A stretch of DNA of 58,401 nucleotides from Lactobacillales bacterium (lineage in GTDB: Bacteria > Bacillota_I > Bacilli_A > RF39 > UBA660). The position numbers were made by a program, and so were the translations under genes. Under the pieces are notes generated by a model, which saw only the letters and a program-made list of their open reading frames with translations, was not told the origin of the DNA and did no database searches. The stretch spans positions 1 through 58,401 of the forward strand of contig SVAG01000007.1 of the NCBI GenBank assembly GCA_015059545.1, written 5' to 3'. Positions 1 through 58,401 of the stretch are shown one piece after another (the stretch's first letter is position 1; each line of letters begins with the position of its first letter).

Positions 1-63
1 TATGAATCTGATCCAAAACTTAAAGAAGAAATCAAAACAAAACAGGAATCATGTGCAGTGTGA
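1..63 (+). CDS. C-terminal end of an unidentified protein (partial)
   Basis: The first frame is open from base 1 and ends with TGA at 61-63, giving a 20-residue tail that ends QESCAV. The stop lies inside a strong hairpin, as it does for many genes here, which suggests this is a real gene end. The fragment is too short to identify. A second frame from ATG at 2 runs to about 136 but lacks this stop/terminator arrangement. It could be the tail of an element gene if the neighbouring spoIVA fragment marks an insertion boundary. Confidence 0.3.
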   Translation, partial: YESDPKLKEEIKTKQESCAV

Positions 64-73
64 TTCCTGTTTT
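39..73 (+). terminator. Rho-independent terminator
   Basis: A perfect 13-bp stem (39-51 with 61-73) closes a 9-base loop, and the descending arm ends in a T run at 70-74. It overlaps the stop codon of the partial gene on the left. Confidence 0.7.
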
Positions 74-94
74 TCCTTTATTTTCCTTGATTTT

Positions 95-199
95 TTATAT
101 GTTGGACTTTGCCGATTGTCCAACAGCCCCAACAACCCCTAAATATATATCACCACCTGTACGTTCTTTTATACTTCTTATAACGTCTATCTTTTCCAT
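95..199 (-). pseudogene. spoIVA: SpoIVA N-terminal fragment, breaks off at the P-loop
   Basis: This 34-codon reading frame begins MEKIDVIRS and contains ERTGGDIYLGVVGAV. That is close to the invariant start of SpoIVA, the spore-coat morphogenetic ATPase (Bacillus form: ERTGGDIYLGVVGAVRTGKS). After GAV the match ends: the frame reads GQSAKSNI and stops, so the Walker A Gly-Lys-Ser and the remaining ~460 residues are absent. An AGGGA ribosome site precedes the ATG, and a sigma-E-like promoter lies upstream. The sequence just past the break is richer in G+C than its surroundings and holds a GTTGGAC/GTCCAAC inverted repeat at 101-124. It may be a gene interrupted by an element lying to the left, a degenerate duplicate, or an assembly join. 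The SpoIVA identity of the first ~26 residues is strong; the cause of the break is unknown. Confidence 0.7.
101..124. repeat. Short inverted repeat at the spoIVA break point
   Basis: GTTGGAC (101-107) and GTCCAAC (118-124) flank a 10-base centre, exactly where similarity to SpoIVA ends. Such a dyad could be a recombinase core or a small hairpin; chance is possible. Confidence 0.4.
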
Positions 200-226
200 T
201 TAATCCCTACTTTCCATAATCACTAA

Positions 227-255
227 ACTATATGTTATTAAATTTAAATATATTC
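227..255 (-). promoter_or_regulatory. Candidate sigma-E promoter for the spoIVA fragment
   Basis: On the minus strand GAATATA (255-249) and CATATAGT (234-227) are separated by 14 bases. This resembles the sigma-E pattern (ATA-type -35, CATACAnT -10) that drives spoIVA in Bacillus. It is a match by eye only. Confidence 0.4.
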
Positions 256-257
256 AA

Positions 258-279
258 AAAAAACTGAAAATTCAGTTTT
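258..279 (-). terminator. Terminator of spoVIF
   Basis: AACTGAA and TTCAGTT form a short hairpin, followed on the minus strand by a run of eight T. It begins at the spoVIF stop codon. Confidence 0.6.
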
Positions 280-520
280 ATATCATTTTATCTATATCTT
301 TAGGGATATTATCATTTTGTACAGCACTTATTATTTTATCTTCTTTTTCTTTTGATATATCTCTTCCTGTTAATTTACCAAGTTCTTGTATTACTTCTCT
401 TAAGTTATTTTCATCTTTCATATCTCCTTGTTGTAATTTAGAAGCAAGACCTAAAATAGTATCTTTATTAACGTTTGTTTTTTTCTCAACTCTCTTAAAA
501 AAACTATCTGAAAAATTCAT
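278..520 (-). CDS. spoVIF: Stage VI sporulation protein F (SpoVIF)
   Basis: This 80-residue soluble protein begins MNFSDSFFKRVEKKTNVN and contains the family pattern: a phenylalanine-rich start, a VEKKTxV helix, LREVIQELGKLTGR and a C-terminal NDNIPKDIDKM. Bacillus SpoVIF (YjcC, about 86 residues) acts late in the mother cell and affects GerE-dependent coat gene expression and spore resistance. The start is supported by an AGGAGG site at 529-534. A sigma-K-like promoter lies directly upstream, fitting the late mother-cell control known for this gene. It lies next to another coat-related gene remnant (spoIVA) on the same strand. Confidence 0.82.
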   Translation of the reverse strand: MNFSDSFFKRVEKKTNVNKDTILGLASKLQQGDMKDENNLREVIQELGKLTGRDISKEKEDKIISAVQNDNIPKDIDKMI

Positions 521-539
521 ATTTTTATCCTCCTAATAT

Positions 540-567
540 TAGTGTATTCTTTTCTAAAAAATAGGTT
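540..567 (-). promoter_or_regulatory. Candidate sigma-K promoter of spoVIF
   Basis: The minus strand reads AACC (567-564), 15 bases, then AATACACTA (548-540). This fits the sigma-K pattern (AC-type -35, cATAnnnTA -10). Sigma-K control of spoVIF is known in Bacillus. Confidence 0.45.
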
Positions 568-830
568 ATCGTATAGTTTTAAAAAATTAAAAAAATTTAT
601 TTTTTAAAAAATGCAAAAATTAAAAAAATCAAAAAAATAGAAAAAAATATTTTTTAATAATTTGCAAACTGCTTGGAAAATAAAGGGTTTTTGGGAAATA
701 ATTAAAAATACAAAAATTAAAAAAATTAAAAATGTCAAAAAAATGAAAATTTCTTTTTTTAAAAAACGGCTAAAAATAAAGGTAAAATGAACTACCGAAC
801 AAATTTTCTGAAAATAATATCAAAAAGTTA
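568..830. other. AT-rich intergenic spacer
   Basis: No gene is visible. The stretch is mostly A-runs with two loosely similar segments (about 601-690 and 700-785), each carrying AAAAATTAAAAAAAT-like text and ending near AAATAAAGG. These may be remnants of a duplication. The promoter of nrdD follows directly. Confidence 0.5.
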
Positions 831-859
831 TTGACTTGCTATTTTTTTTGAGCTACAAT
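831..859 (+). promoter_or_regulatory. Sigma-A promoter of the nrdD operon
   Basis: TTGACT (831-836), a 17-base spacer, then TACAAT (854-859). I saw no clear NrdR box around it. Confidence 0.75.
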
Positions 860-885
860 TTAATTAGAAAATAGGAGGAAGTAAG

Positions 886-3171
886 ATGGTAGACGAATCA
901 GTAGAAACAAAATATGTAATTAAAAGAAATGGTAAAAAAGTAGATTTTGATGGTTCAAAAATCGCTATTGCTATAAAAAAAGGGTTTGATAGTGTAAAAG
1001 TAGAAGATGAAGAAAACAAATATACAGAAAAAGATATTCAAAAAATATATCAAGCAGTTATATCAAAAATTGAAAAATTAGAAAAATCTCAAGTTAAAAT
1101 TGAAGAAGTTCAAGATATGATTGAAGATGAATTAGAAAAAAAAGGATATGAAGATGTATATACTTCATTTAAAGAATATCGTGAAAGAAGAGCTAATTCA
1201 AGAAAATTATTCTTTGATGAAAAGAAAACTCATAAATTCTTAAAATCAATTGAAGGGCTTGGACTTAAATCAGCTGGTGAAGAAGATGCTAAAAGAGAAA
1301 ATGCAAATGTTGATGGAGATACTGCTATGGGTACAATGTTACAATATGGTAGTACAATATCAAAAGAATTTGCTAAATCATACTTAATGAAACCAAAATT
1401 TGCTAAAGCTCATGATGATGGAACAATTCACGTACATGATATGGACTTTATTCCAATGGGAACAACAACATGTATGCAAATAGAATTAGATAGACTATTT
1501 AAAAATGGGTTTTCTACAGGACATGGTCATTTAAGAAAACCAAACGATATAATGTCATATTCAGCACTTGCAGCTATTGCAATTCAATCAAATCAAAATG
1601 ATCAACATGGTGGACAAGCAATTCCTGCATTTGACTTCTATATGGCACCAGGAGTTTTAAAAACATTTAAAAAACAATTTAAACAAACAATATATGATTT
1701 ATTAGATTTTAGTGATTTAGTTTCATTTGTAAATATGGATAAAGTAGCCAAAGAAATCGATAAATTAAATTCTATAGATGTAGATATTACTATTTTTGAA
1801 AATTTCTATAAAGAATCTAGTACAGTAAAAAGAATATTTGAAAAAAGTTACGAAAAAGCACTACAAAAAACTAATAGAACAACATATCAAGCAATGGAAG
1901 CATTTGTACATAACTTAAATACAATGCATTCTAGAGCTGGTGCTCAAGTACCATTTTCATCAGTAAATTTTGGTACAGATACATCTAGCGAAGGAAGAAT
2001 GGTTATTAAAAACTTCTTACTTGCTACTGATGAAGGGCTTGGAAAAGGAGAAACTCCAATATTCCCAGTATCAATATTCAAAGTAAAAGAAGGAATAAAT
2101 TACAACAAAGAAGATAAAAACTATGATATGTTTAAATTAGCGTGTCAAGTTTCTGCTAAGAGATTATTCCCTAACTTCTCATTTATAGATGCTCCACATA
2201 ATCTTCCATATTATAAAGAAGGAGATTATAGAACAGAAGTAGGTTATATGGGATGTAGAACAAGAGTTATGAGTGATATTACTGATCCAGATAATGAAAC
2301 TACTGGAGGAAGAGGAAATTTATCATTTACATCAATTAACTTACCTAGAATAGCAATTAAACATGGTATCTGTTTAAAAGAAAGAGATAAGGCAGATATG
2401 AAAGGTTTCTATGAAGAACTAGAAGAAGTTATGGAACTTGTAAAAGATCAATTGCTTGAAAGATTTGAAATTCAATGTAATAAAAGATGTTACAACTTTC
2501 CATTCTTACTTGAACAAGGAATTTGGACAGATGGTGATAAATTAAAACCAACTGATAGACTTAGAAAAATATTAAAACACGGAAGTTTAACATTAGGATT
2601 TATTGGACTTGCAGAAAGTTTAAAAGCCTTAATTGGTAAACATCAAGCAGAAGATGAAGAAGCACAAAAACTAGGACTTGAAATAATTGGATTTATGAGA
2701 AATAAAGCTGATGAATTCTCAAAAAAATATAATTTAAACTTTGCTTTAATTGCAACTCCAGCAGAAGGATTATCAGGAAGATTTGTTGGAATAGATAGAG
2801 CTATATATGGAAAAATTAAAGGAGTTACTGATAGAGCTTATTATACAAACTCATTCCATGTGCCAGTTTATTATAATATAAGTATAAGTAAAAAAATAGA
2901 AATAGAAGCACCATATCATGCATTAACAAATGGTGGACATATTTCTTATATAGAATTAGACGGAGATACAGCATCTAATGTAGAAGCATTTGAAAGTATA
3001 ATAAGACTTATGAAAGAAGCAGGAATTGGATATGGAGCGATTAACCATCCAGTAGATAGAGATCCTGTTTGTGGATATGTAGGTGTTATTGGGGACGTAT
3101 GTCCTGGTTGCGGAAGAAAAGAATTTGAAAGTGTACCTTTAGAAAGGGTAAGAAATAATTGTAATTATTAG
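886..3171 (+). CDS. nrdD: Anaerobic ribonucleoside-triphosphate reductase, large part lacking a working radical site
   Basis: Class III ribonucleotide reductase, which makes deoxynucleotides without oxygen. The 761 residues carry an N-terminal ATP-cone (about 9-100) and the NrdD barrel with YGSTISKEFAKSYLMK, VHDMD and HSRAGAQVPFSSVN. The C-terminal zinc region reads DPVCGY...CPGCGRKE, so the first of four expected Cys is Asp. The protein then ends at ERVRNNCNY, where the glycyl-radical motif (RRITGYL in relatives) should lie; Asn replaces the radical Gly and nothing follows. The missing domain is encoded by the next small ORF. The start at 886 has an AGGAGG site at 873-878. Function presumably needs the small ORF and NrdG. 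Confidence 0.93.
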   Translation: MVDESVETKYVIKRNGKKVDFDGSKIAIAIKKGFDSVKVEDEENKYTEKDIQKIYQAVISKIEKLEKSQVKIEEVQDMIEDELEKKGYEDVYTSFKEYRERRANSRKLFFDEKKTHKFLKSIEGLGLKSAGEEDAKRENANVDGDTAMGTMLQYGSTISKEFAKSYLMKPKFAKAHDDGTIHVHDMDFIPMGTTTCMQIELDRLFKNGFSTGHGHLRKPNDIMSYSALAAIAIQSNQNDQHGGQAIPAFDFYMAPGVLKTFKKQFKQTIYDLLDFSDLVSFVNMDKVAKEIDKLNSIDVDITIFENFYKESSTVKRIFEKSYEKALQKTNRTTYQAMEAFVHNLNTMHSRAGAQVPFSSVNFGTDTSSEGRMVIKNFLLATDEGLGKGETPIFPVSIFKVKEGINYNKEDKNYDMFKLACQVSAKRLFPNFSFIDAPHNLPYYKEGDYRTEVGYMGCRTRVMSDITDPDNETTGGRGNLSFTSINLPRIAIKHGICLKERDKADMKGFYEELEEVMELVKDQLLERFEIQCNKRCYNFPFLLEQGIWTDGDKLKPTDRLRKILKHGSLTLGFIGLAESLKALIGKHQAEDEEAQKLGLEIIGFMRNKADEFSKKYNLNFALIATPAEGLSGRFVGIDRAIYGKIKGVTDRAYYTNSFHVPVYYNISISKKIEIEAPYHALTNGGHISYIELDGDTASNVEAFESIIRLMKEAGIGYGAINHPVDRDPVCGYVGVIGDVCPGCGRKEFESVPLERVRNNCNY

Positions 3172-3181
3172 GAGGAATATT

Positions 3182-3352
3182 ATGGAAAAAGTAGTTGGAG
3201 AAGGAGTAGGATTCGAAAGAATCAGAAGAATAACAGGATATCTTGCAGGAGATGTTAAAAGATTTAACAATGGAAAAAGAGCAGAAGAAAAAGATAGAGT
3301 AAAACATACAGGAGTTAAAGAAGTAATGAAAGCTTCTAAAGAAGCAGTATAA
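3182..3352 (+). CDS. Separate glycyl-radical domain of NrdD
   Basis: A 56-residue protein starts at ATG 3182 behind GGAGG (3171-3175), 10 bases after the nrdD stop and in another frame. It contains FERIRRITGYLAGD, the class III RNR glycyl-radical motif with Gly19, followed by RFNNGKRAEEKDRVKH, the usual C-terminus of formate-type NrdD. It therefore supplies the domain missing from the upstream protein, much as GrcA/YfiD supplies a spare radical domain to pyruvate formate-lyase. Its stop is 2 bases before nrdG, so all three are probably one transcript with coupled translation. Identity of the motif is certain; action in trans is inference. Confidence 0.85.
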   Translation: MEKVVGEGVGFERIRRITGYLAGDVKRFNNGKRAEEKDRVKHTGVKEVMKASKEAV

Positions 3353-3354
3353 TT

Positions 3355-3921
3355 ATGGAAATAAGATTAGCGGCTGATTTACAAAGTGATAGTATTGTAG
3401 ATGGTGAAGGAATCAGAACAGTTATTTGGACACAAGGATGTCCACATAATTGTTTTGGTTGCCATAATGCTTGTACTCATGATTTTAATGGTGGTGGATT
3501 AATAGATATAGAATATATAAAAGAAGAACTTTCTAATCTAAAAGCGCAAGATGGATTAACTTTTTCAGGAGGAGATCCAATGTGTCAACCAGAAGCATGT
3601 AATGAAATAGCTAAATTTGCTAAAGAACTTGATATGAATATTTGGTGTTATACTGGATATACATATGAACAATTAATAATTATGTCAAAAGCTAATAAAC
3701 ATATCATGGAATTTTTAAAGAACATTGATGTGTTAGTAGATGGTAAATTTGTATTGGAACTAAAAAGTAATGATGCAATATTTAGAGGTTCAACAAATCA
3801 AAGAATTATTGATGTACAAAAGAGTTTAGAAGAACAAAGAGTATGTTTAGTAGAAAAATATATTATAAGAGCAAAAGAAGAACAAATTAAATTTTGTCAT
3901 GAAAAATATTTGTTTGTATAA
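3355..3921 (+). CDS. nrdG: Anaerobic ribonucleotide reductase activating protein (radical SAM)
   Basis: This 188-residue radical-SAM activase makes the glycyl radical on NrdD using S-adenosylmethionine and a 4Fe-4S cluster. The cluster motif CX3CX2C is seen as C29, C33 and C36 in QGCPHNCFGC. The SAM-binding region TFSGGDPMCQPE follows, then the conserved WCYTGYTYEQL. Full length for the family. It starts 2 bases after the radical-domain ORF, so its likely substrate here is Gly19 of that small protein. A palindromic terminator follows immediately. Confidence 0.93.
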   Translation: MEIRLAADLQSDSIVDGEGIRTVIWTQGCPHNCFGCHNACTHDFNGGGLIDIEYIKEELSNLKAQDGLTFSGGDPMCQPEACNEIAKFAKELDMNIWCYTGYTYEQLIIMSKANKHIMEFLKNIDVLVDGKFVLELKSNDAIFRGSTNQRIIDVQKSLEEQRVCLVEKYIIRAKEEQIKFCHEKYLFV

Positions 3922-3950
3922 AATATTAGTTTAAACTAATATTTTTTTTA
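3921..3950 (+). terminator. Terminator of nrdD-nrdG
   Basis: A perfect palindrome (AATATTAGTTT with AAACTAATATT) is followed by eight T. It starts directly at the nrdG stop. Confidence 0.8.
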
Positions 3951-3980
3951 TTAAATAATATATTTTAATAGGTGATTTAA

Positions 3981-4748
3981 ATGAAAAATAGAATTCATTT
4001 AAAAAAAAGAAAAAATATATTTAAATTAAAAAAATATAATAAATATAAAATGTCTAAAAAAGATAAGATATTAGTAATAACAATAACAATTATAATATCC
4101 GTTATTTTTTGTATTAATTTAATTGGTAAAAGAATAACACCTATACTTATGACTTATGCTGAAAAAAAGGCAAAATCAATCGCAACTATTATGATTACAG
4201 AAGCAGTAAATAATAATGTATTTAAAGATATGAGTAAAGATGATTTATTTATTGAAACAAAAGATATTGATGGTAATATAGTATCAACTGATTTTAATCC
4301 AGTAGTTGTAAATACTGTTTTAAATAAAATAACTATATATGTACAAAATTATTTAGAACAATTAGAATCAGGAGGAATAGATGAGCTAGAACTTTCAAGT
4401 ACTATATTAAGTAGTTATGATTTAGAAAAATTAAAAAAAGGAATAATATATGAAATACCATCAGGTATAGTATTTAATAATTCATTAATATCTAATTTAG
4501 GACCTAAAATACCAGTTAGAATTAATTTAAATGGAGATGTTGTAACTGACATAAAAACAGAAGTAGAAAGTTATGGAATAAATAATGCGTTAATAAAGGT
4601 AAGTGTTAATATAAAAGTATATATGCAAGTAATAATACCATTTAAAACAAAAGAAATAGTAGTAGAAGCAAATATACCAGTAGTTATGAAATTAGTAGAA
4701 GGTAGTGTTCCATCATATTATTATCCTTTTTCTGGTACAAATGAATAA
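3981..4748 (+). CDS. yunB: Sporulation protein YunB
   Basis: This 255-residue protein has a basic N-terminus, one membrane segment (about 30-50) and an extracytoplasmic domain. It matches YunB in layout and in the C-terminal pattern IPVVMKLVEG then VPSYY. In Bacillus, yunB is expressed in the mother cell under sigma-E and contributes to spore formation; its biochemical role is not known. The start at 3981 has an AGGTGAT site. The next gene is yutD, close to yunB in Bacillus too, which supports the call. Confidence 0.8.
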   Translation: MKNRIHLKKRKNIFKLKKYNKYKMSKKDKILVITITIIISVIFCINLIGKRITPILMTYAEKKAKSIATIMITEAVNNNVFKDMSKDDLFIETKDIDGNIVSTDFNPVVVNTVLNKITIYVQNYLEQLESGGIDELELSSTILSSYDLEKLKKGIIYEIPSGIVFNNSLISNLGPKIPVRINLNGDVVTDIKTEVESYGINNALIKVSVNIKVYMQVIIPFKTKEIVVEANIPVVMKLVEGSVPSYYYPFSGTNE

Positions 4749-4779
4749 TAAATATGATATAATGTATTTAGGTGATACT

Positions 4780-5064
4780 ATGAATAAAGTAATAAACAAT
4801 ATAAATCTTAAACTAATAAAAAATTATAAGGAAGGATTTGATAAAGAAGAAATAGAAAATAAAATGACTGACTATTTTGATGATTATGACTATATAGTAG
4901 GAGATTGGTCATATGGTAAATTAAGATTAAAAGGATTCTGTAAAAAAGAAAATAAAAGATTAAATAAAATCAATGATTATGAAAATTTAGAAAATTATAT
5001 TAAAAAAGAATGTGCATACGATTGTAGATATTTTGTCTTAGAAAGGGTTTATGAGAGTAAATAA
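4780..5064 (+). CDS. yutD: YutD family protein
   Basis: A 94-residue cytoplasmic protein whose core YDYIVGDWSYGKLRLKGF and tail RYFVLERVY match the YutD family (DUF1027), of unknown function. The start is taken at ATG 4780, which has GGTGAT at 4771-4776; an upstream in-frame ATG at 4705 would overlap the end of yunB and has no ribosome site. TATAAT at 4758-4763 may give it its own promoter. Its position after yunB matches the Bacillus neighbourhood. Confidence 0.82.
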   Translation: MNKVINNINLKLIKNYKEGFDKEEIENKMTDYFDDYDYIVGDWSYGKLRLKGFCKKENKRLNKINDYENLENYIKKECAYDCRYFVLERVYESK

Positions 5065-5212
5065 AATAGATAATATTTCTAAAACTTATTTAAAATTAAA
5101 AAATAATAATCAAAATAAAAAGCAAGATAAAAAACAAGATAATAAAAATAGTTTTGAACAAGAATTTGAAAAAGAAAAGACTTTAAAAAAAGAAATTAGA
5201 AGAAAATTCTAA
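5051..5212 (+). CDS. Small charged hypothetical protein
   Basis: An ATG at 5051 overlaps the last 14 bases of yutD and opens a 53-residue frame rich in Lys, Asn, Gln and Glu, ending EIRRKF. There is only a weak purine stretch (AAAGGG) before the ATG, too close for a good ribosome site; translation could be coupled to yutD. I recognise no family. It may be a disordered protein or a chance frame in AT-rich sequence. Confidence 0.35.
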   Translation: MRVNKIDNISKTYLKLKNNNQNKKQDKKQDNKNSFEQEFEKEKTLKKEIRRKF

Positions 5213-5219
5213 TTTTTTT

Positions 5220-5248
5220 GTATACAAAAATATATTTTTTTCATAATA
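5220..5248 (+). promoter_or_regulatory. Candidate sigma-G/F promoter of spoVA
   Basis: GTATAC (5220-5225), 16 bases, then CATAATA (5242-5248) resembles forespore promoters. The spoVA operon is sigma-G controlled in Bacillus. Match made by eye. Confidence 0.45.
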
Positions 5249-5263
5249 AAAAAAGGTGATTAT

Positions 5264-5710
5264 ATGGAAAAAAATAAGTATCAAGAACTAGTAAAAAAAC
5301 ATACACCGAAAGAAAACAGATTATATAATGGAATGCTAGCATTCTTAGTAGGTGGATTAATGGGAGTTATAGGACAATTCTTAGTAGAATTTTATTCTAG
5401 CATTTTAGAAATTCCTACTAAAGAAGCTGGTACATTTATGATAATAACACTCATATTTATAGGATGTTTACTTACATGTTTTGGATTTTTTGATAAATGG
5501 GTTAATTTTGCAAAAGCAGGATTATTTGTGCCAATAACAGGCTTTGCCCATGCTATGCAAAGTGCAGCACTTGATTATAAAAAAGAAGGCTTAGTTACAG
5601 GAATAGGAGCTAGTATGTTAAAACTAACAGGTGCTGTAATAATATTTGGAGTAGTAAGTGCTTATGTTTTTGGACTTATTAGAATACTTTTATTTGGAGG
5701 GCAAGTATGA
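5264..5710 (+). CDS. spoVAC: Stage V sporulation protein AC
   Basis: This 148-residue membrane protein of the forespore inner membrane belongs to the SpoVA channel, which moves calcium-dipicolinate into the spore and out at germination. Hydrophobic segments lie near 25-50, 58-80 and 120-145. The family text GGLMGVIGQFL and GFAHAMQSAALDYKKEG is present. An AGGTGAT site precedes the start. Its last four bases overlap the start of spoVAD (ATGA), so the three spoVA genes form one coupled operon. Confidence 0.93.
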   Translation: MEKNKYQELVKKHTPKENRLYNGMLAFLVGGLMGVIGQFLVEFYSSILEIPTKEAGTFMIITLIFIGCLLTCFGFFDKWVNFAKAGLFVPITGFAHAMQSAALDYKKEGLVTGIGASMLKLTGAVIIFGVVSAYVFGLIRILLFGGQV

Positions 5711-6696
5711 CATTTAAATATAATAATGTATATATAAATGAAACAGCAACTATAACAGGACCATATGAAGCAAAAGGACCGCTTGGAACATATTTTGATA
5801 AAAGTTATGATGAATTTTATTTTGGAAAAAGAACATGGGAAGAAGCAGAATCCAAATTATTAGAAGATAGTGTAGATTTATTATTAAGTAAAATTGATAA
5901 AACAAAATTTGATATAGATTTATTTATATCAGGAGATTTATTAAATCAAATAACATCTTCATCATTTGCAGCTAATAATTTAAAAATACCATATCTAGGA
6001 ATATTTAGTGCATGTGCTAGTAGTGTAGAAGGACTAATAATTGGATCTAATATGATAGAATCAGGACAAATAAAAAATTGTATTTGCTCTGTTTCATCAC
6101 ATAATAATGCAGCTGAAAAACAATTTAGATATCCAGTAGAATATGGTGGACCGAAGCCTAAAACAACAACATTTACAACAACAGGAGGAGCAAGTGCTTA
6201 TCTATCAAGTAATAAAAGTAATATAAAGATAGAATCATCAACAGTAGGTATAGTAAATGACATGGGAATAAAAGATGCATATCAAATGGGAGCAGTAATG
6301 GCACCAGCTTGTGCAGATACACTTTATAGACATTTATTAGACACAAAACGAGATGTAAACTATTATGATTTAATATTAAGTGGAGATTTAGGTAAATATG
6401 GAAAAGATATACTAAAAGATTACATGAAACTAGAATATGGAATTGAACTTAATAACTATGATGATACAGCATGTATGATATTTGATATAAATAAACAACC
6501 TGTATATTCAGGAGGAAGTGGACCAGCTTGTGCGCCACTTGTAACTTACTCTTATATATTCGATTTAATGAAAAAGAAAAAACTAAATAAAGTATTAATG
6601 ATTGCCACAGGAGCACTTCTTTCTCAAACTAGTGCTAATGAAAAAAGATCAATACCTAGTATTGCTCATGCTATAAGTTTGGAGGTAGTAAAATGA
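5707..6696 (+). CDS. spoVAD: Stage V sporulation protein AD
   Basis: This 329-residue soluble SpoVA subunit has a thiolase-like fold and binds dipicolinic acid in Bacillus. Recognisable parts include TGPYEAKGPLG near the start, SACASSVEGL, the SSHNNAAEKQFRYP block and the C-terminal ATGALLS. Length is usual for the family. It overlaps spoVAC and spoVAE by four bases on each side, consistent with translational coupling. Confidence 0.95.
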   Translation: MTFKYNNVYINETATITGPYEAKGPLGTYFDKSYDEFYFGKRTWEEAESKLLEDSVDLLLSKIDKTKFDIDLFISGDLLNQITSSSFAANNLKIPYLGIFSACASSVEGLIIGSNMIESGQIKNCICSVSSHNNAAEKQFRYPVEYGGPKPKTTTFTTTGGASAYLSSNKSNIKIESSTVGIVNDMGIKDAYQMGAVMAPACADTLYRHLLDTKRDVNYYDLILSGDLGKYGKDILKDYMKLEYGIELNNYDDTACMIFDINKQPVYSGGSGPACAPLVTYSYIFDLMKKKKLNKVLMIATGALLSQTSANEKRSIPSIAHAISLEVVK

Positions 6697-7043
6697 TATA
6701 TTTAAATGCCTTTTTATTTGCTGGATTAGTATGTTTAATAGGACAAATAATATTAGATAATACTAAATTTACAGCAGGACATGTAACAACTTTATTTGTA
6801 GTAGTTGGAGCTTTCTTAGATACTTTTAGTTTATACGATAAATTTGTATTATGGGCCGGAGGAGGAGCTTTAGTTCCAATAACTAGCTTTGGACATTTAC
6901 TTATTCATGGTGCACTAGAAAAAGCAAATGAATATGGACTTATTGGACTTGCTATGGGAATGTTTGATTTAACAGCTACAGGAATAATATCAGCAATCGT
7001 AATATCATTCTTTTTGTCACTTATATTTAATCCAAAAAGTTAA
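6693..7043 (+). CDS. spoVAE: Stage V sporulation protein AE
   Basis: This 116-residue membrane protein of the SpoVA channel has hydrophobic segments near 3-20, 30-45 and 88-112, with TAGHVTTLFVVVGAFLDTF and TSFGHLLIHGAL as family signatures. The length matches the SpoVAEb type. It closes the spoVAC-AD-AE set; spoVAA, AB and AF are not in the window, so this is the minimal operon seen in many clostridia. Confidence 0.92.
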   Translation: MIYLNAFLFAGLVCLIGQIILDNTKFTAGHVTTLFVVVGAFLDTFSLYDKFVLWAGGGALVPITSFGHLLIHGALEKANEYGLIGLAMGMFDLTATGIISAIVISFFLSLIFNPKS

Positions 7044-7047
7044 ATAA

Positions 7048-7076
7048 TTGACTTCTAAATTAATTTTTTATATAAT
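7048..7076 (+). promoter_or_regulatory. Sigma-A promoter of the transglutaminase-like gene
   Basis: TTGACT (7048-7053), 17 bases, TATAAT (7071-7076). The predicted start site lies only about 15 bases before the ATG. Confidence 0.75.
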
Positions 7077-7098
7077 ACACCCGCTGAGGTGTATTTTT

Positions 7099-7875
7099 AT
7101 GATAAGAAATCAACAAATAAAAAATAGTCAAGAAATTATATCATATTATAATCTCATTTATAAAACAATAAACTTATTTGAAAGATTAAAATTAAATGAT
7201 TCATTTGAAATATTTTATGTTTTTACTTATTTGTTATGGAATGGCTATTTTTCTATAGATAGAAGTTATCAATTTAGTAGTGATAGATATTTATTAGACG
7301 GATTCTTTGGAATGTCTATAATGACAGGTAAAGGTGTATGCTTAAATAATGTTGAACTTTTAGATCAAATCTTTAAAGAATTAGATTATGATTCATATAT
7401 AGTAGCAAATAAAAAAATAAAACCAATACATAATGAATATAATTCGTATATAAATAGAAATATAGGAAAACAACCTAATTTAAATAGAAAACCAATATTA
7501 ACAAATCATTGTTGTGTATTAATAAGAGATAACAAGTATGATTATATATATGATCCTACTAATATCATGTGTTTTAATTTAACATCAAAAAAAACTGCAG
7601 ATGTAATAATTGGAGAAGGGAAAATTAAAATTAGTTTATTTGATACTAAAATTTTATCTTCTAGAAAATATAATGAAATAAAAGAAGTTTTTAAACAAAT
7701 TTATTTAGTGAAAAAAGAACAAAATATAGAAGAAGAAAAAACAATTATAGAAGAAAAAACAGAACATTTAAATAAAATGTGTGAAGAAAATATATTTTTA
7801 TTTGAAGAATTTTATAAAAGTAATATAAATAATATAAAAACCATATCAAATCAATTACAAAAAAAGAAAATATAA
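7099..7875 (+). CDS. Transglutaminase-like cysteine protein, unknown role
   Basis: This 258-residue cytoplasmic protein shows a candidate papain/transglutaminase triad: Cys81 in TGKGVCLNN, His137 in TNHCCVLI and Asp152 in YDYIYDPTN, spaced as in transglutaminase-core proteins. The C-terminal third is a charged helical region (EEEKTIIEEKT). The start at 7099 is chosen because GAGGTG lies 8 bases before it; an upstream in-frame ATG at 7048 falls on the promoter. It follows the spoVA operon but has its own housekeeping-type promoter, so a spore role is not implied. It may act as a peptidase, crosslinker or amidase; I cannot tell which. Confidence 0.6.
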   Translation: MIRNQQIKNSQEIISYYNLIYKTINLFERLKLNDSFEIFYVFTYLLWNGYFSIDRSYQFSSDRYLLDGFFGMSIMTGKGVCLNNVELLDQIFKELDYDSYIVANKKIKPIHNEYNSYINRNIGKQPNLNRKPILTNHCCVLIRDNKYDYIYDPTNIMCFNLTSKKTADVIIGEGKIKISLFDTKILSSRKYNEIKEVFKQIYLVKKEQNIEEEKTIIEEKTEHLNKMCEENIFLFEEFYKSNINNIKTISNQLQKKKI

Positions 7876-7930
7876 ATCTTCTTTTTTTTTGTATTTTATA
7901 GTATAATAATTAGTTAGAGAGTGTGATGGT

Positions 7931-10876
7931 ATGTATTTAAAAAGAATTATAGCAAATGGATTTAAATCATTCGCAGATAAAATTAATATTGAACTTACAA
8001 ATGGTATTACAGGTGTAGTAGGTCCTAATGGTAGTGGAAAAAGTAATGTTGTAGATGCAGTAAGATGGGTACTAGGTGAACAATCAGTAAAATCACTAAG
8101 AGGAGAAGGAAATATGACAGATGTTATATTTTCAGGTTCTAAATCAAGAAAAGCATCTAATAGTGCTAGTGTAACATTAGTATTTGATAATACAGATAAA
8201 TATTTACCACTTGAATATGATGAAGTTTCAATAACAAGAAGAGTATATAAAGACGCTACAAATGAATATTTTATTAATAATGAAAGAGCTCGTCTTAAAG
8301 ATATAACAGATTTACTTTTAGATAGTGGTATTGCTAAGGAATCATTTAATATTATTTCACAAGGTAAAGTAGAAGAAATAATAAGCAGTAAACCAGAAAG
8401 TAGAAGAGTAATATTTGAAGAAGCTGCCAGTGTCTTAAAATATAGAAAAAGAAAAGAAGAAGCATTAAGAAAATTAGATAGAACACATGATAATATGAAT
8501 CGTGTAAACGATATTGTAAGTGAACTTAAAAATCAAGTAGAACCATTAAAAGAACAAAGAGATAAAGCAGTTGTTTATTTAGAAAAGAAAGATGAATTAG
8601 AAAGTGTAGAAGTAGCTTTAATTACTAAAGATATTACAGATATTAATTATAAATATGTAGAATCAAAAAATAAAATAGAAGCACTCAATAAAGAATTAAT
8701 AGAAATATCTGTAACTAATACTAATAAAGAAGCAAAAATAGAAGAATATAAATTAAACTTAAATAAATTAGAAAAAGAAATAAATGAACTTAATAAAGAA
8801 TTATTAGAAAAAACAACATTAGTAGAAAAATTAAATAGTGAAAAAACTATTTTACTTGAAAGAAAAAAATATGATGTAGAAGATACAAAATTACATAACA
8901 ATATTTTAGAATTAAAAGAAAAAGAATTAGAATTAAATAATAATATAAGTAAAATAATAAGTGAAATAGAAATAAAAAATAAAGAATTAGAAGAAATAAA
9001 AGAAGAGTTAATAAAACTAGAAAAAGAAATAAATGATGAAAAAACTAAAAAAATAAATTTAGAATTTAATCTAAGTTCTAAAATAAGAGAAAAAACTAAA
9101 TTAGAAGATAAAATAAATGATTTAAAAGAAAAAATAGAAAATAATGGAAGTCTACCAGCATCCGTAAAAATTATATTAAATAATATAAAACTAAATGGTG
9201 TATGTGATGCAATTGGTAACTTAATAGAAGTAGAAGAGGAATATTCAGTTGCTATTACAACAAGCTTAGGGGCTTCTACTTCATATGTAGTAGTAGAAAA
9301 TGAATCTACTGCAAAAGAAGCTATTAAATATTTAAAAGACAATAATTTAGGTAGAGTAACATTCTTCCCACTTAATATAATTAAATCAAAGTATGTAGAA
9401 GATAGTATACTTGATATATTAAATAAATCAGAAGGGTTCGTAGGAATTGCTTCTAATCTAGTTAAATTTGATAAAAAATATCAAAATATAATTGAAAATC
9501 AATTAGGTAATGTTATTGTAGTAGATAATATTGATAATGCTAATATAATAAGCAAAAAGATAAATTATAGATATAAAATTGTTACTTTAACAGGTGAACT
9601 ATTACATGTAGGTGGATCTATCACGGGAGGTAATGATTTTAGAAGAAATAATATTATTACTGATAAATATGAACTTGAAAATAGTATAAAACAATTAGAA
9701 TCATTAATAGAAGAAATTAAAACATTAGAAAATGATATTAATGATGTAGATCATAATTATAAAGCATTAGAAGATAAATTATATTTAATAAATAAAGATA
9801 AAATAAATTTAGATGAATTTATTAATATAAAAGAAAACACAAAATTAGAATATAATTCAAAATTAGAAAACATTACAAGAGAAATAAATGGAACAAATAA
9901 TTTATTAAATAATAATTTAAGTGAAGAAGAAAATAAAATATTAGAAGAATACTATAAACAAGTTGATTTAAAGAACCAATGTGAATTAAAATTAGAAGAA
10001 TTAAAAAGACAAAAAATAAGTTTAAATAATGATTTAGAAGAATATGAATCTACTTTAAAACAAGAAAATAGTGCTTATAACTTAAAGAGTAAAGAATTAA
10101 AAGAACTTGAAATAGATGTTAATAGAATGGATGTTAAATTAGATAACTTACTTAATAAGTTAAACGAAACATATTCTCTAACTTATGAAAAAGCAACAAC
10201 AATCTATAAATTAGAAATGGATGAAGAGGAAGCTAGAAATAAAGTAAGTAATTTAAGAAGAATAATAAAAGAACTTGGGAACGTAAATGTAGATGCTATA
10301 GAAGAATATGACAAAGTAAGTGAAAGATATGAATTCTTAATAAAACAACAAGAAGATTTAATAAAAGCAGAAGATACATTACTTCAAATTATCAAAGAAA
10401 TGGATGAAGTAATGGAAAGAGAATTTGTAAAAACATTTAAAGTAATAAGAGAAAACTTTAAAGAAACATTTAGAGAATTATTTAAAGGTGGAAATGCAGA
10501 TTTAAAACTTACAGATCCTAATAATATTTTAGAAACAGGAATTGAAATAGTAGCGTCACCTCCAGGAAAAAGCTTAAAAAGTATTTCCCTTTTATCAGGA
10601 GGAGAAAAAACATTTACAGCAATCAGTTTATTATTTGCTATCTTAAAATCTAGACCAGTGCCATTCTGTATACTAGATGAAGTTGAAGCAGCACTAGATG
10701 AAGTAAATGTTGATTCATTTGGTAGCTATTTAAAAATGTTACAAGCAAAAACACAATTTATACTTATAACACATAAAAAAAGAACTATGGAATATGCAGA
10801 TATCTTATATGGTATAACTATGCAAGAATCTGGTGTATCTAAATTAGTTAGTGTTAAATTAGAAGAAATTAAATAA
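7931..10876 (+). CDS. smc: Chromosome segregation protein SMC (short arms)
   Basis: This 981-residue condensin ATPase organises and separates replicated chromosomes. Walker A GPNGSGKSN is at 31-39. A first coiled coil (about 170-400), the hinge (about 405-560, with LPASVKIIL and TGGND), a second coiled coil (about 580-790) and the C-terminal head with LSGGEKT and LDEVEAALDE follow. Typical Firmicute SMC is near 1180 residues; both head motifs and the hinge are intact, so the shortening is in the arms. An extended TATAAT at 7902-7907 lies 24 bases upstream. The scpA and scpB partners are not in the window. Confidence 0.95.
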   Translation: MYLKRIIANGFKSFADKINIELTNGITGVVGPNGSGKSNVVDAVRWVLGEQSVKSLRGEGNMTDVIFSGSKSRKASNSASVTLVFDNTDKYLPLEYDEVSITRRVYKDATNEYFINNERARLKDITDLLLDSGIAKESFNIISQGKVEEIISSKPESRRVIFEEAASVLKYRKRKEEALRKLDRTHDNMNRVNDIVSELKNQVEPLKEQRDKAVVYLEKKDELESVEVALITKDITDINYKYVESKNKIEALNKELIEISVTNTNKEAKIEEYKLNLNKLEKEINELNKELLEKTTLVEKLNSEKTILLERKKYDVEDTKLHNNILELKEKELELNNNISKIISEIEIKNKELEEIKEELIKLEKEINDEKTKKINLEFNLSSKIREKTKLEDKINDLKEKIENNGSLPASVKIILNNIKLNGVCDAIGNLIEVEEEYSVAITTSLGASTSYVVVENESTAKEAIKYLKDNNLGRVTFFPLNIIKSKYVEDSILDILNKSEGFVGIASNLVKFDKKYQNIIENQLGNVIVVDNIDNANIISKKINYRYKIVTLTGELLHVGGSITGGNDFRRNNIITDKYELENSIKQLESLIEEIKTLENDINDVDHNYKALEDKLYLINKDKINLDEFINIKENTKLEYNSKLENITREINGTNNLLNNNLSEEENKILEEYYKQVDLKNQCELKLEELKRQKISLNNDLEEYESTLKQENSAYNLKSKELKELEIDVNRMDVKLDNLLNKLNETYSLTYEKATTIYKLEMDEEEARNKVSNLRRIIKELGNVNVDAIEEYDKVSERYEFLIKQQEDLIKAEDTLLQIIKEMDEVMEREFVKTFKVIRENFKETFRELFKGGNADLKLTDPNNILETGIEIVASPPGKSLKSISLLSGGEKTFTAISLLFAILKSRPVPFCILDEVEAALDEVNVDSFGSYLKMLQAKTQFILITHKKRTMEYADILYGITMQESGVSKLVSVKLEEIK

Positions 10877-10888
10877 TTTCTTCTTTTT
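10861..10888 (+). terminator. Terminator of smc
   Basis: AGAAGAAATT pairs with AATTTCTTCT across a 4-base loop, followed by T-rich sequence; the smc stop lies in the loop. Confidence 0.7.
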
Positions 10889-10891
10889 AAT

Positions 10892-10920
10892 TTGACAAAA
10901 TAAAAAAATATATGTATTAT
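10892..10920 (+). promoter_or_regulatory. Sigma-A promoter
   Basis: TTGACA (10892-10897), 17 bases, TATTAT (10915-10920), 25 bases before the next start codon. Confidence 0.75.
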
Positions 10921-10945
10921 ATATTTCGCCGAAAGGGGATTATTT

Positions 10946-11368
10946 ATGTTAAGAGAATTTATAAGAAATGAAAATCGTGATATAGTTGATACTAGATTAG
11001 TTATGGAAAAATGTGAGTGGATTAGAAAAATAATCGAAAAACGTAAAGAATTAAGTAATGCAGATTTAGCTCTTGAATATATTTATGAAAAATTATCTGG
11101 AAAAATATCAAAAAGGGATAGAAAACATTTTGCTGAACAATCAATAAAATATCAACAAAAAAGATTATCATTAGAATCAGAATTAGAAGAATTAGATAAA
11201 GCTAGAATTTATGATCATTTTACACAACATGATTTAGGTATAAAATCAAAAGAATATATTGAGTTTACACCAATTACTTCAAGTAAGCAAAAAGTAAAAC
11301 AAATTGAAAGACCACAAAGAAAAACAAATGTTATGATTACATTAAATCCAAACGATTATAAAAAATAA
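10946..11368 (+). CDS. Hypothetical protein, basic and helical
   Basis: A 140-residue protein of unrecognised family. It has no membrane segment, and most of it (20-115) should be helical with many Lys/Arg/Glu. The C-terminal part (RPQRKTNVMITLNPNDYKK) is basic and extended. A near-consensus sigma-A promoter and an AAAGGGG site support expression. It sits alone between smc and a GH5 gene, with its own promoter and terminator. No function can be assigned. Confidence 0.7.
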   Translation: MLREFIRNENRDIVDTRLVMEKCEWIRKIIEKRKELSNADLALEYIYEKLSGKISKRDRKHFAEQSIKYQQKRLSLESELEELDKARIYDHFTQHDLGIKSKEYIEFTPITSSKQKVKQIERPQRKTNVMITLNPNDYKK

Positions 11369-11378
11369 TCGTTTTTTT
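11350..11378 (+). terminator. Terminator
   Basis: AAACGATTAT pairs with ATAATCGTTT, followed by T-run; it contains the stop codon region of the upstream gene and abuts the promoter of the next (TGTTATAAT at 11380-11388). Confidence 0.75.
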
Positions 11379-11404
11379 ATGTTATAATTATATTAGGTGA
11401 TAAT

Positions 11405-12460
11405 ATGAAAAAAGTGATTGTAGTAATAATATTATGTATTTTAAGTTTTATAGGATTATATTTTAATAGTGGTAATCAATTAGATATAGTAAAAGAAGTA
11501 AAAACAGAAGAAAAAGAAACACAAGAAGAAATTAATAACAAGGTTGAAAAACATGAAGAAAAAAATAATTTAGCAAGTTATAACGGAAAATTAAAAATAA
11601 AAAATACAGATTTAGTTAATCAATATGAGGAAAAATTTCAACTTAGAGGTATAAGTACACATGGTATACAATGGTATAGTAAGTATGCCAATGAAGAAAT
11701 AATAAAACAACTTAGAGATGAATGGAATGCTAATGTAATTAGAATAGCAATGTATACTGAAGAAAATGGATATATACAAAATAAGTCTTTAAAAAATAAA
11801 GTTGATGAAATTGTAGGAATCGCAATTAAATTAGATATGTATGTGATAATAGATTGGCATATATTAAGTGACAATAATCCAAATATTCATAAAGAAGAAG
11901 CAAAGAAATTCTTTGATGAAATGTCAAATAAATATAAAAATGTTCCAAATGTTATATTTGAAATATGTAATGAACCAAATGGTAATATTAATTGGAATAA
12001 TGATATAAAACCATATGCAGAAGAAATAATTAAAATAATAAGAAATAATAGTAAAGATTCAATTGTTATTGTAGGAACTGGAACATGGAGTCAAGATGTA
12101 CATGATGCTGCAAATAATCCATTAAAATATGAAAATATTATGTATGCATGTCATTTTTATTCAGGAACACATAAAAGTTGGCTTAGAGATAGAATAGATT
12201 ATGCAAGAAGTAAGGGTATTGCTATAATTATAAGTGAATTTGGAGTAAGTAATGCTGACGGAACAGGTGGAGTATTTAAAGAAGAAACATTAAAGTGGTT
12301 AGAATATTTAAATAATAAAAATATTAGTTGGATAAATTGGTCTTTATCAGATAAAAATGAAACATCTGCACTTTTAATACCGGGTACTCCAACTAATAAT
12401 ATAAGTGATAAATATTTAAGTGAAAGTGGAAAAATAATAAAAGAGCAAATGAAAAAGTAA
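11405..12460 (+). CDS. Glycoside hydrolase family 5, endoglucanase-like
   Basis: This 351-residue enzyme has an N-terminal membrane anchor or signal (about 4-22), a charged linker (to about 60) and a GH5 barrel. The start motif LRGISTHGIQWY, IIDWHIL on strand 4, the acid/base Glu in FEICNEPNG and the nucleophile Glu in IISEFGVS are all visible, as is the late Trp motif NWSLSDK. The layout is closest to bacterial beta-1,4-endoglucanases (GH5_2 type). It probably acts outside the membrane on beta-glucan, either diet-derived or the cell's own exopolysaccharide. The latter is suggested by the neighbouring SGNH esterase and acyltransferase-3 genes. Start has AGGTGAT and a TGnTATAAT promoter close by. 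Confidence 0.87.
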   Translation: MKKVIVVIILCILSFIGLYFNSGNQLDIVKEVKTEEKETQEEINNKVEKHEEKNNLASYNGKLKIKNTDLVNQYEEKFQLRGISTHGIQWYSKYANEEIIKQLRDEWNANVIRIAMYTEENGYIQNKSLKNKVDEIVGIAIKLDMYVIIDWHILSDNNPNIHKEEAKKFFDEMSNKYKNVPNVIFEICNEPNGNINWNNDIKPYAEEIIKIIRNNSKDSIVIVGTGTWSQDVHDAANNPLKYENIMYACHFYSGTHKSWLRDRIDYARSKGIAIIISEFGVSNADGTGGVFKEETLKWLEYLNNKNISWINWSLSDKNETSALLIPGTPTNNISDKYLSESGKIIKEQMKK

Positions 12461-12478
12461 TCAATTTGATTACTTTTT
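12452..12478. terminator. Bidirectional terminator between GH5 and SGNH genes
   Basis: AAAAAGTAATCAA pairs with TTGATTACTTTTT; it serves both convergent genes and contains both stop codons. Confidence 0.75.
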
Positions 12479-13204
12479 ATCATATATATATTTTTGTAAT
12501 ACACTTGTAACTTTGAAATATCCTAAATCATTTATATGTAAACCTTCAACAGTATATATAGATTTTAAATTACCATCTTTATCTGACAATTCTTTAAATA
12601 CATCAATATAAGTAATATTATTTTCATTACATAATTCTTTTAATTTTTTATTAAAATCTTTAATCTTTTCAGCATCTACTTCTTCATTGAATCTGTATTC
12701 ATGTTCTTTAAATGATTCATGATTAACAGGATATACAGATTGAATATATATTTTAGCATATTTTCTATTAGTTTTTATACCATTTACTGTTTTTTGGATG
12801 TTTTCTAATACTTCTTTATCTGAAACTTTATGATTTAAATCATTGATTCCAATTAATATAAATACTTTTGAAGGATTATATTTATAAACATCTTCTTCAA
12901 TTCTTTCAACTAAATCAGAAGCTTCATCTCCACTTATACCACTATTAATTATATTAGAATCTGGAAAGAACTCATTTATTTTATAATGTCTAGTAATTGA
13001 ATCTCCAAAGAAAACTATGTTTTCATCTGTTTTATATTCTATCTTAGTAACTACTTTCTCTTCAGTTTGTAATAATATTACATTGCATATTAAAGATATA
13101 AATAAAGACATAAATAATAATATTAATATTAAATTACTTTTATTTGTTTTAATAAATTTTTTTGCTTTCTTTATTTTTTTTATTTTTTTACTTTTTTTAT
13201 TCAT
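12470..13204 (-). CDS. SGNH/GDSL hydrolase, membrane-anchored
   Basis: This 244-residue protein has a strongly basic N-terminus and one membrane segment (about 20-45), followed by an SGNH esterase domain. Block I is FFGDSITRHY (nucleophile Ser), block II has SGISGDEA (Gly), block III is LIGINDLN (Asn) and block V is VEGLHINDLGY (Asp and His). Such enzymes remove acetyl groups from polysaccharides or peptidoglycan. It is convergent with the GH5 gene and divergent from an acyltransferase-3 gene, a common pairing in O-acetylation systems. Whether it deacetylates or transfers acetyl cannot be told from sequence. Confidence 0.85.
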   Translation of the reverse strand: MNKKSKKIKKIKKAKKFIKTNKSNLILILLFMSLFISLICNVILLQTEEKVVTKIEYKTDENIVFFGDSITRHYKINEFFPDSNIINSGISGDEASDLVERIEEDVYKYNPSKVFILIGINDLNHKVSDKEVLENIQKTVNGIKTNRKYAKIYIQSVYPVNHESFKEHEYRFNEEVDAEKIKDFNKKLKELCNENNITYIDVFKELSDKDGNLKSIYTVEGLHINDLGYFKVTSVLQKYIYDKK

Positions 13205-13299
13205 AGTATCACTCCATCAATTTAGTATTATAGCACACAATTTTAGAAAATTTAAATAAAATTTGTAAAAATATGTTAAAATGTATATAAGGTGGTTTT

Positions 13300-14352
13300 A
13301 TGAAAAGATATTTTGGAATAGATTTAGTAAGAGTATTAGCTGTATTTTTTGTATTATCAGTTCATTTTTTCTTAAATAATTCTTTTTATGATACAAATAT
13401 AAATGGAATAGGTATGTTTATATCAATATTCCTTAGATGGATATTTTATAATGGTGTACCATTATTTATATTACTTACAGGTTATTTAAAAAGAAAGAAA
13501 AAATTAGATAAAGATTATTATAAAGGAATAAAACATATTTTATTAAGTTATTTGTTTATATCAATAATATGTATTATTTTTAGAATACTTTTTATAAAAG
13601 AACATATAAGCAAATTAAAACTCTTATTTGGAATTTTTAATTTTTCAGCAAACGGATATGCATGGTATTTAGAAATGTATATAGGATTATTCTTACTTAT
13701 ACCATTTTTAAATATTTTATATGATGGGTTAAAAACAAAAAAGAATAAAGAACACTTAATAATTACTTTACTTCTTATGATATCTTTATCACCAATTATT
13801 AGTAGTATTACTATAAGAGGAATAAAACTAGATATAATTCCAGATTGGTGGAATGAAATTTATCCATTAATATATTATTTTATAGGATGTTATATAAATG
13901 AATATCAAGTAGAAATAAATAAGAAAAAAGGTATATTATTAACAATAGGATTAATATTAATAGAAACAATTTTATCATATGTAGTTAATTATAATGATAC
14001 ATTTAGTTGGAATTTTTTAGGAGGATATGGTAGTCTTCAAACTGTAATTATTTCAACAACAATCTTTTTACTTTTATATAAAGTAAATTGTAATAAGAAA
14101 AAAATAAACAAAATTATAACTAATATATCAATATTATCTTTAGATATATATTTATTCTCATATATTGTAGATCAAATAACTTATCCTATATTGGATGGAT
14201 ATTTAGAAAATCCTGTAGAATATTTAAAATTTTATATACTAATAATTATATTGATATTTAGTGTATCTTATTTATTATCTTATATAAAGAAAATAATATT
14301 TGATATTACAGAAAAAAAATATATTGAAAGAAAAAATAAAAAAAGCGTTTAG
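13300..14352 (+). CDS. Acyltransferase family 3 membrane protein
   Basis: A 350-residue protein with about ten membrane helices. It begins with the family signature GIDLVRVLAVFFVLSVHFF, including the catalytic-type Arg and His. It belongs to the OafA/WecH group that moves acyl groups, usually acetyl, to surface sugars across the membrane. It is divergently placed from the SGNH hydrolase, and the pair may acetylate and edit a surface polysaccharide. A GGTGG site precedes the start. The substrate is unknown. Confidence 0.85.
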   Translation: MKRYFGIDLVRVLAVFFVLSVHFFLNNSFYDTNINGIGMFISIFLRWIFYNGVPLFILLTGYLKRKKKLDKDYYKGIKHILLSYLFISIICIIFRILFIKEHISKLKLLFGIFNFSANGYAWYLEMYIGLFLLIPFLNILYDGLKTKKNKEHLIITLLLMISLSPIISSITIRGIKLDIIPDWWNEIYPLIYYFIGCYINEYQVEINKKKGILLTIGLILIETILSYVVNYNDTFSWNFLGGYGSLQTVIISTTIFLLLYKVNCNKKKINKIITNISILSLDIYLFSYIVDQITYPILDGYLENPVEYLKFYILIIILIFSVSYLLSYIKKIIFDITEKKYIERKNKKSV

Positions 14353-14360
14353 CTTTTTTA
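14338..14360. terminator. Bidirectional terminator
   Basis: AAAAAAGC pairs with GCTTTTTT over a 5-base loop, with A- and T-runs on the two sides; shared by convergent genes. Confidence 0.65.
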
Positions 14361-14729
14361 TTTTTCTATTTTCTTTTTACTTATACCTATCATACTACCA
14401 AAGATAGAAGCAATTGATAATATTAAATAATATAATAAATTTTTAATATCAAATGATTGATCTAAGGCTAAATATTCAAACAATATAAGAATTATTAAAA
14501 ATAGTAAACTTAATTTTAAACCTTCTAACCATCCTTTTCTTAAACTTTTTTTACCTATAAAAAAACCACCAATAAATAAAGAAATAACAGGTATAATTAT
14601 TTTAAAAATAGAAACCATTTTATCACCCATAATATTAAAATATGAAAATAAAGTTAATATGAAAGTTAAAATAAGTAAAGATACAATAATATATAAAATA
14701 CTTAAAGATACATTTTTTATAAAATTCAT
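14358..14729 (-). CDS. TIGR04086-type small membrane protein
   Basis: A 123-residue protein with four predicted membrane helices, matching the TIGR04086/DUF3792 pattern in length, helix spacing and the GGFFIGKKSLRKGWLEGL loop. These proteins are widespread in spore-forming Firmicutes, with unknown function. The start at 14729 has AAGGAGG 6 bases before it; the longer frame to 14858 has no ribosome site and would run into the divergent gene. Confidence 0.72.
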   Translation of the reverse strand: MNFIKNVSLSILYIIVSLLILTFILTLFSYFNIMGDKMVSIFKIIIPVISLFIGGFFIGKKSLRKGWLEGLKLSLLFLIILILFEYLALDQSFDIKNLLYYLILSIASIFGSMIGISKKKIEK

Positions 14730-14800
14730 AAAATCCTCCTTAATAAAAAATATGTTTGAATAAAAAAAATATGTAATCTCATAATAAAATAGGTGATAAT

Positions 14801-15430
14801 ATGTATTTAAATATGTGTTTAAAAACGATATTTTTGTATTTTTTAATTGTAGTAGCATACAGAATAATGGGTAAAAAAGAAGTAGGAGAGTTAAGTATAA
14901 TTGATTTAATTGTAACTATTTTAATTGCAGAACTTGCAGCCATTTGTATAGAAGATTATAAAAGTTCTATCTTAGTATCAGTTATTCCTATTTTATCTTT
15001 AGTAATATTACAAATTTTACTTAGTTATATATCATTAAAAAATATGAAAATCAGAAATTTAATTGATGGAAGACCAAGTGTTATTATAAAAGCTGGGAAG
15101 GTATGTTTTAAACAAATGACTAAATTAAGATATAGTTTAGATGATTTAATATCACAACTTAGAGAAAAAGGAATAAAAAGTATTGAAGAAGTTGATTATG
15201 CAGTGTTAGAAAATAGTGGAACTCTATCAGTTTTTCAAAAAACAAAAGATTATCCACTTCCAATAATATTAGATGGAGTAATAGATCATGAAGTATTAAA
15301 AGAAATAAAAAAAGATACTGTTTGGGTATATAAATTACTAGAAAGAAAAAATCTAAATTTAGAAGATATTTTTTATGCATTTTATACTAAAGAAAAAACT
15401 TATATAATAAAAAAAAGTGATTTAATTTAA
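14801..15430 (+). CDS. DUF421/YetF family membrane protein
   Basis: A 209-residue protein with three N-terminal helices (about 5-85) and a cytoplasmic DUF421 domain. The signatures MGKKEVGELSIIDLIVTI, NLIDGRPSVIIKAGK and RYSLDDLISQLREKGI are typical. In Bacillus, proteins of this family (YetF and relatives) occur in spore-forming species and have spore membrane or cell surface roles. The start has AGGTGAT and divergently neighbours another membrane protein gene. Confidence 0.85.
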   Translation: MYLNMCLKTIFLYFLIVVAYRIMGKKEVGELSIIDLIVTILIAELAAICIEDYKSSILVSVIPILSLVILQILLSYISLKNMKIRNLIDGRPSVIIKAGKVCFKQMTKLRYSLDDLISQLREKGIKSIEEVDYAVLENSGTLSVFQKTKDYPLPIILDGVIDHEVLKEIKKDTVWVYKLLERKNLNLEDIFYAFYTKEKTYIIKKSDLI

Positions 15431-15439
15431 TCACTTTTT
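15412..15439. terminator. Bidirectional terminator
   Basis: AAAAAGTGATT pairs with AATCACTTTTT around a 6-base loop; shared by the DUF421 and anti-sigma genes. Confidence 0.75.
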
Positions 15440-16442
15440 ATATTTCAAATGTAGTATTATTAATAGTAACTGATTCAACATTTTCTATGCTTATAAAACT
15501 AGAATTATAGTATCCGAATGCTGATGTATAAGTTCCATCATCGTTTTCTACATAATTAATAATTATATATAATTGTTCACTAGTACCATCTTTATAATTT
15601 AAAGTTATATTAGTAAATTGTTCACCATATTCTTCAAAATTACTTAATATACTAAAATCATTTACATTATAATTAATAATAACACTATAAGTAGAAATTG
15701 AAATAAAGTTAGTTTTCATTATAAGATTATTTTTACTTTGTATATTTTTTTCAACTTTAATTTTCTTTTGATTTATATTATTTTTATCAATCTTAAACGA
15801 AATATCATGATATAAATTTTCATCAAAATATAGTCTTAAAGTCATATCACCTAAATTACTTAAATTTGGATAATCAAAACTTAATAAATAAGAATTTTTT
15901 AATGTATTATTATCTTCACCGCTTTCAACAAGAGCCATACCATGACTTTCATATGGTGCTTTTTCATTGGTATTAAATTCAATAAAACCATCATCATATT
16001 TAGTAACATCTATAATGCTTTCATCAAATTTATTACCATGACTTAGTAATCCAGTATGAAGATATTGTAGTTCTTTTTTACCTTCAATATCTAATCTGAT
16101 ATAAATTGTATTTTCAGTAACAATTGTTTGAAGTATATCTATATTCATATTTTCAAATTCTTTTTTAACATTAATTTCATTTCCATCTATTTCTTTAGCA
16201 ACTTCATCATCAATATCAAACATTTCTTTAAACTTAGTATCTAAATTAAAGTATTTTACAAATGCATAACCAGTACCAATAGTTAAAGAAAAAGCAATAA
16301 TAAATGTACAAGCAGCTAAAGCAAATCTATTAAATGAAAAACTTCTTTTTTCTTCTTTATGGTTTAAAATATTATTTAACATTCTTCTTTTATCATTTTC
16401 ATCTAAACTAATTTTATCAATTGAATTTTTAAATTTATTCAT
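15438..16442 (-). CDS. Membrane anti-sigma factor partner
   Basis: A 334-residue protein with a cytoplasmic N-terminus (ISLDENDKRRMLNNIL), one membrane helix (about 38-60) and an extracytoplasmic domain of about 270 residues with DUF4179-like features. It directly follows an ECF sigma gene whose stop codon overlaps this start (ATGAATAA), the usual arrangement for a sigma factor and its membrane inhibitor. The start at 16442 is chosen because GAGGAGG lies 7 bases upstream; a longer frame would start at a TTG inside that site. The signal sensed is unknown. Confidence 0.75.
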   Translation of the reverse strand: MNKFKNSIDKISLDENDKRRMLNNILNHKEEKRSFSFNRFALAACTFIIAFSLTIGTGYAFVKYFNLDTKFKEMFDIDDEVAKEIDGNEINVKKEFENMNIDILQTIVTENTIYIRLDIEGKKELQYLHTGLLSHGNKFDESIIDVTKYDDGFIEFNTNEKAPYESHGMALVESGEDNNTLKNSYLLSFDYPNLSNLGDMTLRLYFDENLYHDISFKIDKNNINQKKIKVEKNIQSKNNLIMKTNFISISTYSVIINYNVNDFSILSNFEEYGEQFTNITLNYKDGTSEQLYIIINYVENDDGTYTSAFGYYNSSFISIENVESVTINNTTFEI

Positions 16443-16902
16443 AATTTTCCTCCTCAATTAAATTTTTTAACATATTTCTTCCACGATTTAAATAAGAATA
16501 AATTGTATTTTCATTAATACCTAATATTTTAGATATTTCAACACATGAATAACCTTCATAATAATGCATATAAATAGGTGTTTTATATTTATCTGGAAGA
16601 CTTAATACTTTATTGATTATTTCATCTTGTTTTATTTCTTCTTTAATATCAAAATCTATTTCTTTAACTTTATTCCACCAATGTTTAACTTTATTTTTGC
16701 AATAATTATTAGTAGTAACTATGAACCAAGCTTTTTCATGTTCTAAATTTTCAAAAGTTATATTTTTCTCTATAACTTTTATAAAGATAGATTGTATAGC
16801 ATCTTCGATATCACTTTTATTACCTTTAAAAAATATAAAACAAATTTTATACATTCTATCCACATTTCTATTATAAATTTCTTCTACATAATTATCTGTC
16901 AT
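16435..16902 (-). CDS. ECF-type RNA polymerase sigma factor
   Basis: A 155-residue sigma factor with region 2 (about 15-75; KSDIEDAIQSIFIKV) and region 4 (about 100-150; LPDKYKTPIYMHYYEGYS then EISKILGINENTIYSYLNRGR, a helix-turn-helix). There is no region 3. The start at 16902 has AGGAGG at the right distance; the longer frame from 16950 lacks a site. It overlaps the following membrane anti-sigma gene by 8 bases. Its regulon is probably small and may include its own promoter, but I could not single out a paired motif. Confidence 0.88.
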   Translation of the reverse strand: MTDNYVEEIYNRNVDRMYKICFIFFKGNKSDIEDAIQSIFIKVIEKNITFENLEHEKAWFIVTTNNYCKNKVKHWWNKVKEIDFDIKEEIKQDEIINKVLSLPDKYKTPIYMHYYEGYSCVEISKILGINENTIYSYLNRGRNMLKNLIEEENYE

Positions 16903-17008
16903 TTTGTACCTCCTATAATTAATACAAATTAAAATATCATATCCTTGCATTTATTTTATCATTATGTACAAAAAAAATAAATAATGTTATAATTAATAAG
17001 GTGATAAA

Positions 17009-17914
17009 ATGAATAATTTAATAATAGGATCACATGTATCATTTAAAAGTGATGACCAATTAATAGGAAGTGTTAAAGAAGCACTAAGTTATGGTGCAAA
17101 TACATTTATGTTTTATACAGGAGCTCCACAAAATACAAAAAGAGTACCTATAGATGATTCAAAAACATATGAAGCTTTAATGTTAATGAAAGAAAATAAT
17201 ATTGATTTAAGAAATGTTGTAGTACATGCTCCATATATAATAAATCCAGCTAATAGTGCTAATAGAGAATTTAATATTGAGTTTTTAAGACAAGAAATAG
17301 AACGAGTAGAATCTTTAGGAGTTACTAAATTAGTTTTACATCCAGGAAGTCACGTAGGTCTAGGAGAAGAAGTTGGAATAAAAAATATAATTGATGTATT
17401 AAATTGTTGTATATTAAGTGATACAAGTGTAGATATTTGTTTAGAAACAATGGCTGGAAAAGGTTCAGAACTTGGAATAACTTTTAAACAACTAAAAGAT
17501 ATTATTGATGGAGTAGAATACAATGATAAAGTAAAAGTATGTTTAGATACATGTCATATTAATGATGCAGGTTATGATTTAAATGATTTTGATAAAGTAT
17601 TAGATGAATTTGATAATATTATAGGTTTAGAAAAATTAGCTTGTATTCATGTAAATGATAGTAAAAACATAAAAGGAAGTCATAAAGATAGACATGAAAA
17701 TTTAGGATATGGAAATATTGGATTTGATAATTTAATAAATGTAATATATCATCCTCAGTTAGTAAATATCCCTAAAATACTTGAAACTCCATATGTAGTA
17801 GATAATGATACAAATAAAAAATCATATCCACCTTATAAATTTGAAATAGATATGATTAGAAATAAAAAGTTTAATAATAATTTATTAGAAGATATTAGAA
17901 ATTATTATGTTTAA
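17009..17914 (+). CDS. nfo: Endonuclease IV (AP endonuclease)
   Basis: This 301-residue zinc enzyme cuts DNA at abasic sites; in Bacillus it is spore-associated and repairs DNA at outgrowth. The TIM-barrel signatures GSHVSF, FYTGAPQNTKR, VHAPYIINPA, HPGSHVG, CLETMAGKG, CLDTCHIND, HVNDSKN and ETPYV are all there, carrying the zinc-binding His/Glu/Asp. An extended TGTTATAAT (16985-16993) is only 16 bases before the start, with GGTGAT between. In Bacillus it is called yqfS and lies beside yqfT, as here. Confidence 0.95.
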   Translation: MNNLIIGSHVSFKSDDQLIGSVKEALSYGANTFMFYTGAPQNTKRVPIDDSKTYEALMLMKENNIDLRNVVVHAPYIINPANSANREFNIEFLRQEIERVESLGVTKLVLHPGSHVGLGEEVGIKNIIDVLNCCILSDTSVDICLETMAGKGSELGITFKQLKDIIDGVEYNDKVKVCLDTCHINDAGYDLNDFDKVLDEFDNIIGLEKLACIHVNDSKNIKGSHKDRHENLGYGNIGFDNLINVIYHPQLVNIPKILETPYVVDNDTNKKSYPPYKFEIDMIRNKKFNNNLLEDIRNYYV

Positions 17915-17938
17915 AAAAATATATTTTATCCATAATAA

Positions 17939-18202
17939 TTATAGATAGTTTTTATATTTATTTTTATAAAAATTATATAATTCATAAATTTTTTGATAAG
18001 AAGTAGGATTGATCCTACTTTTTAAATTATCAAAAATAGGTTTACTATCTCCATATAATAAAATTTTATAATCATTTTTAATAATGTTATAAATAATATC
18101 AATTTCATTATTATTTAAATAAATATTTTCATTCTTAGAATACTTTATTATATCTTCTTTAGTTAAAGATTTAATATTTTTTTCAATTAATCTTGAAATC
18201 AT
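17939..18202 (-). CDS. YqfT-like DUF2624 family protein
   Basis: An 87-residue helical protein (LTKEDIIKYSKNENIYLN...EIDIIYNIIK) whose shape and place next to nfo fit DUF2624/YqfT. Function unknown. The start at 18202 has GAGGTG; the ATG at 18214 sits within that site. It is on the strand opposite nfo here, whereas the Bacillus pair is co-directional. The assignment rests partly on the neighbourhood. Confidence 0.55.
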   Translation of the reverse strand: MISRLIEKNIKSLTKEDIIKYSKNENIYLNNNEIDIIYNIIKNDYKILLYGDSKPIFDNLKSRINPTSYQKIYELYNFYKNKYKNYL

Positions 18203-18283
18203 AAGACACCTCATAATAATATATGAAAAAGTCTTAGAATAATGTAGTTAATTTTTAATAATATTAAGTATAGGGGTGACGTT

Positions 18284-18895
18284 ATGTATCAAAAAGAGAA
18301 TTTAACTTATAGTAGTTTAGAACCATATATTAGTGATAGAACACTATCTATTCATTATAATAATCATTATTTAAAATATTTAAAAAATTTAAATGATCTT
18401 TTATTAAAAGAAAACTATAATTTTAAATATACTAAAGAAGAATTATTTAATCATATAGATGAATTTAATATAAGTTCAAGAGATAAAATATTATTTAATT
18501 TAGGTGGAGTAGTAAATCATGAACTTTATTTTTATAATATAAGTGATTTAAAAAATAATATTCCAGTTGGGAGTATTAAAAAAGAAATAGATGAGTATTA
18601 TGGTAATTATGAAACTTTTAAAAAAGAATTTAAAAAGATGGCTTTAGAATTAGTAGGTTCTGGATATACATATTTAGTAATAAATAAAAATAAAGAATTA
18701 CAAATTATAAATATGAGTAATCAAGAAAGTCCATATATGTATGGAATGATACCTATAATCGCACTTGATTTATGGGAACATGCTTATTATTTAGATTATC
18801 AAAATAATAAAGAAAAATATATTGATACTTTTTTTGAAATTATTGATTTTAATAAAATAAATAATTTATATGAAAAAGAAAAAAATAAAATATAA
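18284..18895 (+). CDS. sodA: Superoxide dismutase (Fe/Mn type), divergent
   Basis: A 203-residue protein of the Fe/Mn superoxide dismutase family. The four metal ligands are placed as expected: His in LSIHYNNHY, His in GGVVNHELYFYN, and Asp and His in ALDLWEHAYYLDYQ. GSGYTYLV replaces the usual GSGWAWLV. The final helix continues into a Lys/Glu-rich tail that overlaps the next gene by 26 bases. The sodA-pbpA order is also seen in Bacillus. Metal preference cannot be told. Confidence 0.88.
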   Translation: MYQKENLTYSSLEPYISDRTLSIHYNNHYLKYLKNLNDLLLKENYNFKYTKEELFNHIDEFNISSRDKILFNLGGVVNHELYFYNISDLKNNIPVGSIKKEIDEYYGNYETFKKEFKKMALELVGSGYTYLVINKNKELQIINMSNQESPYMYGMIPIIALDLWEHAYYLDYQNNKEKYIDTFFEIIDFNKINNLYEKEKNKI

Positions 18896-20930
18896 TTATT
18901 ATAAAAAATATAAAGATAAAAATTTAATAATCGAAAAAAGATACAATATATTAATTGCTATAATAACTTTAATATTTATAATATTATTTATTAAACTATT
19001 TTATATACAAGTAGTAAAAAAAGAATATTATGTAAAAGAATTAAAAAGATTATCAGAAAAGAAAATAGAAGGTACAACAGCTCCTAGAGGAAGAATATAT
19101 GATAGAAATTATAAATTAATAGTAGATAATGAACCATTAAGAGTTATTTATTATGAAAAAGATAATAATAGTATAGAAGAAGAAATAGAACTAGCTTATA
19201 AACTAGCTGATATTTTAGAAATTGATAACAAGGCTACAGAAAAAATATATAAAACATTTTGGATGAAAAAATATCCTCTTGAAGTAAATAAAAAAATAAC
19301 AAAAGAAGAATTAGAATTATTAGAAATGAGAAAAATAACAGATGATGATATCTTAAATTATAAATATGAAAGAATAACAGAAGAAGAATTAAATGAATTT
19401 AATGATATAGATAAAGAAGCTGCATATATCTATGATCTTATGAATAAAGGTTATAGTTATGAAGAAAAAATAATTAAAGATGAAGATGTTACAGATTCTG
19501 AATATGCTACTATTGCTGCTAATATAAATAAATTAAAAGGTGTAAATGTAAGACTAGATTGGGAAAGAAGTTATTTATATGGAAATACATTTAAATCAAT
19601 ACTTGGAACTGTATCAGATAATGTTCCAAGTGATTTAAAAGAATATTATTTAGAAAAAGGATATAGTTTAGATGATAGAGTAGGAACTAGTTATTTAGAA
19701 TATGAATATGATGATTATTTAAAGGGTGAAAAAAACGAATATCAAATAAATGAAAATGGTGAAAAAGTTTTAACAAAATCAGGAACAAGAGGTAATGATA
19801 TAGTACTTACTATAGATATAGAATTACAGACTGATATAGAAGAAATACTAGAAGATGAACTAAAAAAAGCAAAGAAAGAAAAAAATACAGAATACTATAA
19901 TAGATCATTTGTAATATTAACAAATCCTAAAACAGGTGAAGTGCTTGCTGCTTCAGGAAAACAAATATTAGAAACAGATAAAAGTTATAAAATTTATGAT
20001 TATACACCAGGAATTATAACTTCTCCTATAACAGCCGGATCAGTAGTAAAAGGAGCATCTCATATTGTAGGATATAATAATAAAGCTATTAAAATAGGAG
20101 AAGTAAGACATGATACATGTGTAAAATTAGCAGGTACACCTTTAAAATGTTCTTGGATACCACTAGGAACTTTAAACGATATAACAGCTTTAAAAAGATC
20201 ATCAAATACATATCAATATTATACGGCTATGAAAGTTGCAAATACTAAATATACATATAATACTGCCATGAAGGCAAACCCTGAAGCATTTAATAAATAT
20301 AGAACAACATTTAATGAATTTGGACTTGGGGTAAAAACTGGGATTGATCTTAAAGGAGAAAGTGTTGGAAATATAGGAGAATCTGATGTAGGAGGATTAT
20401 TACTTGATTTTTCAATTGGACAATACGATACTTATACACCAGTTCAACTATCACAATATATAGGTACAATTGCGAATAATGGTTCAAGAATGCAACTACA
20501 TTTATTAAAAGAAGTTTATTCATCTAAAGAAGAATCTTTGACAAATAAAATATATGAATATCCAAATGTAGAATTAAATAAAGTTACAACTGAATCAAAA
20601 TATTTAAAAAGAGTTAAGGAAGGATTTAAAGAAGTATTAAAATATGGTGGGACAGGTTCTGGGTATATGGATTTAAAAAATAAGCCAGCTGGTAAAACAG
20701 GAACAAGTCAAAGTTTTGTCGATACAGATGGTGACGGTAAAATAGATAAGGAAACAGTAAGTGCTACATTTGTGGCATATGCTCCATATGATAATCCAGA
20801 AGTAACATTTACAGTTATATCTCCTGATATATATAATTATGATAATAATAGTAATTATCAAACTAATGTTAATAAGCGTATTGTAAAAAGAGTAAGTGAT
20901 TTATATTTTAAAAAATATAGTGAAAAGTAA
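18870..20930 (+). CDS. pbpA: Penicillin-binding protein 2 (class B transpeptidase)
   Basis: A 686-residue membrane-anchored DD-transpeptidase that crosslinks peptidoglycan, probably with a SEDS glycosyltransferase. One membrane helix (about 28-50) is followed by the class B dimer domain (RGRIYDRNYKLI) and the transpeptidase. Active-site motifs: SVVK, SSN in RSSNTYQYY, and KTGT. Just after KTGT there is an acidic loop, DTDGDGKIDKE, that resembles a calcium-binding EF-hand loop. The ATG at 18870 overlaps sodA, so translation is likely coupled. Following rpmG and preceding sodA match the Bacillus pbpA locus. Confidence 0.9.
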   Translation: MKKKKIKYNYYKKYKDKNLIIEKRYNILIAIITLIFIILFIKLFYIQVVKKEYYVKELKRLSEKKIEGTTAPRGRIYDRNYKLIVDNEPLRVIYYEKDNNSIEEEIELAYKLADILEIDNKATEKIYKTFWMKKYPLEVNKKITKEELELLEMRKITDDDILNYKYERITEEELNEFNDIDKEAAYIYDLMNKGYSYEEKIIKDEDVTDSEYATIAANINKLKGVNVRLDWERSYLYGNTFKSILGTVSDNVPSDLKEYYLEKGYSLDDRVGTSYLEYEYDDYLKGEKNEYQINENGEKVLTKSGTRGNDIVLTIDIELQTDIEEILEDELKKAKKEKNTEYYNRSFVILTNPKTGEVLAASGKQILETDKSYKIYDYTPGIITSPITAGSVVKGASHIVGYNNKAIKIGEVRHDTCVKLAGTPLKCSWIPLGTLNDITALKRSSNTYQYYTAMKVANTKYTYNTAMKANPEAFNKYRTTFNEFGLGVKTGIDLKGESVGNIGESDVGGLLLDFSIGQYDTYTPVQLSQYIGTIANNGSRMQLHLLKEVYSSKEESLTNKIYEYPNVELNKVTTESKYLKRVKEGFKEVLKYGGTGSGYMDLKNKPAGKTGTSQSFVDTDGDGKIDKETVSATFVAYAPYDNPEVTFTVISPDIYNYDNNSNYQTNVNKRIVKRVSDLYFKKYSEK

Positions 20931-20939
20931 AAAAAATGT

Positions 20940-20967
20940 TTGAAATTAAAGAAAAACATGCTATAAT
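20940..20967 (+). promoter_or_regulatory. Promoter of rpmG
   Basis: TTGAAA (20940-20945), 16 bases, extended TGCTATAAT ending at 20967. Confidence 0.7.
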
Positions 20968-20999
20968 GTTAGTAATGTGCTCAAGGAGGAGGTATAATT

Positions 21000-21167
21000 A
21001 TGGCTAAAAAAGGTGAAAATAGAGAATTAGTTACATTAAAATGTACTGTATGTAATGAAAAAAATTATCGTACACCAAAGAACAAAAAAAATACTACAGA
21101 ACGTTTAGAATTAAATAAATATTGTTCAAAATGTAGACAACATACTGCTCATAAAGAAGAAAAATAG
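21000..21167 (+). CDS. rpmG: 50S ribosomal protein L33
   Basis: A 55-residue zinc-type bL33. LKCTVCNEKNY and YCSKCRQHT give the two CXXC pairs that bind zinc, and KNKKNTTERLELNKYC is the family core. An AAGGAGG site precedes the ATG. It lies after pbpA, as does rpmGA in Bacillus. It probably shares a transcript with the following 50-residue ORF. Confidence 0.93.
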   Translation: MAKKGENRELVTLKCTVCNEKNYRTPKNKKNTTERLELNKYCSKCRQHTAHKEEK

Positions 21168-21182
21168 TAAGGAAGTTATATT

Positions 21183-21335
21183 ATGGGAATAGCTCATCTA
21201 CACACAACAATTGATTATGCAGCTTTAATAAAAGCACAATCTAATCAAGTTACTGGAAAAATTCCAGCAAATAAAGAAAATTATAAAACAAAAACAAAAG
21301 CTATAAAAAGAAATTATAGAAGACAATCTAAATAA
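21183..21335 (+). CDS. Small basic hypothetical protein after L33
   Basis: ATG at 21183 opens a 50-residue frame with an AAGGAAG site 7 bases upstream. It starts MGIAHLHTTIDYAALI and ends KRNYRRQSK, with a predicted charge strongly positive in the second half. The short gap to rpmG and the terminator at its stop indicate a two-gene operon. I do not recognise a family; size and charge suggest an RNA- or ribosome-binding peptide, which is inference only. Confidence 0.6.
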   Translation: MGIAHLHTTIDYAALIKAQSNQVTGKIPANKENYKTKTKAIKRNYRRQSK

Positions 21336-21353
21336 GGTTTAACCTTATTTTTT
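21329..21353 (+). terminator. Terminator of the rpmG operon
   Basis: AAATAAGGTT pairs with AACCTTATTT, followed by T residues; the upstream stop codon lies in the rising arm. Confidence 0.7.
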
Positions 21354-21370
21354 GCTAAAAGGAGAGTATT

Positions 21371-21928
21371 ATGATAAATGTAAATGATATTAAAAATGGT
21401 ATGACACTTATGATAGAAGGAAATATTTATCAAGTTGTTGAATTTTTACATGTTAAACCAGGAAAAGGTTCAGCTTTCATGAAAACTAAACTTAAAAATA
21501 TGAGAACTGGTGGAATTGTAGAAAGAACATTTAATACAAATGTTAAATTTGAAAAAGCAAATATAACAAGATCAAGTGTACAATACTTATATAATACAGG
21601 TGATACATATTATTTCATGAACATGGAAACATATGAACAACTTGAATTATCTGCAGATCAAATTGGTGATGATAAATTCTATTTAATAGAAAATGGTACA
21701 GTTGATGTAGTTCAATATGAAGGAGAATTACTTGGTATAGTTCTTCCAGATAAAATTGAATTTACAGTAACTGAAACAGAACCAGCTGTAAAAGGAAATA
21801 CAACAAATAATGCACAAAAAGATGCATATGTTGAAACTGGATTACTTGTTAGAGTTCCATTATTCATTGAACAAGGTGAAAAAATATTAGTAACAACTGC
21901 TGATGGAAAATATTCATCACGTGCATAA
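21371..21928 (+). CDS. efp: Translation elongation factor P
   Basis: A 185-residue factor that frees ribosomes stalled on proline runs. The tip loop reads HVKPGKGSAF with Lys32, the residue that carries a modification in Bacillus EF-P. The three barrel domains and the C-terminal signature GEKILVTTADGKYSSRA are intact. An AAAGGAGAG site precedes the start and a strong terminator follows. No modification gene is visible nearby. Confidence 0.96.
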   Translation: MINVNDIKNGMTLMIEGNIYQVVEFLHVKPGKGSAFMKTKLKNMRTGGIVERTFNTNVKFEKANITRSSVQYLYNTGDTYYFMNMETYEQLELSADQIGDDKFYLIENGTVDVVQYEGELLGIVLPDKIEFTVTETEPAVKGNTTNNAQKDAYVETGLLVRVPLFIEQGEKILVTTADGKYSSRA

Positions 21929-21930
21929 TT

Positions 21931-21957
21931 AAAATGACTTGCTAAGAGTCATTTTTT
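21931..21957 (+). terminator. Terminator of efp
   Basis: AAAATGACT pairs with AGTCATTTT around a 7-base loop, followed by T. Confidence 0.8.
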
Positions 21958-21973
21958 ATGTTATTATGTATAT

Positions 21974-22089
21974 AGATGAAGAAAACTTCATAAAATAAAA
22001 AAAGGGAAATATTCAGTTTTAGCGAGTTGAATGTCTACCTAATTTTGTTAGATGAGACACTTATTCGTGTGAATGAGTGTCATTTTTTT
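21974..22089 (+). ncRNA. Candidate antisense RNA opposing the small toxin-like gene
   Basis: On the plus strand a strong terminator (GACACTTATTC with GAATGAGTGTC, 22056-22081, then seven T to 22089) ends at the stop codon of the minus-strand peptide gene without any plus-strand gene before it. A possible promoter is TTGCTA (21939-21944), 17 bases, TATTAT (21962-21967). The resulting RNA of about 115 bases would be fully complementary to the 3' half of the toxin-like mRNA. The terminator is clear; the promoter and the role are inference. Confidence 0.35.
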
Positions 22090-22230
22090 ATAACTGCTAC
22101 CAATAGAGATAGAAGTAATAAAATGATAGCAATGTATCTAAGAACTTTTATAATAAAAATTCTTTTTTTCATTATTATCACCTCCAAATCCTTTAAGATT
22201 AGAGGTAGACACTCAACAACTGATATTTCC
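22005..22230. repeat. Inverted repeat framing the small peptide gene
   Basis: Left arm 22005-22040 and right arm 22203-22230 are complementary (GGAAATAT, CAGTT, GTTGA and GTCTACCT blocks), with an 8-base bulge in the left arm. The arms coincide with the predicted 5' and 3' ends of the minus-strand transcript. No target-site duplication is seen outside the arms, which argues against a MITE but does not exclude an old one. Confidence 0.7.
22080..22172 (-). CDS. 30-residue hydrophobic peptide, candidate type I toxin
   Basis: ATG at 22172 follows GGAGGTGA (22185-22178) and opens a 30-residue peptide: basic start MKKRIFIIK, a single hydrophobic helix (YIAIILLLLSLLVAV) and a Lys-Lys end. This is the classic form of a small membrane toxin. 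Its promoter (TTGTTA, 17 bases, TATAAT) would start the mRNA near 22232, leaving a ~60-base leader. The leader's first ~30 bases are complementary to the 3' end of the same transcript, just before a T-run at 22003-21991. Such end pairing keeps hok- and aapA-type toxin mRNAs untranslated. A plus-strand RNA terminates opposite its stop codon. Toxicity is inference. Confidence 0.55.
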   Translation of the reverse strand: MKKRIFIIKVLRYIAIILLLLSLLVAVIKK

Positions 22231-22238
22231 TATCTATA

Positions 22239-22267
22239 ATTATACTATTAGTATATACATTTAACAA
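22239..22267 (-). promoter_or_regulatory. Promoter of the toxin-like transcript
   Basis: On the minus strand TTGTTA (22267-22262), 17 bases, TATAAT (22244-22239). The predicted first base falls at the outer edge of the inverted repeat. Confidence 0.65.
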
Positions 22268-22303
22268 GCGAACAATTAAAATAATTTAAAAAAGGAGTAA
22301 TAT

Positions 22304-23041
22304 ATGAGAAAAACAGCGCTTATAACAGGAGCAAGTTCAGAAGTAGGAAGTTCTATTTCAAAAGTACTAGCTTCAAATAATATAAATATAATAATTCATT
22401 ACAATACTAATTATGAAAATGCTTCTAAATTACAAAAAGAAATAGAAGAAAATTATGATATAGAAACTTTACTTGTAGAAGCAGATTTATCTAAAGAAGA
22501 AGAAATAAATAAATTAGTAGAAGAATCATTAAATAAATTTGATAAGATAGATATTTTAATAAATAATGCGGCTTTAGATAAACCAAACTTATTTAATGAA
22601 AAAACAAGTGAAGAATTTAAAGAAATATTAGATGTAAATTTAATTGCGCCATTTTTATTAAGTAAAAAAATAGGTACATTAATGGTAAAAAATAATTATG
22701 GTAAAATTATTAATATTGCATCTACTAATGGAATAGATACATATTATCCAATGTGTTTAGATTACGATGCATCAAAAGCAGCACTTATATCTTTAACTCA
22801 TAATCTAGCTTTAGAATTTAAACCAGTTGTTAATGTAAATGCGATTGCTCCAGGATGGGTAGAAACTAAAAAAGATATGGAAGATTTAAGTGAAGAATAT
22901 ATTGAAAGTGAAAAAGAGAAAGTATTTAAAAATAGATTTGGAACACCTTTAGAAATAGCTTATTTAGTAGAATTTTTAATAAGCGAAAAAGCTGAATATA
23001 TAAATAATCAAGTTATTAGAATAGATGGAGGTCTTTACTAA
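22304..23041 (+). CDS. SDR family oxidoreductase, FabG-like
   Basis: A 245-residue short-chain dehydrogenase with a Rossmann fold. The cofactor motif reads TGASSEVG, with Val in place of the common Ile. LINNA is the structural motif, the catalytic Ser is in IASTNG and the catalytic Tyr/Lys in YDASKAA. The C-terminal IRIDGGLY matches FabG-type reductases. Its stop shares a base with the start of the next gene (TAATG), so the two are translationally coupled. It may act in fatty acid or small-carbonyl reduction; the substrate is unknown. Confidence 0.87.
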   Translation: MRKTALITGASSEVGSSISKVLASNNINIIIHYNTNYENASKLQKEIEENYDIETLLVEADLSKEEEINKLVEESLNKFDKIDILINNAALDKPNLFNEKTSEEFKEILDVNLIAPFLLSKKIGTLMVKNNYGKIINIASTNGIDTYYPMCLDYDASKAALISLTHNLALEFKPVVNVNAIAPGWVETKKDMEDLSEEYIESEKEKVFKNRFGTPLEIAYLVEFLISEKAEYINNQVIRIDGGLY

Positions 23042-24267
23042 TGGATGTATTAAAACTAGTAAATGAAGCAGAAGAAAAGTTAGAAAAAGAATTTAAACAA
23101 TTAGATAAATTATGTGAAATAAATAGTTTAAAAGTATTAGATTCTTTTCATAAAAATGAAGTATCAGAAATACATTTTAATTCAACAACTGGATATGGAT
23201 ATGGAGATATTGGAAGAGATACTATAGAAGATATTTTTAAAGATATATTTAAAGCAGAAGATGCTTTAGTTAGAAATCAATTAATATCAGGTTCACATGC
23301 TTTAACAGTTACTTTATTTGCTTTATTAAGGCCAGGGGACACTTTACTTAGTATTACAGGAAAACCTTATGATACATTAGATGAAGTAATAGGAATAAAA
23401 GAAAATGAAAGTTCATTAATGTCATATGGTATTAAATATGATGAAATAGATTTAGTTGATAATAAATTCGATATAGAAAAAATACAAGAATATTTAAAAA
23501 ATAACAAAGTAAAAGTAATAGAAATACAAAGATCAAGAGGATATTCTACAAGAAAAAGTATTACAATTGATGAATTAGAAGAAGTTATAAAAAAAATTAG
23601 AGAAGTAGATAAAGAAGTAATAATTATGATAGATAATTGTTATTGTGAATTTGTAAGTGAAAAAGAACCTATAGAAGTGGGAGCTGATATAGCAGTTGGA
23701 TCACTTATTAAAAACTTAGGTGGAGGAATTGCCCCTAATGGAGCTTATATAGTAGGAAGAAAAGACTTAATAAAATTAGCAGCTGAGCGACTTACATTAC
23801 CTGGTGAAGGAAAAGAAGTAGGACCTACATTAGGTATTAATAAAAGTTTTTTACAAGGAATATATATGGCACCAAGTGTTGTAAAAAACAGTTTAAAAAC
23901 AGTTGTTTTAGCAAGTCAAGTATTAGAAGATTTAGGATATAATGTAGAGCCAAACGCTACTGATATTAGAGCGGATATAGTAGAAATGATAACATTTAAT
24001 GATTCTGATAAACTAATAAAATTTGTACAAGGAATACAAAAAGGATCAGCAATAGATGCCCATGTTCTTCCAGTGCCATCTGATATGCCAGGATATGATG
24101 ATCAAATAATAATGGCATCAGGTTCATTTACACAAGGTTCTTCGATAGAACTTTCATGTGATGGACCAATTAGACCACCATATATTGCATACCTACAAGG
24201 TAGTTTAACTTACGAATATGGTAAAATAGGTTTAATTAAGGCTATAGAAAACTTAGAAAATGAATAA
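23041..24267 (+). CDS. Methionine gamma-lyase family / YnbB-type PLP protein
   Basis: A 408-residue fold-type I PLP enzyme of the aluminium-resistance/YnbB family (Met_gamma_lyase Pfam family). Features: NSTTGYGYGDIGRDT, the phosphate-binding SGSHALTV, the Lys in GSLIKNLGGGIAPNGAYI that should hold PLP, and the C-terminal SCDGPIRPPY. Related proteins are annotated as lyases, but the true substrate is poorly known. Coupled to the SDR gene upstream, with the infC promoter starting 8 bases after its stop. Confidence 0.85.
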   Translation: MDVLKLVNEAEEKLEKEFKQLDKLCEINSLKVLDSFHKNEVSEIHFNSTTGYGYGDIGRDTIEDIFKDIFKAEDALVRNQLISGSHALTVTLFALLRPGDTLLSITGKPYDTLDEVIGIKENESSLMSYGIKYDEIDLVDNKFDIEKIQEYLKNNKVKVIEIQRSRGYSTRKSITIDELEEVIKKIREVDKEVIIMIDNCYCEFVSEKEPIEVGADIAVGSLIKNLGGGIAPNGAYIVGRKDLIKLAAERLTLPGEGKEVGPTLGINKSFLQGIYMAPSVVKNSLKTVVLASQVLEDLGYNVEPNATDIRADIVEMITFNDSDKLIKFVQGIQKGSAIDAHVLPVPSDMPGYDDQIIMASGSFTQGSSIELSCDGPIRPPYIAYLQGSLTYEYGKIGLIKAIENLENE

Positions 24268-24274
24268 AAAAACA

Positions 24275-24303
24275 TTGACAAACATATAATTAATGTGTAT
24301 AAT
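24275..24303 (+). promoter_or_regulatory. Sigma-A promoter of infC-rpmI-rplT
   Basis: TTGACA (24275-24280), 17 bases, TATAAT (24298-24303): a full consensus promoter. Confidence 0.85.
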
Positions 24304-24309
24304 GAATAG

Positions 24310-24448
24310 GAAATCTGAAAAAAAGGAAAGCGATGTATCCACATCCACCCGATTATGAAAAGTTTTGGGTAAAAGCCATTAATTATATTATTAATATGCT
24401 TTTTAAGTGGATACATTATGTATTCATTTTTTTATGGAGGTGTCAGGT
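24310..24448 (+). promoter_or_regulatory. infC leader with competing hairpins (L20-type attenuator)
   Basis: The leader of about 140 bases holds ATGTATCCAC (24333-24342), which pairs with GTGGATACAT (24407-24416). The second arm can instead fold with the bases after it (GGATACA with TGTATTC, 24409-24425), directly before a T-run at 24427-24433. This is an antiterminator/terminator pair. The infC-rpmI-rplT leader of Bacillus is controlled this way by L20, so the same is likely here. The pairing is seen; L20 binding is inferred. Confidence 0.65.
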
Positions 24449-24979
24449 ATCGCAAATAAAGAAAAGGATTTGTATATTAATGAGCAAATTCGTGCTAAAG
24501 AAGTAATGGTAATTGGTCCAAATGGAGAACAACTAGGAATTAAAGACATTAAGGATGCTTTAACACTAGCAAATTATGCTGGTTTTGATTTAGTATTAAT
24601 TAGTCCAAATGCTAAACCACAAGTTTGCAAAATAATGGATTATAATAAATATAAATATGAATCAAAGAAAAAACAAAAAGAAAACATGAAAAAACAAAGA
24701 GAATCTAATTTGGAAGTAAAAGAATATAGATTATCAGTTACTATCGATAAACACGATTTTGATACAAGAGTACGAAATTCATCTAAATATTTAGAAAAAG
24801 GTCATAAAATTAAAGTGTCTATTAGATTCAAAGGTAGAGAAATGGCTCACCCTGAATTAGGTAAAGAAGTACTTCTTAGATTTGCTAAAGAAGTAGAAGA
24901 AATTGCAATAATAGACCAACAACCTAAAATGGAAGGTCGTTTTATGACAATGATGCTAATACCAAATAAAGAAAAGTAG
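24449..24979 (+). CDS. infC: Translation initiation factor IF-3, non-ATG start
   Basis: A 176-residue factor that polices start-codon choice and keeps ribosomal subunits apart. The N-domain starts LYINEQIRAKEV and includes GFDLVLISPNAKPQVCKIMDY; the C-domain has IRFKGREMAHPELG and PKMEGR. The chosen start is ATC at 24449, 8 bases after GGAGG (24436-24440). The only nearby in-frame ATG (24434) overlaps that ribosome site and follows the terminator T-run. Most bacteria start infC with AUU, AUC or AUA for autocontrol, so this start fits. First gene of the infC-rpmI-rplT operon. Confidence 0.93.
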   Translation: MANKEKDLYINEQIRAKEVMVIGPNGEQLGIKDIKDALTLANYAGFDLVLISPNAKPQVCKIMDYNKYKYESKKKQKENMKKQRESNLEVKEYRLSVTIDKHDFDTRVRNSSKYLEKGHKIKVSIRFKGREMAHPELGKEVLLRFAKEVEEIAIIDQQPKMEGRFMTMMLIPNKEK

Positions 24980-24990
24980 GAGGAATAAAT

Positions 24991-25179
24991 ATGCCAAAAC
25001 AAAAGACACATAAAGGTACTGCTAAAGTATGTAAAGTAAGACCTGGTGGAACAATTAAAATAGGAACACCTGGTTCAAGACATAATACTGGAAAGAAAAA
25101 TGCAGCAGCAAACAGAAAAAGTAGAAAAGGTTCATTACTAAGTAATGGAGATTACAAAAGATTAAAAGATTTAATATAG
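24991..25179 (+). CDS. rpmI: 50S ribosomal protein L35
   Basis: A 62-residue basic protein with the family start [20 protein letters not shown] and the core [24 protein letters not shown] precedes it, and it lies between infC and rplT in the universal order. Confidence 0.96.
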
Positions 25180-25192
25180 TAGGAGGAATAAT

Positions 25193-25747
25193 ATGACAAG
25201 AGTTAAAGGTGGAACAATTCATCGTGCACGTCGTAAAAAAATAATGAAAAGAGCTAAAGGTTACTTTGGTTCAAAACATAGATTATATAGAACTGCTAAA
25301 GAACAAGTTATGCATTCATTAAAATATGCATACAGAGATAGAAGACAAAAGAAAAGAGACTTCAGAAAATTATGGATAACAAGAATTAATGCAGCATGTA
25401 GACAAAATGATATTAGTTATTCAAAATTCATTAATGGTTTATCAAAAGCAGGTGTAACAATCAACCGTAAAATGTTATCAGAAATAGCAATTGATAATCC
25501 TAAAGCATTTACAGATTTAGTTGAATTATCAAAATCAGCTTTAAATGGTAAATTAGAACCAGTTAAAGAAGTAAAAGAAGCTAAAAAAACTACTAAAGAA
25601 GTAAAAGAAACAAAAGAAGTTAAAAAAGAAGAAAATGTTGATCTATCTAAAAAAACAGTTGCAGAACTTCGTGAAATTGCTAAAGAAAAAGGAATTAGTG
25701 GAGTTTCTACAATGAAAAAAGCAGAATTATTAGACGCACTAAAATAA
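25193..25747 (+). CDS. rplT: 50S ribosomal protein L20 with a C-terminal Rho_N-like extension
   Basis: The first ~120 residues are a normal bL20 (TRVKGG start, [46 protein letters not shown]). The usual protein stops there (about 118). This one continues through a Lys/Glu/Val/Thr-rich linker (121-148) into a compact domain at 149-184. That domain carries [18 protein letters not shown] and [10 protein letters not shown], the pattern of the Rho N-terminal/SAP-like helical domain that binds nucleic acid or ribosomal RNA. Reading is continuous and the terminator follows the extended stop. L20 also regulates this operon in Bacillus, so the extension might alter binding; that is speculation. Confidence 0.93.
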
Positions 25748-25772
25748 TCAATTAATTTGATTATTTTTTTTT
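25741..25772 (+). terminator. Terminator of the infC operon
   Basis: AAAATAATCAA pairs with TTGATTATTTT, followed by a long T-run; overlaps the rplT stop. Confidence 0.8.
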
Positions 25773-25800
25773 GTATGTTATAATTAAAAAGAGGGATAAT

Positions 25801-26601
25801 ATGGAAAATTATAGACAAATGTTAGAAGAATTATCTAAAGATTATGAAATAATAAAAAATACAGATTCGTTAGATAATAATAATAAAGAAAAATTTTTAA
25901 TAAATGCAATTAATTTTTATAGTAAATATATTAAGAAAAAAGAATATAGTGAAATAATTGATTCATATAAAACATTGTACATATATAATGAATCAAAAGT
26001 AGAAGAAGATATAACACCAGAAGAGCAATTAGGAATAAGTGCTATGTATGATTATATAAACAATTTTGATTTTGAAAAAGATAATTTTAATATATTTATA
26101 ACTTCAATGCTATTACATCAAAAATTATATTCAAAGTGTGTGGGAAGCAGTTTTGGAGGAAATCTAAGAGAAACTAGTGCAGTGTTATTTGATACAAATA
26201 TAGAAGTACCAGAATCAAGACAAGCGATAGAAGAATTTAATAAGTATATAGCAACTTCTAATGATATTATGAAAGATTTAGAAAATAGTGATTTAAATAG
26301 CTATATTGAAAAAAGTGTTAAATTAATAACAGATTTAATAAAATTACAACCATTTGCAGATGGAAATAAAAGAACCTTTAGAGCATTATTTAATTTACTT
26401 TTAAAGAAAATTAATTTACCTCCAGTATATATAGATAATAGTAGAAAACATGAATATAAAGATGCATTAATAAAGGGTATGAAATATAAAGATTATACTG
26501 ATTTAATAAATTTCTATTATGATTGTATATATGATGCAATTATTAAATTAGATATAAATGCAAATAATTTAGAAAAAAAGGGAGATTTAAAATTAAAATA
26601 A
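25801..26601 (+). CDS. Fic-domain protein with altered catalytic motif
   Basis: A 266-residue protein with the Fic fold. The flap region GGNLRETSAVLF...VPES precedes the signature helix LQPFADGNKRTFRALFN (182-198). The canonical motif is HPFxxGNGRxxR. Here the catalytic His is Gln183 and the second Gly is Lys, as in Doc-like NKR variants. It may have lost AMP transfer or work differently. The start at 25801 is chosen because GAGGGAT lies just upstream and an extended TGTTATAAT (25776-25784) precedes; the longer frame from 25771 begins within the terminator and promoter. It stands alone, with no antitoxin-like partner seen. Confidence 0.78.
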   Translation: MENYRQMLEELSKDYEIIKNTDSLDNNNKEKFLINAINFYSKYIKKKEYSEIIDSYKTLYIYNESKVEEDITPEEQLGISAMYDYINNFDFEKDNFNIFITSMLLHQKLYSKCVGSSFGGNLRETSAVLFDTNIEVPESRQAIEEFNKYIATSNDIMKDLENSDLNSYIEKSVKLITDLIKLQPFADGNKRTFRALFNLLLKKINLPPVYIDNSRKHEYKDALIKGMKYKDYTDLINFYYDCIYDAIIKLDINANNLEKKGDLKLK

Positions 26602-26646
26602 GATTATCTTTATAAATTACATAATATATTAAAATAAAAGGAAAAA

Positions 26647-26675
26647 TTGATATTTTTTCTTTTTTTTGTTATAAT
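26647..26675 (+). promoter_or_regulatory. Sigma-A promoter of parE
   Basis: TTGATA (26647-26652), 17 bases, TATAAT (26670-26675) with an upstream TG at the extended position; 15 bases before the ATG. Confidence 0.8.
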
Positions 26676-26690
26676 TAATAAGGTGATAAG

Positions 26691-28601
26691 ATGGCAAAGT
26701 ATGATGAAAGTTCGATAAAGATATTAGAGGGGTTAGAAGCCGTAAGAAAAAGACCAGGTATGTATATTGGATCAACAGACAAAAGAGGTTTACATCATCT
26801 TATTTGGGAAATCGTAGATAACGGAATAGATGAAGTAATAAATGGATACGGGAAAAAAATTAAAATATCTTTAAATAAAGATGGAAGTGTTACTGTAGAA
26901 GATGAAGGACGTGGGGTGCCAGTAGGAAATCACGCTAGTGGTATGTCAACACCTGAAGTAATTTATACAGTATTACACGCTGGTGGTAAATTTGAAGAAG
27001 GTGGATATAAAGTATCTGGAGGACTTCATGGAGTAGGTGCATCAGTAGTTAATGCCTTAAGTAAATGGTTGGAAGTTAATATTAAAAGAGATGGATATGA
27101 ATATTATATTAGATTTGAAGATGGTGGGAAAACAAAAGTACCATTAAAAAAATTAGAAAAGACAAATAAAACCGGTACGAAAGTAACATTTATGCCAGAT
27201 GATAAAATATTTTCTACAACACATTTTTCATTTACAACAGTATGTGAAAGAATGCAAGAATGTGCATTTCTTTTAAAGGGATTAACTGTAGAAGTAGAAG
27301 ATGAAGAAGACAATAAAAAAGAAGTATTCCATTATGAAAATGGTTTAGAAGCATTTGTAGATTATTTAAATGATGGTAAAACACCTTTACATAAAGCAGT
27401 TTTCTTTGATGGAATGAAAGATAAAATAAATGTAGAAGTAGCATTCCAATATACAGATACATATTCAGAAAATATAATATCATTTGTTAATAATGTAAAA
27501 ACAAATGATGGTGGAACACATGAAGTAGGTTTTAAAACAGCAATTACAAAAGTATTTAATGATTATGCTAGAAATAATGGATATTTAAAAGCAAAAGATA
27601 AAAATTTTGAAGGAACTGATACTAGAGAAGGACTAACAGCTATAATAAGCTTACAAATTCCAGAAGATTTACTTCAATTTGAAGGACAAACAAAAGGTAA
27701 ATTAGGAACACCAGTAGCTCGTAATATAGTAGATAATATAGTTACTCAAAAATTACAATTTTTCTTAGAAGAAAATAAAGCTAGTGCAACTAAAATACTA
27801 GAAAAAATGGTTAAGAGTAGAAATGTAAGAGAAGCAGCAAGAAAAGCAAGAGATGAAGCAAGACAAGGAAAAGATAAAAATAAAAAAGAAAGAATGACTA
27901 ATGGAAAACTTACACCTGCTCAAACAAAAGATCCTAAGAAAAATGAATTATTCTTAGTCGAAGGGGATTCAGCAGGTGGAACGGCAAAAACAGGAAGAGA
28001 TAGAAAATTCCAAGCAATTTTACCACTTAGAGGTAAAGTATTAAATACAGAAAAAGCAAGATTAGATGAAATACTAAAAAATGAAGAAATAAATACAATG
28101 ATATATACAATAGGTGCTGGAATTGGTAGTGATTTTAATATTGAAGAATGTAATTATGATAAAGTAGTAATTATGACCGATGCCGATGTCGATGGAGCAC
28201 ATATACAAGTATTATTATTAACTTTCTTCTATAGATATATGAAACCATTAATTGAACATGGAAAGTTATATATAGCAATGCCACCTTTATATAAAGTAAG
28301 TTCAGGTAAAGAAGAATATTATGCATGGACAGATGAAGATAGAAGATATTTAATAGAAGAAAAATTCAAAAATAAGCAAACTAAAACACAAAGATATAAA
28401 GGGTTAGGGGAAATGAATGCAGAAGAACTTAGAGAAACAACTATGGATCCAGCTAAAAGAAGTATGATTAAAGTTAGTATAACAGATGCTTCTTTAGCAG
28501 AAAAAAGAGTAAGTGTTTTAATGGGAAATAAGGTAGAACCTAGAAAAGAATGGATAGAAGAAAATGTAGATTTTACTTTTGAAGATAATTATGCAAATTA
28601 A
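26691..28601 (+). CDS. parE: DNA topoisomerase IV subunit B
   Basis: A 636-residue type II topoisomerase ATPase subunit that unlinks daughter chromosomes. The GHKL domain has EIVDNGIDEV, DEGRGVPVG and GGLHGVGASVVNALS. The transducer carries the QTKGKLGTP lysine. The TOPRIM domain has LVEGDSAGGTAKTGRDRKFQ and MTDADVDGAHI. The choice of ParE over GyrB rests on GRDRKFQAILPLRGKVLNTEKA-type wording (split here as GRDRKFQAILPL then GKVLNTEKA) and on HHLIWEIVDN. The usual partner parC is not downstream; rpoD follows instead. Confidence 0.9.
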   Translation: MAKYDESSIKILEGLEAVRKRPGMYIGSTDKRGLHHLIWEIVDNGIDEVINGYGKKIKISLNKDGSVTVEDEGRGVPVGNHASGMSTPEVIYTVLHAGGKFEEGGYKVSGGLHGVGASVVNALSKWLEVNIKRDGYEYYIRFEDGGKTKVPLKKLEKTNKTGTKVTFMPDDKIFSTTHFSFTTVCERMQECAFLLKGLTVEVEDEEDNKKEVFHYENGLEAFVDYLNDGKTPLHKAVFFDGMKDKINVEVAFQYTDTYSENIISFVNNVKTNDGGTHEVGFKTAITKVFNDYARNNGYLKAKDKNFEGTDTREGLTAIISLQIPEDLLQFEGQTKGKLGTPVARNIVDNIVTQKLQFFLEENKASATKILEKMVKSRNVREAARKARDEARQGKDKNKKERMTNGKLTPAQTKDPKKNELFLVEGDSAGGTAKTGRDRKFQAILPLRGKVLNTEKARLDEILKNEEINTMIYTIGAGIGSDFNIEECNYDKVVIMTDADVDGAHIQVLLLTFFYRYMKPLIEHGKLYIAMPPLYKVSSGKEEYYAWTDEDRRYLIEEKFKNKQTKTQRYKGLGEMNAEELRETTMDPAKRSMIKVSITDASLAEKRVSVLMGNKVEPRKEWIEENVDFTFEDNYAN

Positions 28602-28616
28602 AATTTGCATTTTTTT
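28591..28616 (+). terminator. Terminator of parE
   Basis: ATGCAAATT pairs with AATTTGCAT, then a T-run; the stop codon sits in the loop. Confidence 0.8.
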
Positions 28617-28663
28617 ATTTTTTGTGATATTATATCATTCGATTTTAAAGGGGGAAGTTATAT

Positions 28664-29902
28664 ATGATTAATTTAGATGAAAGTAAAATAGAGGTTTTAA
28701 AAACTGCAGTTGATGGTATTCCATTAGAAAAATTAAGTTTAGATGTAACAAAAGAAATGATAAGAAGTAGTAGAAAATTAAATGAAACATTAAGATTATT
28801 GTTTATAGATTTTAGAAATGAAAAGATAATTGATAAAGAAACAGTTGATAGTATAGAAGATGCTAAAGTAAGAAAATTAGCAGAATCTTATTTAAGATTA
28901 TATGATTATGAAATTTTAGATGAAAATCAATCAGTAGAAGAAAATGAAAATATGGAAGAAACTACTGTAGAAGATATAGAAGAAGAAAATTATTTTAATG
29001 ATGATATAAAAAATTATCTTGCACAAATAGGAAAATATCCATTATTATCTGCAAATGAAGAAGTAGAATTATTTACAAAATATAATAATTTAAAAGAAGA
29101 AATAAAAAAATTAGAAAATAATTCATTAGATAATGAACAATTAATTAATGAACAGAAAAATAGTTTAGAACAAGTTAGAAAAAATATAGCAAATTCTAAT
29201 TTGAAATTAGTTGTAAGTATTGCTAAAAGATATTCAAATAGAGGACTGGAATTTTTAGACTTAATTCAAGAAGGAAATATAGGATTAATAACAGCTATTG
29301 AAAAATTTGATGTATCAAAATACTGTAAATTTTCTACATATGCTACATGGTGGATTAGACAAGGTATAACAAGAGCAATTGCGGATAAATCAAGAACTAT
29401 AAGAATACCAGTTTATTTAAATGAAACAATTTTTAAAATGTTTCAAGTAAAAAGACAATTGGTACAAGAGTTACATAGAGAACCAACTGATGAAGAAATA
29501 GCTGAAGAAATGGACTTACCTTTAGACAAATTTTTAGAAATCAAAGGATATAGTCAATCAACAACAAGTTTAGATACACCAGTAGGTGAAGAAGAACATG
29601 GAGTAGTAACTACTATTTTAGATTATATTGAAGATGGATTACAAGATGTAGAAAAAGATGCTATTAGTCTAGAATTAAGAAGAGCAATCGAAGAAGTTTT
29701 AAGTACATTACCAGATAGAGAAGCAGGAGTTATAAGACTTAGATTTGGTTTAGATGACGATAAACCTAGAACATTAGAAGCAGTTGGTCAAGTATATGGA
29801 GTAACAAGAGAATATATTAGACAAATAGAATCAAAAGCATTCAAAAAATTAAGACATCCAGCACGCTCTAAATATTTAAAAGGTTATTATGAAGAAGGTT
29901 AA
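28664..29902 (+). CDS. rpoD: Primary RNA polymerase sigma factor (SigA/RpoD)
   Basis: A 412-residue vegetative sigma factor. Region 1.2 (DDIKNYLAQIGKYPLLS) starts near 115, region 2 has NLKLVVSIAKRYSNRGLEFL and the -10 recognition segment YATWWIRQGITRAIAD, region 3 has IRIPVYLNET, and region 4 ends in TLEAVGQVYGVTREYIRQIE for -35 recognition. The N-terminal ~110 residues are acidic and poorly conserved, like region 1.1. A GGGGGAAG ribosome site is present. dnaG, its usual neighbour in Bacillus, is absent. The promoters in this window match its expected specificity. Confidence 0.96.
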   Translation: MINLDESKIEVLKTAVDGIPLEKLSLDVTKEMIRSSRKLNETLRLLFIDFRNEKIIDKETVDSIEDAKVRKLAESYLRLYDYEILDENQSVEENENMEETTVEDIEEENYFNDDIKNYLAQIGKYPLLSANEEVELFTKYNNLKEEIKKLENNSLDNEQLINEQKNSLEQVRKNIANSNLKLVVSIAKRYSNRGLEFLDLIQEGNIGLITAIEKFDVSKYCKFSTYATWWIRQGITRAIADKSRTIRIPVYLNETIFKMFQVKRQLVQELHREPTDEEIAEEMDLPLDKFLEIKGYSQSTTSLDTPVGEEEHGVVTTILDYIEDGLQDVEKDAISLELRRAIEEVLSTLPDREAGVIRLRFGLDDDKPRTLEAVGQVYGVTREYIRQIESKAFKKLRHPARSKYLKGYYEEG

Positions 29903-29921
29903 AAAAATCTTCTTTTTTGTT

Positions 29922-29945
29922 GATTAAAAAATCTTCTTTTTAATC
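29922..29945 (+). terminator. Hairpin after rpoD
   Basis: GATTAAAAA pairs with TTTTTAATC over a 6-base loop. There is no long T-run after it, but the descending arm is T-rich; weaker than other terminators here. Confidence 0.45.
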
Positions 29946-29981
29946 ATTATATACATAGAATATAATGGAAAGGAAGATTAT

Positions 29982-32288
29982 ATGTTTAGTAATTTCACAG
30001 AAGAAGCAAGAAATATAATTGTTTTAGCAAAACAAGAAATGAAAAAATTAAAACATCCTTATGTAGGAAGTGAACATTTACTACTTGCTATATTAAAAGA
30101 TGATAATAATATTAGTAATACATTGAAAAGTTATAATTTAGATTATAAAAAATTGAGAAATGAAATAATAAATATAATAGGTGTAGGAAGTAGGGAAAGT
30201 GAATGGTTTTTATATACACCACTTCTAAAAAGAATATTTGAAACAGCAATAATAGATAGTAAAGAAAATAATAGTGATGTTACTATAGAACATTTATTTA
30301 ATGCATTATTAGAAGAAGGAGAAGGAGTCGCAATTCGTATATTAATTGGAATGAATATAGATATAGATAGTTTATATAAGGAATTTACTTATTCAAAACC
30401 AATTAAACGTAAAAAAAATAAAAAATTATTAGTGGATGATATAGGAATAGATTTAACTAAAAAAGCACTTAATAATGAATTAGATCCTGTAATAGGTAGA
30501 GAACAGGAAATAAAAAGAGTACTCGAAATATTATCAAGAAGATGTAAAAATAATCCAATATTAATAGGAGAAGCAGGTGTTGGAAAAACGGCTATTGTAG
30601 AAGAATTAAGCAGAATGATATCATTAGGTAATGTACCATTATCACTAAAAAATAAAAGAATAGTAAGTTTAGATATGGCATCACTAGTAGCTGGTACTAA
30701 ATATCGTGGTGAATTTGAAGAAAGAATGAATAAAATAATAAAAGAAGTAGAAGAAAATGATGATGTAATCTTATTTATAGATGAAATACATACATTAGTA
30801 GGAGCAGGAGGAGCAGAAGGTGCAATTGATGCTTCTAATATAATAAAACCTGCATTAGCACGTGGAAAACTAAGATGCATAGGTGCTACTACAATAGAAG
30901 AATATAAAAAGTATATAGAACAAGATAAAGCACTTGAAAGAAGATTTCAGAAAGTTGAAATAGAAATACCAGATAAAGAAAAAACAAAAGAAATATTATT
31001 AAGACTAAAAAAAATATATGAAAAATATCATATGGTTGAAATAAAAGATAGTGTTATAGATACCATTATAGAATTATCAGATAAATACATATATGACAGA
31101 TATGAACCAGATAAATCAATAGATATACTAGATGAAGTATGTGCTAAAGTAAGTCTAAAAGAATCAAAAGAATTAAAAAAATATAATGAATTAAAACTAG
31201 AATATAAACTTATAAATACAAAGAAAAATGAATCTATTATAAAAAATAAATTTAAAGAAGCAAGTAAATATAAAGAAGAAGAAAATAAATTAATTGATGA
31301 AATAAATAATATAGAATTAAAACTATATAATAAAAAGAAAAAAGAAGTAGCAAAAAAAGATGTTGCTGAAGTAATTCACATAAAAACAAAAATTCCTGTA
31401 TATGAATTATTAAATGAAAATAAAACATCAATAAAAAAAATAGAACAAAAATTAAAAAATAAAATAATAGGTCAAGAAAAAGTAGTAGAAGAGCTTATAA
31501 AAAATATAAAAAAAATAAAACTGGGATTTAAAGATAAAAATAAGTGTTATTCATTTATGTTTATGGGTTCAAGTGGAGTAGGAAAAACAGAATTATCAAA
31601 AATATTTGGGGAATGTTTGGTAGGCAAGAATAATATCATAAAACTAGATATGAGTGAATATTCTGAATCACATAGTGTTAGTAAAATAATAGGTTCACCT
31701 CCAGGATATGTAGGATATAATGATAATAAAAATATATTAGAAGAGATAAGAAATAAGCCATATTCAGTACTTATATTAGATGAAATAGAAAAAGCACATC
31801 CTTCAATAATTAATTTATTTTATCAAATACTAGATGAAGGAAAAATAAAAGATTCATCTGGTAGATCAGTAAGATTTGATAATGTAACAATTATAATGAC
31901 ATCAAATATAGGATTTAATGATATACATGTAGGATTTAATAAAAATAAAAATATAGTAATATCAAAATTAAAAGAATATTTTGATATATCATTTGTTAAT
32001 AGAATAGATAGTATAATAGAATTTAATAAACTAAAAGAAGAAAATATTAAATATTTAATAAATGAAAAAATAAATAAAATAAAAAATAAATATGATAAAT
32101 TAAATGTTAAATTAAAAATAAATAATAATGTTATAGATGAAATAATAGAATTATCTAATTATAATGAATATGGAGCTAGAAAACTAGATAAAATAATTAA
32201 AAATAATATAGAAAATATAATTATAGATAATATGATGGAAGATAACTATAAAATAGAAATTAAAACAATAAAAATGAGTGTAAAATAA
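29982..32288 (+). CDS. clpC: ClpC-type AAA+ unfoldase
   Basis: A 768-residue Clp ATPase that unfolds substrates for ClpP. Two N-terminal Clp repeats (1-145; FTEEARNIIVLAKQEM, HPYVGSEHLLLAIL) are followed by AAA1 with Walker A GEAGVGKTA and FIDEIHTLVGAGGAEGA. A short middle helical pair (KFKEASKYKEEENKL) precedes AAA2 with GSSGVGKTE, MSEYSE and PPGYVGY. The N-domain and short middle region point to ClpC and not ClpB. The ctsR, mcsA and mcsB genes that accompany it in Bacillus are missing here. TATAAT at 29961-29966 lies 15 bases before the start. Confidence 0.92.
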   Translation: MFSNFTEEARNIIVLAKQEMKKLKHPYVGSEHLLLAILKDDNNISNTLKSYNLDYKKLRNEIINIIGVGSRESEWFLYTPLLKRIFETAIIDSKENNSDVTIEHLFNALLEEGEGVAIRILIGMNIDIDSLYKEFTYSKPIKRKKNKKLLVDDIGIDLTKKALNNELDPVIGREQEIKRVLEILSRRCKNNPILIGEAGVGKTAIVEELSRMISLGNVPLSLKNKRIVSLDMASLVAGTKYRGEFEERMNKIIKEVEENDDVILFIDEIHTLVGAGGAEGAIDASNIIKPALARGKLRCIGATTIEEYKKYIEQDKALERRFQKVEIEIPDKEKTKEILLRLKKIYEKYHMVEIKDSVIDTIIELSDKYIYDRYEPDKSIDILDEVCAKVSLKESKELKKYNELKLEYKLINTKKNESIIKNKFKEASKYKEEENKLIDEINNIELKLYNKKKKEVAKKDVAEVIHIKTKIPVYELLNENKTSIKKIEQKLKNKIIGQEKVVEELIKNIKKIKLGFKDKNKCYSFMFMGSSGVGKTELSKIFGECLVGKNNIIKLDMSEYSESHSVSKIIGSPPGYVGYNDNKNILEEIRNKPYSVLILDEIEKAHPSIINLFYQILDEGKIKDSSGRSVRFDNVTIIMTSNIGFNDIHVGFNKNKNIVISKLKEYFDISFVNRIDSIIEFNKLKEENIKYLINEKINKIKNKYDKLNVKLKINNNVIDEIIELSNYNEYGARKLDKIIKNNIENIIIDNMMEDNYKIEIKTIKMSVK

Positions 32289-32313
32289 AAATACTGAATT
32301 TCAGTATTTTTTT
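32287..32313. terminator. Bidirectional terminator clpC/PBP1
   Basis: AAAAATACTGAA pairs with TTCAGTATTTTT, with A- and T-runs on the two sides, between convergent genes. Confidence 0.75.
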
Positions 32314-34273
32314 ATTCTTCTACTTTAATAGTAGGTATAGTACTTTCTATATCACTAGCATTAGGTTCAGTACCTTTAATATAGTACATTATAGTTGAAT
32401 TTTTAGTATCTTTAGTAGCTGCTTCACCAGTTATTGGATTAACAAGTACACCAACTACATTATTAGGTTGTTCATACCATGATTCTTCTTTTTCTTTTAA
32501 ATATGATTCCATAATTTCAACCCACATGTTTTTTAAAGTAGTACCATCTTTATCAACAGTATTAGTATTATCATCATATCCAATCCATCCACCAATAAGT
32601 AAATCAGGATTATATCCAAATATTAAATGATCAGTATCTGTAGTACCTGTTTTAATAGAATACTTTTTAGTTATTTTAGGTGCGATATTAAAACAAGTAG
32701 GGTAGTTATAATCAATTAAGTTTTTATTATAACAATTAGATAATAGTTCATTTAAAATAAAGGTAGTATTTTTATTTAAAATAAGTTCTTCTTCATTTTT
32801 ATATTTATATAAAACATTACCATTCATATCTTCAACTTTAGTAATAAAATGAGGTTCTATTTTATATCCACCACTAGCAAATGTAGAATAACCTTCCATC
32901 ATTTCTAAGATATTAATTTCTTCAGTACCTAAAGCTAATGAAGGTAGTTCTTCTAAATTAGATGTAATACCAACTCTTTTAGAAAAATCAACTAATTCTT
33001 TTTCACCTAAAAATAAATGAGTTTTAACTGCAAATACATTATCAGAATAAGATAGGGCAGCAGCTAATGTAATAGGTTTATTAGCATAAACATCATTATA
33101 GTTTTTAGGACTATATGTTTTATTGCCAGAAAAAGTAAATGTTGTTTTTTCACTAGTAAAAGTAGTAGTAGAAGTAAAACCATTTTCTAAAGCACTATAG
33201 TATAAAAATGGTTTCATAGTAGAACCAACTTGTCTTTTAGAATCAGTTACACGATTAAATTGACTCTTATTATAATCTTTACCACCAGCTATACCTAGTA
33301 TTTCACCATTTTTAGGATTCATAACAACAATAGCAGTTTCTAATTTTGTATCTTCCATATGTTTTTTTATAGTAGAATCAATAATATTTTGAGCTTCTAA
33401 ATCTAAACTCGTATAAATTTTTAAACCACCGGTTTTTAAAAATGAAGAAGGTATTTGTTTTAAACTTTTAAGCTCTTTTATAACTGCATCTTGATAATAC
33501 ATTAAAGTAGAAGAGTTATTTTCATTTTCAATACCTAAATATTCTAACTCAGTATCATAAGCTTCATCAGCTTCTTTATCAGTAATATAACCTCTATCAA
33601 CCATAGCATTCAAAATTAATCTTTGTCTTTTTTTAGCGTTTTTTTCATTTACAGTAGGAGCGTAATTAGCAGGTGATTTTGGAATACCTGCTAGCATAGA
33701 AGCTTCAGCTAATGTTAAATCTTTACTGGATTTATTAAAATAATATTTACTTGCATTCTCAATACCATAAACACCACCATAATTTATAGTATTTAAATAT
33801 CCTTCTAATATTTCATCTTTACTATAATGAACTTCAAGTCTTATAGTAAGCCAAGCTTCTTCTATTTTTCTAGACCATTTTTTATCAAAATCTAAAAATA
33901 AATTTTTCGCATACTGTTGAGTTATAGTAGATGCTCCTTGTACTGTTTTACCACTAACTATATTAGTACCAAAAGCTTTTACAATTCTTAAATAATCAAA
34001 TCCCATATGTTTATAAAAATTTTTATCTTCAATAGCTAATGTTGCATTTACTAAATCGGTAGATATATTATCTAAATTAATCCATTCATTGTTATTACCT
34101 GTAAATAAGTTTTTATCTTTATCATATAAATAATACCCATTAGCTGAATTAATAGATAATTTAGGAGACATTTTTGCATATATATATAGCCCTATATAAA
34201 ATAATAAAAATAGTATGATTAATATTATTGTAGTTTTAAAAAATATTTTAAAGAATTTTTTTATATTAATCAC
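32312..34273 (-). CDS. Class A penicillin-binding protein (PBP1A family)
   Basis: A 653-residue bifunctional wall synthase. A membrane helix (about 13-35) is followed by the GT51 glycosyltransferase: EDKNFYKHMGFDYLRI with the catalytic Glu, then QGASTITQQYAKN and RKIEEAWLTIRLE. The transpeptidase has GSTMKPF, SYSDN and KTGTTDTDH. The C-terminus after it is short, without extra domains. It polymerises and crosslinks peptidoglycan outside the membrane. The exact Bacillus counterpart (ponA, pbpF, pbpG) cannot be fixed. Confidence 0.93.
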   Translation of the reverse strand: MINIKKFFKIFFKTTIILIILFLLFYIGLYIYAKMSPKLSINSANGYYLYDKDKNLFTGNNNEWINLDNISTDLVNATLAIEDKNFYKHMGFDYLRIVKAFGTNIVSGKTVQGASTITQQYAKNLFLDFDKKWSRKIEEAWLTIRLEVHYSKDEILEGYLNTINYGGVYGIENASKYYFNKSSKDLTLAEASMLAGIPKSPANYAPTVNEKNAKKRQRLILNAMVDRGYITDKEADEAYDTELEYLGIENENNSSTLMYYQDAVIKELKSLKQIPSSFLKTGGLKIYTSLDLEAQNIIDSTIKKHMEDTKLETAIVVMNPKNGEILGIAGGKDYNKSQFNRVTDSKRQVGSTMKPFLYYSALENGFTSTTTFTSEKTTFTFSGNKTYSPKNYNDVYANKPITLAAALSYSDNVFAVKTHLFLGEKELVDFSKRVGITSNLEELPSLALGTEEINILEMMEGYSTFASGGYKIEPHFITKVEDMNGNVLYKYKNEEELILNKNTTFILNELLSNCYNKNLIDYNYPTCFNIAPKITKKYSIKTGTTDTDHLIFGYNPDLLIGGWIGYDDNTNTVDKDGTTLKNMWVEIMESYLKEKEESWYEQPNNVVGVLVNPITGEAATKDTKNSTIMYYIKGTEPNASDIESTIPTIKVEE

Positions 34274-34385
34274 CTCACTATATTTATTATTGGAAAAATA
34301 TAGAAAAATATAACTTAAAAATTATAAAAAAATGTTGCAATTATAGCATATCTATATTATAATTATGCAGGAATGGAGAAATAAC

Positions 34386-34730
34386 ATGTCCAAAGTAAAT
34401 ATAACAAGTATTTTAAAAAATAAAAATACTAAAGAAATAATAAAAAATAATATAAAAGGTATAGTAAATGATAATATAATAAACTATATAGATAATAATA
34501 CTAAAGTTAATATAAAAATAAGTGATAGTATTATTATGACAAGAAAAGAAGAGGATAGTGAAATTATATTTGAATTTAAAGAATTAGAAAATACTAAATG
34601 TATATATAAAATATATAATAAAATATTAGAATTAAATATATATACAAATAAAATAGTAAAAAGAGATAATTATTTAGAAATAGATTATAATATCGAAGAA
34701 GAAAAATTAAATTTCAGAATAGAGTGGTAA
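34386..34730 (+). CDS. YwiB-like DUF1934 beta-barrel protein
   Basis: A 114-residue protein with alternating beta strands in its second half (EIIFEFKELENTKCIYKI, LEIDYNIEEEKLNFRIEW), consistent with DUF1934/YwiB. It precedes argS by one base, as ywiB does in Bacillus, and position carries much of the call. The start at 34386 has GGAG 9 bases upstream; the frame's earlier ATG at 34365 overlaps the likely transcription start after TATAAT near 34355. Function unknown. Confidence 0.65.
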   Translation: MSKVNITSILKNKNTKEIIKNNIKGIVNDNIINYIDNNTKVNIKISDSIIMTRKEEDSEIIFEFKELENTKCIYKIYNKILELNIYTNKIVKRDNYLEIDYNIEEEKLNFRIEW

Positions 34731-34731
34731 T

Positions 34732-36420
34732 ATGATACTAAAAATATTAGAAAATATAATAAAAGAAGAATTAAATAAATTAAATTATGAAGTGGATGCT
34801 AAAGTTATTAAATCAAATAGACCAGATTTATGTGATTATCAATTTGATGGTGTATTTAAATTAGCTTCTATTTACAAAAAAAGTCCTATAGAAATAGGAG
34901 AAGAAATAGTTGCGTGTATAAATGAAAGAGGAGATTTTTCTCATTATTTCAGTGAAGTATCATTTGTAAAACCTGGATTTATAAATATAAAAATAAGTGA
35001 TACATTAATAAATGAATTACTTGTTAAAATGAATGAAAATGATAAATTTAATATAGAACAAAAAAATGATGAAGTATTCTTCTTAGATTATGGTGGACCT
35101 AATATAGCAAAACCACTACATGTAGGACATTTAAGAAGTGCTATAGTAGGAGAAGCAGTAAAAAGAACAATAGAGTTTAAAGGATATAAAACTATATCAG
35201 ATGTTCATTTAGGAGACTATGGACTTCAAATAGGACAAGTTATATATGCTATAAAAAGAGATAATATAAACATAGAAGATATAACATTAGAATATTTAGA
35301 AAATGTATATCCTAAAATTAGTGCTTTATGTAAGCAAGACGAAGAAGTAAAAAAAATATGTGCTGATATTACTAAAGATTTACAAGATGGTAATTTAGAA
35401 TATCATAAATATTTCGAAAAAATAAAAGAAGTATCAGGAAATGATATTAAAAGATTATATAAATATTTAAATGTAAAATTTGATTTATGGTATGGGGAAA
35501 GCGATGCTTATAACTATATAGAAGAAGCGAAAAATATTATAGATAGTAAAAAATTATTTAAAATGAGTGAAGGCGCTTTAGTAGTAGAAGTAAAAGAAGA
35601 TACTGATAAAAAAGAAATGCCACCACTTATATTTGAAAAAAGTAACGGAGCTTACTTATATGGTACAACAGATATTGCTACTATATTACAAAGAGAACAA
35701 GATTATAAACCAGATCATATATTATATTTTACAGATCTAAGACAACAAATGCATTTTGAACAAGTATTTAGAACTGTAAAAAAAGCTGGTATAACAGATG
35801 CTAATTTAGAATTTTTAGGATTTGGAACAGTAAATGGTAAAGATGGTAAACCATATAAAACAAGAAGTGGAGATGCTCCTAAACTTGATGACTTATTTAA
35901 CGAAGTAAAAGAATTATTTATTTCTAAAAAAGAAGAAAATAAGAGTATGAGTTTAGAAGACAGGGACAAAATAGTAAATGCTATAATTAAATTTGCAGAT
36001 TTACAAAATAATAGAGAAAAAGATTATATATTCGATATAGAAAAATTTAGTGAAGTTGTAGGAAAAACAGGACCATATATTTTATATACTTATCTTAGAA
36101 TAAATAAAATAATTGAAAATAAGGAAATTACTACACTAAATGACATAGTATATAATGATTATGATAGAAATTTAAGAATTAAATTATTAGAACTTGAATT
36201 AGCAGTTAATAATGCGTTTAACACAAGAATGCCAAGTTATATAGCAGAATACATATATGATTTATGTGTATTAGTTAATTCATTCTATCAAAATAATCAT
36301 GTTAATAATGAAGAAGATAAAGATAAACAAAATAGCTTTGTTTATGTATTAAATTTAACAAATAAAATAATAAAAGAAATGTTAAATATACTTGTTATAG
36401 ATATACCAAGTGTAATGTAA
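34732..36420 (+). CDS. argS: Arginyl-tRNA synthetase
   Basis: A 562-residue class I aminoacyl-tRNA synthetase. The N-terminal domain precedes the HIGH-type motif in GGPNIAKPLHVGHLRSAIVG. The catalytic core continues with DVHLGDYGLQIGQ and ALVVEV, then a C-terminal anticodon-binding helical domain with GPYILYTYLRI. As in most ArgRS, there is no canonical KMSKS. Overlap-like spacing to ywiB and a 13-base gap to rpoE suggest one operon, the Bacillus order. Confidence 0.95.
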   Translation: MILKILENIIKEELNKLNYEVDAKVIKSNRPDLCDYQFDGVFKLASIYKKSPIEIGEEIVACINERGDFSHYFSEVSFVKPGFINIKISDTLINELLVKMNENDKFNIEQKNDEVFFLDYGGPNIAKPLHVGHLRSAIVGEAVKRTIEFKGYKTISDVHLGDYGLQIGQVIYAIKRDNINIEDITLEYLENVYPKISALCKQDEEVKKICADITKDLQDGNLEYHKYFEKIKEVSGNDIKRLYKYLNVKFDLWYGESDAYNYIEEAKNIIDSKKLFKMSEGALVVEVKEDTDKKEMPPLIFEKSNGAYLYGTTDIATILQREQDYKPDHILYFTDLRQQMHFEQVFRTVKKAGITDANLEFLGFGTVNGKDGKPYKTRSGDAPKLDDLFNEVKELFISKKEENKSMSLEDRDKIVNAIIKFADLQNNREKDYIFDIEKFSEVVGKTGPYILYTYLRINKIIENKEITTLNDIVYNDYDRNLRIKLLELELAVNNAFNTRMPSYIAEYIYDLCVLVNSFYQNNHVNNEEDKDKQNSFVYVLNLTNKIIKEMLNILVIDIPSVM

Positions 36421-36433
36421 TTAGGAGGAATTT

Positions 36434-36862
36434 ATGAAAATTAAAGATATGCAGGTTGAAGAATTAGAGTTAATGAGTCTTACAGACTTAACTTATATGA
36501 TTTTAAAAGAAAATAAAAAATCAATGAATACACCAACACTATTTAAAGAAATATGTGGTTTGCTTGAATATAGTGATGAAGAATATGCTTCTAAGATAGG
36601 AGATTACTATACTTCTCTAAATATTGATAAAAGATTTGTTCTTTTAGAAAACAATGAATGGGATATTAGAGATAATCATTCAATTGAAATAGTTATCGAT
36701 GAAGAAGAAGATGAAGAAGAAACAGAAGAAGAAGTAGAAGAAGATGAAACTCTAGAAGAAGTAGAAGAAGAAAATATAGATGAAAATTATGAAGATGATG
36801 ATCTTGAAGATGAGTTAGAAGATTTATCTATAATAACAGAAGAAGATGAAGAAGAAGAATAA
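36434..36862 (+). CDS. rpoE: RNA polymerase delta subunit
   Basis: A 142-residue Gram-positive RNA polymerase accessory factor. The N-terminal winged-helix HARE-HTH domain spans about 1-80 (MSLTDLTYMILKENKKSMN, YTSLNIDKRFVLLENNEWDIR). The rest is almost pure Glu/Asp, the disordered tail that displaces nucleic acid and speeds recycling. AGGAGG precedes the start. Order argS-rpoE is close to the Bacillus arrangement. Confidence 0.92.
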   Translation: MKIKDMQVEELELMSLTDLTYMILKENKKSMNTPTLFKEICGLLEYSDEEYASKIGDYYTSLNIDKRFVLLENNEWDIRDNHSIEIVIDEEEDEEETEEEVEEDETLEEVEEENIDENYEDDDLEDELEDLSIITEEDEEEE

Positions 36863-36875
36863 TCTTCTTTTTTTT
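36852..36875 (+). terminator. Terminator of ywiB-argS-rpoE
   Basis: AAGAAGA pairs with TCTTCTT, then T-run; the rpoE stop is in the loop. Confidence 0.65.
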
Positions 36876-36899
36876 ATGCAAAATAAAATAGGTGATAAT

Positions 36900-37391
36900 A
36901 TGTATTATACAAATATATTTTTTATATATTCAGTAGTTGGCTATATAATAGAATATATTCTTTATTTAGTTATGGGATATAAAGGTGGAATACTATATGG
37001 ACCATGGACTCCAATATATGGAGTAGGTAGTGTCGTTGTATTATATATTTATAATAAATATATAGCTAAGTTAAAAACACATAAAATATTAAAATTTTTA
37101 TGTATATTTCTAACAGGATTTATATTGTTATCCATTATTGAATATATAGGTGGAGTATTGCTTAAAATTTTATTTGATAAAACATTATGGAATTATACAG
37201 ATTATGAATTTAATATTGGTAAATATGCAGCCCTAGAGATGGGTCTTATTTGGGCAATAAGTTCTTTATTTCTTATTTATATGTTAAAAAAAGTAACCGA
37301 TAAAATAGCAAAAAAAATACCCAAATATATAACTTGGATATTAATTATATTGTTTTTCGTTGATACGTTTTTTACGTTTCTTAATAATTGA
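36900..37391 (+). CDS. Putative membrane protein, CmpB/DUF1113-like
   Basis: A 163-residue protein with about five membrane helices. The text SVVGYIIEYIL, GILYGPWTPIYGVGSVVVLY and IEYIGGVLLKILFDKTLWNY is typical of the family listed as putative ABC transporter permease (Pfam ABC_trans_CmpB). No ATPase gene is nearby, so a transporter role is not supported. The start at 36900 has AGGTGAT; the longer frame reaches back into rpoE. Its last 51 bases overlap the convergent GNAT gene. Confidence 0.75.
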   Translation: MYYTNIFFIYSVVGYIIEYILYLVMGYKGGILYGPWTPIYGVGSVVVLYIYNKYIAKLKTHKILKFLCIFLTGFILLSIIEYIGGVLLKILFDKTLWNYTDYEFNIGKYAALEMGLIWAISSLFLIYMLKKVTDKIAKKIPKYITWILIILFFVDTFFTFLNN

Positions 37392-37880
37392 TTTTTCTAT
37401 TTGTTTAAATTCATCATAACCATTAAGAACATAATAAATTGTACCATTTTTTCTCATAATTCTAGATACATCCCAACTTTTAATATATAAAATAAAAGCA
37501 CATTTATCATAATCTTTTTCAGATATTATTATTATTGGTTCATTAGTTTCTAACCATTCAGTAGATAACTCAAGCATTTTATCAAAATATTTATTATTAA
37601 AATTATTATAATAGAAAGAAGGTTTAATATATAAATTAGACATTTTTCTTTCTTTTTTAGTTTTCTTTAAATTCATAAATCCGATTAATTCATTTTTCTT
37701 AAATACCAAAATAATATTTCTTTCACCAAATGTTAAATTAGGTATTACTTTTTCATCAAACCATTCTACATAATCAGGATATTCTATTTCCATAATACTT
37801 CTTATTTTTTCTAGAATATCAGTTATATCTATATTATTATTTAATAACGTTTGAATATCAGTGTATATAACGTCTTTCAT
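37341..37880 (-). CDS. GNAT-like N-acetyltransferase, weak match
   Basis: A 179-residue protein with a GNAT-like middle: IILVFKKNELIGFMNLKK, then a strand SNLYIKPSFYY and helix. The acetyl-CoA loop is not clear, so activity is uncertain. The C-terminal tail is very basic (IKKRKKRINEK) and is antisense to the end of the upstream membrane protein gene. A GGTGATTTC stretch lies before the start. Related to unassigned acetyltransferases; substrate unknown. Confidence 0.5.
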   Translation of the reverse strand: MKDVIYTDIQTLLNNNIDITDILEKIRSIMEIEYPDYVEWFDEKVIPNLTFGERNIILVFKKNELIGFMNLKKTKKERKMSNLYIKPSFYYNNFNNKYFDKMLELSTEWLETNEPIIIISEKDYDKCAFILYIKSWDVSRIMRKNGTIYYVLNGYDEFKQIEKSIIKKRKKRINEKQYN

Positions 37881-37913
37881 GAAATCACCAATTTCTATTA
37901 TAACACAAATGTA

Positions 37914-38552
37914 TTAGTTTGCAACTTCAAAATATTCTTCTAATGTAATATTTTTTTCATATATATTTTTAGCAACTTCTTTACCTACATATCTATAATG
38001 CCATGGTTCATATTTAAACCCAGTAATGTCTTCTTTACCTTTTGGATATCTTAAAATAAAACCATATTTATGTGCATTATCCCTCATCCATACAAATTCT
38101 TTAGATTCTGAAAATAAATCATAATCAAAATTAGAACCTTCTACATCAATAGCAAGACCAGTTTGATGTTCAGAATGTCCGGCCTTTGCACTACAATTTA
38201 AGGCATAATTAATACCTTTTTCTTTTACATAATAATCAAATAGTTTTTCTTGATATGTATAACTTCTATATGCAGATACGACTATTATTCTATAACCTAA
38301 TTTTTTAGCATCACTACTTAATTTATAAAAGGCTAGGGCAGCTTCTTTTTTTAAATACTTTTCATCATTAGAATGTTTTAAATCGAGTTTAATTAAATTA
38401 TTTGGAATAAAATCATCTTTAAGTTTATTATTTTTATTTACTAAAACTAAAGTATCATTAGGATTTTTAACAACTTTAATATTTTCATAAAACTTATCTT
38501 TACAACTAGTCATAGTTAAAATAAAGATAATAATCAAAACATACTTCTTCAT
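37914..38552 (-). CDS. D-alanyl-D-alanine carboxypeptidase, VanY/M15B lipoprotein
   Basis: A 212-residue zinc peptidase with a lipoprotein signal (lipobox MTSC, Cys17) and an M15B domain. SAYRSYTYQ, the zinc motif SEHQTGLAIDV (His and Asp) and EPWHYRYVG (His with the catalytic Glu just before) are all present. It trims the terminal D-Ala from peptidoglycan stem peptides on the outer membrane face. No van regulatory genes are nearby, so it is likely a housekeeping DD- or LD-carboxypeptidase and not a resistance factor. Confidence 0.9.
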   Translation of the reverse strand: MKKYVLIIIFILTMTSCKDKFYENIKVVKNPNDTLVLVNKNNKLKDDFIPNNLIKLDLKHSNDEKYLKKEAALAFYKLSSDAKKLGYRIIVVSAYRSYTYQEKLFDYYVKEKGINYALNCSAKAGHSEHQTGLAIDVEGSNFDYDLFSESKEFVWMRDNAHKYGFILRYPKGKEDITGFKYEPWHYRYVGKEVAKNIYEKNITLEEYFEVAN

Positions 38553-38583
38553 ACTATCACTAATATATTATATGAAAAAGTAT

Positions 38584-38604
38584 AAAAAAAAGAACTAAGT
38601 TCTT
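38584..38604 (-). terminator. Terminator of rpmB
   Basis: AAGAAC pairs with GTTCTT just beyond the rpmB stop, followed on the minus strand by a T-run. Confidence 0.65.
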
Positions 38605-38606
38605 AA

Positions 38607-38804
38607 TTAAGCAGCTACTTCAGTATCTACAGATTTGCTTGCTTTTTTTAAAGTTCTTAATTCTCTAGCAGTTATTCTTACTTTTTCACCATTTTCAAGA
38701 GTTACTTTTTGTAAGTTTGGTCTTTGAGCATGTCTTGTAGCTCTAAGTGAATGTGATCTTCTATTACCAAATAAAGGTTTCTTTTCAGTTGCTTTTCTAG
38801 CCAT
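38607..38804 (-). CDS. rpmB: 50S ribosomal protein L28
   Basis: A 65-residue bL28 of the Cys-free form. GNRRSHSLRATRHAQRPNLQKV and ENGEKVRITARELRTLKK match the family. AGGAGG precedes the start, and a sigma-A promoter lies at 38847-38875. It is monocistronic. Confidence 0.93.
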   Translation of the reverse strand: MARKATEKKPLFGNRRSHSLRATRHAQRPNLQKVTLENGEKVRITARELRTLKKASKSVDTEVAA

Positions 38805-38846
38805 ATTATACCTCCTATATATAGTTTTTTTGTTCCATGCTTTATA

Positions 38847-38875
38847 ATTTTACTATATTTTAATAAATAAGTCAA
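38847..38875 (-). promoter_or_regulatory. Sigma-A promoter of rpmB
   Basis: On the minus strand TTGACT (38875-38870), 17 bases, TAAAAT (38852-38847). Confidence 0.7.
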
Positions 38876-38890
38876 ATGTTTATGAATAAA

Positions 38891-39490
38891 TTATTTTAAT
38901 TTTTTTACTTTTTTATTATATAGATATTCTTCCATATGTATTTGATGATATTCAGGGTTATATTCACATAATTTATTGTACATATTCATAAATAGAGTAC
39001 TAAATTCTCCATATCTACTACCACTATTGCTTATTCTAACTGAAAATTCCATAAATTCTTCTTTACTTTTTATGAAAGTGATTTTATATTCTTCATTTTC
39101 TTTAAATATTAATAGCTTACTAGCTGTTTCATATGGACAATCATCAGAATGCCATGTAACGACATCATCTATGAATAATTTTTGATGTTTATCATCATCA
39201 ATAACATCATTGAAAAAATCATCAAAAAAATCATCTTCAAATTCAAAATTTCGTTTTTTAGGAATATTATTATTTTTAATGTTATTATATAATTCATCAA
39301 TTAATTCATATATAACATAATTTTCTTTAGTTATTGTAAATGTATGTGGTTGATCATTATCACCAAAATAATGATATGCCCAATATAAATCTAAATTTCC
39401 TCCATAAAAAATTTTAAATTTACCATCTTCCGTTTCAATTGTAATTTCATCTAATTTATTAAAATCCTTCTTTTTCGTAACCTTAATCAT
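38891..39490 (-). CDS. Hypothetical protein
   Basis: A 199-residue soluble protein I do not recognise. The N-terminal half is beta-rich (ITIETEDGKFKIFYGG, HTFTITKENYVIY). A very acidic stretch (EFEDDFFDDFFNDVIDDD) lies near 83-100, and the second half has mixed strands and helices, including HSDDCPYE. A GGAGG site precedes the ATG and its promoter faces that of dnaE. It has no signal peptide or membrane segment. Confidence 0.6.
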   Translation of the reverse strand: MIKVTKKKDFNKLDEITIETEDGKFKIFYGGNLDLYWAYHYFGDNDQPHTFTITKENYVIYELIDELYNNIKNNNIPKKRNFEFEDDFFDDFFNDVIDDDKHQKLFIDDVVTWHSDDCPYETASKLLIFKENEEYKITFIKSKEEFMEFSVRISNSGSRYGEFSTLFMNMYNKLCEYNPEYHQIHMEEYLYNKKVKKLK

Positions 39491-39515
39491 AAAAAACCTC
39501 CAAAATATGTTTTCT

Positions 39516-39579
39516 ATTATAACACAATTATTTTATTTAACAACAAATAATTGTTAATAATTGTAATTTATAGTAAAAT
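39516..39579. promoter_or_regulatory. Divergent promoters of the hypothetical gene and dnaE
   Basis: Minus strand: TTGTTA (39543-39538), 16 bases, extended TATAAT (39521-39516). Plus strand: TTGTTA (39551-39556), 17 bases, TAAAAT (39574-39579). The two -35 elements form an inverted repeat, TTAACAA and TTGTTAA, 7 bases apart. Confidence 0.6.
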
Positions 39580-39600
39580 ATAACTAAGGATGTGATAGTT

Positions 39601-42489
39601 ATGCATTATATACCACTTTATATAAAAACAGAATATTCTTTACTTGATAGTACTATTAAAGTTAAAGATTTAATAGAATTTGCATTACAAAATAATTTAA
39701 AAGCACTAACTATCACAGATAATAACTTATATGGAGCGTATGAATTTTACCAAGCGTGTACTAAAAATAATATAAAACCTATAATAGGTTTAGAAGTAGA
39801 AATAAATGATTTAAAAATAATCCTATATTCTAAAAATATTGAAGGATATAAAAACTTAATAAAAATAAATGAACAAGAAAAAAATATAGAACTTTTAAAT
39901 AAATATAGTAATGATTTAATATGTATAGTACCATTTAATTCATTAAGTATTTATGAAGAATTAAATAAAATATATAAAGATATATTTGTAGGATATAAAG
40001 ATTCATATGAATTAGAAAATATTAAATATGATAAAAAAATATATTTAAATGAAATACTATATTTAAATAGAAATGATAAAATATACTATTTATATTTACA
40101 AGGAATAAAAAGAGGATTAACAATAGATGAAGTAAATATAAAAGAAGAAAATTATTTAAAATTAGATATAAATAATAATTTAGAAAACTATAAATATATT
40201 TATGATAACTGTAATTTAGTATTAGAAAAAAGAAATGATTTATTACCAATATATGAAATAGAAGAAGGATATACAGATTATACATATTTAAAAGAAATGT
40301 GTAGAATAGGTCTTAAAAAAAGATTTGGTGAAAGAGTAAGTAAAGTATATATTGATAGAATAAAACATGAACTCGAAATAATAAAAAATATGGGATTTTG
40401 TAATTATTTCTTAGTAGTTATGGATTATGTTAGATTTGCTAAAGAAAAAGGCATATTAGTAGGTCCAGGAAGAGGTAGCGCAGCCGGAAGTTTAGTTGCA
40501 TATGTCCTAGATATAACAGATGTAGATCCTATAAAATATAACTTATTATTTGAAAGATTTTTAAATCCAAATAGAATTACAATGCCTGATATAGATATAG
40601 ATTTTGAATATAATAGAAGAGAAGAAGTAATAAATTATTGCAAGAATAAATATGGATTAAAAAAAGTCGCAGGTATCATAACTTTTGGAACACTTGCATC
40701 CAGACAAGTAATTAGAGATATAGGAAAAGTTATGGATTTAGATCAAAGTGAATTGGATTCCTTTGTAAAATTAATTGATTCTAAATTAAATTTAAAAGAT
40801 AATTTTAAAAATCCTAAAATAGAAAATATTATAAAAAATAATAAAAATATCAATGAACTTACTAAAATAGCTTTAAAATTAGAAGGAATAAAGAAAAATA
40901 CAAGTGTACATGCTGCTGGTATAGTAATATCTAATAAAGAATTAGATGAAGTATTACCTATAGTAAAAAAAGATGATATGTATTTAACTTGTTATACAAT
41001 GAATTATTTAGAAGATATTGGACTTTTAAAAATGGATTTTTTAGCTTTAAAAAATTTAACTTTAATAACAAGTGTTATAGAAGATTTAAAGAAAGATAAT
41101 ATAAATATTAATTTTAATGATATACCACTTAATGATTCAAAAACATTTGAATTGTTTAAAAAAGCTAATACAATAGGTATATTTCAGTTTGAATCAGAAG
41201 GAATGAAAAACTTCTTACAAAAATTAAAACCAGATAATATAGAAGATTTGTCAGTAGCCTTAGCTCTTTATAGACCAGGACCTATGTCTAATATAGATTC
41301 ATTTATAAAAAGAAAATCCGGAAAAGAAAAAATTGATTATATAGATGAAAGATTAAAAGATATATTAGAACCTACATATGGAATTATTATTTATCAAGAA
41401 CAAATAATGAAAATATCTAATGTAATGGCAAATTATACAATGGGAGAAGCTGACTTACTTAGAAGAGCAATGAGTAAGAAAAAAGAAGATATTTTATTAA
41501 AAGAAAAAGATAAATTTATAAAAGGTAGTATTAATAATGGATATAAAGAAGAAGTAGCAAATAAAGTATTTGATTTAATACTTAAATTTGCTTCATATGG
41601 ATTTAATAGATCACATTCAGTAGCTTATTCTATAATATCTTATAAAATGGCTTATTTAAAAGCTAATTATAATAAGTATTTTATGAAAAATTTACTTGAT
41701 AATGTAATAGGTACTATTATAACTAAAGAATATATATATGAAGCTAAAATAAGTGATATAAAAATACTAAATCCAGATATTAATTTAAGTGAATACTTAT
41801 ATAAAGTAGAAGAAAATGGATTAAGATTTCCTTTATCTTGTATTAAAAATATAGGAGAAAATGCAATAAGTGTAATATTAAAAGAAAGACAAAAATCTAA
41901 ATTTAAAGATATATTTGATTTTGTAAATAGAACATATTCAAAACAAGTAAATAAAGGTACAATTATTAATCTAATAGATGCAGGATGTTTTGATTCATTT
42001 AACATAAATCATAAAACATTAATTGAAAATATAGATTTAATTATTAATTATACAGATTTATATAAAGAATTAGGTGAAGATACAGTAAAACCTAATTTAA
42101 TTGAACATAAAGAATATGATAGTAAAGAATTATTAAATAGATCATATAATGTATTTGGTTTTTATTTAAGTAATCATCCAGTTACAGAAATAAGATTAAA
42201 AGATAAAAAATTAATTGGATTAAATAATATAAAAAATTATTTTGATAAAATAATAGATAGTGTAGTCATGGTTGATAGAATAAAAACTATAGATACAAAA
42301 AATAATGAACAAATGTGTTTTATAACTGGTAGTGATGAATTAGAATATATAGATTTAGTTATGTTTCCTAAAACATTTAAAGTTTATAATAATATAAAAA
42401 TAGGAGATATAATCAAAATTAAAGGAAAAGTAGAAAAAAGATTTGATAAATATCAAATTATAATAAATGAGTTAGAAAAAATAGACTAA
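39601..42489 (+). CDS. dnaE: DNA polymerase III alpha subunit, DnaE type
   Basis: A 962-residue C-family replicative polymerase of the DnaE1 kind, shorter than the ~1100 of Bacillus. The N-terminal PHP domain begins HYIPLYIKTEYSLLDS; the metal-binding His residues of the usual HxHSxYSLL are gone, so the PHP site is probably inactive. The palm has GPGRGSAAGSL and the catalytic acids in MPDIDIDF. The finger/tau-binding region has YGIIIYQEQIM and FNRSHSVAYS, and an OB fold lies near the end. Start is ATG 39601 behind AAGGA; a GTG at 39592 is less likely. PolC is not in the window. Confidence 0.93.
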   Translation: MHYIPLYIKTEYSLLDSTIKVKDLIEFALQNNLKALTITDNNLYGAYEFYQACTKNNIKPIIGLEVEINDLKIILYSKNIEGYKNLIKINEQEKNIELLNKYSNDLICIVPFNSLSIYEELNKIYKDIFVGYKDSYELENIKYDKKIYLNEILYLNRNDKIYYLYLQGIKRGLTIDEVNIKEENYLKLDINNNLENYKYIYDNCNLVLEKRNDLLPIYEIEEGYTDYTYLKEMCRIGLKKRFGERVSKVYIDRIKHELEIIKNMGFCNYFLVVMDYVRFAKEKGILVGPGRGSAAGSLVAYVLDITDVDPIKYNLLFERFLNPNRITMPDIDIDFEYNRREEVINYCKNKYGLKKVAGIITFGTLASRQVIRDIGKVMDLDQSELDSFVKLIDSKLNLKDNFKNPKIENIIKNNKNINELTKIALKLEGIKKNTSVHAAGIVISNKELDEVLPIVKKDDMYLTCYTMNYLEDIGLLKMDFLALKNLTLITSVIEDLKKDNININFNDIPLNDSKTFELFKKANTIGIFQFESEGMKNFLQKLKPDNIEDLSVALALYRPGPMSNIDSFIKRKSGKEKIDYIDERLKDILEPTYGIIIYQEQIMKISNVMANYTMGEADLLRRAMSKKKEDILLKEKDKFIKGSINNGYKEEVANKVFDLILKFASYGFNRSHSVAYSIISYKMAYLKANYNKYFMKNLLDNVIGTIITKEYIYEAKISDIKILNPDINLSEYLYKVEENGLRFPLSCIKNIGENAISVILKERQKSKFKDIFDFVNRTYSKQVNKGTIINLIDAGCFDSFNINHKTLIENIDLIINYTDLYKELGEDTVKPNLIEHKEYDSKELLNRSYNVFGFYLSNHPVTEIRLKDKKLIGLNNIKNYFDKIIDSVVMVDRIKTIDTKNNEQMCFITGSDELEYIDLVMFPKTFKVYNNIKIGDIIKIKGKVEKRFDKYQIIINELEKID

Positions 42490-42509
42490 TATAAATTATT
42501 AGTCTTTAT
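42484..42509 (+). terminator. Terminator of dnaE
   Basis: GACTAAT pairs with ATTAGTC around a short AT loop, then TTTATTT. Confidence 0.7.
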
Positions 42510-42563
42510 TTGACAATTTCAAAAAAAAGTGTATTATATATAGTACAAATTTGGGGTGATAGT

Positions 42564-43208
42564 ATGGAAAAATACAAAGAATGTTTATTTCAAGAATTTT
42601 TAGATACACAAAAAATAACAATCACAAAAAAAAATAAGGATAGATTGTTTGATATTTGGTTAGAAGAAAAAGCTCGTATATTAAATCTATATGAACAGTT
42701 TCTAGAAACAATAGATTTAATGCCTAGAAGAGGAATGGTAGAATTAGGTAAAAGTAATTATGATTCAGTATTACCACATACACCAATGGATACATTAGGA
42801 ATTGCAGTATCGGATGAATATCAAAACATAGAAAAAGATAAAAGAAAAATTGTTGGTGTAAATGGACAAGTTATAGTTGAAAAAAACAATGTTATTTTAA
42901 ATTATAATAAAAAACAAAGAGTATTAGATTTTATAAACTTTTATATAACTCAATTTCCTACTAATCAAGAAACAATAGATTTATTAATAGATATAATGCT
43001 AACAGGTAAACATATATTTATTGGAACATATGGAAGACTTGATGATAAAGATTATGAAAATAAATTAAGAAAATTATATAATTTAGAAAAAGAAATAGAA
43101 GCATATACAGGTAAAGATATATATGGAGAAGTTGTTAAAACATCAGAATATTATTTAGCAGCAATAACTCCTAAAATAAAATATAAACAAAAGAACGAAA
43201 AAAGATAA
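42564..43208 (+). CDS. Hypothetical protein
   Basis: A 214-residue soluble protein of no recognised family. It starts MEKYKECLFQEFLDTQKI and is mostly helical, with a conserved-looking middle (MPRRGMVELGKSNYDSV) and an ending LAAITPKIKYKQKNEKR. The start at 42564 has GGGGTGAT; the longer frame from 42510 would start inside the promoter (TTGACA at 42510-42515, TATTAT at 42532-42537). It has its own promoter and terminator. No function can be given. Confidence 0.65.
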   Translation: MEKYKECLFQEFLDTQKITITKKNKDRLFDIWLEEKARILNLYEQFLETIDLMPRRGMVELGKSNYDSVLPHTPMDTLGIAVSDEYQNIEKDKRKIVGVNGQVIVEKNNVILNYNKKQRVLDFINFYITQFPTNQETIDLLIDIMLTGKHIFIGTYGRLDDKDYENKLRKLYNLEKEIEAYTGKDIYGEVVKTSEYYLAAITPKIKYKQKNEKR

Positions 43209-43232
43209 TTTTTAATTAATTATCTTTTTTTT
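43199..43232 (+). terminator. Terminator
   Basis: AAAGATAATT pairs with AATTATCTTT, followed by T-run; the stop codon is in the rising arm. Confidence 0.75.
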
Positions 43233-43283
43233 ATTTATTAATATTTAAAAATATGGTATTCTTAAAATAGGAGCGTGAAGTAG

Positions 43284-44732
43284 ATGAAACAAAAAAAAGG
43301 ATATAAAGGGTATATTATAGCAATTGTATTAATATTTATAATTACTATAATAATTTTATTTACTACAGGTAATATTAAATTGGGTACTAAAAATAAAATA
43401 ACAGAAGAAAATTATAAATGTCCAGAAGGATATTTATTAGAAGATGGAAAATGTAAAAAAGATGTTTTTGAATGTCCAGCTGGAACAATTTTATTATCAT
43501 CTGGAGAATGTACAAGATCAGTGATTACATATACATGTCCAGAAGGGTATGATTTATATAATGGAACAAAATGTGTAGATTCAGATGAAGCAGAATACGT
43601 ATATGTATGTCCAGAAGGATATGATTTATATGAAAAAACAAAATGTAAAAGAGGAAAAGAAATAATAGATGCGATAAAACTTTTAAAAGAAGAAGTAATA
43701 TATAAATATACATGTCCAGAAGGGTATGAATTATATGGTGGAACAAAATGTAGATCAGAAGATAAAGTAATTGAAGCAACAAAAACATTAATTTCAGCAG
43801 CAGTATATGAATACACATGTCCAGAAGGATATGAATTATATAATGGAACAAAATGTAAAAATGGAGATAAAATAATAGATGCAACAAAAAAAGTAGTTTC
43901 TGAAGCTAAATATAAATATACATGTCCAGAAGGATATAATTTATATAATGAAACAAAATGTAAAAAAGGAACAGAAATAATAGACGCAACAAAAACACTA
44001 GATACTAGTGTAGAATATAGTTATACATGTCCAGAAGGATATGAACTATATAATGGAACTAAATGTAAAAAAGGAACAGAAATAATAGACGCAACAAAAA
44101 CAGATAATAAATATACATGTCCAGAAGGATATGAACTATATAATGAAACAAAATGTAAAAGTAAAGATAAGATAATAGATGCAACAAAAAAACACGAATT
44201 AGATAATAAGTATTCATATGTATGTCCAGAAGGATATGAATTATATAATGGAACACAATGTAAAAAAGGTGATCAAGTAATAAGTGCTGTAAAAAAACAA
44301 GATAGTGAAAATAGTAATATAAAAGATGCTAAAGAAAATATAACAGAAGAAAAAAAAGAAAAAGAAAAAGTTACAAATATTGTTGATCCTGTTGAAAAAC
44401 ATAAAACATTTACAGTAAGTAGTATTAAAGTATTTTCTGGTAGAAGTAGCTATAGTATGAGTCATGATTTAAATAATGAAAGAGATAATATAACAATAAA
44501 ATTATTACCAGAAACAGTAACATCTACAGTGACTTGTAAATCAAGTGATGATGAAGTTATTCAATTATCAAAAAATACATATGTAATAGATCATAAAGGT
44601 TTGATATCTGTTTTAGGAATTGGTCCTGGTACAGCAACAATAACATGTTCTACATCAAATGGAAAATCAGATTCATTTACAATTACTATATGTCCAGATG
44701 ATTTCTATATAGATGGAGTATGTAATGGATAA
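43284..44732 (+). CDS. Membrane-anchored protein with ten Cys-pair repeats and an Ig-like end
   Basis: A 482-residue surface protein. A membrane helix (about 9-28) acts as an uncleaved anchor. Then come ten repeats of the form CPEGYxLYNGTKC, each with two Cys, spaced 16-35 residues apart by linkers such as KKGTEIIDATK. A charged linker (EEKKEKEK) leads to a C-terminal beta domain (TVTCKSSDDEVIQLS...GPGTATITC) like bacterial Ig-like group 2, with a final Cys pair. The repeats resemble single-disulphide EGF/TIL-like units. Such a fibre may bind a surface ligand; function unknown. The repeats are also near-identical in DNA, so copy number may vary. Confidence 0.75.
   Translation: MKQKKGYKGYIIAIVLIFIITIIILFTTGNIKLGTKNKITEENYKCPEGYLLEDGKCKKDVFECPAGTILLSSGECTRSVITYTCPEGYDLYNGTKCVDSDEAEYVYVCPEGYDLYEKTKCKRGKEIIDAIKLLKEEVIYKYTCPEGYELYGGTKCRSEDKVIEATKTLISAAVYEYTCPEGYELYNGTKCKNGDKIIDATKKVVSEAKYKYTCPEGYNLYNETKCKKGTEIIDATKTLDTSVEYSYTCPEGYELYNGTKCKKGTEIIDATKTDNKYTCPEGYELYNETKCKSKDKIIDATKKHELDNKYSYVCPEGYELYNGTQCKKGDQVISAVKKQDSENSNIKDAKENITEEKKEKEKVTNIVDPVEKHKTFTVSSIKVFSGRSSYSMSHDLNNERDNITIKLLPETVTSTVTCKSSDDEVIQLSKNTYVIDHKGLISVLGIGPGTATITCSTSNGKSDSFTITICPDDFYIDGVCNG
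43414..44275 (+). repeat. Tandem DNA repeats in the Cys-repeat gene
   Basis: A unit beginning ACATGTCCAGAAGGATATGA recurs ten times with period 48-108 bases; the middle copies are nearly identical over 45 bases. Suited to slippage or recombination. Confidence 0.8.
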
Positions 44733-44736
44733 ATAA

Positions 44737-44770
44737 AAACTAACAATTTTAAATTGTTAGTTTATTTTTT
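44737..44770. terminator. Bidirectional terminator
   Basis: AAACTAACAATTT pairs with AAATTGTTAGTTT, with a T-rich tail; between convergent genes. Confidence 0.8.
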
Positions 44771-45665
44771 TTATTGCATCTTTAATAATATCAATAGAAT
44801 TTTGTAATTTTTTAGATTCTTCTTCATTAAGATCAATATAAATTCTATCTTTAATACCAGTACTATTTAAAATAGCAGGTAATCCAATAAATACATCATT
44901 TTTATCATCATATGTTGAAACTGTAATAATTGCATTTTCATCACCTAATATAGCATTAGTAATTCTTACCAAACACATTCCAATGCCATAATAAGTAGCA
45001 CCCTTTTTATTTATTATTTCATAAGCTGCATTTTTAACTTCTAAACAAATTTTTTCTAATTCTTCTTCTTTTAAATAGTCGTTTATATTTTGTAGTCCTA
45101 TATTAGCATTACTCCAAGGAACAAATTCAGAATCTCCATGTTCTCCAATAACATAAGCATGTACATTTTTAGGATTAATATTTAATTTATCACTTATTAA
45201 ATATCTAAGTCTTGAGGTATCTAAACTAGTACCACTACCAATAATTCTATTTGGACTTAAATTTGAATATTTATAAGTCAAATAAGTCATAACATCAAGT
45301 GGGTTAGTAGCAACTAAAAATATTCCATCAAAATCACTATTCATAACATTATTGACAATAGATTTAAAAATAACACTATTTTTATTGATTAAATCCATTC
45401 TAGTTTCACCTGGATTTTGATTAGCACCAGCTGCAATACAAACTATTTTAGCATCTTTGCAGTCATTATAATCTCCAACTCTAATTTTAATTTTAGATGG
45501 AGCAAAAGCTAAACAATGATTTAAATCCATAGCTTCTCCAATAATTCTATCTTTATTTAAATCGATTAAAACTAATTCATTTACATAAGTTCTTTGATTA
45601 AGTAGGGCATAAGCATAACTCATTCCTACATTACCACATCCAATTATAACAACTTTATTATTCAT
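44757..45665 (-). CDS. ldh: L-lactate dehydrogenase
   Basis: A 302-residue NAD-dependent enzyme that reduces pyruvate to L-lactate to recycle NADH. NAD fold GCGNVGMSYAYALL, the specificity loop AAGANQNPGETRMD with the Gln that marks lactate over malate dehydrogenase, and the active-site GEHGDSEFVPWS are present. A GGAGG site overlaps the stop of a 33-residue membrane peptide upstream, so the two are probably coupled. With pyruvate kinase nearby it points to lactic fermentation. Confidence 0.93.
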   Translation of the reverse strand: MNNKVVIIGCGNVGMSYAYALLNQRTYVNELVLIDLNKDRIIGEAMDLNHCLAFAPSKIKIRVGDYNDCKDAKIVCIAAGANQNPGETRMDLINKNSVIFKSIVNNVMNSDFDGIFLVATNPLDVMTYLTYKYSNLSPNRIIGSGTSLDTSRLRYLISDKLNINPKNVHAYVIGEHGDSEFVPWSNANIGLQNINDYLKEEELEKICLEVKNAAYEIINKKGATYYGIGMCLVRITNAILGDENAIITVSTYDDKNDVFIGLPAILNSTGIKDRIYIDLNEEESKKLQNSIDIIKDAIKKIN

Positions 45666-45673
45666 AATTCCTC

Positions 45674-45775
45674 CTATGCATTATAGTATATCCAAATACA
45701 CCCTAAACATGCGATTAGTACTGTTATAATTATTTTTATTGCATACTTTATTGCTTTTCTTTTAAAACTATTCAT
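45674..45775 (-). CDS. 33-residue membrane peptide upstream of ldh
   Basis: ATG at 45775 follows GGTGAT and opens a 33-codon frame: basic start MNSFKRKAIKYAIK, one hydrophobic helix with two Cys (VLIACLGCIW) and IYYNA at the end. An extended TGATATAAT (-10 at 45796-45791) lies just upstream. The stop TAG is part of the ldh ribosome site TAGGAGG. Thus it is the first gene of the ldh transcript. It could be a leader that couples ldh translation or an independent membrane peptide. I do not know a family for it. Confidence 0.6.
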   Translation of the reverse strand: MNSFKRKAIKYAIKIIITVLIACLGCIWIYYNA

Positions 45776-45822
45776 ATTATCACCATATAAATTATATCAC
45801 AAAAAAAATAACACATAAAGTG

Positions 45823-46383
45823 TTAAATTAATCTTATTTCGTAATCACTATAAAAAGGTTTATCTTTATTTATTCTATCATAGAATAAAATTCCGTTTAA
45901 ATGATCAATTTCATGTTGAAAAGCTATTGATAATTCTTCACGAGCTCTAATTTTAATTTTATTTCCATCAATATCATAACCTTCAACAGTAACTCTAGCA
46001 AATCTAGGAACATGTCCTTCGATTTCGCGATTTACACTTAAACAACCTTCGCCAGCATCAGCCGCAATCATTTCTTTTGAATTACTAACTATTTCAGGAT
46101 TTATAACAACATAATTTTCAAATTTTCCTTCTTCATATTCATCAACTATAACAATTATTCTTTTTAAAATTCCAAGTTGTGGAAATGCTAAACCCATACC
46201 AGGTCTTAAATCATATTTTTTTTCATATTCTTCTATTTGACTATATGTTAAATGTTTAATTATGTGTTCAATTATTTCTTTATCCTCTTTAGATAAAGGA
46301 AAAGTTACTTCTTTACTAATGCTTCTAAGTAGTTTATTTTCATTTTTATTTATATCATCTATAATATCAAGTTTTTTAAACAT
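45823..46383 (-). CDS. def: Peptide deformylase
   Basis: A 186-residue metal enzyme that removes formyl from new proteins. The three motifs are present: GMGLAFPQLG (usual GxGLAAxQ, here with Phe for the second Ala), EGCLSV with the metal Cys, and QHEIDHLNG with two metal His and the catalytic Glu. Insertions after motif I fit the Firmicute type 2 class. The start is supported by GGTGGT upstream. It is monocistronic. Confidence 0.93.
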   Translation of the reverse strand: MFKKLDIIDDINKNENKLLRSISKEVTFPLSKEDKEIIEHIIKHLTYSQIEEYEKKYDLRPGMGLAFPQLGILKRIIVIVDEYEEGKFENYVVINPEIVSNSKEMIAADAGEGCLSVNREIEGHVPRFARVTVEGYDIDGNKIKIRAREELSIAFQHEIDHLNGILFYDRINKDKPFYSDYEIRLI

Positions 46384-46440
46384 AATACCACCACCAATAG
46401 AAATATTTTATCACAAAATGTAAAGATAAACAAATAAAGT

Positions 46441-46470
46441 TTGCTTAAATATAAATAAATTTGATATAAT
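46441..46470 (+). promoter_or_regulatory. Promoter of the PH-domain gene
   Basis: TTGCTT (46441-46446), 18 bases, TATAAT (46465-46470) with an upstream TG. Confidence 0.6.
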
Positions 46471-46488
46471 TAATAAAGAGGTGAAAGT

Positions 46489-46893
46489 ATGAAAGATAAT
46501 AATGGAGTAGAAGAAGTAGAATTTCAAGTAAAATGGGAAGGACAACCAGCTGGATTGTGGCAAAGATTTTTAAGTCTTATTAAACTTAATTTTACATATT
46601 ATCAAATAACAAAAGATGAATTAATAATTAAAACGGGATTTTTTAAACAAAAAGTAAATACAATTGAACTTTATTTACTTAAAGATCCAGATATGACAGT
46701 GTCTTTATATCAAAGATTACTTAAAATAGGGACTGTATCTGTTTTAGTAGATAGCAATTGTTCAAGTTGTAGAGCAGGACAACATGTTTTACTTAAAAAT
46801 ATAAAAGATTGCGATAAAGTTAGAAAACTTCTTAGAGATTCAATTGAAGCAGATGTCATGGAAAGAAAAATTACTTATTTTGATAAAGTATAA
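46489..46893 (+). CDS. Bacterial PH-domain protein, YdbS/YdbT-like
   Basis: A 134-residue protein resembling a single bacterial PH domain (DUF304/bPH_2): YYQITKDELIIKTGFFKQKVNTIELYLLKD then LGTVSVL-like text (KIGTVSVLVDSN) and VLLKNIKDCDKVRKLLRD. It lacks the membrane helices of YdbS, so it is likely cytosolic. GAGGTG precedes the start, and a strong terminator follows. Function unknown. Confidence 0.65.
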   Translation: MKDNNGVEEVEFQVKWEGQPAGLWQRFLSLIKLNFTYYQITKDELIIKTGFFKQKVNTIELYLLKDPDMTVSLYQRLLKIGTVSVLVDSNCSSCRAGQHVLLKNIKDCDKVRKLLRDSIEADVMERKITYFDKV

Positions 46894-46917
46894 AAACTCC
46901 AAAAAGGAGTTTTTTTA
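46894..46917 (+). terminator. Terminator
   Basis: AAAACTCC pairs with GGAGTTTT across a short A loop, followed by a T-run. Confidence 0.8.
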
Positions 46918-46921
46918 TAAA

Positions 46922-47077
46922 TTAGTTTCTATCAAAAGATCTAGTACCAATAATAATAACTAATAAGATAAATAAAACTAAGACTATAGCTGCACCATAT
47001 CCAGAACCATATCCATTACCATATCCACCACAAGGATTGCCACAACCATAACCTTGGTATCCACCGTAATAATACAT
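46922..47077 (-). CDS. YjcZ-family small sporulation peptide
   Basis: A 51-residue peptide starts at ATG 47077 behind GGAGGG. The first half is Tyr/Gly rich with two Cys (MYYYGGYQGYGCG, NPCGGYG), and the second half is one membrane helix (AAIVLVLFILLVIIIG), ending RSFDRN. This is the form of the YjcZ/TIGR01732 spore peptides. An ATATTTT/AATATAT pair at -35/-10 spacing upstream might be a sporulation promoter, but the match is poor. It fills the otherwise empty 300-base gap before the SEDS gene. Confidence 0.72.
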   Translation of the reverse strand: MYYYGGYQGYGCGNPCGGYGNGYGSGYGAAIVLVLFILLVIIIGTRSFDRN

Positions 47078-47193
47078 ACGAATCCCTCCTATTCTTATCT
47101 AATATATTTTACTCACAGATTTAAAATATGTTACTTAATTTTTAATTATTGTTAATTTAAAAATTATATGATATTATTATACTAGGTGATACC

Positions 47194-48351
47194 ATGAAAC
47201 TAAGTAAGGCAATTAAAAATATGGATAAAACTTTATTTGTAATAACATCATTGTTATTTATTTTTGGGTTGCTTAATATTGTATCAGCTTCAAGTCAAAC
47301 AGCAGTACTTAGATATAATCATGATTTGTATACTTATTTTTATAAACAACTTATAACAATAGTATTAGGAGTAATAATAGGCGTTTTTATAATTAAAACA
47401 CCATCTAAATCTTATAAATTATTAGGACCACTTGCTTTTATTATAGTAGCAGTAGCATCACTTGCAGTATCACTTACAAGTTTTGGAGCAACTTATTCAG
47501 GAAATAATAACTGGATAAATATAGGTGGTTTTACATTTCAACCAAGTGAATTTGCTAAACCTGTAATGATTGTATTTGTGTCAATTTTATTTGAAAAATT
47601 TTATACAAAATTAAGATCTAAAAAAATAGAACAAAAAGATAAATATGACATGATATTTAAGATAATGCTAGTAGGATTATTTTTCCCAGTAGTAATATTT
47701 TTACAAAGGGATTTAGGAACAATGATTGTTATAACTACAATATTTGCAGTACTTTTTTTAGCAAGTCCTATTCTTAGAATAGATAAATTAAGAACAATAG
47801 GTTTATGTTTTGTATTAGGCTTAATAATGTTAGTTATTTTAATGGGTAAAGGAGACTTATTTTCTAGTGCTCAATCAAGTAGATTTAACTTTTTTAACCC
47901 ATGTAAAAATTATGAAAATGGTGGATATCAAATATGTAATGGTTTTATTGCTATAAATTCTGGTGGTTTGTTAGGACAAGGTATAGGAGAAAGTAAACAA
48001 ATATCTTATATTCCAGAATCACATACCGATAGTGTATTTGCTATAATAGCAGAACAATATGGACTAATTATAACAACATTAATATTTATATTATATGCTG
48101 TTGTTTTAAAAAGAATTTTAGATATTTCAAGTAAATGTCAAACTATAAGAGGAAGATATATTTGTTTAGGTGTTGCTACATATATATTCTTACATATTTT
48201 GATAAATTTAGGTGGATTATTTGGAGTAATGCCACTAACAGGTATACCATTACCATTTTTATCATATGGTGGGTCATTTACAATATCATTAATATGTGCA
48301 CTTGCTATAGTACAAAGAATAGCAATAGAAAACAAAAATCAAAAAGTATAA
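47194..48351 (+). CDS. SEDS family peptidoglycan polymerase (FtsW/RodA/SpoVE)
   Basis: A 385-residue membrane protein with about ten helices. Family marks: NWINIGGFTFQPSEFAKP, LQRDLGTMIV, NSGGLLGQGIGES and the extracellular PESHTDSVFAIIAEQYG, ending PLPFLSYGGS. It polymerises glycan strands from lipid II together with a class B PBP. FtsW-, RodA- and SpoVE-type proteins cannot be separated by eye; the PBP2 at 18870 is a possible partner. AGGTGAT precedes the start. Confidence 0.92.
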   Translation: MKLSKAIKNMDKTLFVITSLLFIFGLLNIVSASSQTAVLRYNHDLYTYFYKQLITIVLGVIIGVFIIKTPSKSYKLLGPLAFIIVAVASLAVSLTSFGATYSGNNNWINIGGFTFQPSEFAKPVMIVFVSILFEKFYTKLRSKKIEQKDKYDMIFKIMLVGLFFPVVIFLQRDLGTMIVITTIFAVLFLASPILRIDKLRTIGLCFVLGLIMLVILMGKGDLFSSAQSSRFNFFNPCKNYENGGYQICNGFIAINSGGLLGQGIGESKQISYIPESHTDSVFAIIAEQYGLIITTLIFILYAVVLKRILDISSKCQTIRGRYICLGVATYIFLHILINLGGLFGVMPLTGIPLPFLSYGGSFTISLICALAIVQRIAIENKNQKV

Positions 48352-48369
48352 TTATATACTTTTTTTTTT
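48341..48369 (+). terminator. Terminator of the SEDS gene
   Basis: AAAAAGTATA pairs with TATACTTTTT, then T-run; overlaps the stop codon. Confidence 0.75.
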
Positions 48370-48405
48370 ATAAAAAAATTGGTATAATGGATAATAGGTG
48401 ATACT

Positions 48406-49821
48406 ATGAAAAAGACTAAGGTAATGGCAACAATAGGTCCTTCTAGTAAAGATGAAATAATATTAGAAGAAATGATTTTAAATGGAATGAATATTGCTCG
48501 TTTAAATATGAAATACTCTTCTATTGAATTTTGTGCGGATATAGTTGATAAAATAAGAAATATAGATAAAAAATTAAAAACAAATACAGCAATATTATTA
48601 GATTTAAAAGGACCAGATATTAAAGTTGGAAAATTTACTGGTGGTAAAGCCTATTTAAGAGATAACGATAAAATAAGAATTCATATGGATCCTATTATAG
48701 GAGATTCAACAAAATTTTCAGTATCATATAGTAATTTAATAAATGACGTAAAAACAAATACAGTATTTAAATTAGATAATGGGTTAATAGAAATAAAAGT
48801 TTTAGAAAAAAGTGAAAATAGCTTATTATGCGAAGTAATAAAAGGTGGATTTGTAGAAGATAATAAATCACTAAGAGTTATAGATACAACAATAAATATG
48901 CCTTTTATAACATCAGAAGATAAATCAGCAATTATATTTGCTGGTAGAGAAAACATTGATTATATAGCATTATCTTTTGTATCAAGCGCAGAAGATATTT
49001 TATCAGTAAATGACTTATTAATAGAATATGGTAATGATCATGCTTCAATAATATCAAAGATAGAAAAAGAAAAAGCTTTAGAAGATTTAGATGAAATAAT
49101 AAGAGTAAGTGATGGGATAATGATTTCAAGAAAAGATCTTGGTGTAGAAATTCCAATCGAAAGAATTCCTAGTATACAAAGATCAATAATTAATAAATGT
49201 CATTTACAATCAAAAGTTAGTATAGTAGCAACAGAAATGCTTTCTACTTTAGAAAATGAAGTAAAACCATCAGGATCAGAAATAAGTGATATAGCAAATG
49301 CTATAGTAGATGGTGTAGATGCAATTATGTTAACTGGAGAAACAACAATTGGAAAATATCCAGTTGGAACAATCTCTATGATGAATAAAATAATAAAAAC
49401 ATCAGAATTAGATATAAATTATATAGAATTATCAACCAAAGCTATGAGAACAGAAAATCAAGATATAACAGGTTCTATTGCTTATAGCGTTGTTGGATGT
49501 GCGACTAGGTTAAAATGTATAGCAATTGTAACACCTACAATGAGTGGATATACTGCAAAAAAAATAAGCAGATTTAGACCAAATTGTCCTATAGTTGCCC
49601 TAACGCCAAATATAGAAACAGCTCGTTCATTAAATTTATATTATGGGATATATCCTGTTTTAATAGAGGATACTAAATCATTTGATATGATATTAAAATT
49701 ATCAAAAAATTCTGTGATTAAAAAATTCAATTATCAAGAAGGAGATAAAATTATAATTACAGGTGGATATCCTTTTAAAGAAGTCAAACATACTAATTTT
49801 ATGAAAATAGAAGAATTATAA
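48406..49821 (+). CDS. pyk: Pyruvate kinase, divergent active site
   Basis: A 471-residue protein of the pyruvate kinase family, the last glycolytic step (PEP plus ADP to pyruvate plus ATP). TIGPSS, GMNIARLN, LKGPDIKVGKF, the catalytic Lys in ISKIEKEKAL and the C-terminal domain are clear. Several usual residues differ: RLNMKYS for RLNFSHG (Ser that helps bind potassium becomes Lys36), DLK for DTK (Leu67), RKDLG for RGDLG, and PSGSE for PTRAE. It may be potassium-independent, or a paralogue with altered activity. TGnTATAAT at 48380-48388 is 17 bases before the start; the GH31 gene follows closely. Confidence 0.88.
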   Translation: MKKTKVMATIGPSSKDEIILEEMILNGMNIARLNMKYSSIEFCADIVDKIRNIDKKLKTNTAILLDLKGPDIKVGKFTGGKAYLRDNDKIRIHMDPIIGDSTKFSVSYSNLINDVKTNTVFKLDNGLIEIKVLEKSENSLLCEVIKGGFVEDNKSLRVIDTTINMPFITSEDKSAIIFAGRENIDYIALSFVSSAEDILSVNDLLIEYGNDHASIISKIEKEKALEDLDEIIRVSDGIMISRKDLGVEIPIERIPSIQRSIINKCHLQSKVSIVATEMLSTLENEVKPSGSEISDIANAIVDGVDAIMLTGETTIGKYPVGTISMMNKIIKTSELDINYIELSTKAMRTENQDITGSIAYSVVGCATRLKCIAIVTPTMSGYTAKKISRFRPNCPIVALTPNIETARSLNLYYGIYPVLIEDTKSFDMILKLSKNSVIKKFNYQEGDKIIITGGYPFKEVKHTNFMKIEEL

Positions 49822-49840
49822 AAGAAAAGGGGTGAATAGT

Positions 49841-52237
49841 GTGAATGAATTTGTAAGCAATTATAATAGATCAAAAGCAAAACCTGAAAATATAATACAA
49901 GGTGATTTTTATAGATTTACTATTTTGTCTGAAAAATTAATTAGATTAGAATATAGTGAAACTGGAATGTTTGTAGATAAACCAACTCAATTTGCTATAT
50001 ATAGAGATAACGATAAAGTAAATTTTGAAAAACAAGAGAATGATAAGTATCTATTAATAAGAACAAAATATTTTCAAGTTACTTATTTAAAAAATAAGCC
50101 ATTTGGTGGAGGAAAAGTAAATCCAATTGCTAATTTAAAAGTAGAACTTTTAAATTCAGATAAGATTTGGTATTATGGTCATCCAGAAGTTAGAAATTAT
50201 GGTTCACCATCAGTATCAATAGAAAATTCTAATTATAAATTAAAATTAAAAAGAGGAATTTACTCAATTGATGGTTTTTCAAGTGTAGATGATTCAAATA
50301 GTTATTTAATAAACGAGAGTAATGAACTTATTAAAAGAGAAGGAAATAATATAGACATTTACTTATTTATGTATTTAAATGATTATTTAGGATGTCTAAA
50401 TGATTATTATAAATTAACTGGATATCCACCATTAATTCCTAGATATGCTTTAGGTAATTGGTGGAGTAGAGGTGTAAGTTATAATGATAATTCTATTAAA
50501 GAATTAATAGATGAATTTAGTGAAAAAGAAATACCATTATCAATATTATTATTAGATAAAGGTTGGCATGTAAATAATTATGAAAATAAATTAGTTAATT
50601 CTGGTTTCTCATGGAATTATCAAAATTTTATAAATCCACCAGCTATGATAAATTATCTTCATTCAAAAGGAATTAGATTAGGTCTTAATGTTGATCCAAG
50701 TGAAGGAATTTATCCTTTTGAGAGAAGTTATGAAACATTTAGACAATTAGATATAAATGGAAATACAATAGTACCATTTAATGTATTTGACATCAATTAT
50801 ATAAATACTTATTTTAATTGTTTAATAGATCCATTAAAAAATAATGATGGAGTAGATTTTTTTTGGTTAGATGTTAATGATGCTACAAATAAGGATATGT
50901 TATGGGCTATGGATTATTATCATTATCAATATGGTGCATTAGATTATAGAAAAAGACCATTTTTAATGACAAGAAATTCAAATATTGCAGAACATAGATA
51001 TCCAGTAACATATTCAGGTAAAACAATAGTTAGTTGGGATACACTTAAATTAATACCAAAATATAATATGTTAGCAACTAATAACGGAAATAGTTTTTGG
51101 GCACATGATATAGGTGGATATCATAAAGGTATGGAAGATAATGAATTATATACAAGATTTGTTCAATTAGGAACATTCAGTCCAATTTTAAAATTTGGTA
51201 GTGCAGATGGGAAATTCTATAAAAGAGAACCATGGAGATGGAGTTATAAAACATATAAGATAACTAAAGATTACTTAAAACTAAGACATAATTTAATTCC
51301 ATATTTATATTCAGAAGCATATAAATATCATAAACATGGTAAACCACTTATAATTCCACTTTATTATGAACAACCAGAAGCATTTGATGACCCAATATAT
51401 AATAGTGAATATTTCTTTGGTAGTGAATTCTTTATATCACCAATTCTAAAAGTAAAAGACTATGTAATGAATAGGGTTATTCATAGATTCTATCTACCAG
51501 CTGGTACATGGTATGACTATGTAACAGGAAAAAGATTTGCAGGTGGAAAACAATACTTATCTTTCTTTAAAGATCAAGATTATCCTGTATATGTAAAAGC
51601 AGGTGCTATTATTCCTTTAGGACATAATGAAAATCCAAATGATACAACACCACCAAAAAAAATGGAAATACAAATATTCCCAGGTAAAAGTAATACATAT
51701 AAATTATATGAGGATGATGGTGTAAGTGAACTTTATAAAAAAGGTTATTATTTACTTACATCAATAGATTATACTTATGTAAAAAATAATTATACAGTAA
51801 TTGTAAGACCATTAGAAGGTAAGAGTGGAATAATACCAGATACTAGAAATTATAAATTTAATTTTAGAAATACAAAATTTGCTAATGATGTAATTGTATA
51901 TATAAACAATACAAAAGTAGAATTCAATAAGTATTCTAAAAATACAAGTTTTATAGTAGAAGTTAATGATGTTCCAACTACATCACAACTTACAGTTATA
52001 TGTAAAGGAAATGATATAGAAATATCGGCAGAAAGAATCTTTATGGATGATATTGAATCTATTATTTCAGACCTTCAAATTGATACAGTAATGAAAGAAA
52101 AAATAGATGAAATATTAAATAGAGATGATTCTATAAAGAAAAAAAGAATAGCAATTAGAAAACTAGAAGGTCAAGGACTAGAAAGAAAATTCATCAAGCT
52201 ATTCCTAAAACTATTAGAATATCTAGAATTAGTTTAA
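49841..52237 (+). CDS. Glycoside hydrolase family 31, alpha-glucosidase-like
   Basis: A 798-residue enzyme without signal peptide, thus cytoplasmic. It has an N-terminal beta domain, a GH31 barrel (YALGNWWSRGVSY, LLLDKGWH, nucleophile Asp in FFWLDVND, NSFWAHDIGGYH, FGSADGKF) and C-terminal beta domains with a helical tail ending LKLLEYLELV. The segment where the acid/base Asp is expected (SGDxxxxW in many members) reads YSGKTIVSWDTL, so that Asp may be replaced or lie elsewhere. It probably splits alpha-glucosides or xylosides from imported sugars. Start is GTG 49841, 6 bases after AAGGGGTG; a GTG at 49832 overlaps the ribosome site. Confidence 0.9.
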   Translation: MNEFVSNYNRSKAKPENIIQGDFYRFTILSEKLIRLEYSETGMFVDKPTQFAIYRDNDKVNFEKQENDKYLLIRTKYFQVTYLKNKPFGGGKVNPIANLKVELLNSDKIWYYGHPEVRNYGSPSVSIENSNYKLKLKRGIYSIDGFSSVDDSNSYLINESNELIKREGNNIDIYLFMYLNDYLGCLNDYYKLTGYPPLIPRYALGNWWSRGVSYNDNSIKELIDEFSEKEIPLSILLLDKGWHVNNYENKLVNSGFSWNYQNFINPPAMINYLHSKGIRLGLNVDPSEGIYPFERSYETFRQLDINGNTIVPFNVFDINYINTYFNCLIDPLKNNDGVDFFWLDVNDATNKDMLWAMDYYHYQYGALDYRKRPFLMTRNSNIAEHRYPVTYSGKTIVSWDTLKLIPKYNMLATNNGNSFWAHDIGGYHKGMEDNELYTRFVQLGTFSPILKFGSADGKFYKREPWRWSYKTYKITKDYLKLRHNLIPYLYSEAYKYHKHGKPLIIPLYYEQPEAFDDPIYNSEYFFGSEFFISPILKVKDYVMNRVIHRFYLPAGTWYDYVTGKRFAGGKQYLSFFKDQDYPVYVKAGAIIPLGHNENPNDTTPPKKMEIQIFPGKSNTYKLYEDDGVSELYKKGYYLLTSIDYTYVKNNYTVIVRPLEGKSGIIPDTRNYKFNFRNTKFANDVIVYINNTKVEFNKYSKNTSFIVEVNDVPTTSQLTVICKGNDIEISAERIFMDDIESIISDLQIDTVMKEKIDEILNRDDSIKKKRIAIRKLEGQGLERKFIKLFLKLLEYLELV

Positions 52238-52264
52238 AATCAGTTTAAAAACTGATTTTTTTTA
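52236..52264 (+). terminator. Terminator of pyk-GH31
   Basis: AAAATCAGT pairs with ACTGATTTT, followed by a long T-run; overlaps the stop codon. Confidence 0.8.
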
Positions 52265-52273
52265 ATTATATAA

Positions 52274-52302
52274 TTTACATTTAATTGACATGGTAGTATA
52301 AT
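52274..52302 (+). promoter_or_regulatory. Promoter of the prepilin-type adhesin
   Basis: TTTACA (52274-52279), 17 bases, TATAAT (52297-52302). A TTGACA at 52285 is too near the -10 to be its partner. Confidence 0.65.
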
Positions 52303-52338
52303 TAAGAATAGATAAATAGTAAAGGGTGTGTGAAAAAT

Positions 52339-55300
52339 ATGGTAGCAAATAGTAACTTCGGGGGGGGGGGATTTAAAGAATACCAATAAAAAAGGATTTA
52401 CACTAATAGAATTATTAGCAGTAATAGTAATAATAGGTTTAATCGCACTAATCGCAACACCAATAGTATTAAATATAATAAATGATGCAAGAAAGAGTGC
52501 AGTAAAAGTATCAGTATATGGATATGTAGAGGCAATAGAAAATGAAGCAGCACTATCACAAATCGAAGAAGAAGAATACCAAGATAAAGAAGATTATACA
52601 TATGATGAAATAAAAGTAGATATAAAAGGAAAAAGGCCAACAGCTGGATTCTATTCATTAAAAGATGGAAAAGTAGTAACAGGAATATTCTGTATAGATG
52701 GATATACAGTAAATTATACAAATAATGAAGTAACAATAGGAGAAAAATGTAATGAAAATGATTTAAAATTACCAGGAAGTGTAGTATTATCATCAACAAG
52801 TGGAGATTATAGATATCCAACAAGTGGAACATTTGAAGTAATAGAAAACATAAGTGGAGGGGCACTAAGTTGTGAAACAAGTGATAAAGAAGTCGCAACA
52901 TGTGAAGTAAAAGGAAAAGAAGTAACAGTAGTGCCAGGAAAAAAAGAAGGAAGCGCAACAATAACAGTAATATCAGCATCCACATCAAAATACCAAGAAG
53001 CAAAAGCAGTGTATGTAGCAAAAACAGCAAAAGGATTATTAAGCGTAACGGCAAACGGATACACAGGAAAATATGATGGAGAAGAACACGGAATAACAGT
53101 AGAAGTAGAAAATGCAATAATAAAATATGGAACAAGTGAAGGAAGTTATACATTAGATGAAAGTCCAAAATACAGTGATGTAGGAGAATACATAGTATAT
53201 TATGAAATAGAAAAAGCGGGATATAATCAAGTAAGAGGAAGTAAAACAGTAGTAATAGAACAAGCAGACGGAAAAATAGAATTAGAAGAACAAAGCGGAA
53301 CAGTAGAATATAATAAAACAATAGAGATAAAGATAAAAGAAAATAAAAGTAACGGAGAATTAAAAGTAACATCATCAAATAAAGAAATAGCTGAAGCAGA
53401 AATAGAAGATGGAAACTTAAAAATAAAAGGTGTAAAAACAGGAAAAGCAACAATAATAGTAATAAGTAAAGAAACACATAATTATAAAGAAGCAGAAACA
53501 AAATATGAAGTAGAAGTAACAAAAGCATCAAATACATTAAAAATATCACCAACAACAGCGAAATATACATATCCAGAAAGTGGAACATTTGAAATAATAG
53601 AAAACATAAGTGGAGGAAGTTTAAGCTGTGAAACAAATGATGCAAGCATAGCAGAATGTGAAATAAAAGGGAATATAGTAACAGTAGTACCAGGCAAGAA
53701 AGAAGGAAGCGCAACAATAACAATTAAATCAGCAGAAACAGAAAATTATAAAGCAGGTCAAGTATCACATGTAGCAATCACAGCAAAAGGAACATTAAAT
53801 AGTTATACAGTAAATGGATACAAAGGAATATATGATGGAAGTGAACATGGAATCACGGTAGAATCAAGTGATTCAGTGATAAAATATGGAACAAGTGAAG
53901 GAAGTTATACATCAGATGAAAGTCCAAAATATAGTGATGTAGGAGAATATACAGTATACTATGAAATAACAAAAGAAGGATATAATGTAATAACAGGAAG
54001 TGAAAAAGTAGTAATAACAAAAGCTGAAGGAACAATAACAGCTCCAACAGCAAAAGACTTAACATATACAGGAAGCGCACAAGAACTAATAAAAGCAGGA
54101 ACATCCCAAACAGGAGAAATCCAATATAAAATAGAAGGTGGAACATATTCGACAAGTATTCCAAAGGCAACAAATGCAGGAACATATAAAGTATATTATA
54201 AAGTAGTAGGGGATAAGAATCATGAAGATGTAACAGAAACAAGTATAAGTGTAACAATAAAGAAAGCAACACTAAATTATACAACAGCAGGATATGAAGG
54301 AATATATGATGGAAGTGAACATGGAATAACAGTAGAAGCAAGTGGAGCAACAATCAAATATGGAACAAGTAGTGAAAGTTATACATTAACAACAAGCCCA
54401 AAATACAGTGATGTAGGAGAATATACAGTATATTATCAAATAACAAGAGAAGGATATAATACAGTAAGTGGAAGCGAAACAGTAAAAATAACAAAAGCAA
54501 ATAATGTATTAAAAATAACACCAACATCAGCAACATATACATATCCAGAAAGTGGAACATTTGAAATAACAGAAAATAAAAGTGGAGGAAGTTTAAGTTG
54601 TGAAACAAGTGATAAAGAAGTAGCAACATGTAGCATAAGTGGAACAACAGTAACAGTAACACCAGGAACAACAGCAGCAAGTGCGACATTAACAATTAAA
54701 TCAGCAGAAACAGAAAATTATAAAGCAGGCCAAGTAGCACATGTAGCAATCACAGCAAAAGGAACATTAAATAGTTATACAGCAAATGGATATAGTGGAA
54801 TATATGATGGAAGTGAACATGGAATAACAGTAGAAGCAAGTGGAGCAACAATCAAATATGGAACAAGTAGTGAAAGTTATACATTAACAACAAGTCCAAA
54901 ATATACAGATGTAGGAACATATACAGTTTATTATCAAATAGAAAAAGAAGGATATAATACAGTAAAGGGAAGTAAACAAGTAGTAATAAGTAAAGCAGAA
55001 GGGAAAGTAACAGCGCCAACAGCAAAAACATTAACATATACAGGAAGCGCACAGACATTAATAAATGCAGGAAGTTCAAGTACAGGAACAATACAATATA
55101 AAGTAGGAAGTACAGGAACATATAGTACAGATTTACCAAGTGGTAAAGATGCAGGGACATATACTGTATACTATAAAGTATTAGCAAGTACAAATTATAA
55201 AGAAGTAACAGAAAAGAGTATAACAGTAACAATAGATAAAGCAGTAAATACATTAACGTTATCCGCAAATACAGGAACATATACATATCCAACAAGTGGA

Positions 55301-57808
55301 ACATTTACAATAACAAAAAATACAAGTGGAGGAAGTTTAAGTTGTGAAACAAGTAATTCAGCAGTAGCGACATGTAGTATAAGTGGAACAACAGTAACAG
55401 TAACACCAGGAACAACAGAAGGAAGTGCGACATTAACAATTAAATCAGCAGAAACAGATAATTATAAAGCAGGCCAAGTATCACATGTAGCAATTACAGC
55501 AAAAGGAACAATCCCAAGTGTAACAGCAAATGGATACACAGGAACGTATGATGGAAGTGAACATGGAATAACAGTATCAACAACATTAAGTGGAGCAACC
55601 ATCAAATATGGAACAACAAGTGGAACATATAACTTAACATCAAGTCCAACATATAAAGATGCAGGAACATATACAGTTTACTATCAAATAACAAAAACAG
55701 GATATCAAACAGTAGAAGGAAGTAAACAAGTAGTAATAAATAAAGCCGCAAATCCAATAACAGTAACAGCGAAGACATTAACATATACAGGAAGTGCACA
55801 AAGTTTAGTAACAGTATCAGGAGCACAAGGAAACGTATGTTATTCAACAAGTGCAGCGCCAACAAGTTGTAGTACAGCAGGAAGTATCCCAACAGGAACA
55901 AATGCGGGAACATATACTGTATACTACTATGTAGCAGGAAACACAAATTATAATGCAAAATCAGGAAATGTAAGTGTAACAATAGGTAAAAAAGCAGATT
56001 CGATAACAATAACATCAAAAACATATACATATGATGGAAATGGAAAAGCAACAAGTGCGAGTGCAACAAGTGGACTAACACCAACAGTAACATATTATAG
56101 TGATTCAAGTTGCGCGACAAAGACAACAACAAGTAATGCAACAGCAGCAGGAGGAACACCAAAGGTTGTTGGAACTTATTATGCAACAGCAAGTACAGCA
56201 GGAAATACAAACTATAATACAGCAAGTAAAAGTTGTACAAAAGCAGTAGTAATAGATAAAGCAACAAATACATTAACGTTATCAGCAAATACAGGAACAT
56301 ATACATATCCAACAAGTGGAACATTTACAGTAACAAAAAATACAAGTGGAGGAAGTTTAAGTTGTACATCAAGTAATACAAGTGTAGCAACATGTAGTAT
56401 AAGTGGAACAACAGTAACAGTAACACCAGGAACAACAGAAGGAAGTGCGACAATAACAGTAACAAGTGCAGCAACAACAAACTATAATTCTGTAAGCGCA
56501 GCGCATGTAGCAACAACAGCAGCTGGAACATTGAGTGTAACAGCGACAGGTTTTAATGGAGAATATGATGGAGCAGCACATGGAATAACAGTGACAGCAA
56601 GTGGAGCAACCATCAAATATGGAACAACAAATGGAACATACAATTTAACATCAAGTCCAACATATAAGGATGTAGGAACTTATACTATATATTATCAAGT
56701 AAGTAAGACAGGATATAACACAGTAACGGGAAGTAAGATGGTAGTAATTAAAGATACAACAGCACCAGCTGCACCAACTATTGCAAATCCAACTAGTGGA
56801 AATTGGACTAATACTGATTTTTCTTTAACATTAAATGCAAGCGATACTGCATCAGGAATAGCATATTATCAATATAGTTATGATAATTCATCATGGACTA
56901 CTTATGCTAATTCAAATACAAATACATTTACGACGACAGCATTTGCTATAGAAAGAAATCAACTTGCATATCTTAGAGTATGTGATAATGCTGGTAATTG
57001 TTCATCATCTAGTTCTACATATATAAGAATAGATAAGACATCTCCAAATTTAGTTTTAGGAACATCAACATCAACTCAGAATGTTATTAAAATACCAATC
57101 AACACAAATAGTGATAGTGCATCAGGAATAAAGAGTGTAACATGTAAATTAGGAACAACAAGTGGAAGTTATACAATAATAGGAACAATAAACAATAATG
57201 TTTGTACAACAACTGAATTAGCACCTAATACAACTCACTATTATCAAGTTTGTTCTACTGATAATGCAGGAAATATAAAATGTGTTACTGGAAGTAAAGC
57301 AACAACTGCATTAACTATATCAAAAATTAATAGTGAAACTAATTTAATCAATTATTCATGGTATAATGGAACAATTACAGGTATGACAGGAGAACTTATA
57401 ACATTAACAAGTAATAATAATCAAATATTTTTAAGAACAAATATAACTTCAATTTCTGGAATAACAAATCATAAAATATATGGATACACGAATACAAATA
57501 GAAGTTCAACAAGTTTACAGCCAGGAATATATCTTATTGCATCTGGTGAGTTGTCATCATGGCATAGCGGTGCTGATAATCAATGCGTTACATTTGATAA
57601 TAGTAGTACGCCAGGAACTTGGACAAAAGTAGGTTGTATAGTATCTTCATCATATAATTATTTATCAAACGTGATGTTAGCTCAAGCAAATGGAAGTGCA
57701 GTAGGAGATATGCATTTTACTGGATTATATATATATGATTTAACATCATACTTTGGTGCTGGAAATGAACCTAGCTTGGCATGGTGTAATAAATATATAA
57801 CAGGATAA
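52339..57808 (+). CDS. Giant prepilin-type adhesin with Ig/MBG-like repeats, out of frame at a poly-G tract
   Basis: ATG 52339 (AAAGGGTG upstream) reads MVANSNF, then meets 11 G and stops at 52387-52389. With 10 (or 13) G the frame continues as DLKNTNKKGFTLIELLAVI to 57808, about 1822 residues. KKGFTLIE is a type IV prepilin leader: cleavage after Gly, methylated Phe, then a ~22-residue hydrophobic helix. After a pilin-like region with two Cys come alternating modules. Five are SGGxLSCET/VATC Ig-like units of ~85 residues, six are YDGSEHGITV/IKYGT/GTYTVYY units of ~75, and several are TYTGSAQ-type MBG-like units. Then come two further beta domains and a C-terminal lectin-like domain ending FGAGNEPSLAWC. 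No LPXTG motif. Likely a pilus-tip or surface adhesin under phase variation. Confidence 0.8.
52360..52370 (+). repeat. Poly-G tract of 11, candidate phase-variation switch
   Basis: Eleven consecutive G in a region that is otherwise almost free of G-runs, seven codons after the start of the adhesin. The length sets whether the prepilin frame is joined to the ATG: 11 is OFF, 10 or 13 is ON. A sequencing or assembly miscount is the main alternative. Confidence 0.8.
52770..56750 (+). repeat. Long imperfect tandem module repeats
   Basis: Alternating modules of about 220-260 bases recur; stretches such as GATGGAAGTGAACATGGAAT and AAATATGGAACAAGT occur repeatedly with little change, for example at about 54310-54360 and 54800-54850. 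Codon use is monotonous (ACA, AGT, GGA, GTA). Good substrate for recombination and hard for short-read assembly. Confidence 0.85.
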
Positions 57809-57831
57809 TGTAAATAGAAAGGAAAAATAAA

Positions 57832-58230
57832 ATGAAAAAAGTAATAATGACTTCTATATCAATGTTACTAGTTTTAGGACTAGTAACAGGATGTGGATGT
57901 AATAAAAAAGAAGAAAAGAAAGAAACAAATACAAATACGTCAAATGGAACACAAACAGTAGTAGATGATCAAATATATGAAGGGTTAGAATTTGTAAATG
58001 TAGGGGCAACTAATGGAATAGTAAAAACTACAGTTATAAATAATACAGGAGTAGTATATGAAGGATCAAAATTTTCAATGAAAATAATGGATGAAAAAGG
58101 AAATGTATTAAAAGAAGCAACAGATGAAGTAAAAGGACCAATGGAAACAGGAACAACAAAAACAATAGAAACAAAAGTAGGAATAGATTTATCAAAAGCA
58201 GCTTCTATTGAATACAGTATTGTAAAATAA
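57832..58230 (+). CDS. Lipoprotein with a FxLYD-like beta domain
   Basis: A 132-residue secreted lipoprotein: basic start, hydrophobic stretch and lipobox LVTGC (Cys21). A Lys/Glu/Thr/Asn-rich linker (to about 48) leads to one beta-sandwich-like domain (LEFVNVGATNGIVKTTVINN, KFSMKIMDEKGNVLKEA) typical of FxLYD-type domains of unknown function. It lies 23 bases after the adhesin stop with AGAAAGGA before the ATG, so it is probably co-transcribed with the adhesin and may assist it at the surface. Confidence 0.75.
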   Translation: MKKVIMTSISMLLVLGLVTGCGCNKKEEKKETNTNTSNGTQTVVDDQIYEGLEFVNVGATNGIVKTTVINNTGVVYEGSKFSMKIMDEKGNVLKEATDEVKGPMETGTTKTIETKVGIDLSKAASIEYSIVK

Positions 58231-58297
58231 TAAAATAATAAAATTTCATAGATTTTAAAATAATTGAAATAATAAAAAAACGAAAACTAAAAATATA

Positions 58298-58328
58298 AAC
58301 AACAGATAAAAAATATCTGTTGTTTTTT
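58298..58328 (+). terminator. Terminator of the adhesin-lipoprotein operon
   Basis: AACAACAGATA pairs with TATCTGTTGTT over an A5 loop, followed by T-run. Nothing else is recognisable from here to the window end. Confidence 0.85.
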
Positions 58329-58401
58329 CTTATACAAAAATAGTAAAAGGTTCATTTGTATAAGTATTTTTAATGTGTTAATATGCATCTAGGTGGTGGT
58401 T

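Follow-up and report, generated by a model that had tools for sequence, protein, structure and literature searches.

Within the window, an entire contig of 58,401 bp from a genome of 1.19 Mb (completeness 93.5%), one gene encodes a protein, P1, with ten short units of two cysteines each. This raises the question of what these units are, and whether their cysteines could brace a surface structure in a lineage presumed to be anaerobic. The layout of the gene and its product is given below. The units were read from the translation, and units 4–10 also from the pattern count.

43284-44732 (+): open reading frame of P1, 482 aa (ORF list; recovered intact in the own-genome search)
43314-43370 (+): predicted N-terminal transmembrane helix, about residues 11–29, after a lysine-rich N-terminus (hydropathy 3.01 at residue 11; orientation presumed)
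43419-43454 (+): unit 1, CPEGYLLEDGKC (aligned to unit 1 of both paralogues)
43473-43511 (+): unit 2, CPAGTILLSSGEC, degenerate, without GY (aligned to the paralogues)
43536-43574 (+): unit 3, CPEGYDLYNGTKC
43608-43646 (+): unit 4, CPEGYDLYEKTKC, then IIDAIK
43713-43751 (+): unit 5, CPEGYELYGGTKC, then VIEATK
43818-43856 (+): unit 6, CPEGYELYNGTKC, then IIDATK
43923-43961 (+): unit 7, CPEGYNLYNETKC, then IIDATK
44028-44066 (+): unit 8, CPEGYELYNGTKC, then IIDATK; 5 residues shorter than its neighbours
44118-44156 (+): unit 9, CPEGYELYNETKC, then IIDATK
44223-44261 (+): unit 10, CPEGYELYNGTQC, then VISAVK
44262-44441 (+): charged, K/E-rich spacer from the units to the C-terminal domain (translation)
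44442-44690 (+): predicted Ig-like beta-sandwich domain, limits approximate, with two Cys (418, 455) (structure prediction; no Pfam match)
44691-44723 (+): degenerate 11th Cys pair, CPDDFYIDGVC, residues 470–480, at the C-terminus (translation)
44737-44775 (+): terminator-like hairpin and T run 3' of P1 (-10.1 kcal/mol, z -4.24)

A preliminary description of this stretch had proposed a single open reading frame with ten two-Cys units, and this was borne out: the CPxG...C pattern was counted ten times between residues 46 and 326, against a maximum of one in 20,000 residue shuffles. The two Cys of a unit are 11–12 residues apart, most units read CPEGYxLYxxTKC, and nine of the ten start with Y-x-C-P (unit 2 with F-E-C-P). 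The distance from unit to unit is 18, 21 and 24 residues at first and 35 thereafter, with one exception of 30. IIDATK, described earlier as the linker between units, occurs four times in exact form (residues 197, 232, 267 and 297) and seven times with looser forms included, but never after units 1–3. P1 contains 24 Cys in total, an even number, only four His and no Trp. The N-G-T of the units was considered as a glycosylation sequon and dropped, because Asn-Gly is an ordinary turn in hairpins. A single hydrophobic stretch stood out by simple hydropathy, a strong one starting near residue 11, in agreement with the anchored repeat protein that had been proposed.

The middle repeats had also been called nearly identical in DNA, which proved incorrect, as the whole 105-bp units 4, 5, 6, 7 and 9 share only 67–80% identity (10 pairs). 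The 39-bp cores of units 3–10 are 82–97% identical, and the closest stretch measured is that of units 7 and 8 (93% over 75 bp). With a third-position G + C content of 4% in the P1 coding sequence, likeness in codons is forced. In the cores of units 3–10 the same residue was encoded by the same codon in 0.90 of the pairs, compared to 0.74 expected from the codon usage of the window, which argues for a relation by duplication beyond protein constraint alone. The duplication is thus genuine but not recent.

The hairpin 3' of P1 was absent among the sites from the terminator consensus scan, which placed two terminator-like sites inside the P1 repeats; promoter-like sites were rarer than in shuffles. 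Beyond the hairpin lies an ldh-like gene, named from its translation and convergent with P1. An Rfam scan of the window gave no match. Elsewhere in the window are an anaerobic ribonucleotide reductase pair (886-3921) and, at 18284-18895, a superoxide dismutase-like gene (by eye); together they would fit an anaerobe meeting some oxygen. A 1625-aa frame (52931-57808) matches Big_2 and is tandemly repeated at 53737-55215 with a period of 498 bp; Cys pairs occur in many of its repeats.

The beta structure of the units and of the C-terminal domain is predicted only. AF2 on units 5–7, aligned to five further windows of three P1 units each, returned strands only, linker included (pLDDT 78.1, pTM 0.40), and a fold search with this model against the PDB gave no match at E 0.001 or Z 2. 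The fibre that had been envisaged is thus retained as predicted hairpins with an extended linker, and its single straight shape stays hypothetical at this pTM. The C-terminal 96 residues, predicted without an alignment, also contained strands only (pLDDT 64.3) and form a sandwich by their matches. The best Foldseek match had an E of 0.17, and the best VIA match was an Ig domain (Z 6.1, rmsd 3.1, 78 residues aligned), values that an arrangement which is simply widespread could also give. No Pfam Ig model matched P1 up to E 10. The proposed Ig-like cap is therefore weakly supported as to its identity. Beyond it P1 continues to the 11th Cys pair, a feature missing from the preliminary description.

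Library models and the repeat unit

Two Pfam models scored above their cut-offs on the whole of P1, CPW_WPC (PF09717; 37.2 bits, cut-off 23) and cEGF (PF12662; 32.3 bits, cut-off 26.6), and PBCV1_P7 (PF25636) scored 29.7, just below its cut-off of 30. None of the three scored in four shuffled controls of P1 that kept Cys, CP or CPxG. Among the paralogues and relatives scanned, CPW_WPC was above the cut-off only in a 316-aa paralogue (31.1) and cEGF in two relatives, L056 and L158 (60.8 and 59.5); sushi passed in one relative, L056. P1 itself gave no Pfam sushi row, no TraN (PF06986) row up to E 10, and no family in NCBIfam or PHROGs.

An EGF-like domain has six Cys and three disulphides, and a true EGF domain was rejected because a P1 unit has two Cys. 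The CPW_WPC family is named after its CPW and WPC motifs; these are impossible in a protein without Trp, and this domain was rejected too. The sushi module is a third candidate, of about 60 residues with four Cys, a conserved Trp and a YxCxxGYxLxG...C stretch. When solved structures were searched with a profile of the relatives' units, sushi-module proteins ranked first (complement receptor 2, E 1.8e-9); with P1 alone, the EGF and sushi matches were no better than E 0.02. No library model was found that really fits the CPxGYxLxGxxC repeat: two Pfam scores pass and the defining features fail. A Pfam family explaining P1 in full, against which the preliminary description had set its reading, was thus not encountered. 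The open-licence literature searched yielded no account of the repeat, nor of proteins of this kind in the lineage, which is no proof of absence.

Paralogues and relatives

Five open frames of the own genome matched a seven-row repeat profile. They are P1, two paralogues close together on contig C6 (816 aa at L006 4623-7073 and 316 aa at 7939-8889), and a pair of large, Cys-rich proteins at roughly 184–193 kb of C6. The alignment of both paralogues to P1 begins with the membrane helix and extends over the first units. As read from the translations, the surroundings of the paralogues include a pair of ABC exporter genes, one ffh-like gene and, at L006 11615-12397, a collagen-like protein with GPTGPA repeats. 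The two large proteins are located beside a third Cys-rich protein and a CpaB-like gene. This cluster of three very large proteins (73, 69 and 45 Cys) followed by the CpaB-like gene (L023 3567-15647, on C6) suggests a Tad/Flp-type pilus locus.

With P1 alone as query, 4 of 98 genomes matched at 1e-5, whereas an alignment of three N-terminal parts matched 93 of the 386 family genomes at 1e-3 (50 of 150 genera), the own genome being counted in both searches; the family matches listed fell mostly within the repeats, not the helix. A filter-passing frame was present in 14 of the 17 fetched stretches examined, and these 14 frames together with three earlier loci displayed two main designs. One consists of the helix, often MGN[ST], and then units; these are accompanied by a domain that exceeds its Pfam cut-off (dockerin, InlB-type repeats or DUF4886) or by an Ig-like end that stays below it. 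In the other, the helix is followed by a pilin-like domain (by reading; no Pfam match over the cut-off) and 5–19 detected units.

Dockerin type I lies near CPxGY units right after the membrane helix in L062 (4578-5105), L060 and L070 (4246-7674) according to Pfam, and in L064 (1481-2425) by eye only; in L062 single units stand on either side of the dockerin domain. MGN[ST] directly follows the helix in nine of 12 aligned surface proteins (L006, L054, L055, L057, L060, L062, L064, L068 and L070 aligned), MGDS in L062 makes the tenth, and P1 and L061 lack the motif, which is possibly a processing or sorting signal of the lineage. L098 (994-2355) has an RsgI-like central domain (Pfam) fused to CPxGY units, an arrangement that would suit a repeat acting as the sensing part of an anti-sigma factor.

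Class-wide, the N-terminal alignment matched 21 of 395 genomes, four of them outside the family, where the matches cover positions 3–30, 5–63, 2–57 and 8–40 of the 74 in the model. By eye, no such repeats were seen in the printed frames of three of these four genomes (G509, with frames of at least three Cys only, G602 and G688; the fourth is G071), so these matches were taken as helix matches. Of 24 genomes, 12 have the ldh-like neighbour; six of these were read over about 8–12 kb each, and in none does P1 adjoin it, so the site of P1 is variable.

The same repeat occurs beyond the lineage. By tblastn, P1 matched 30 plasmid records (best E 4e-20 among ten matches listed; 25–31% identity over about 60% of the query), including TraN of Sphingopyxis and Sphingobium and frames of Shewanella and Alteromonas. 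No match was found among phage records, and P1 alone gave no confirmed relative in genome and viral contigs. A unit HMM was built from 108 units of 12 relatives, with P1 left out. It scored 135.0 bits on P1 (at most 6.2 in 20 shuffles keeping Cys and CP), 373.3 on the Sphingopyxis TraN, 130.4 on the Shewanella frame and 149.9 on the Alteromonas frame (best of 20 shuffles each 2.8, 2.8 and 3.1), and the scores of P1 and TraN place the unit across phyla. The Shewanella and Alteromonas frames (L113, from about 2138, and L114, from about 2447) are long and Cys-rich, with 25 and 33 detected units; they are carried by MOBH plasmids and are largely unannotated in the tables used.

Genome contigs were also scanned with a profile whose alignment already contained one Sphingopyxis and one Shewanella row; this yielded 87 relatives, the best 80 of which represent 78 distinct loci. 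By record title, 12 of these loci are from Pseudomonadota or Actinomycetota, one from a 'bacterium' and 65 carry Bacillota or Tenericutes names. In 74 of the 78, a frame carried two or more units (2 to 28 each), some frames being cut by contig ends. The Cys-Cys spacing was exactly 11 in 512 of 771 detected units (the search pattern allowed 10–15), and gaps between units ranged from 3 to 58 (gaps of at least 60 left out). Pfam was run on six of the 74 frames: two were RHS proteins (FG-GAP and a TcdB-type middle region occur in one of them), one was PilY1, one an RTX-repeat protein, one had cEGF and FXa_inhibition scores and one had no match. The P1 units thus belong to a widely shared repeat, which distant bacteria may have in common by descent, transfer or convergence.

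Redox setting and competing explanations

Oxidative folding systems had been described earlier as often absent in such bacteria, which applied here only in part. VKOR, Thioredoxin_4 and DsbB gave no match in the own genome (93.5% complete), and in the family VKOR matched one of 386 genomes, weakly (18.8 bits), and none over the cut-off. However, Thioredoxin (PF00085) matched two own-genome proteins, both read as extracytoplasmic: a lipoprotein-like CSHC protein over the cut-off (L072 1411-1824) and a helix-anchored CGYC protein under it (L073 1285-1818), the anchors being assigned by reading. The genome also encodes further Cys-rich exported proteins besides P1. RF39, the GTDB order of this lineage, is the subject of a separate paper on its cell walls (PMC10868615).

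Cys parity was counted by mechanical gene calls in 32 stretches, a small and biased sample, as most were fetched for Cys-rich genes. Among proteins that have a single N-terminal helix and lack both a lipobox and units, Cys numbers were even in 18 cases and odd in six (24 of 36 with 1–12 Cys), against 48 even and 78 odd for proteins without a helix (126 of 147 with 1–12 Cys; Fisher p 0.0013). When lipobox and unit proteins were kept, the count was 24 to 9 (p 0.0007), and the first unfiltered count was 28 to 12; own-genome stretches alone gave five even to three odd. Nine Cys-rich proteins were tabulated, four with even and five with odd Cys numbers.

We consider P1 to be probably a membrane-anchored stalk of single-disulphide beta-hairpins that presents an Ig-like head. 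The lysine-rich N-terminus and the one membrane helix would anchor the protein, with the remainder presumably outside the cell. Each of the ten short hairpin units would most likely have its two Cys joined to each other in a disulphide, and the predicted alternation of hairpins and extended beta linkers would raise the Ig-like domain and the last Cys pair off the membrane, where the head might contact a surface or partner, in presentation or adhesion. The stalk is supported by the non-random units, the single strong N-terminal helix, the alignment of the paralogues from the helix through the first units, and the strands-only prediction for three units. The even-Cys bias in exported proteins argues for disulphides in it. 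A surface role is supported by the company of the units in relatives (dockerin, InlB-type repeats, DUF4886, TraN, PilY1 and RHS). For disulphides within units there is a measured precedent in the minor capsid protein P7 of PBCV-1, for which the accessible part of the paper gives neighbour-to-neighbour disulphides, two of three of them detected by mass spectrometry (PMC6344570). Against the stalk are the unmatched VKOR, DsbB and Thioredoxin_4, the pTM of 0.40, the repeat model without a fold match, the five odd Cys-rich proteins of nine, and the bias of the parity sample, with only five to three in the own genome.

Sushi modules have their disulphides between Cys1 and Cys3 and between Cys2 and Cys4, and the sushi matches of the relatives' profile and of L056 would favour disulphides that link neighbouring units, a pair of units making one module. 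We regard this as unlikely: P1 has no Trp, the distance between units varies widely, and the tight Cys-Cys spacing, the variable gaps and the single units flanking the dockerin of L062 favour pairing within the unit. It is likewise quite unlikely that the Cys are reduced or bind metal, the repeats being metal or thiol buffers and no covalently braced stalk. The missing VKOR, DsbB and Thioredoxin_4 matches would agree with it, as would the statement, in the accessible part of a study on clostridial disulphide enzymes, that obligate anaerobes exclude Cys from exported proteins (PMC12453122). It is opposed by the even-Cys bias among the sampled exported proteins, the two extracytoplasmic CxxC proteins, the scarcity of His, and the P1-type units in the Sphingopyxis TraN; for three other TraN variants, AlphaFold models are reported to let every Cys pair in a disulphide (PMC9246713).

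Cross-linking of P1 by disulphides to itself or to Cys-rich paralogues, which would build a surface matrix rather than single stalks, seems improbable. The genome does encode several Cys-rich exported proteins, and five proteins with units, but the 24 Cys of P1 could all pair internally. An origin of the units in a eukaryote, as true EGF-type domains or as the CPW-WPC domain of malaria parasites, is highly improbable. P1, one paralogue and two relatives do exceed the cut-offs concerned, and the P1 scores vanish on shuffling; yet this explanation is already contradicted by the missing defining features, and the HMM of bacterial units recognises P1.

Proposed disulphide stalks and known systems

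A membrane-anchored repeat stalk is a familiar object; what sets P1 apart is the unusual unit, for which no fitting library model was found, and the unexpected redox setting. If the lineage is anaerobic as presumed, the proposed tenfold Cys-pair stalk, together with the further Cys-rich exported proteins, would clearly depart from the Cys exclusion given in the accessible part of the clostridial study (PMC12453122), and disulphide formation without DsbB or VKOR would become a testable question. Pfam at present scores the unit as an EGF or malaria domain; with a model that fits, conjugation and pilus-tip proteins could be annotated more clearly. A broader proposal, possible but doubtful, has two parts: that an uncultured, presumably anaerobic lineage of Bacilli builds part of its surface from single-disulphide hairpin stalks, oxidised without DsbB or VKOR by membrane-tethered CSHC and CGYC thioredoxin-fold proteins, and that the hairpin repeat is a mobile, unnamed module moving between TraN, PilY1, RHS, RsgI-like and dockerin-bearing contact proteins across phyla.

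Among known systems, cEGF, the Cys5-Cys6 hairpin of complement-type EGF domains, shares the CPxGYxLxxxxxC spacing with the P1 units, but only this hairpin is found in P1 and the remaining four EGF cysteines are absent. The sushi/CCP module (PF00084) is alike in its YxCxxGYxLxG...C stretch and supplies the best solved-structure relatives by profile, whereas the P1 units have 18–35 residues, two Cys and no Trp. CPW_WPC of Plasmodium scores over its cut-off, yet its name-giving motifs cannot occur in P1. Closer in its pairing is P7 of PBCV-1, where successive Cys pairs are closed neighbour to neighbour and to which P1 scores near the threshold, although the accessible part of the paper describes this viral capsid protein as a globular domain, unlike P1 (PMC6344570). 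TraN of F-type conjugation on the Sphingopyxis plasmid pDB-1 (L112 3443-6619) carries a PF06986 domain at residues 761–1005, after its repeats, which P1 lacks, but its long repeat part has its unit in common with P1.
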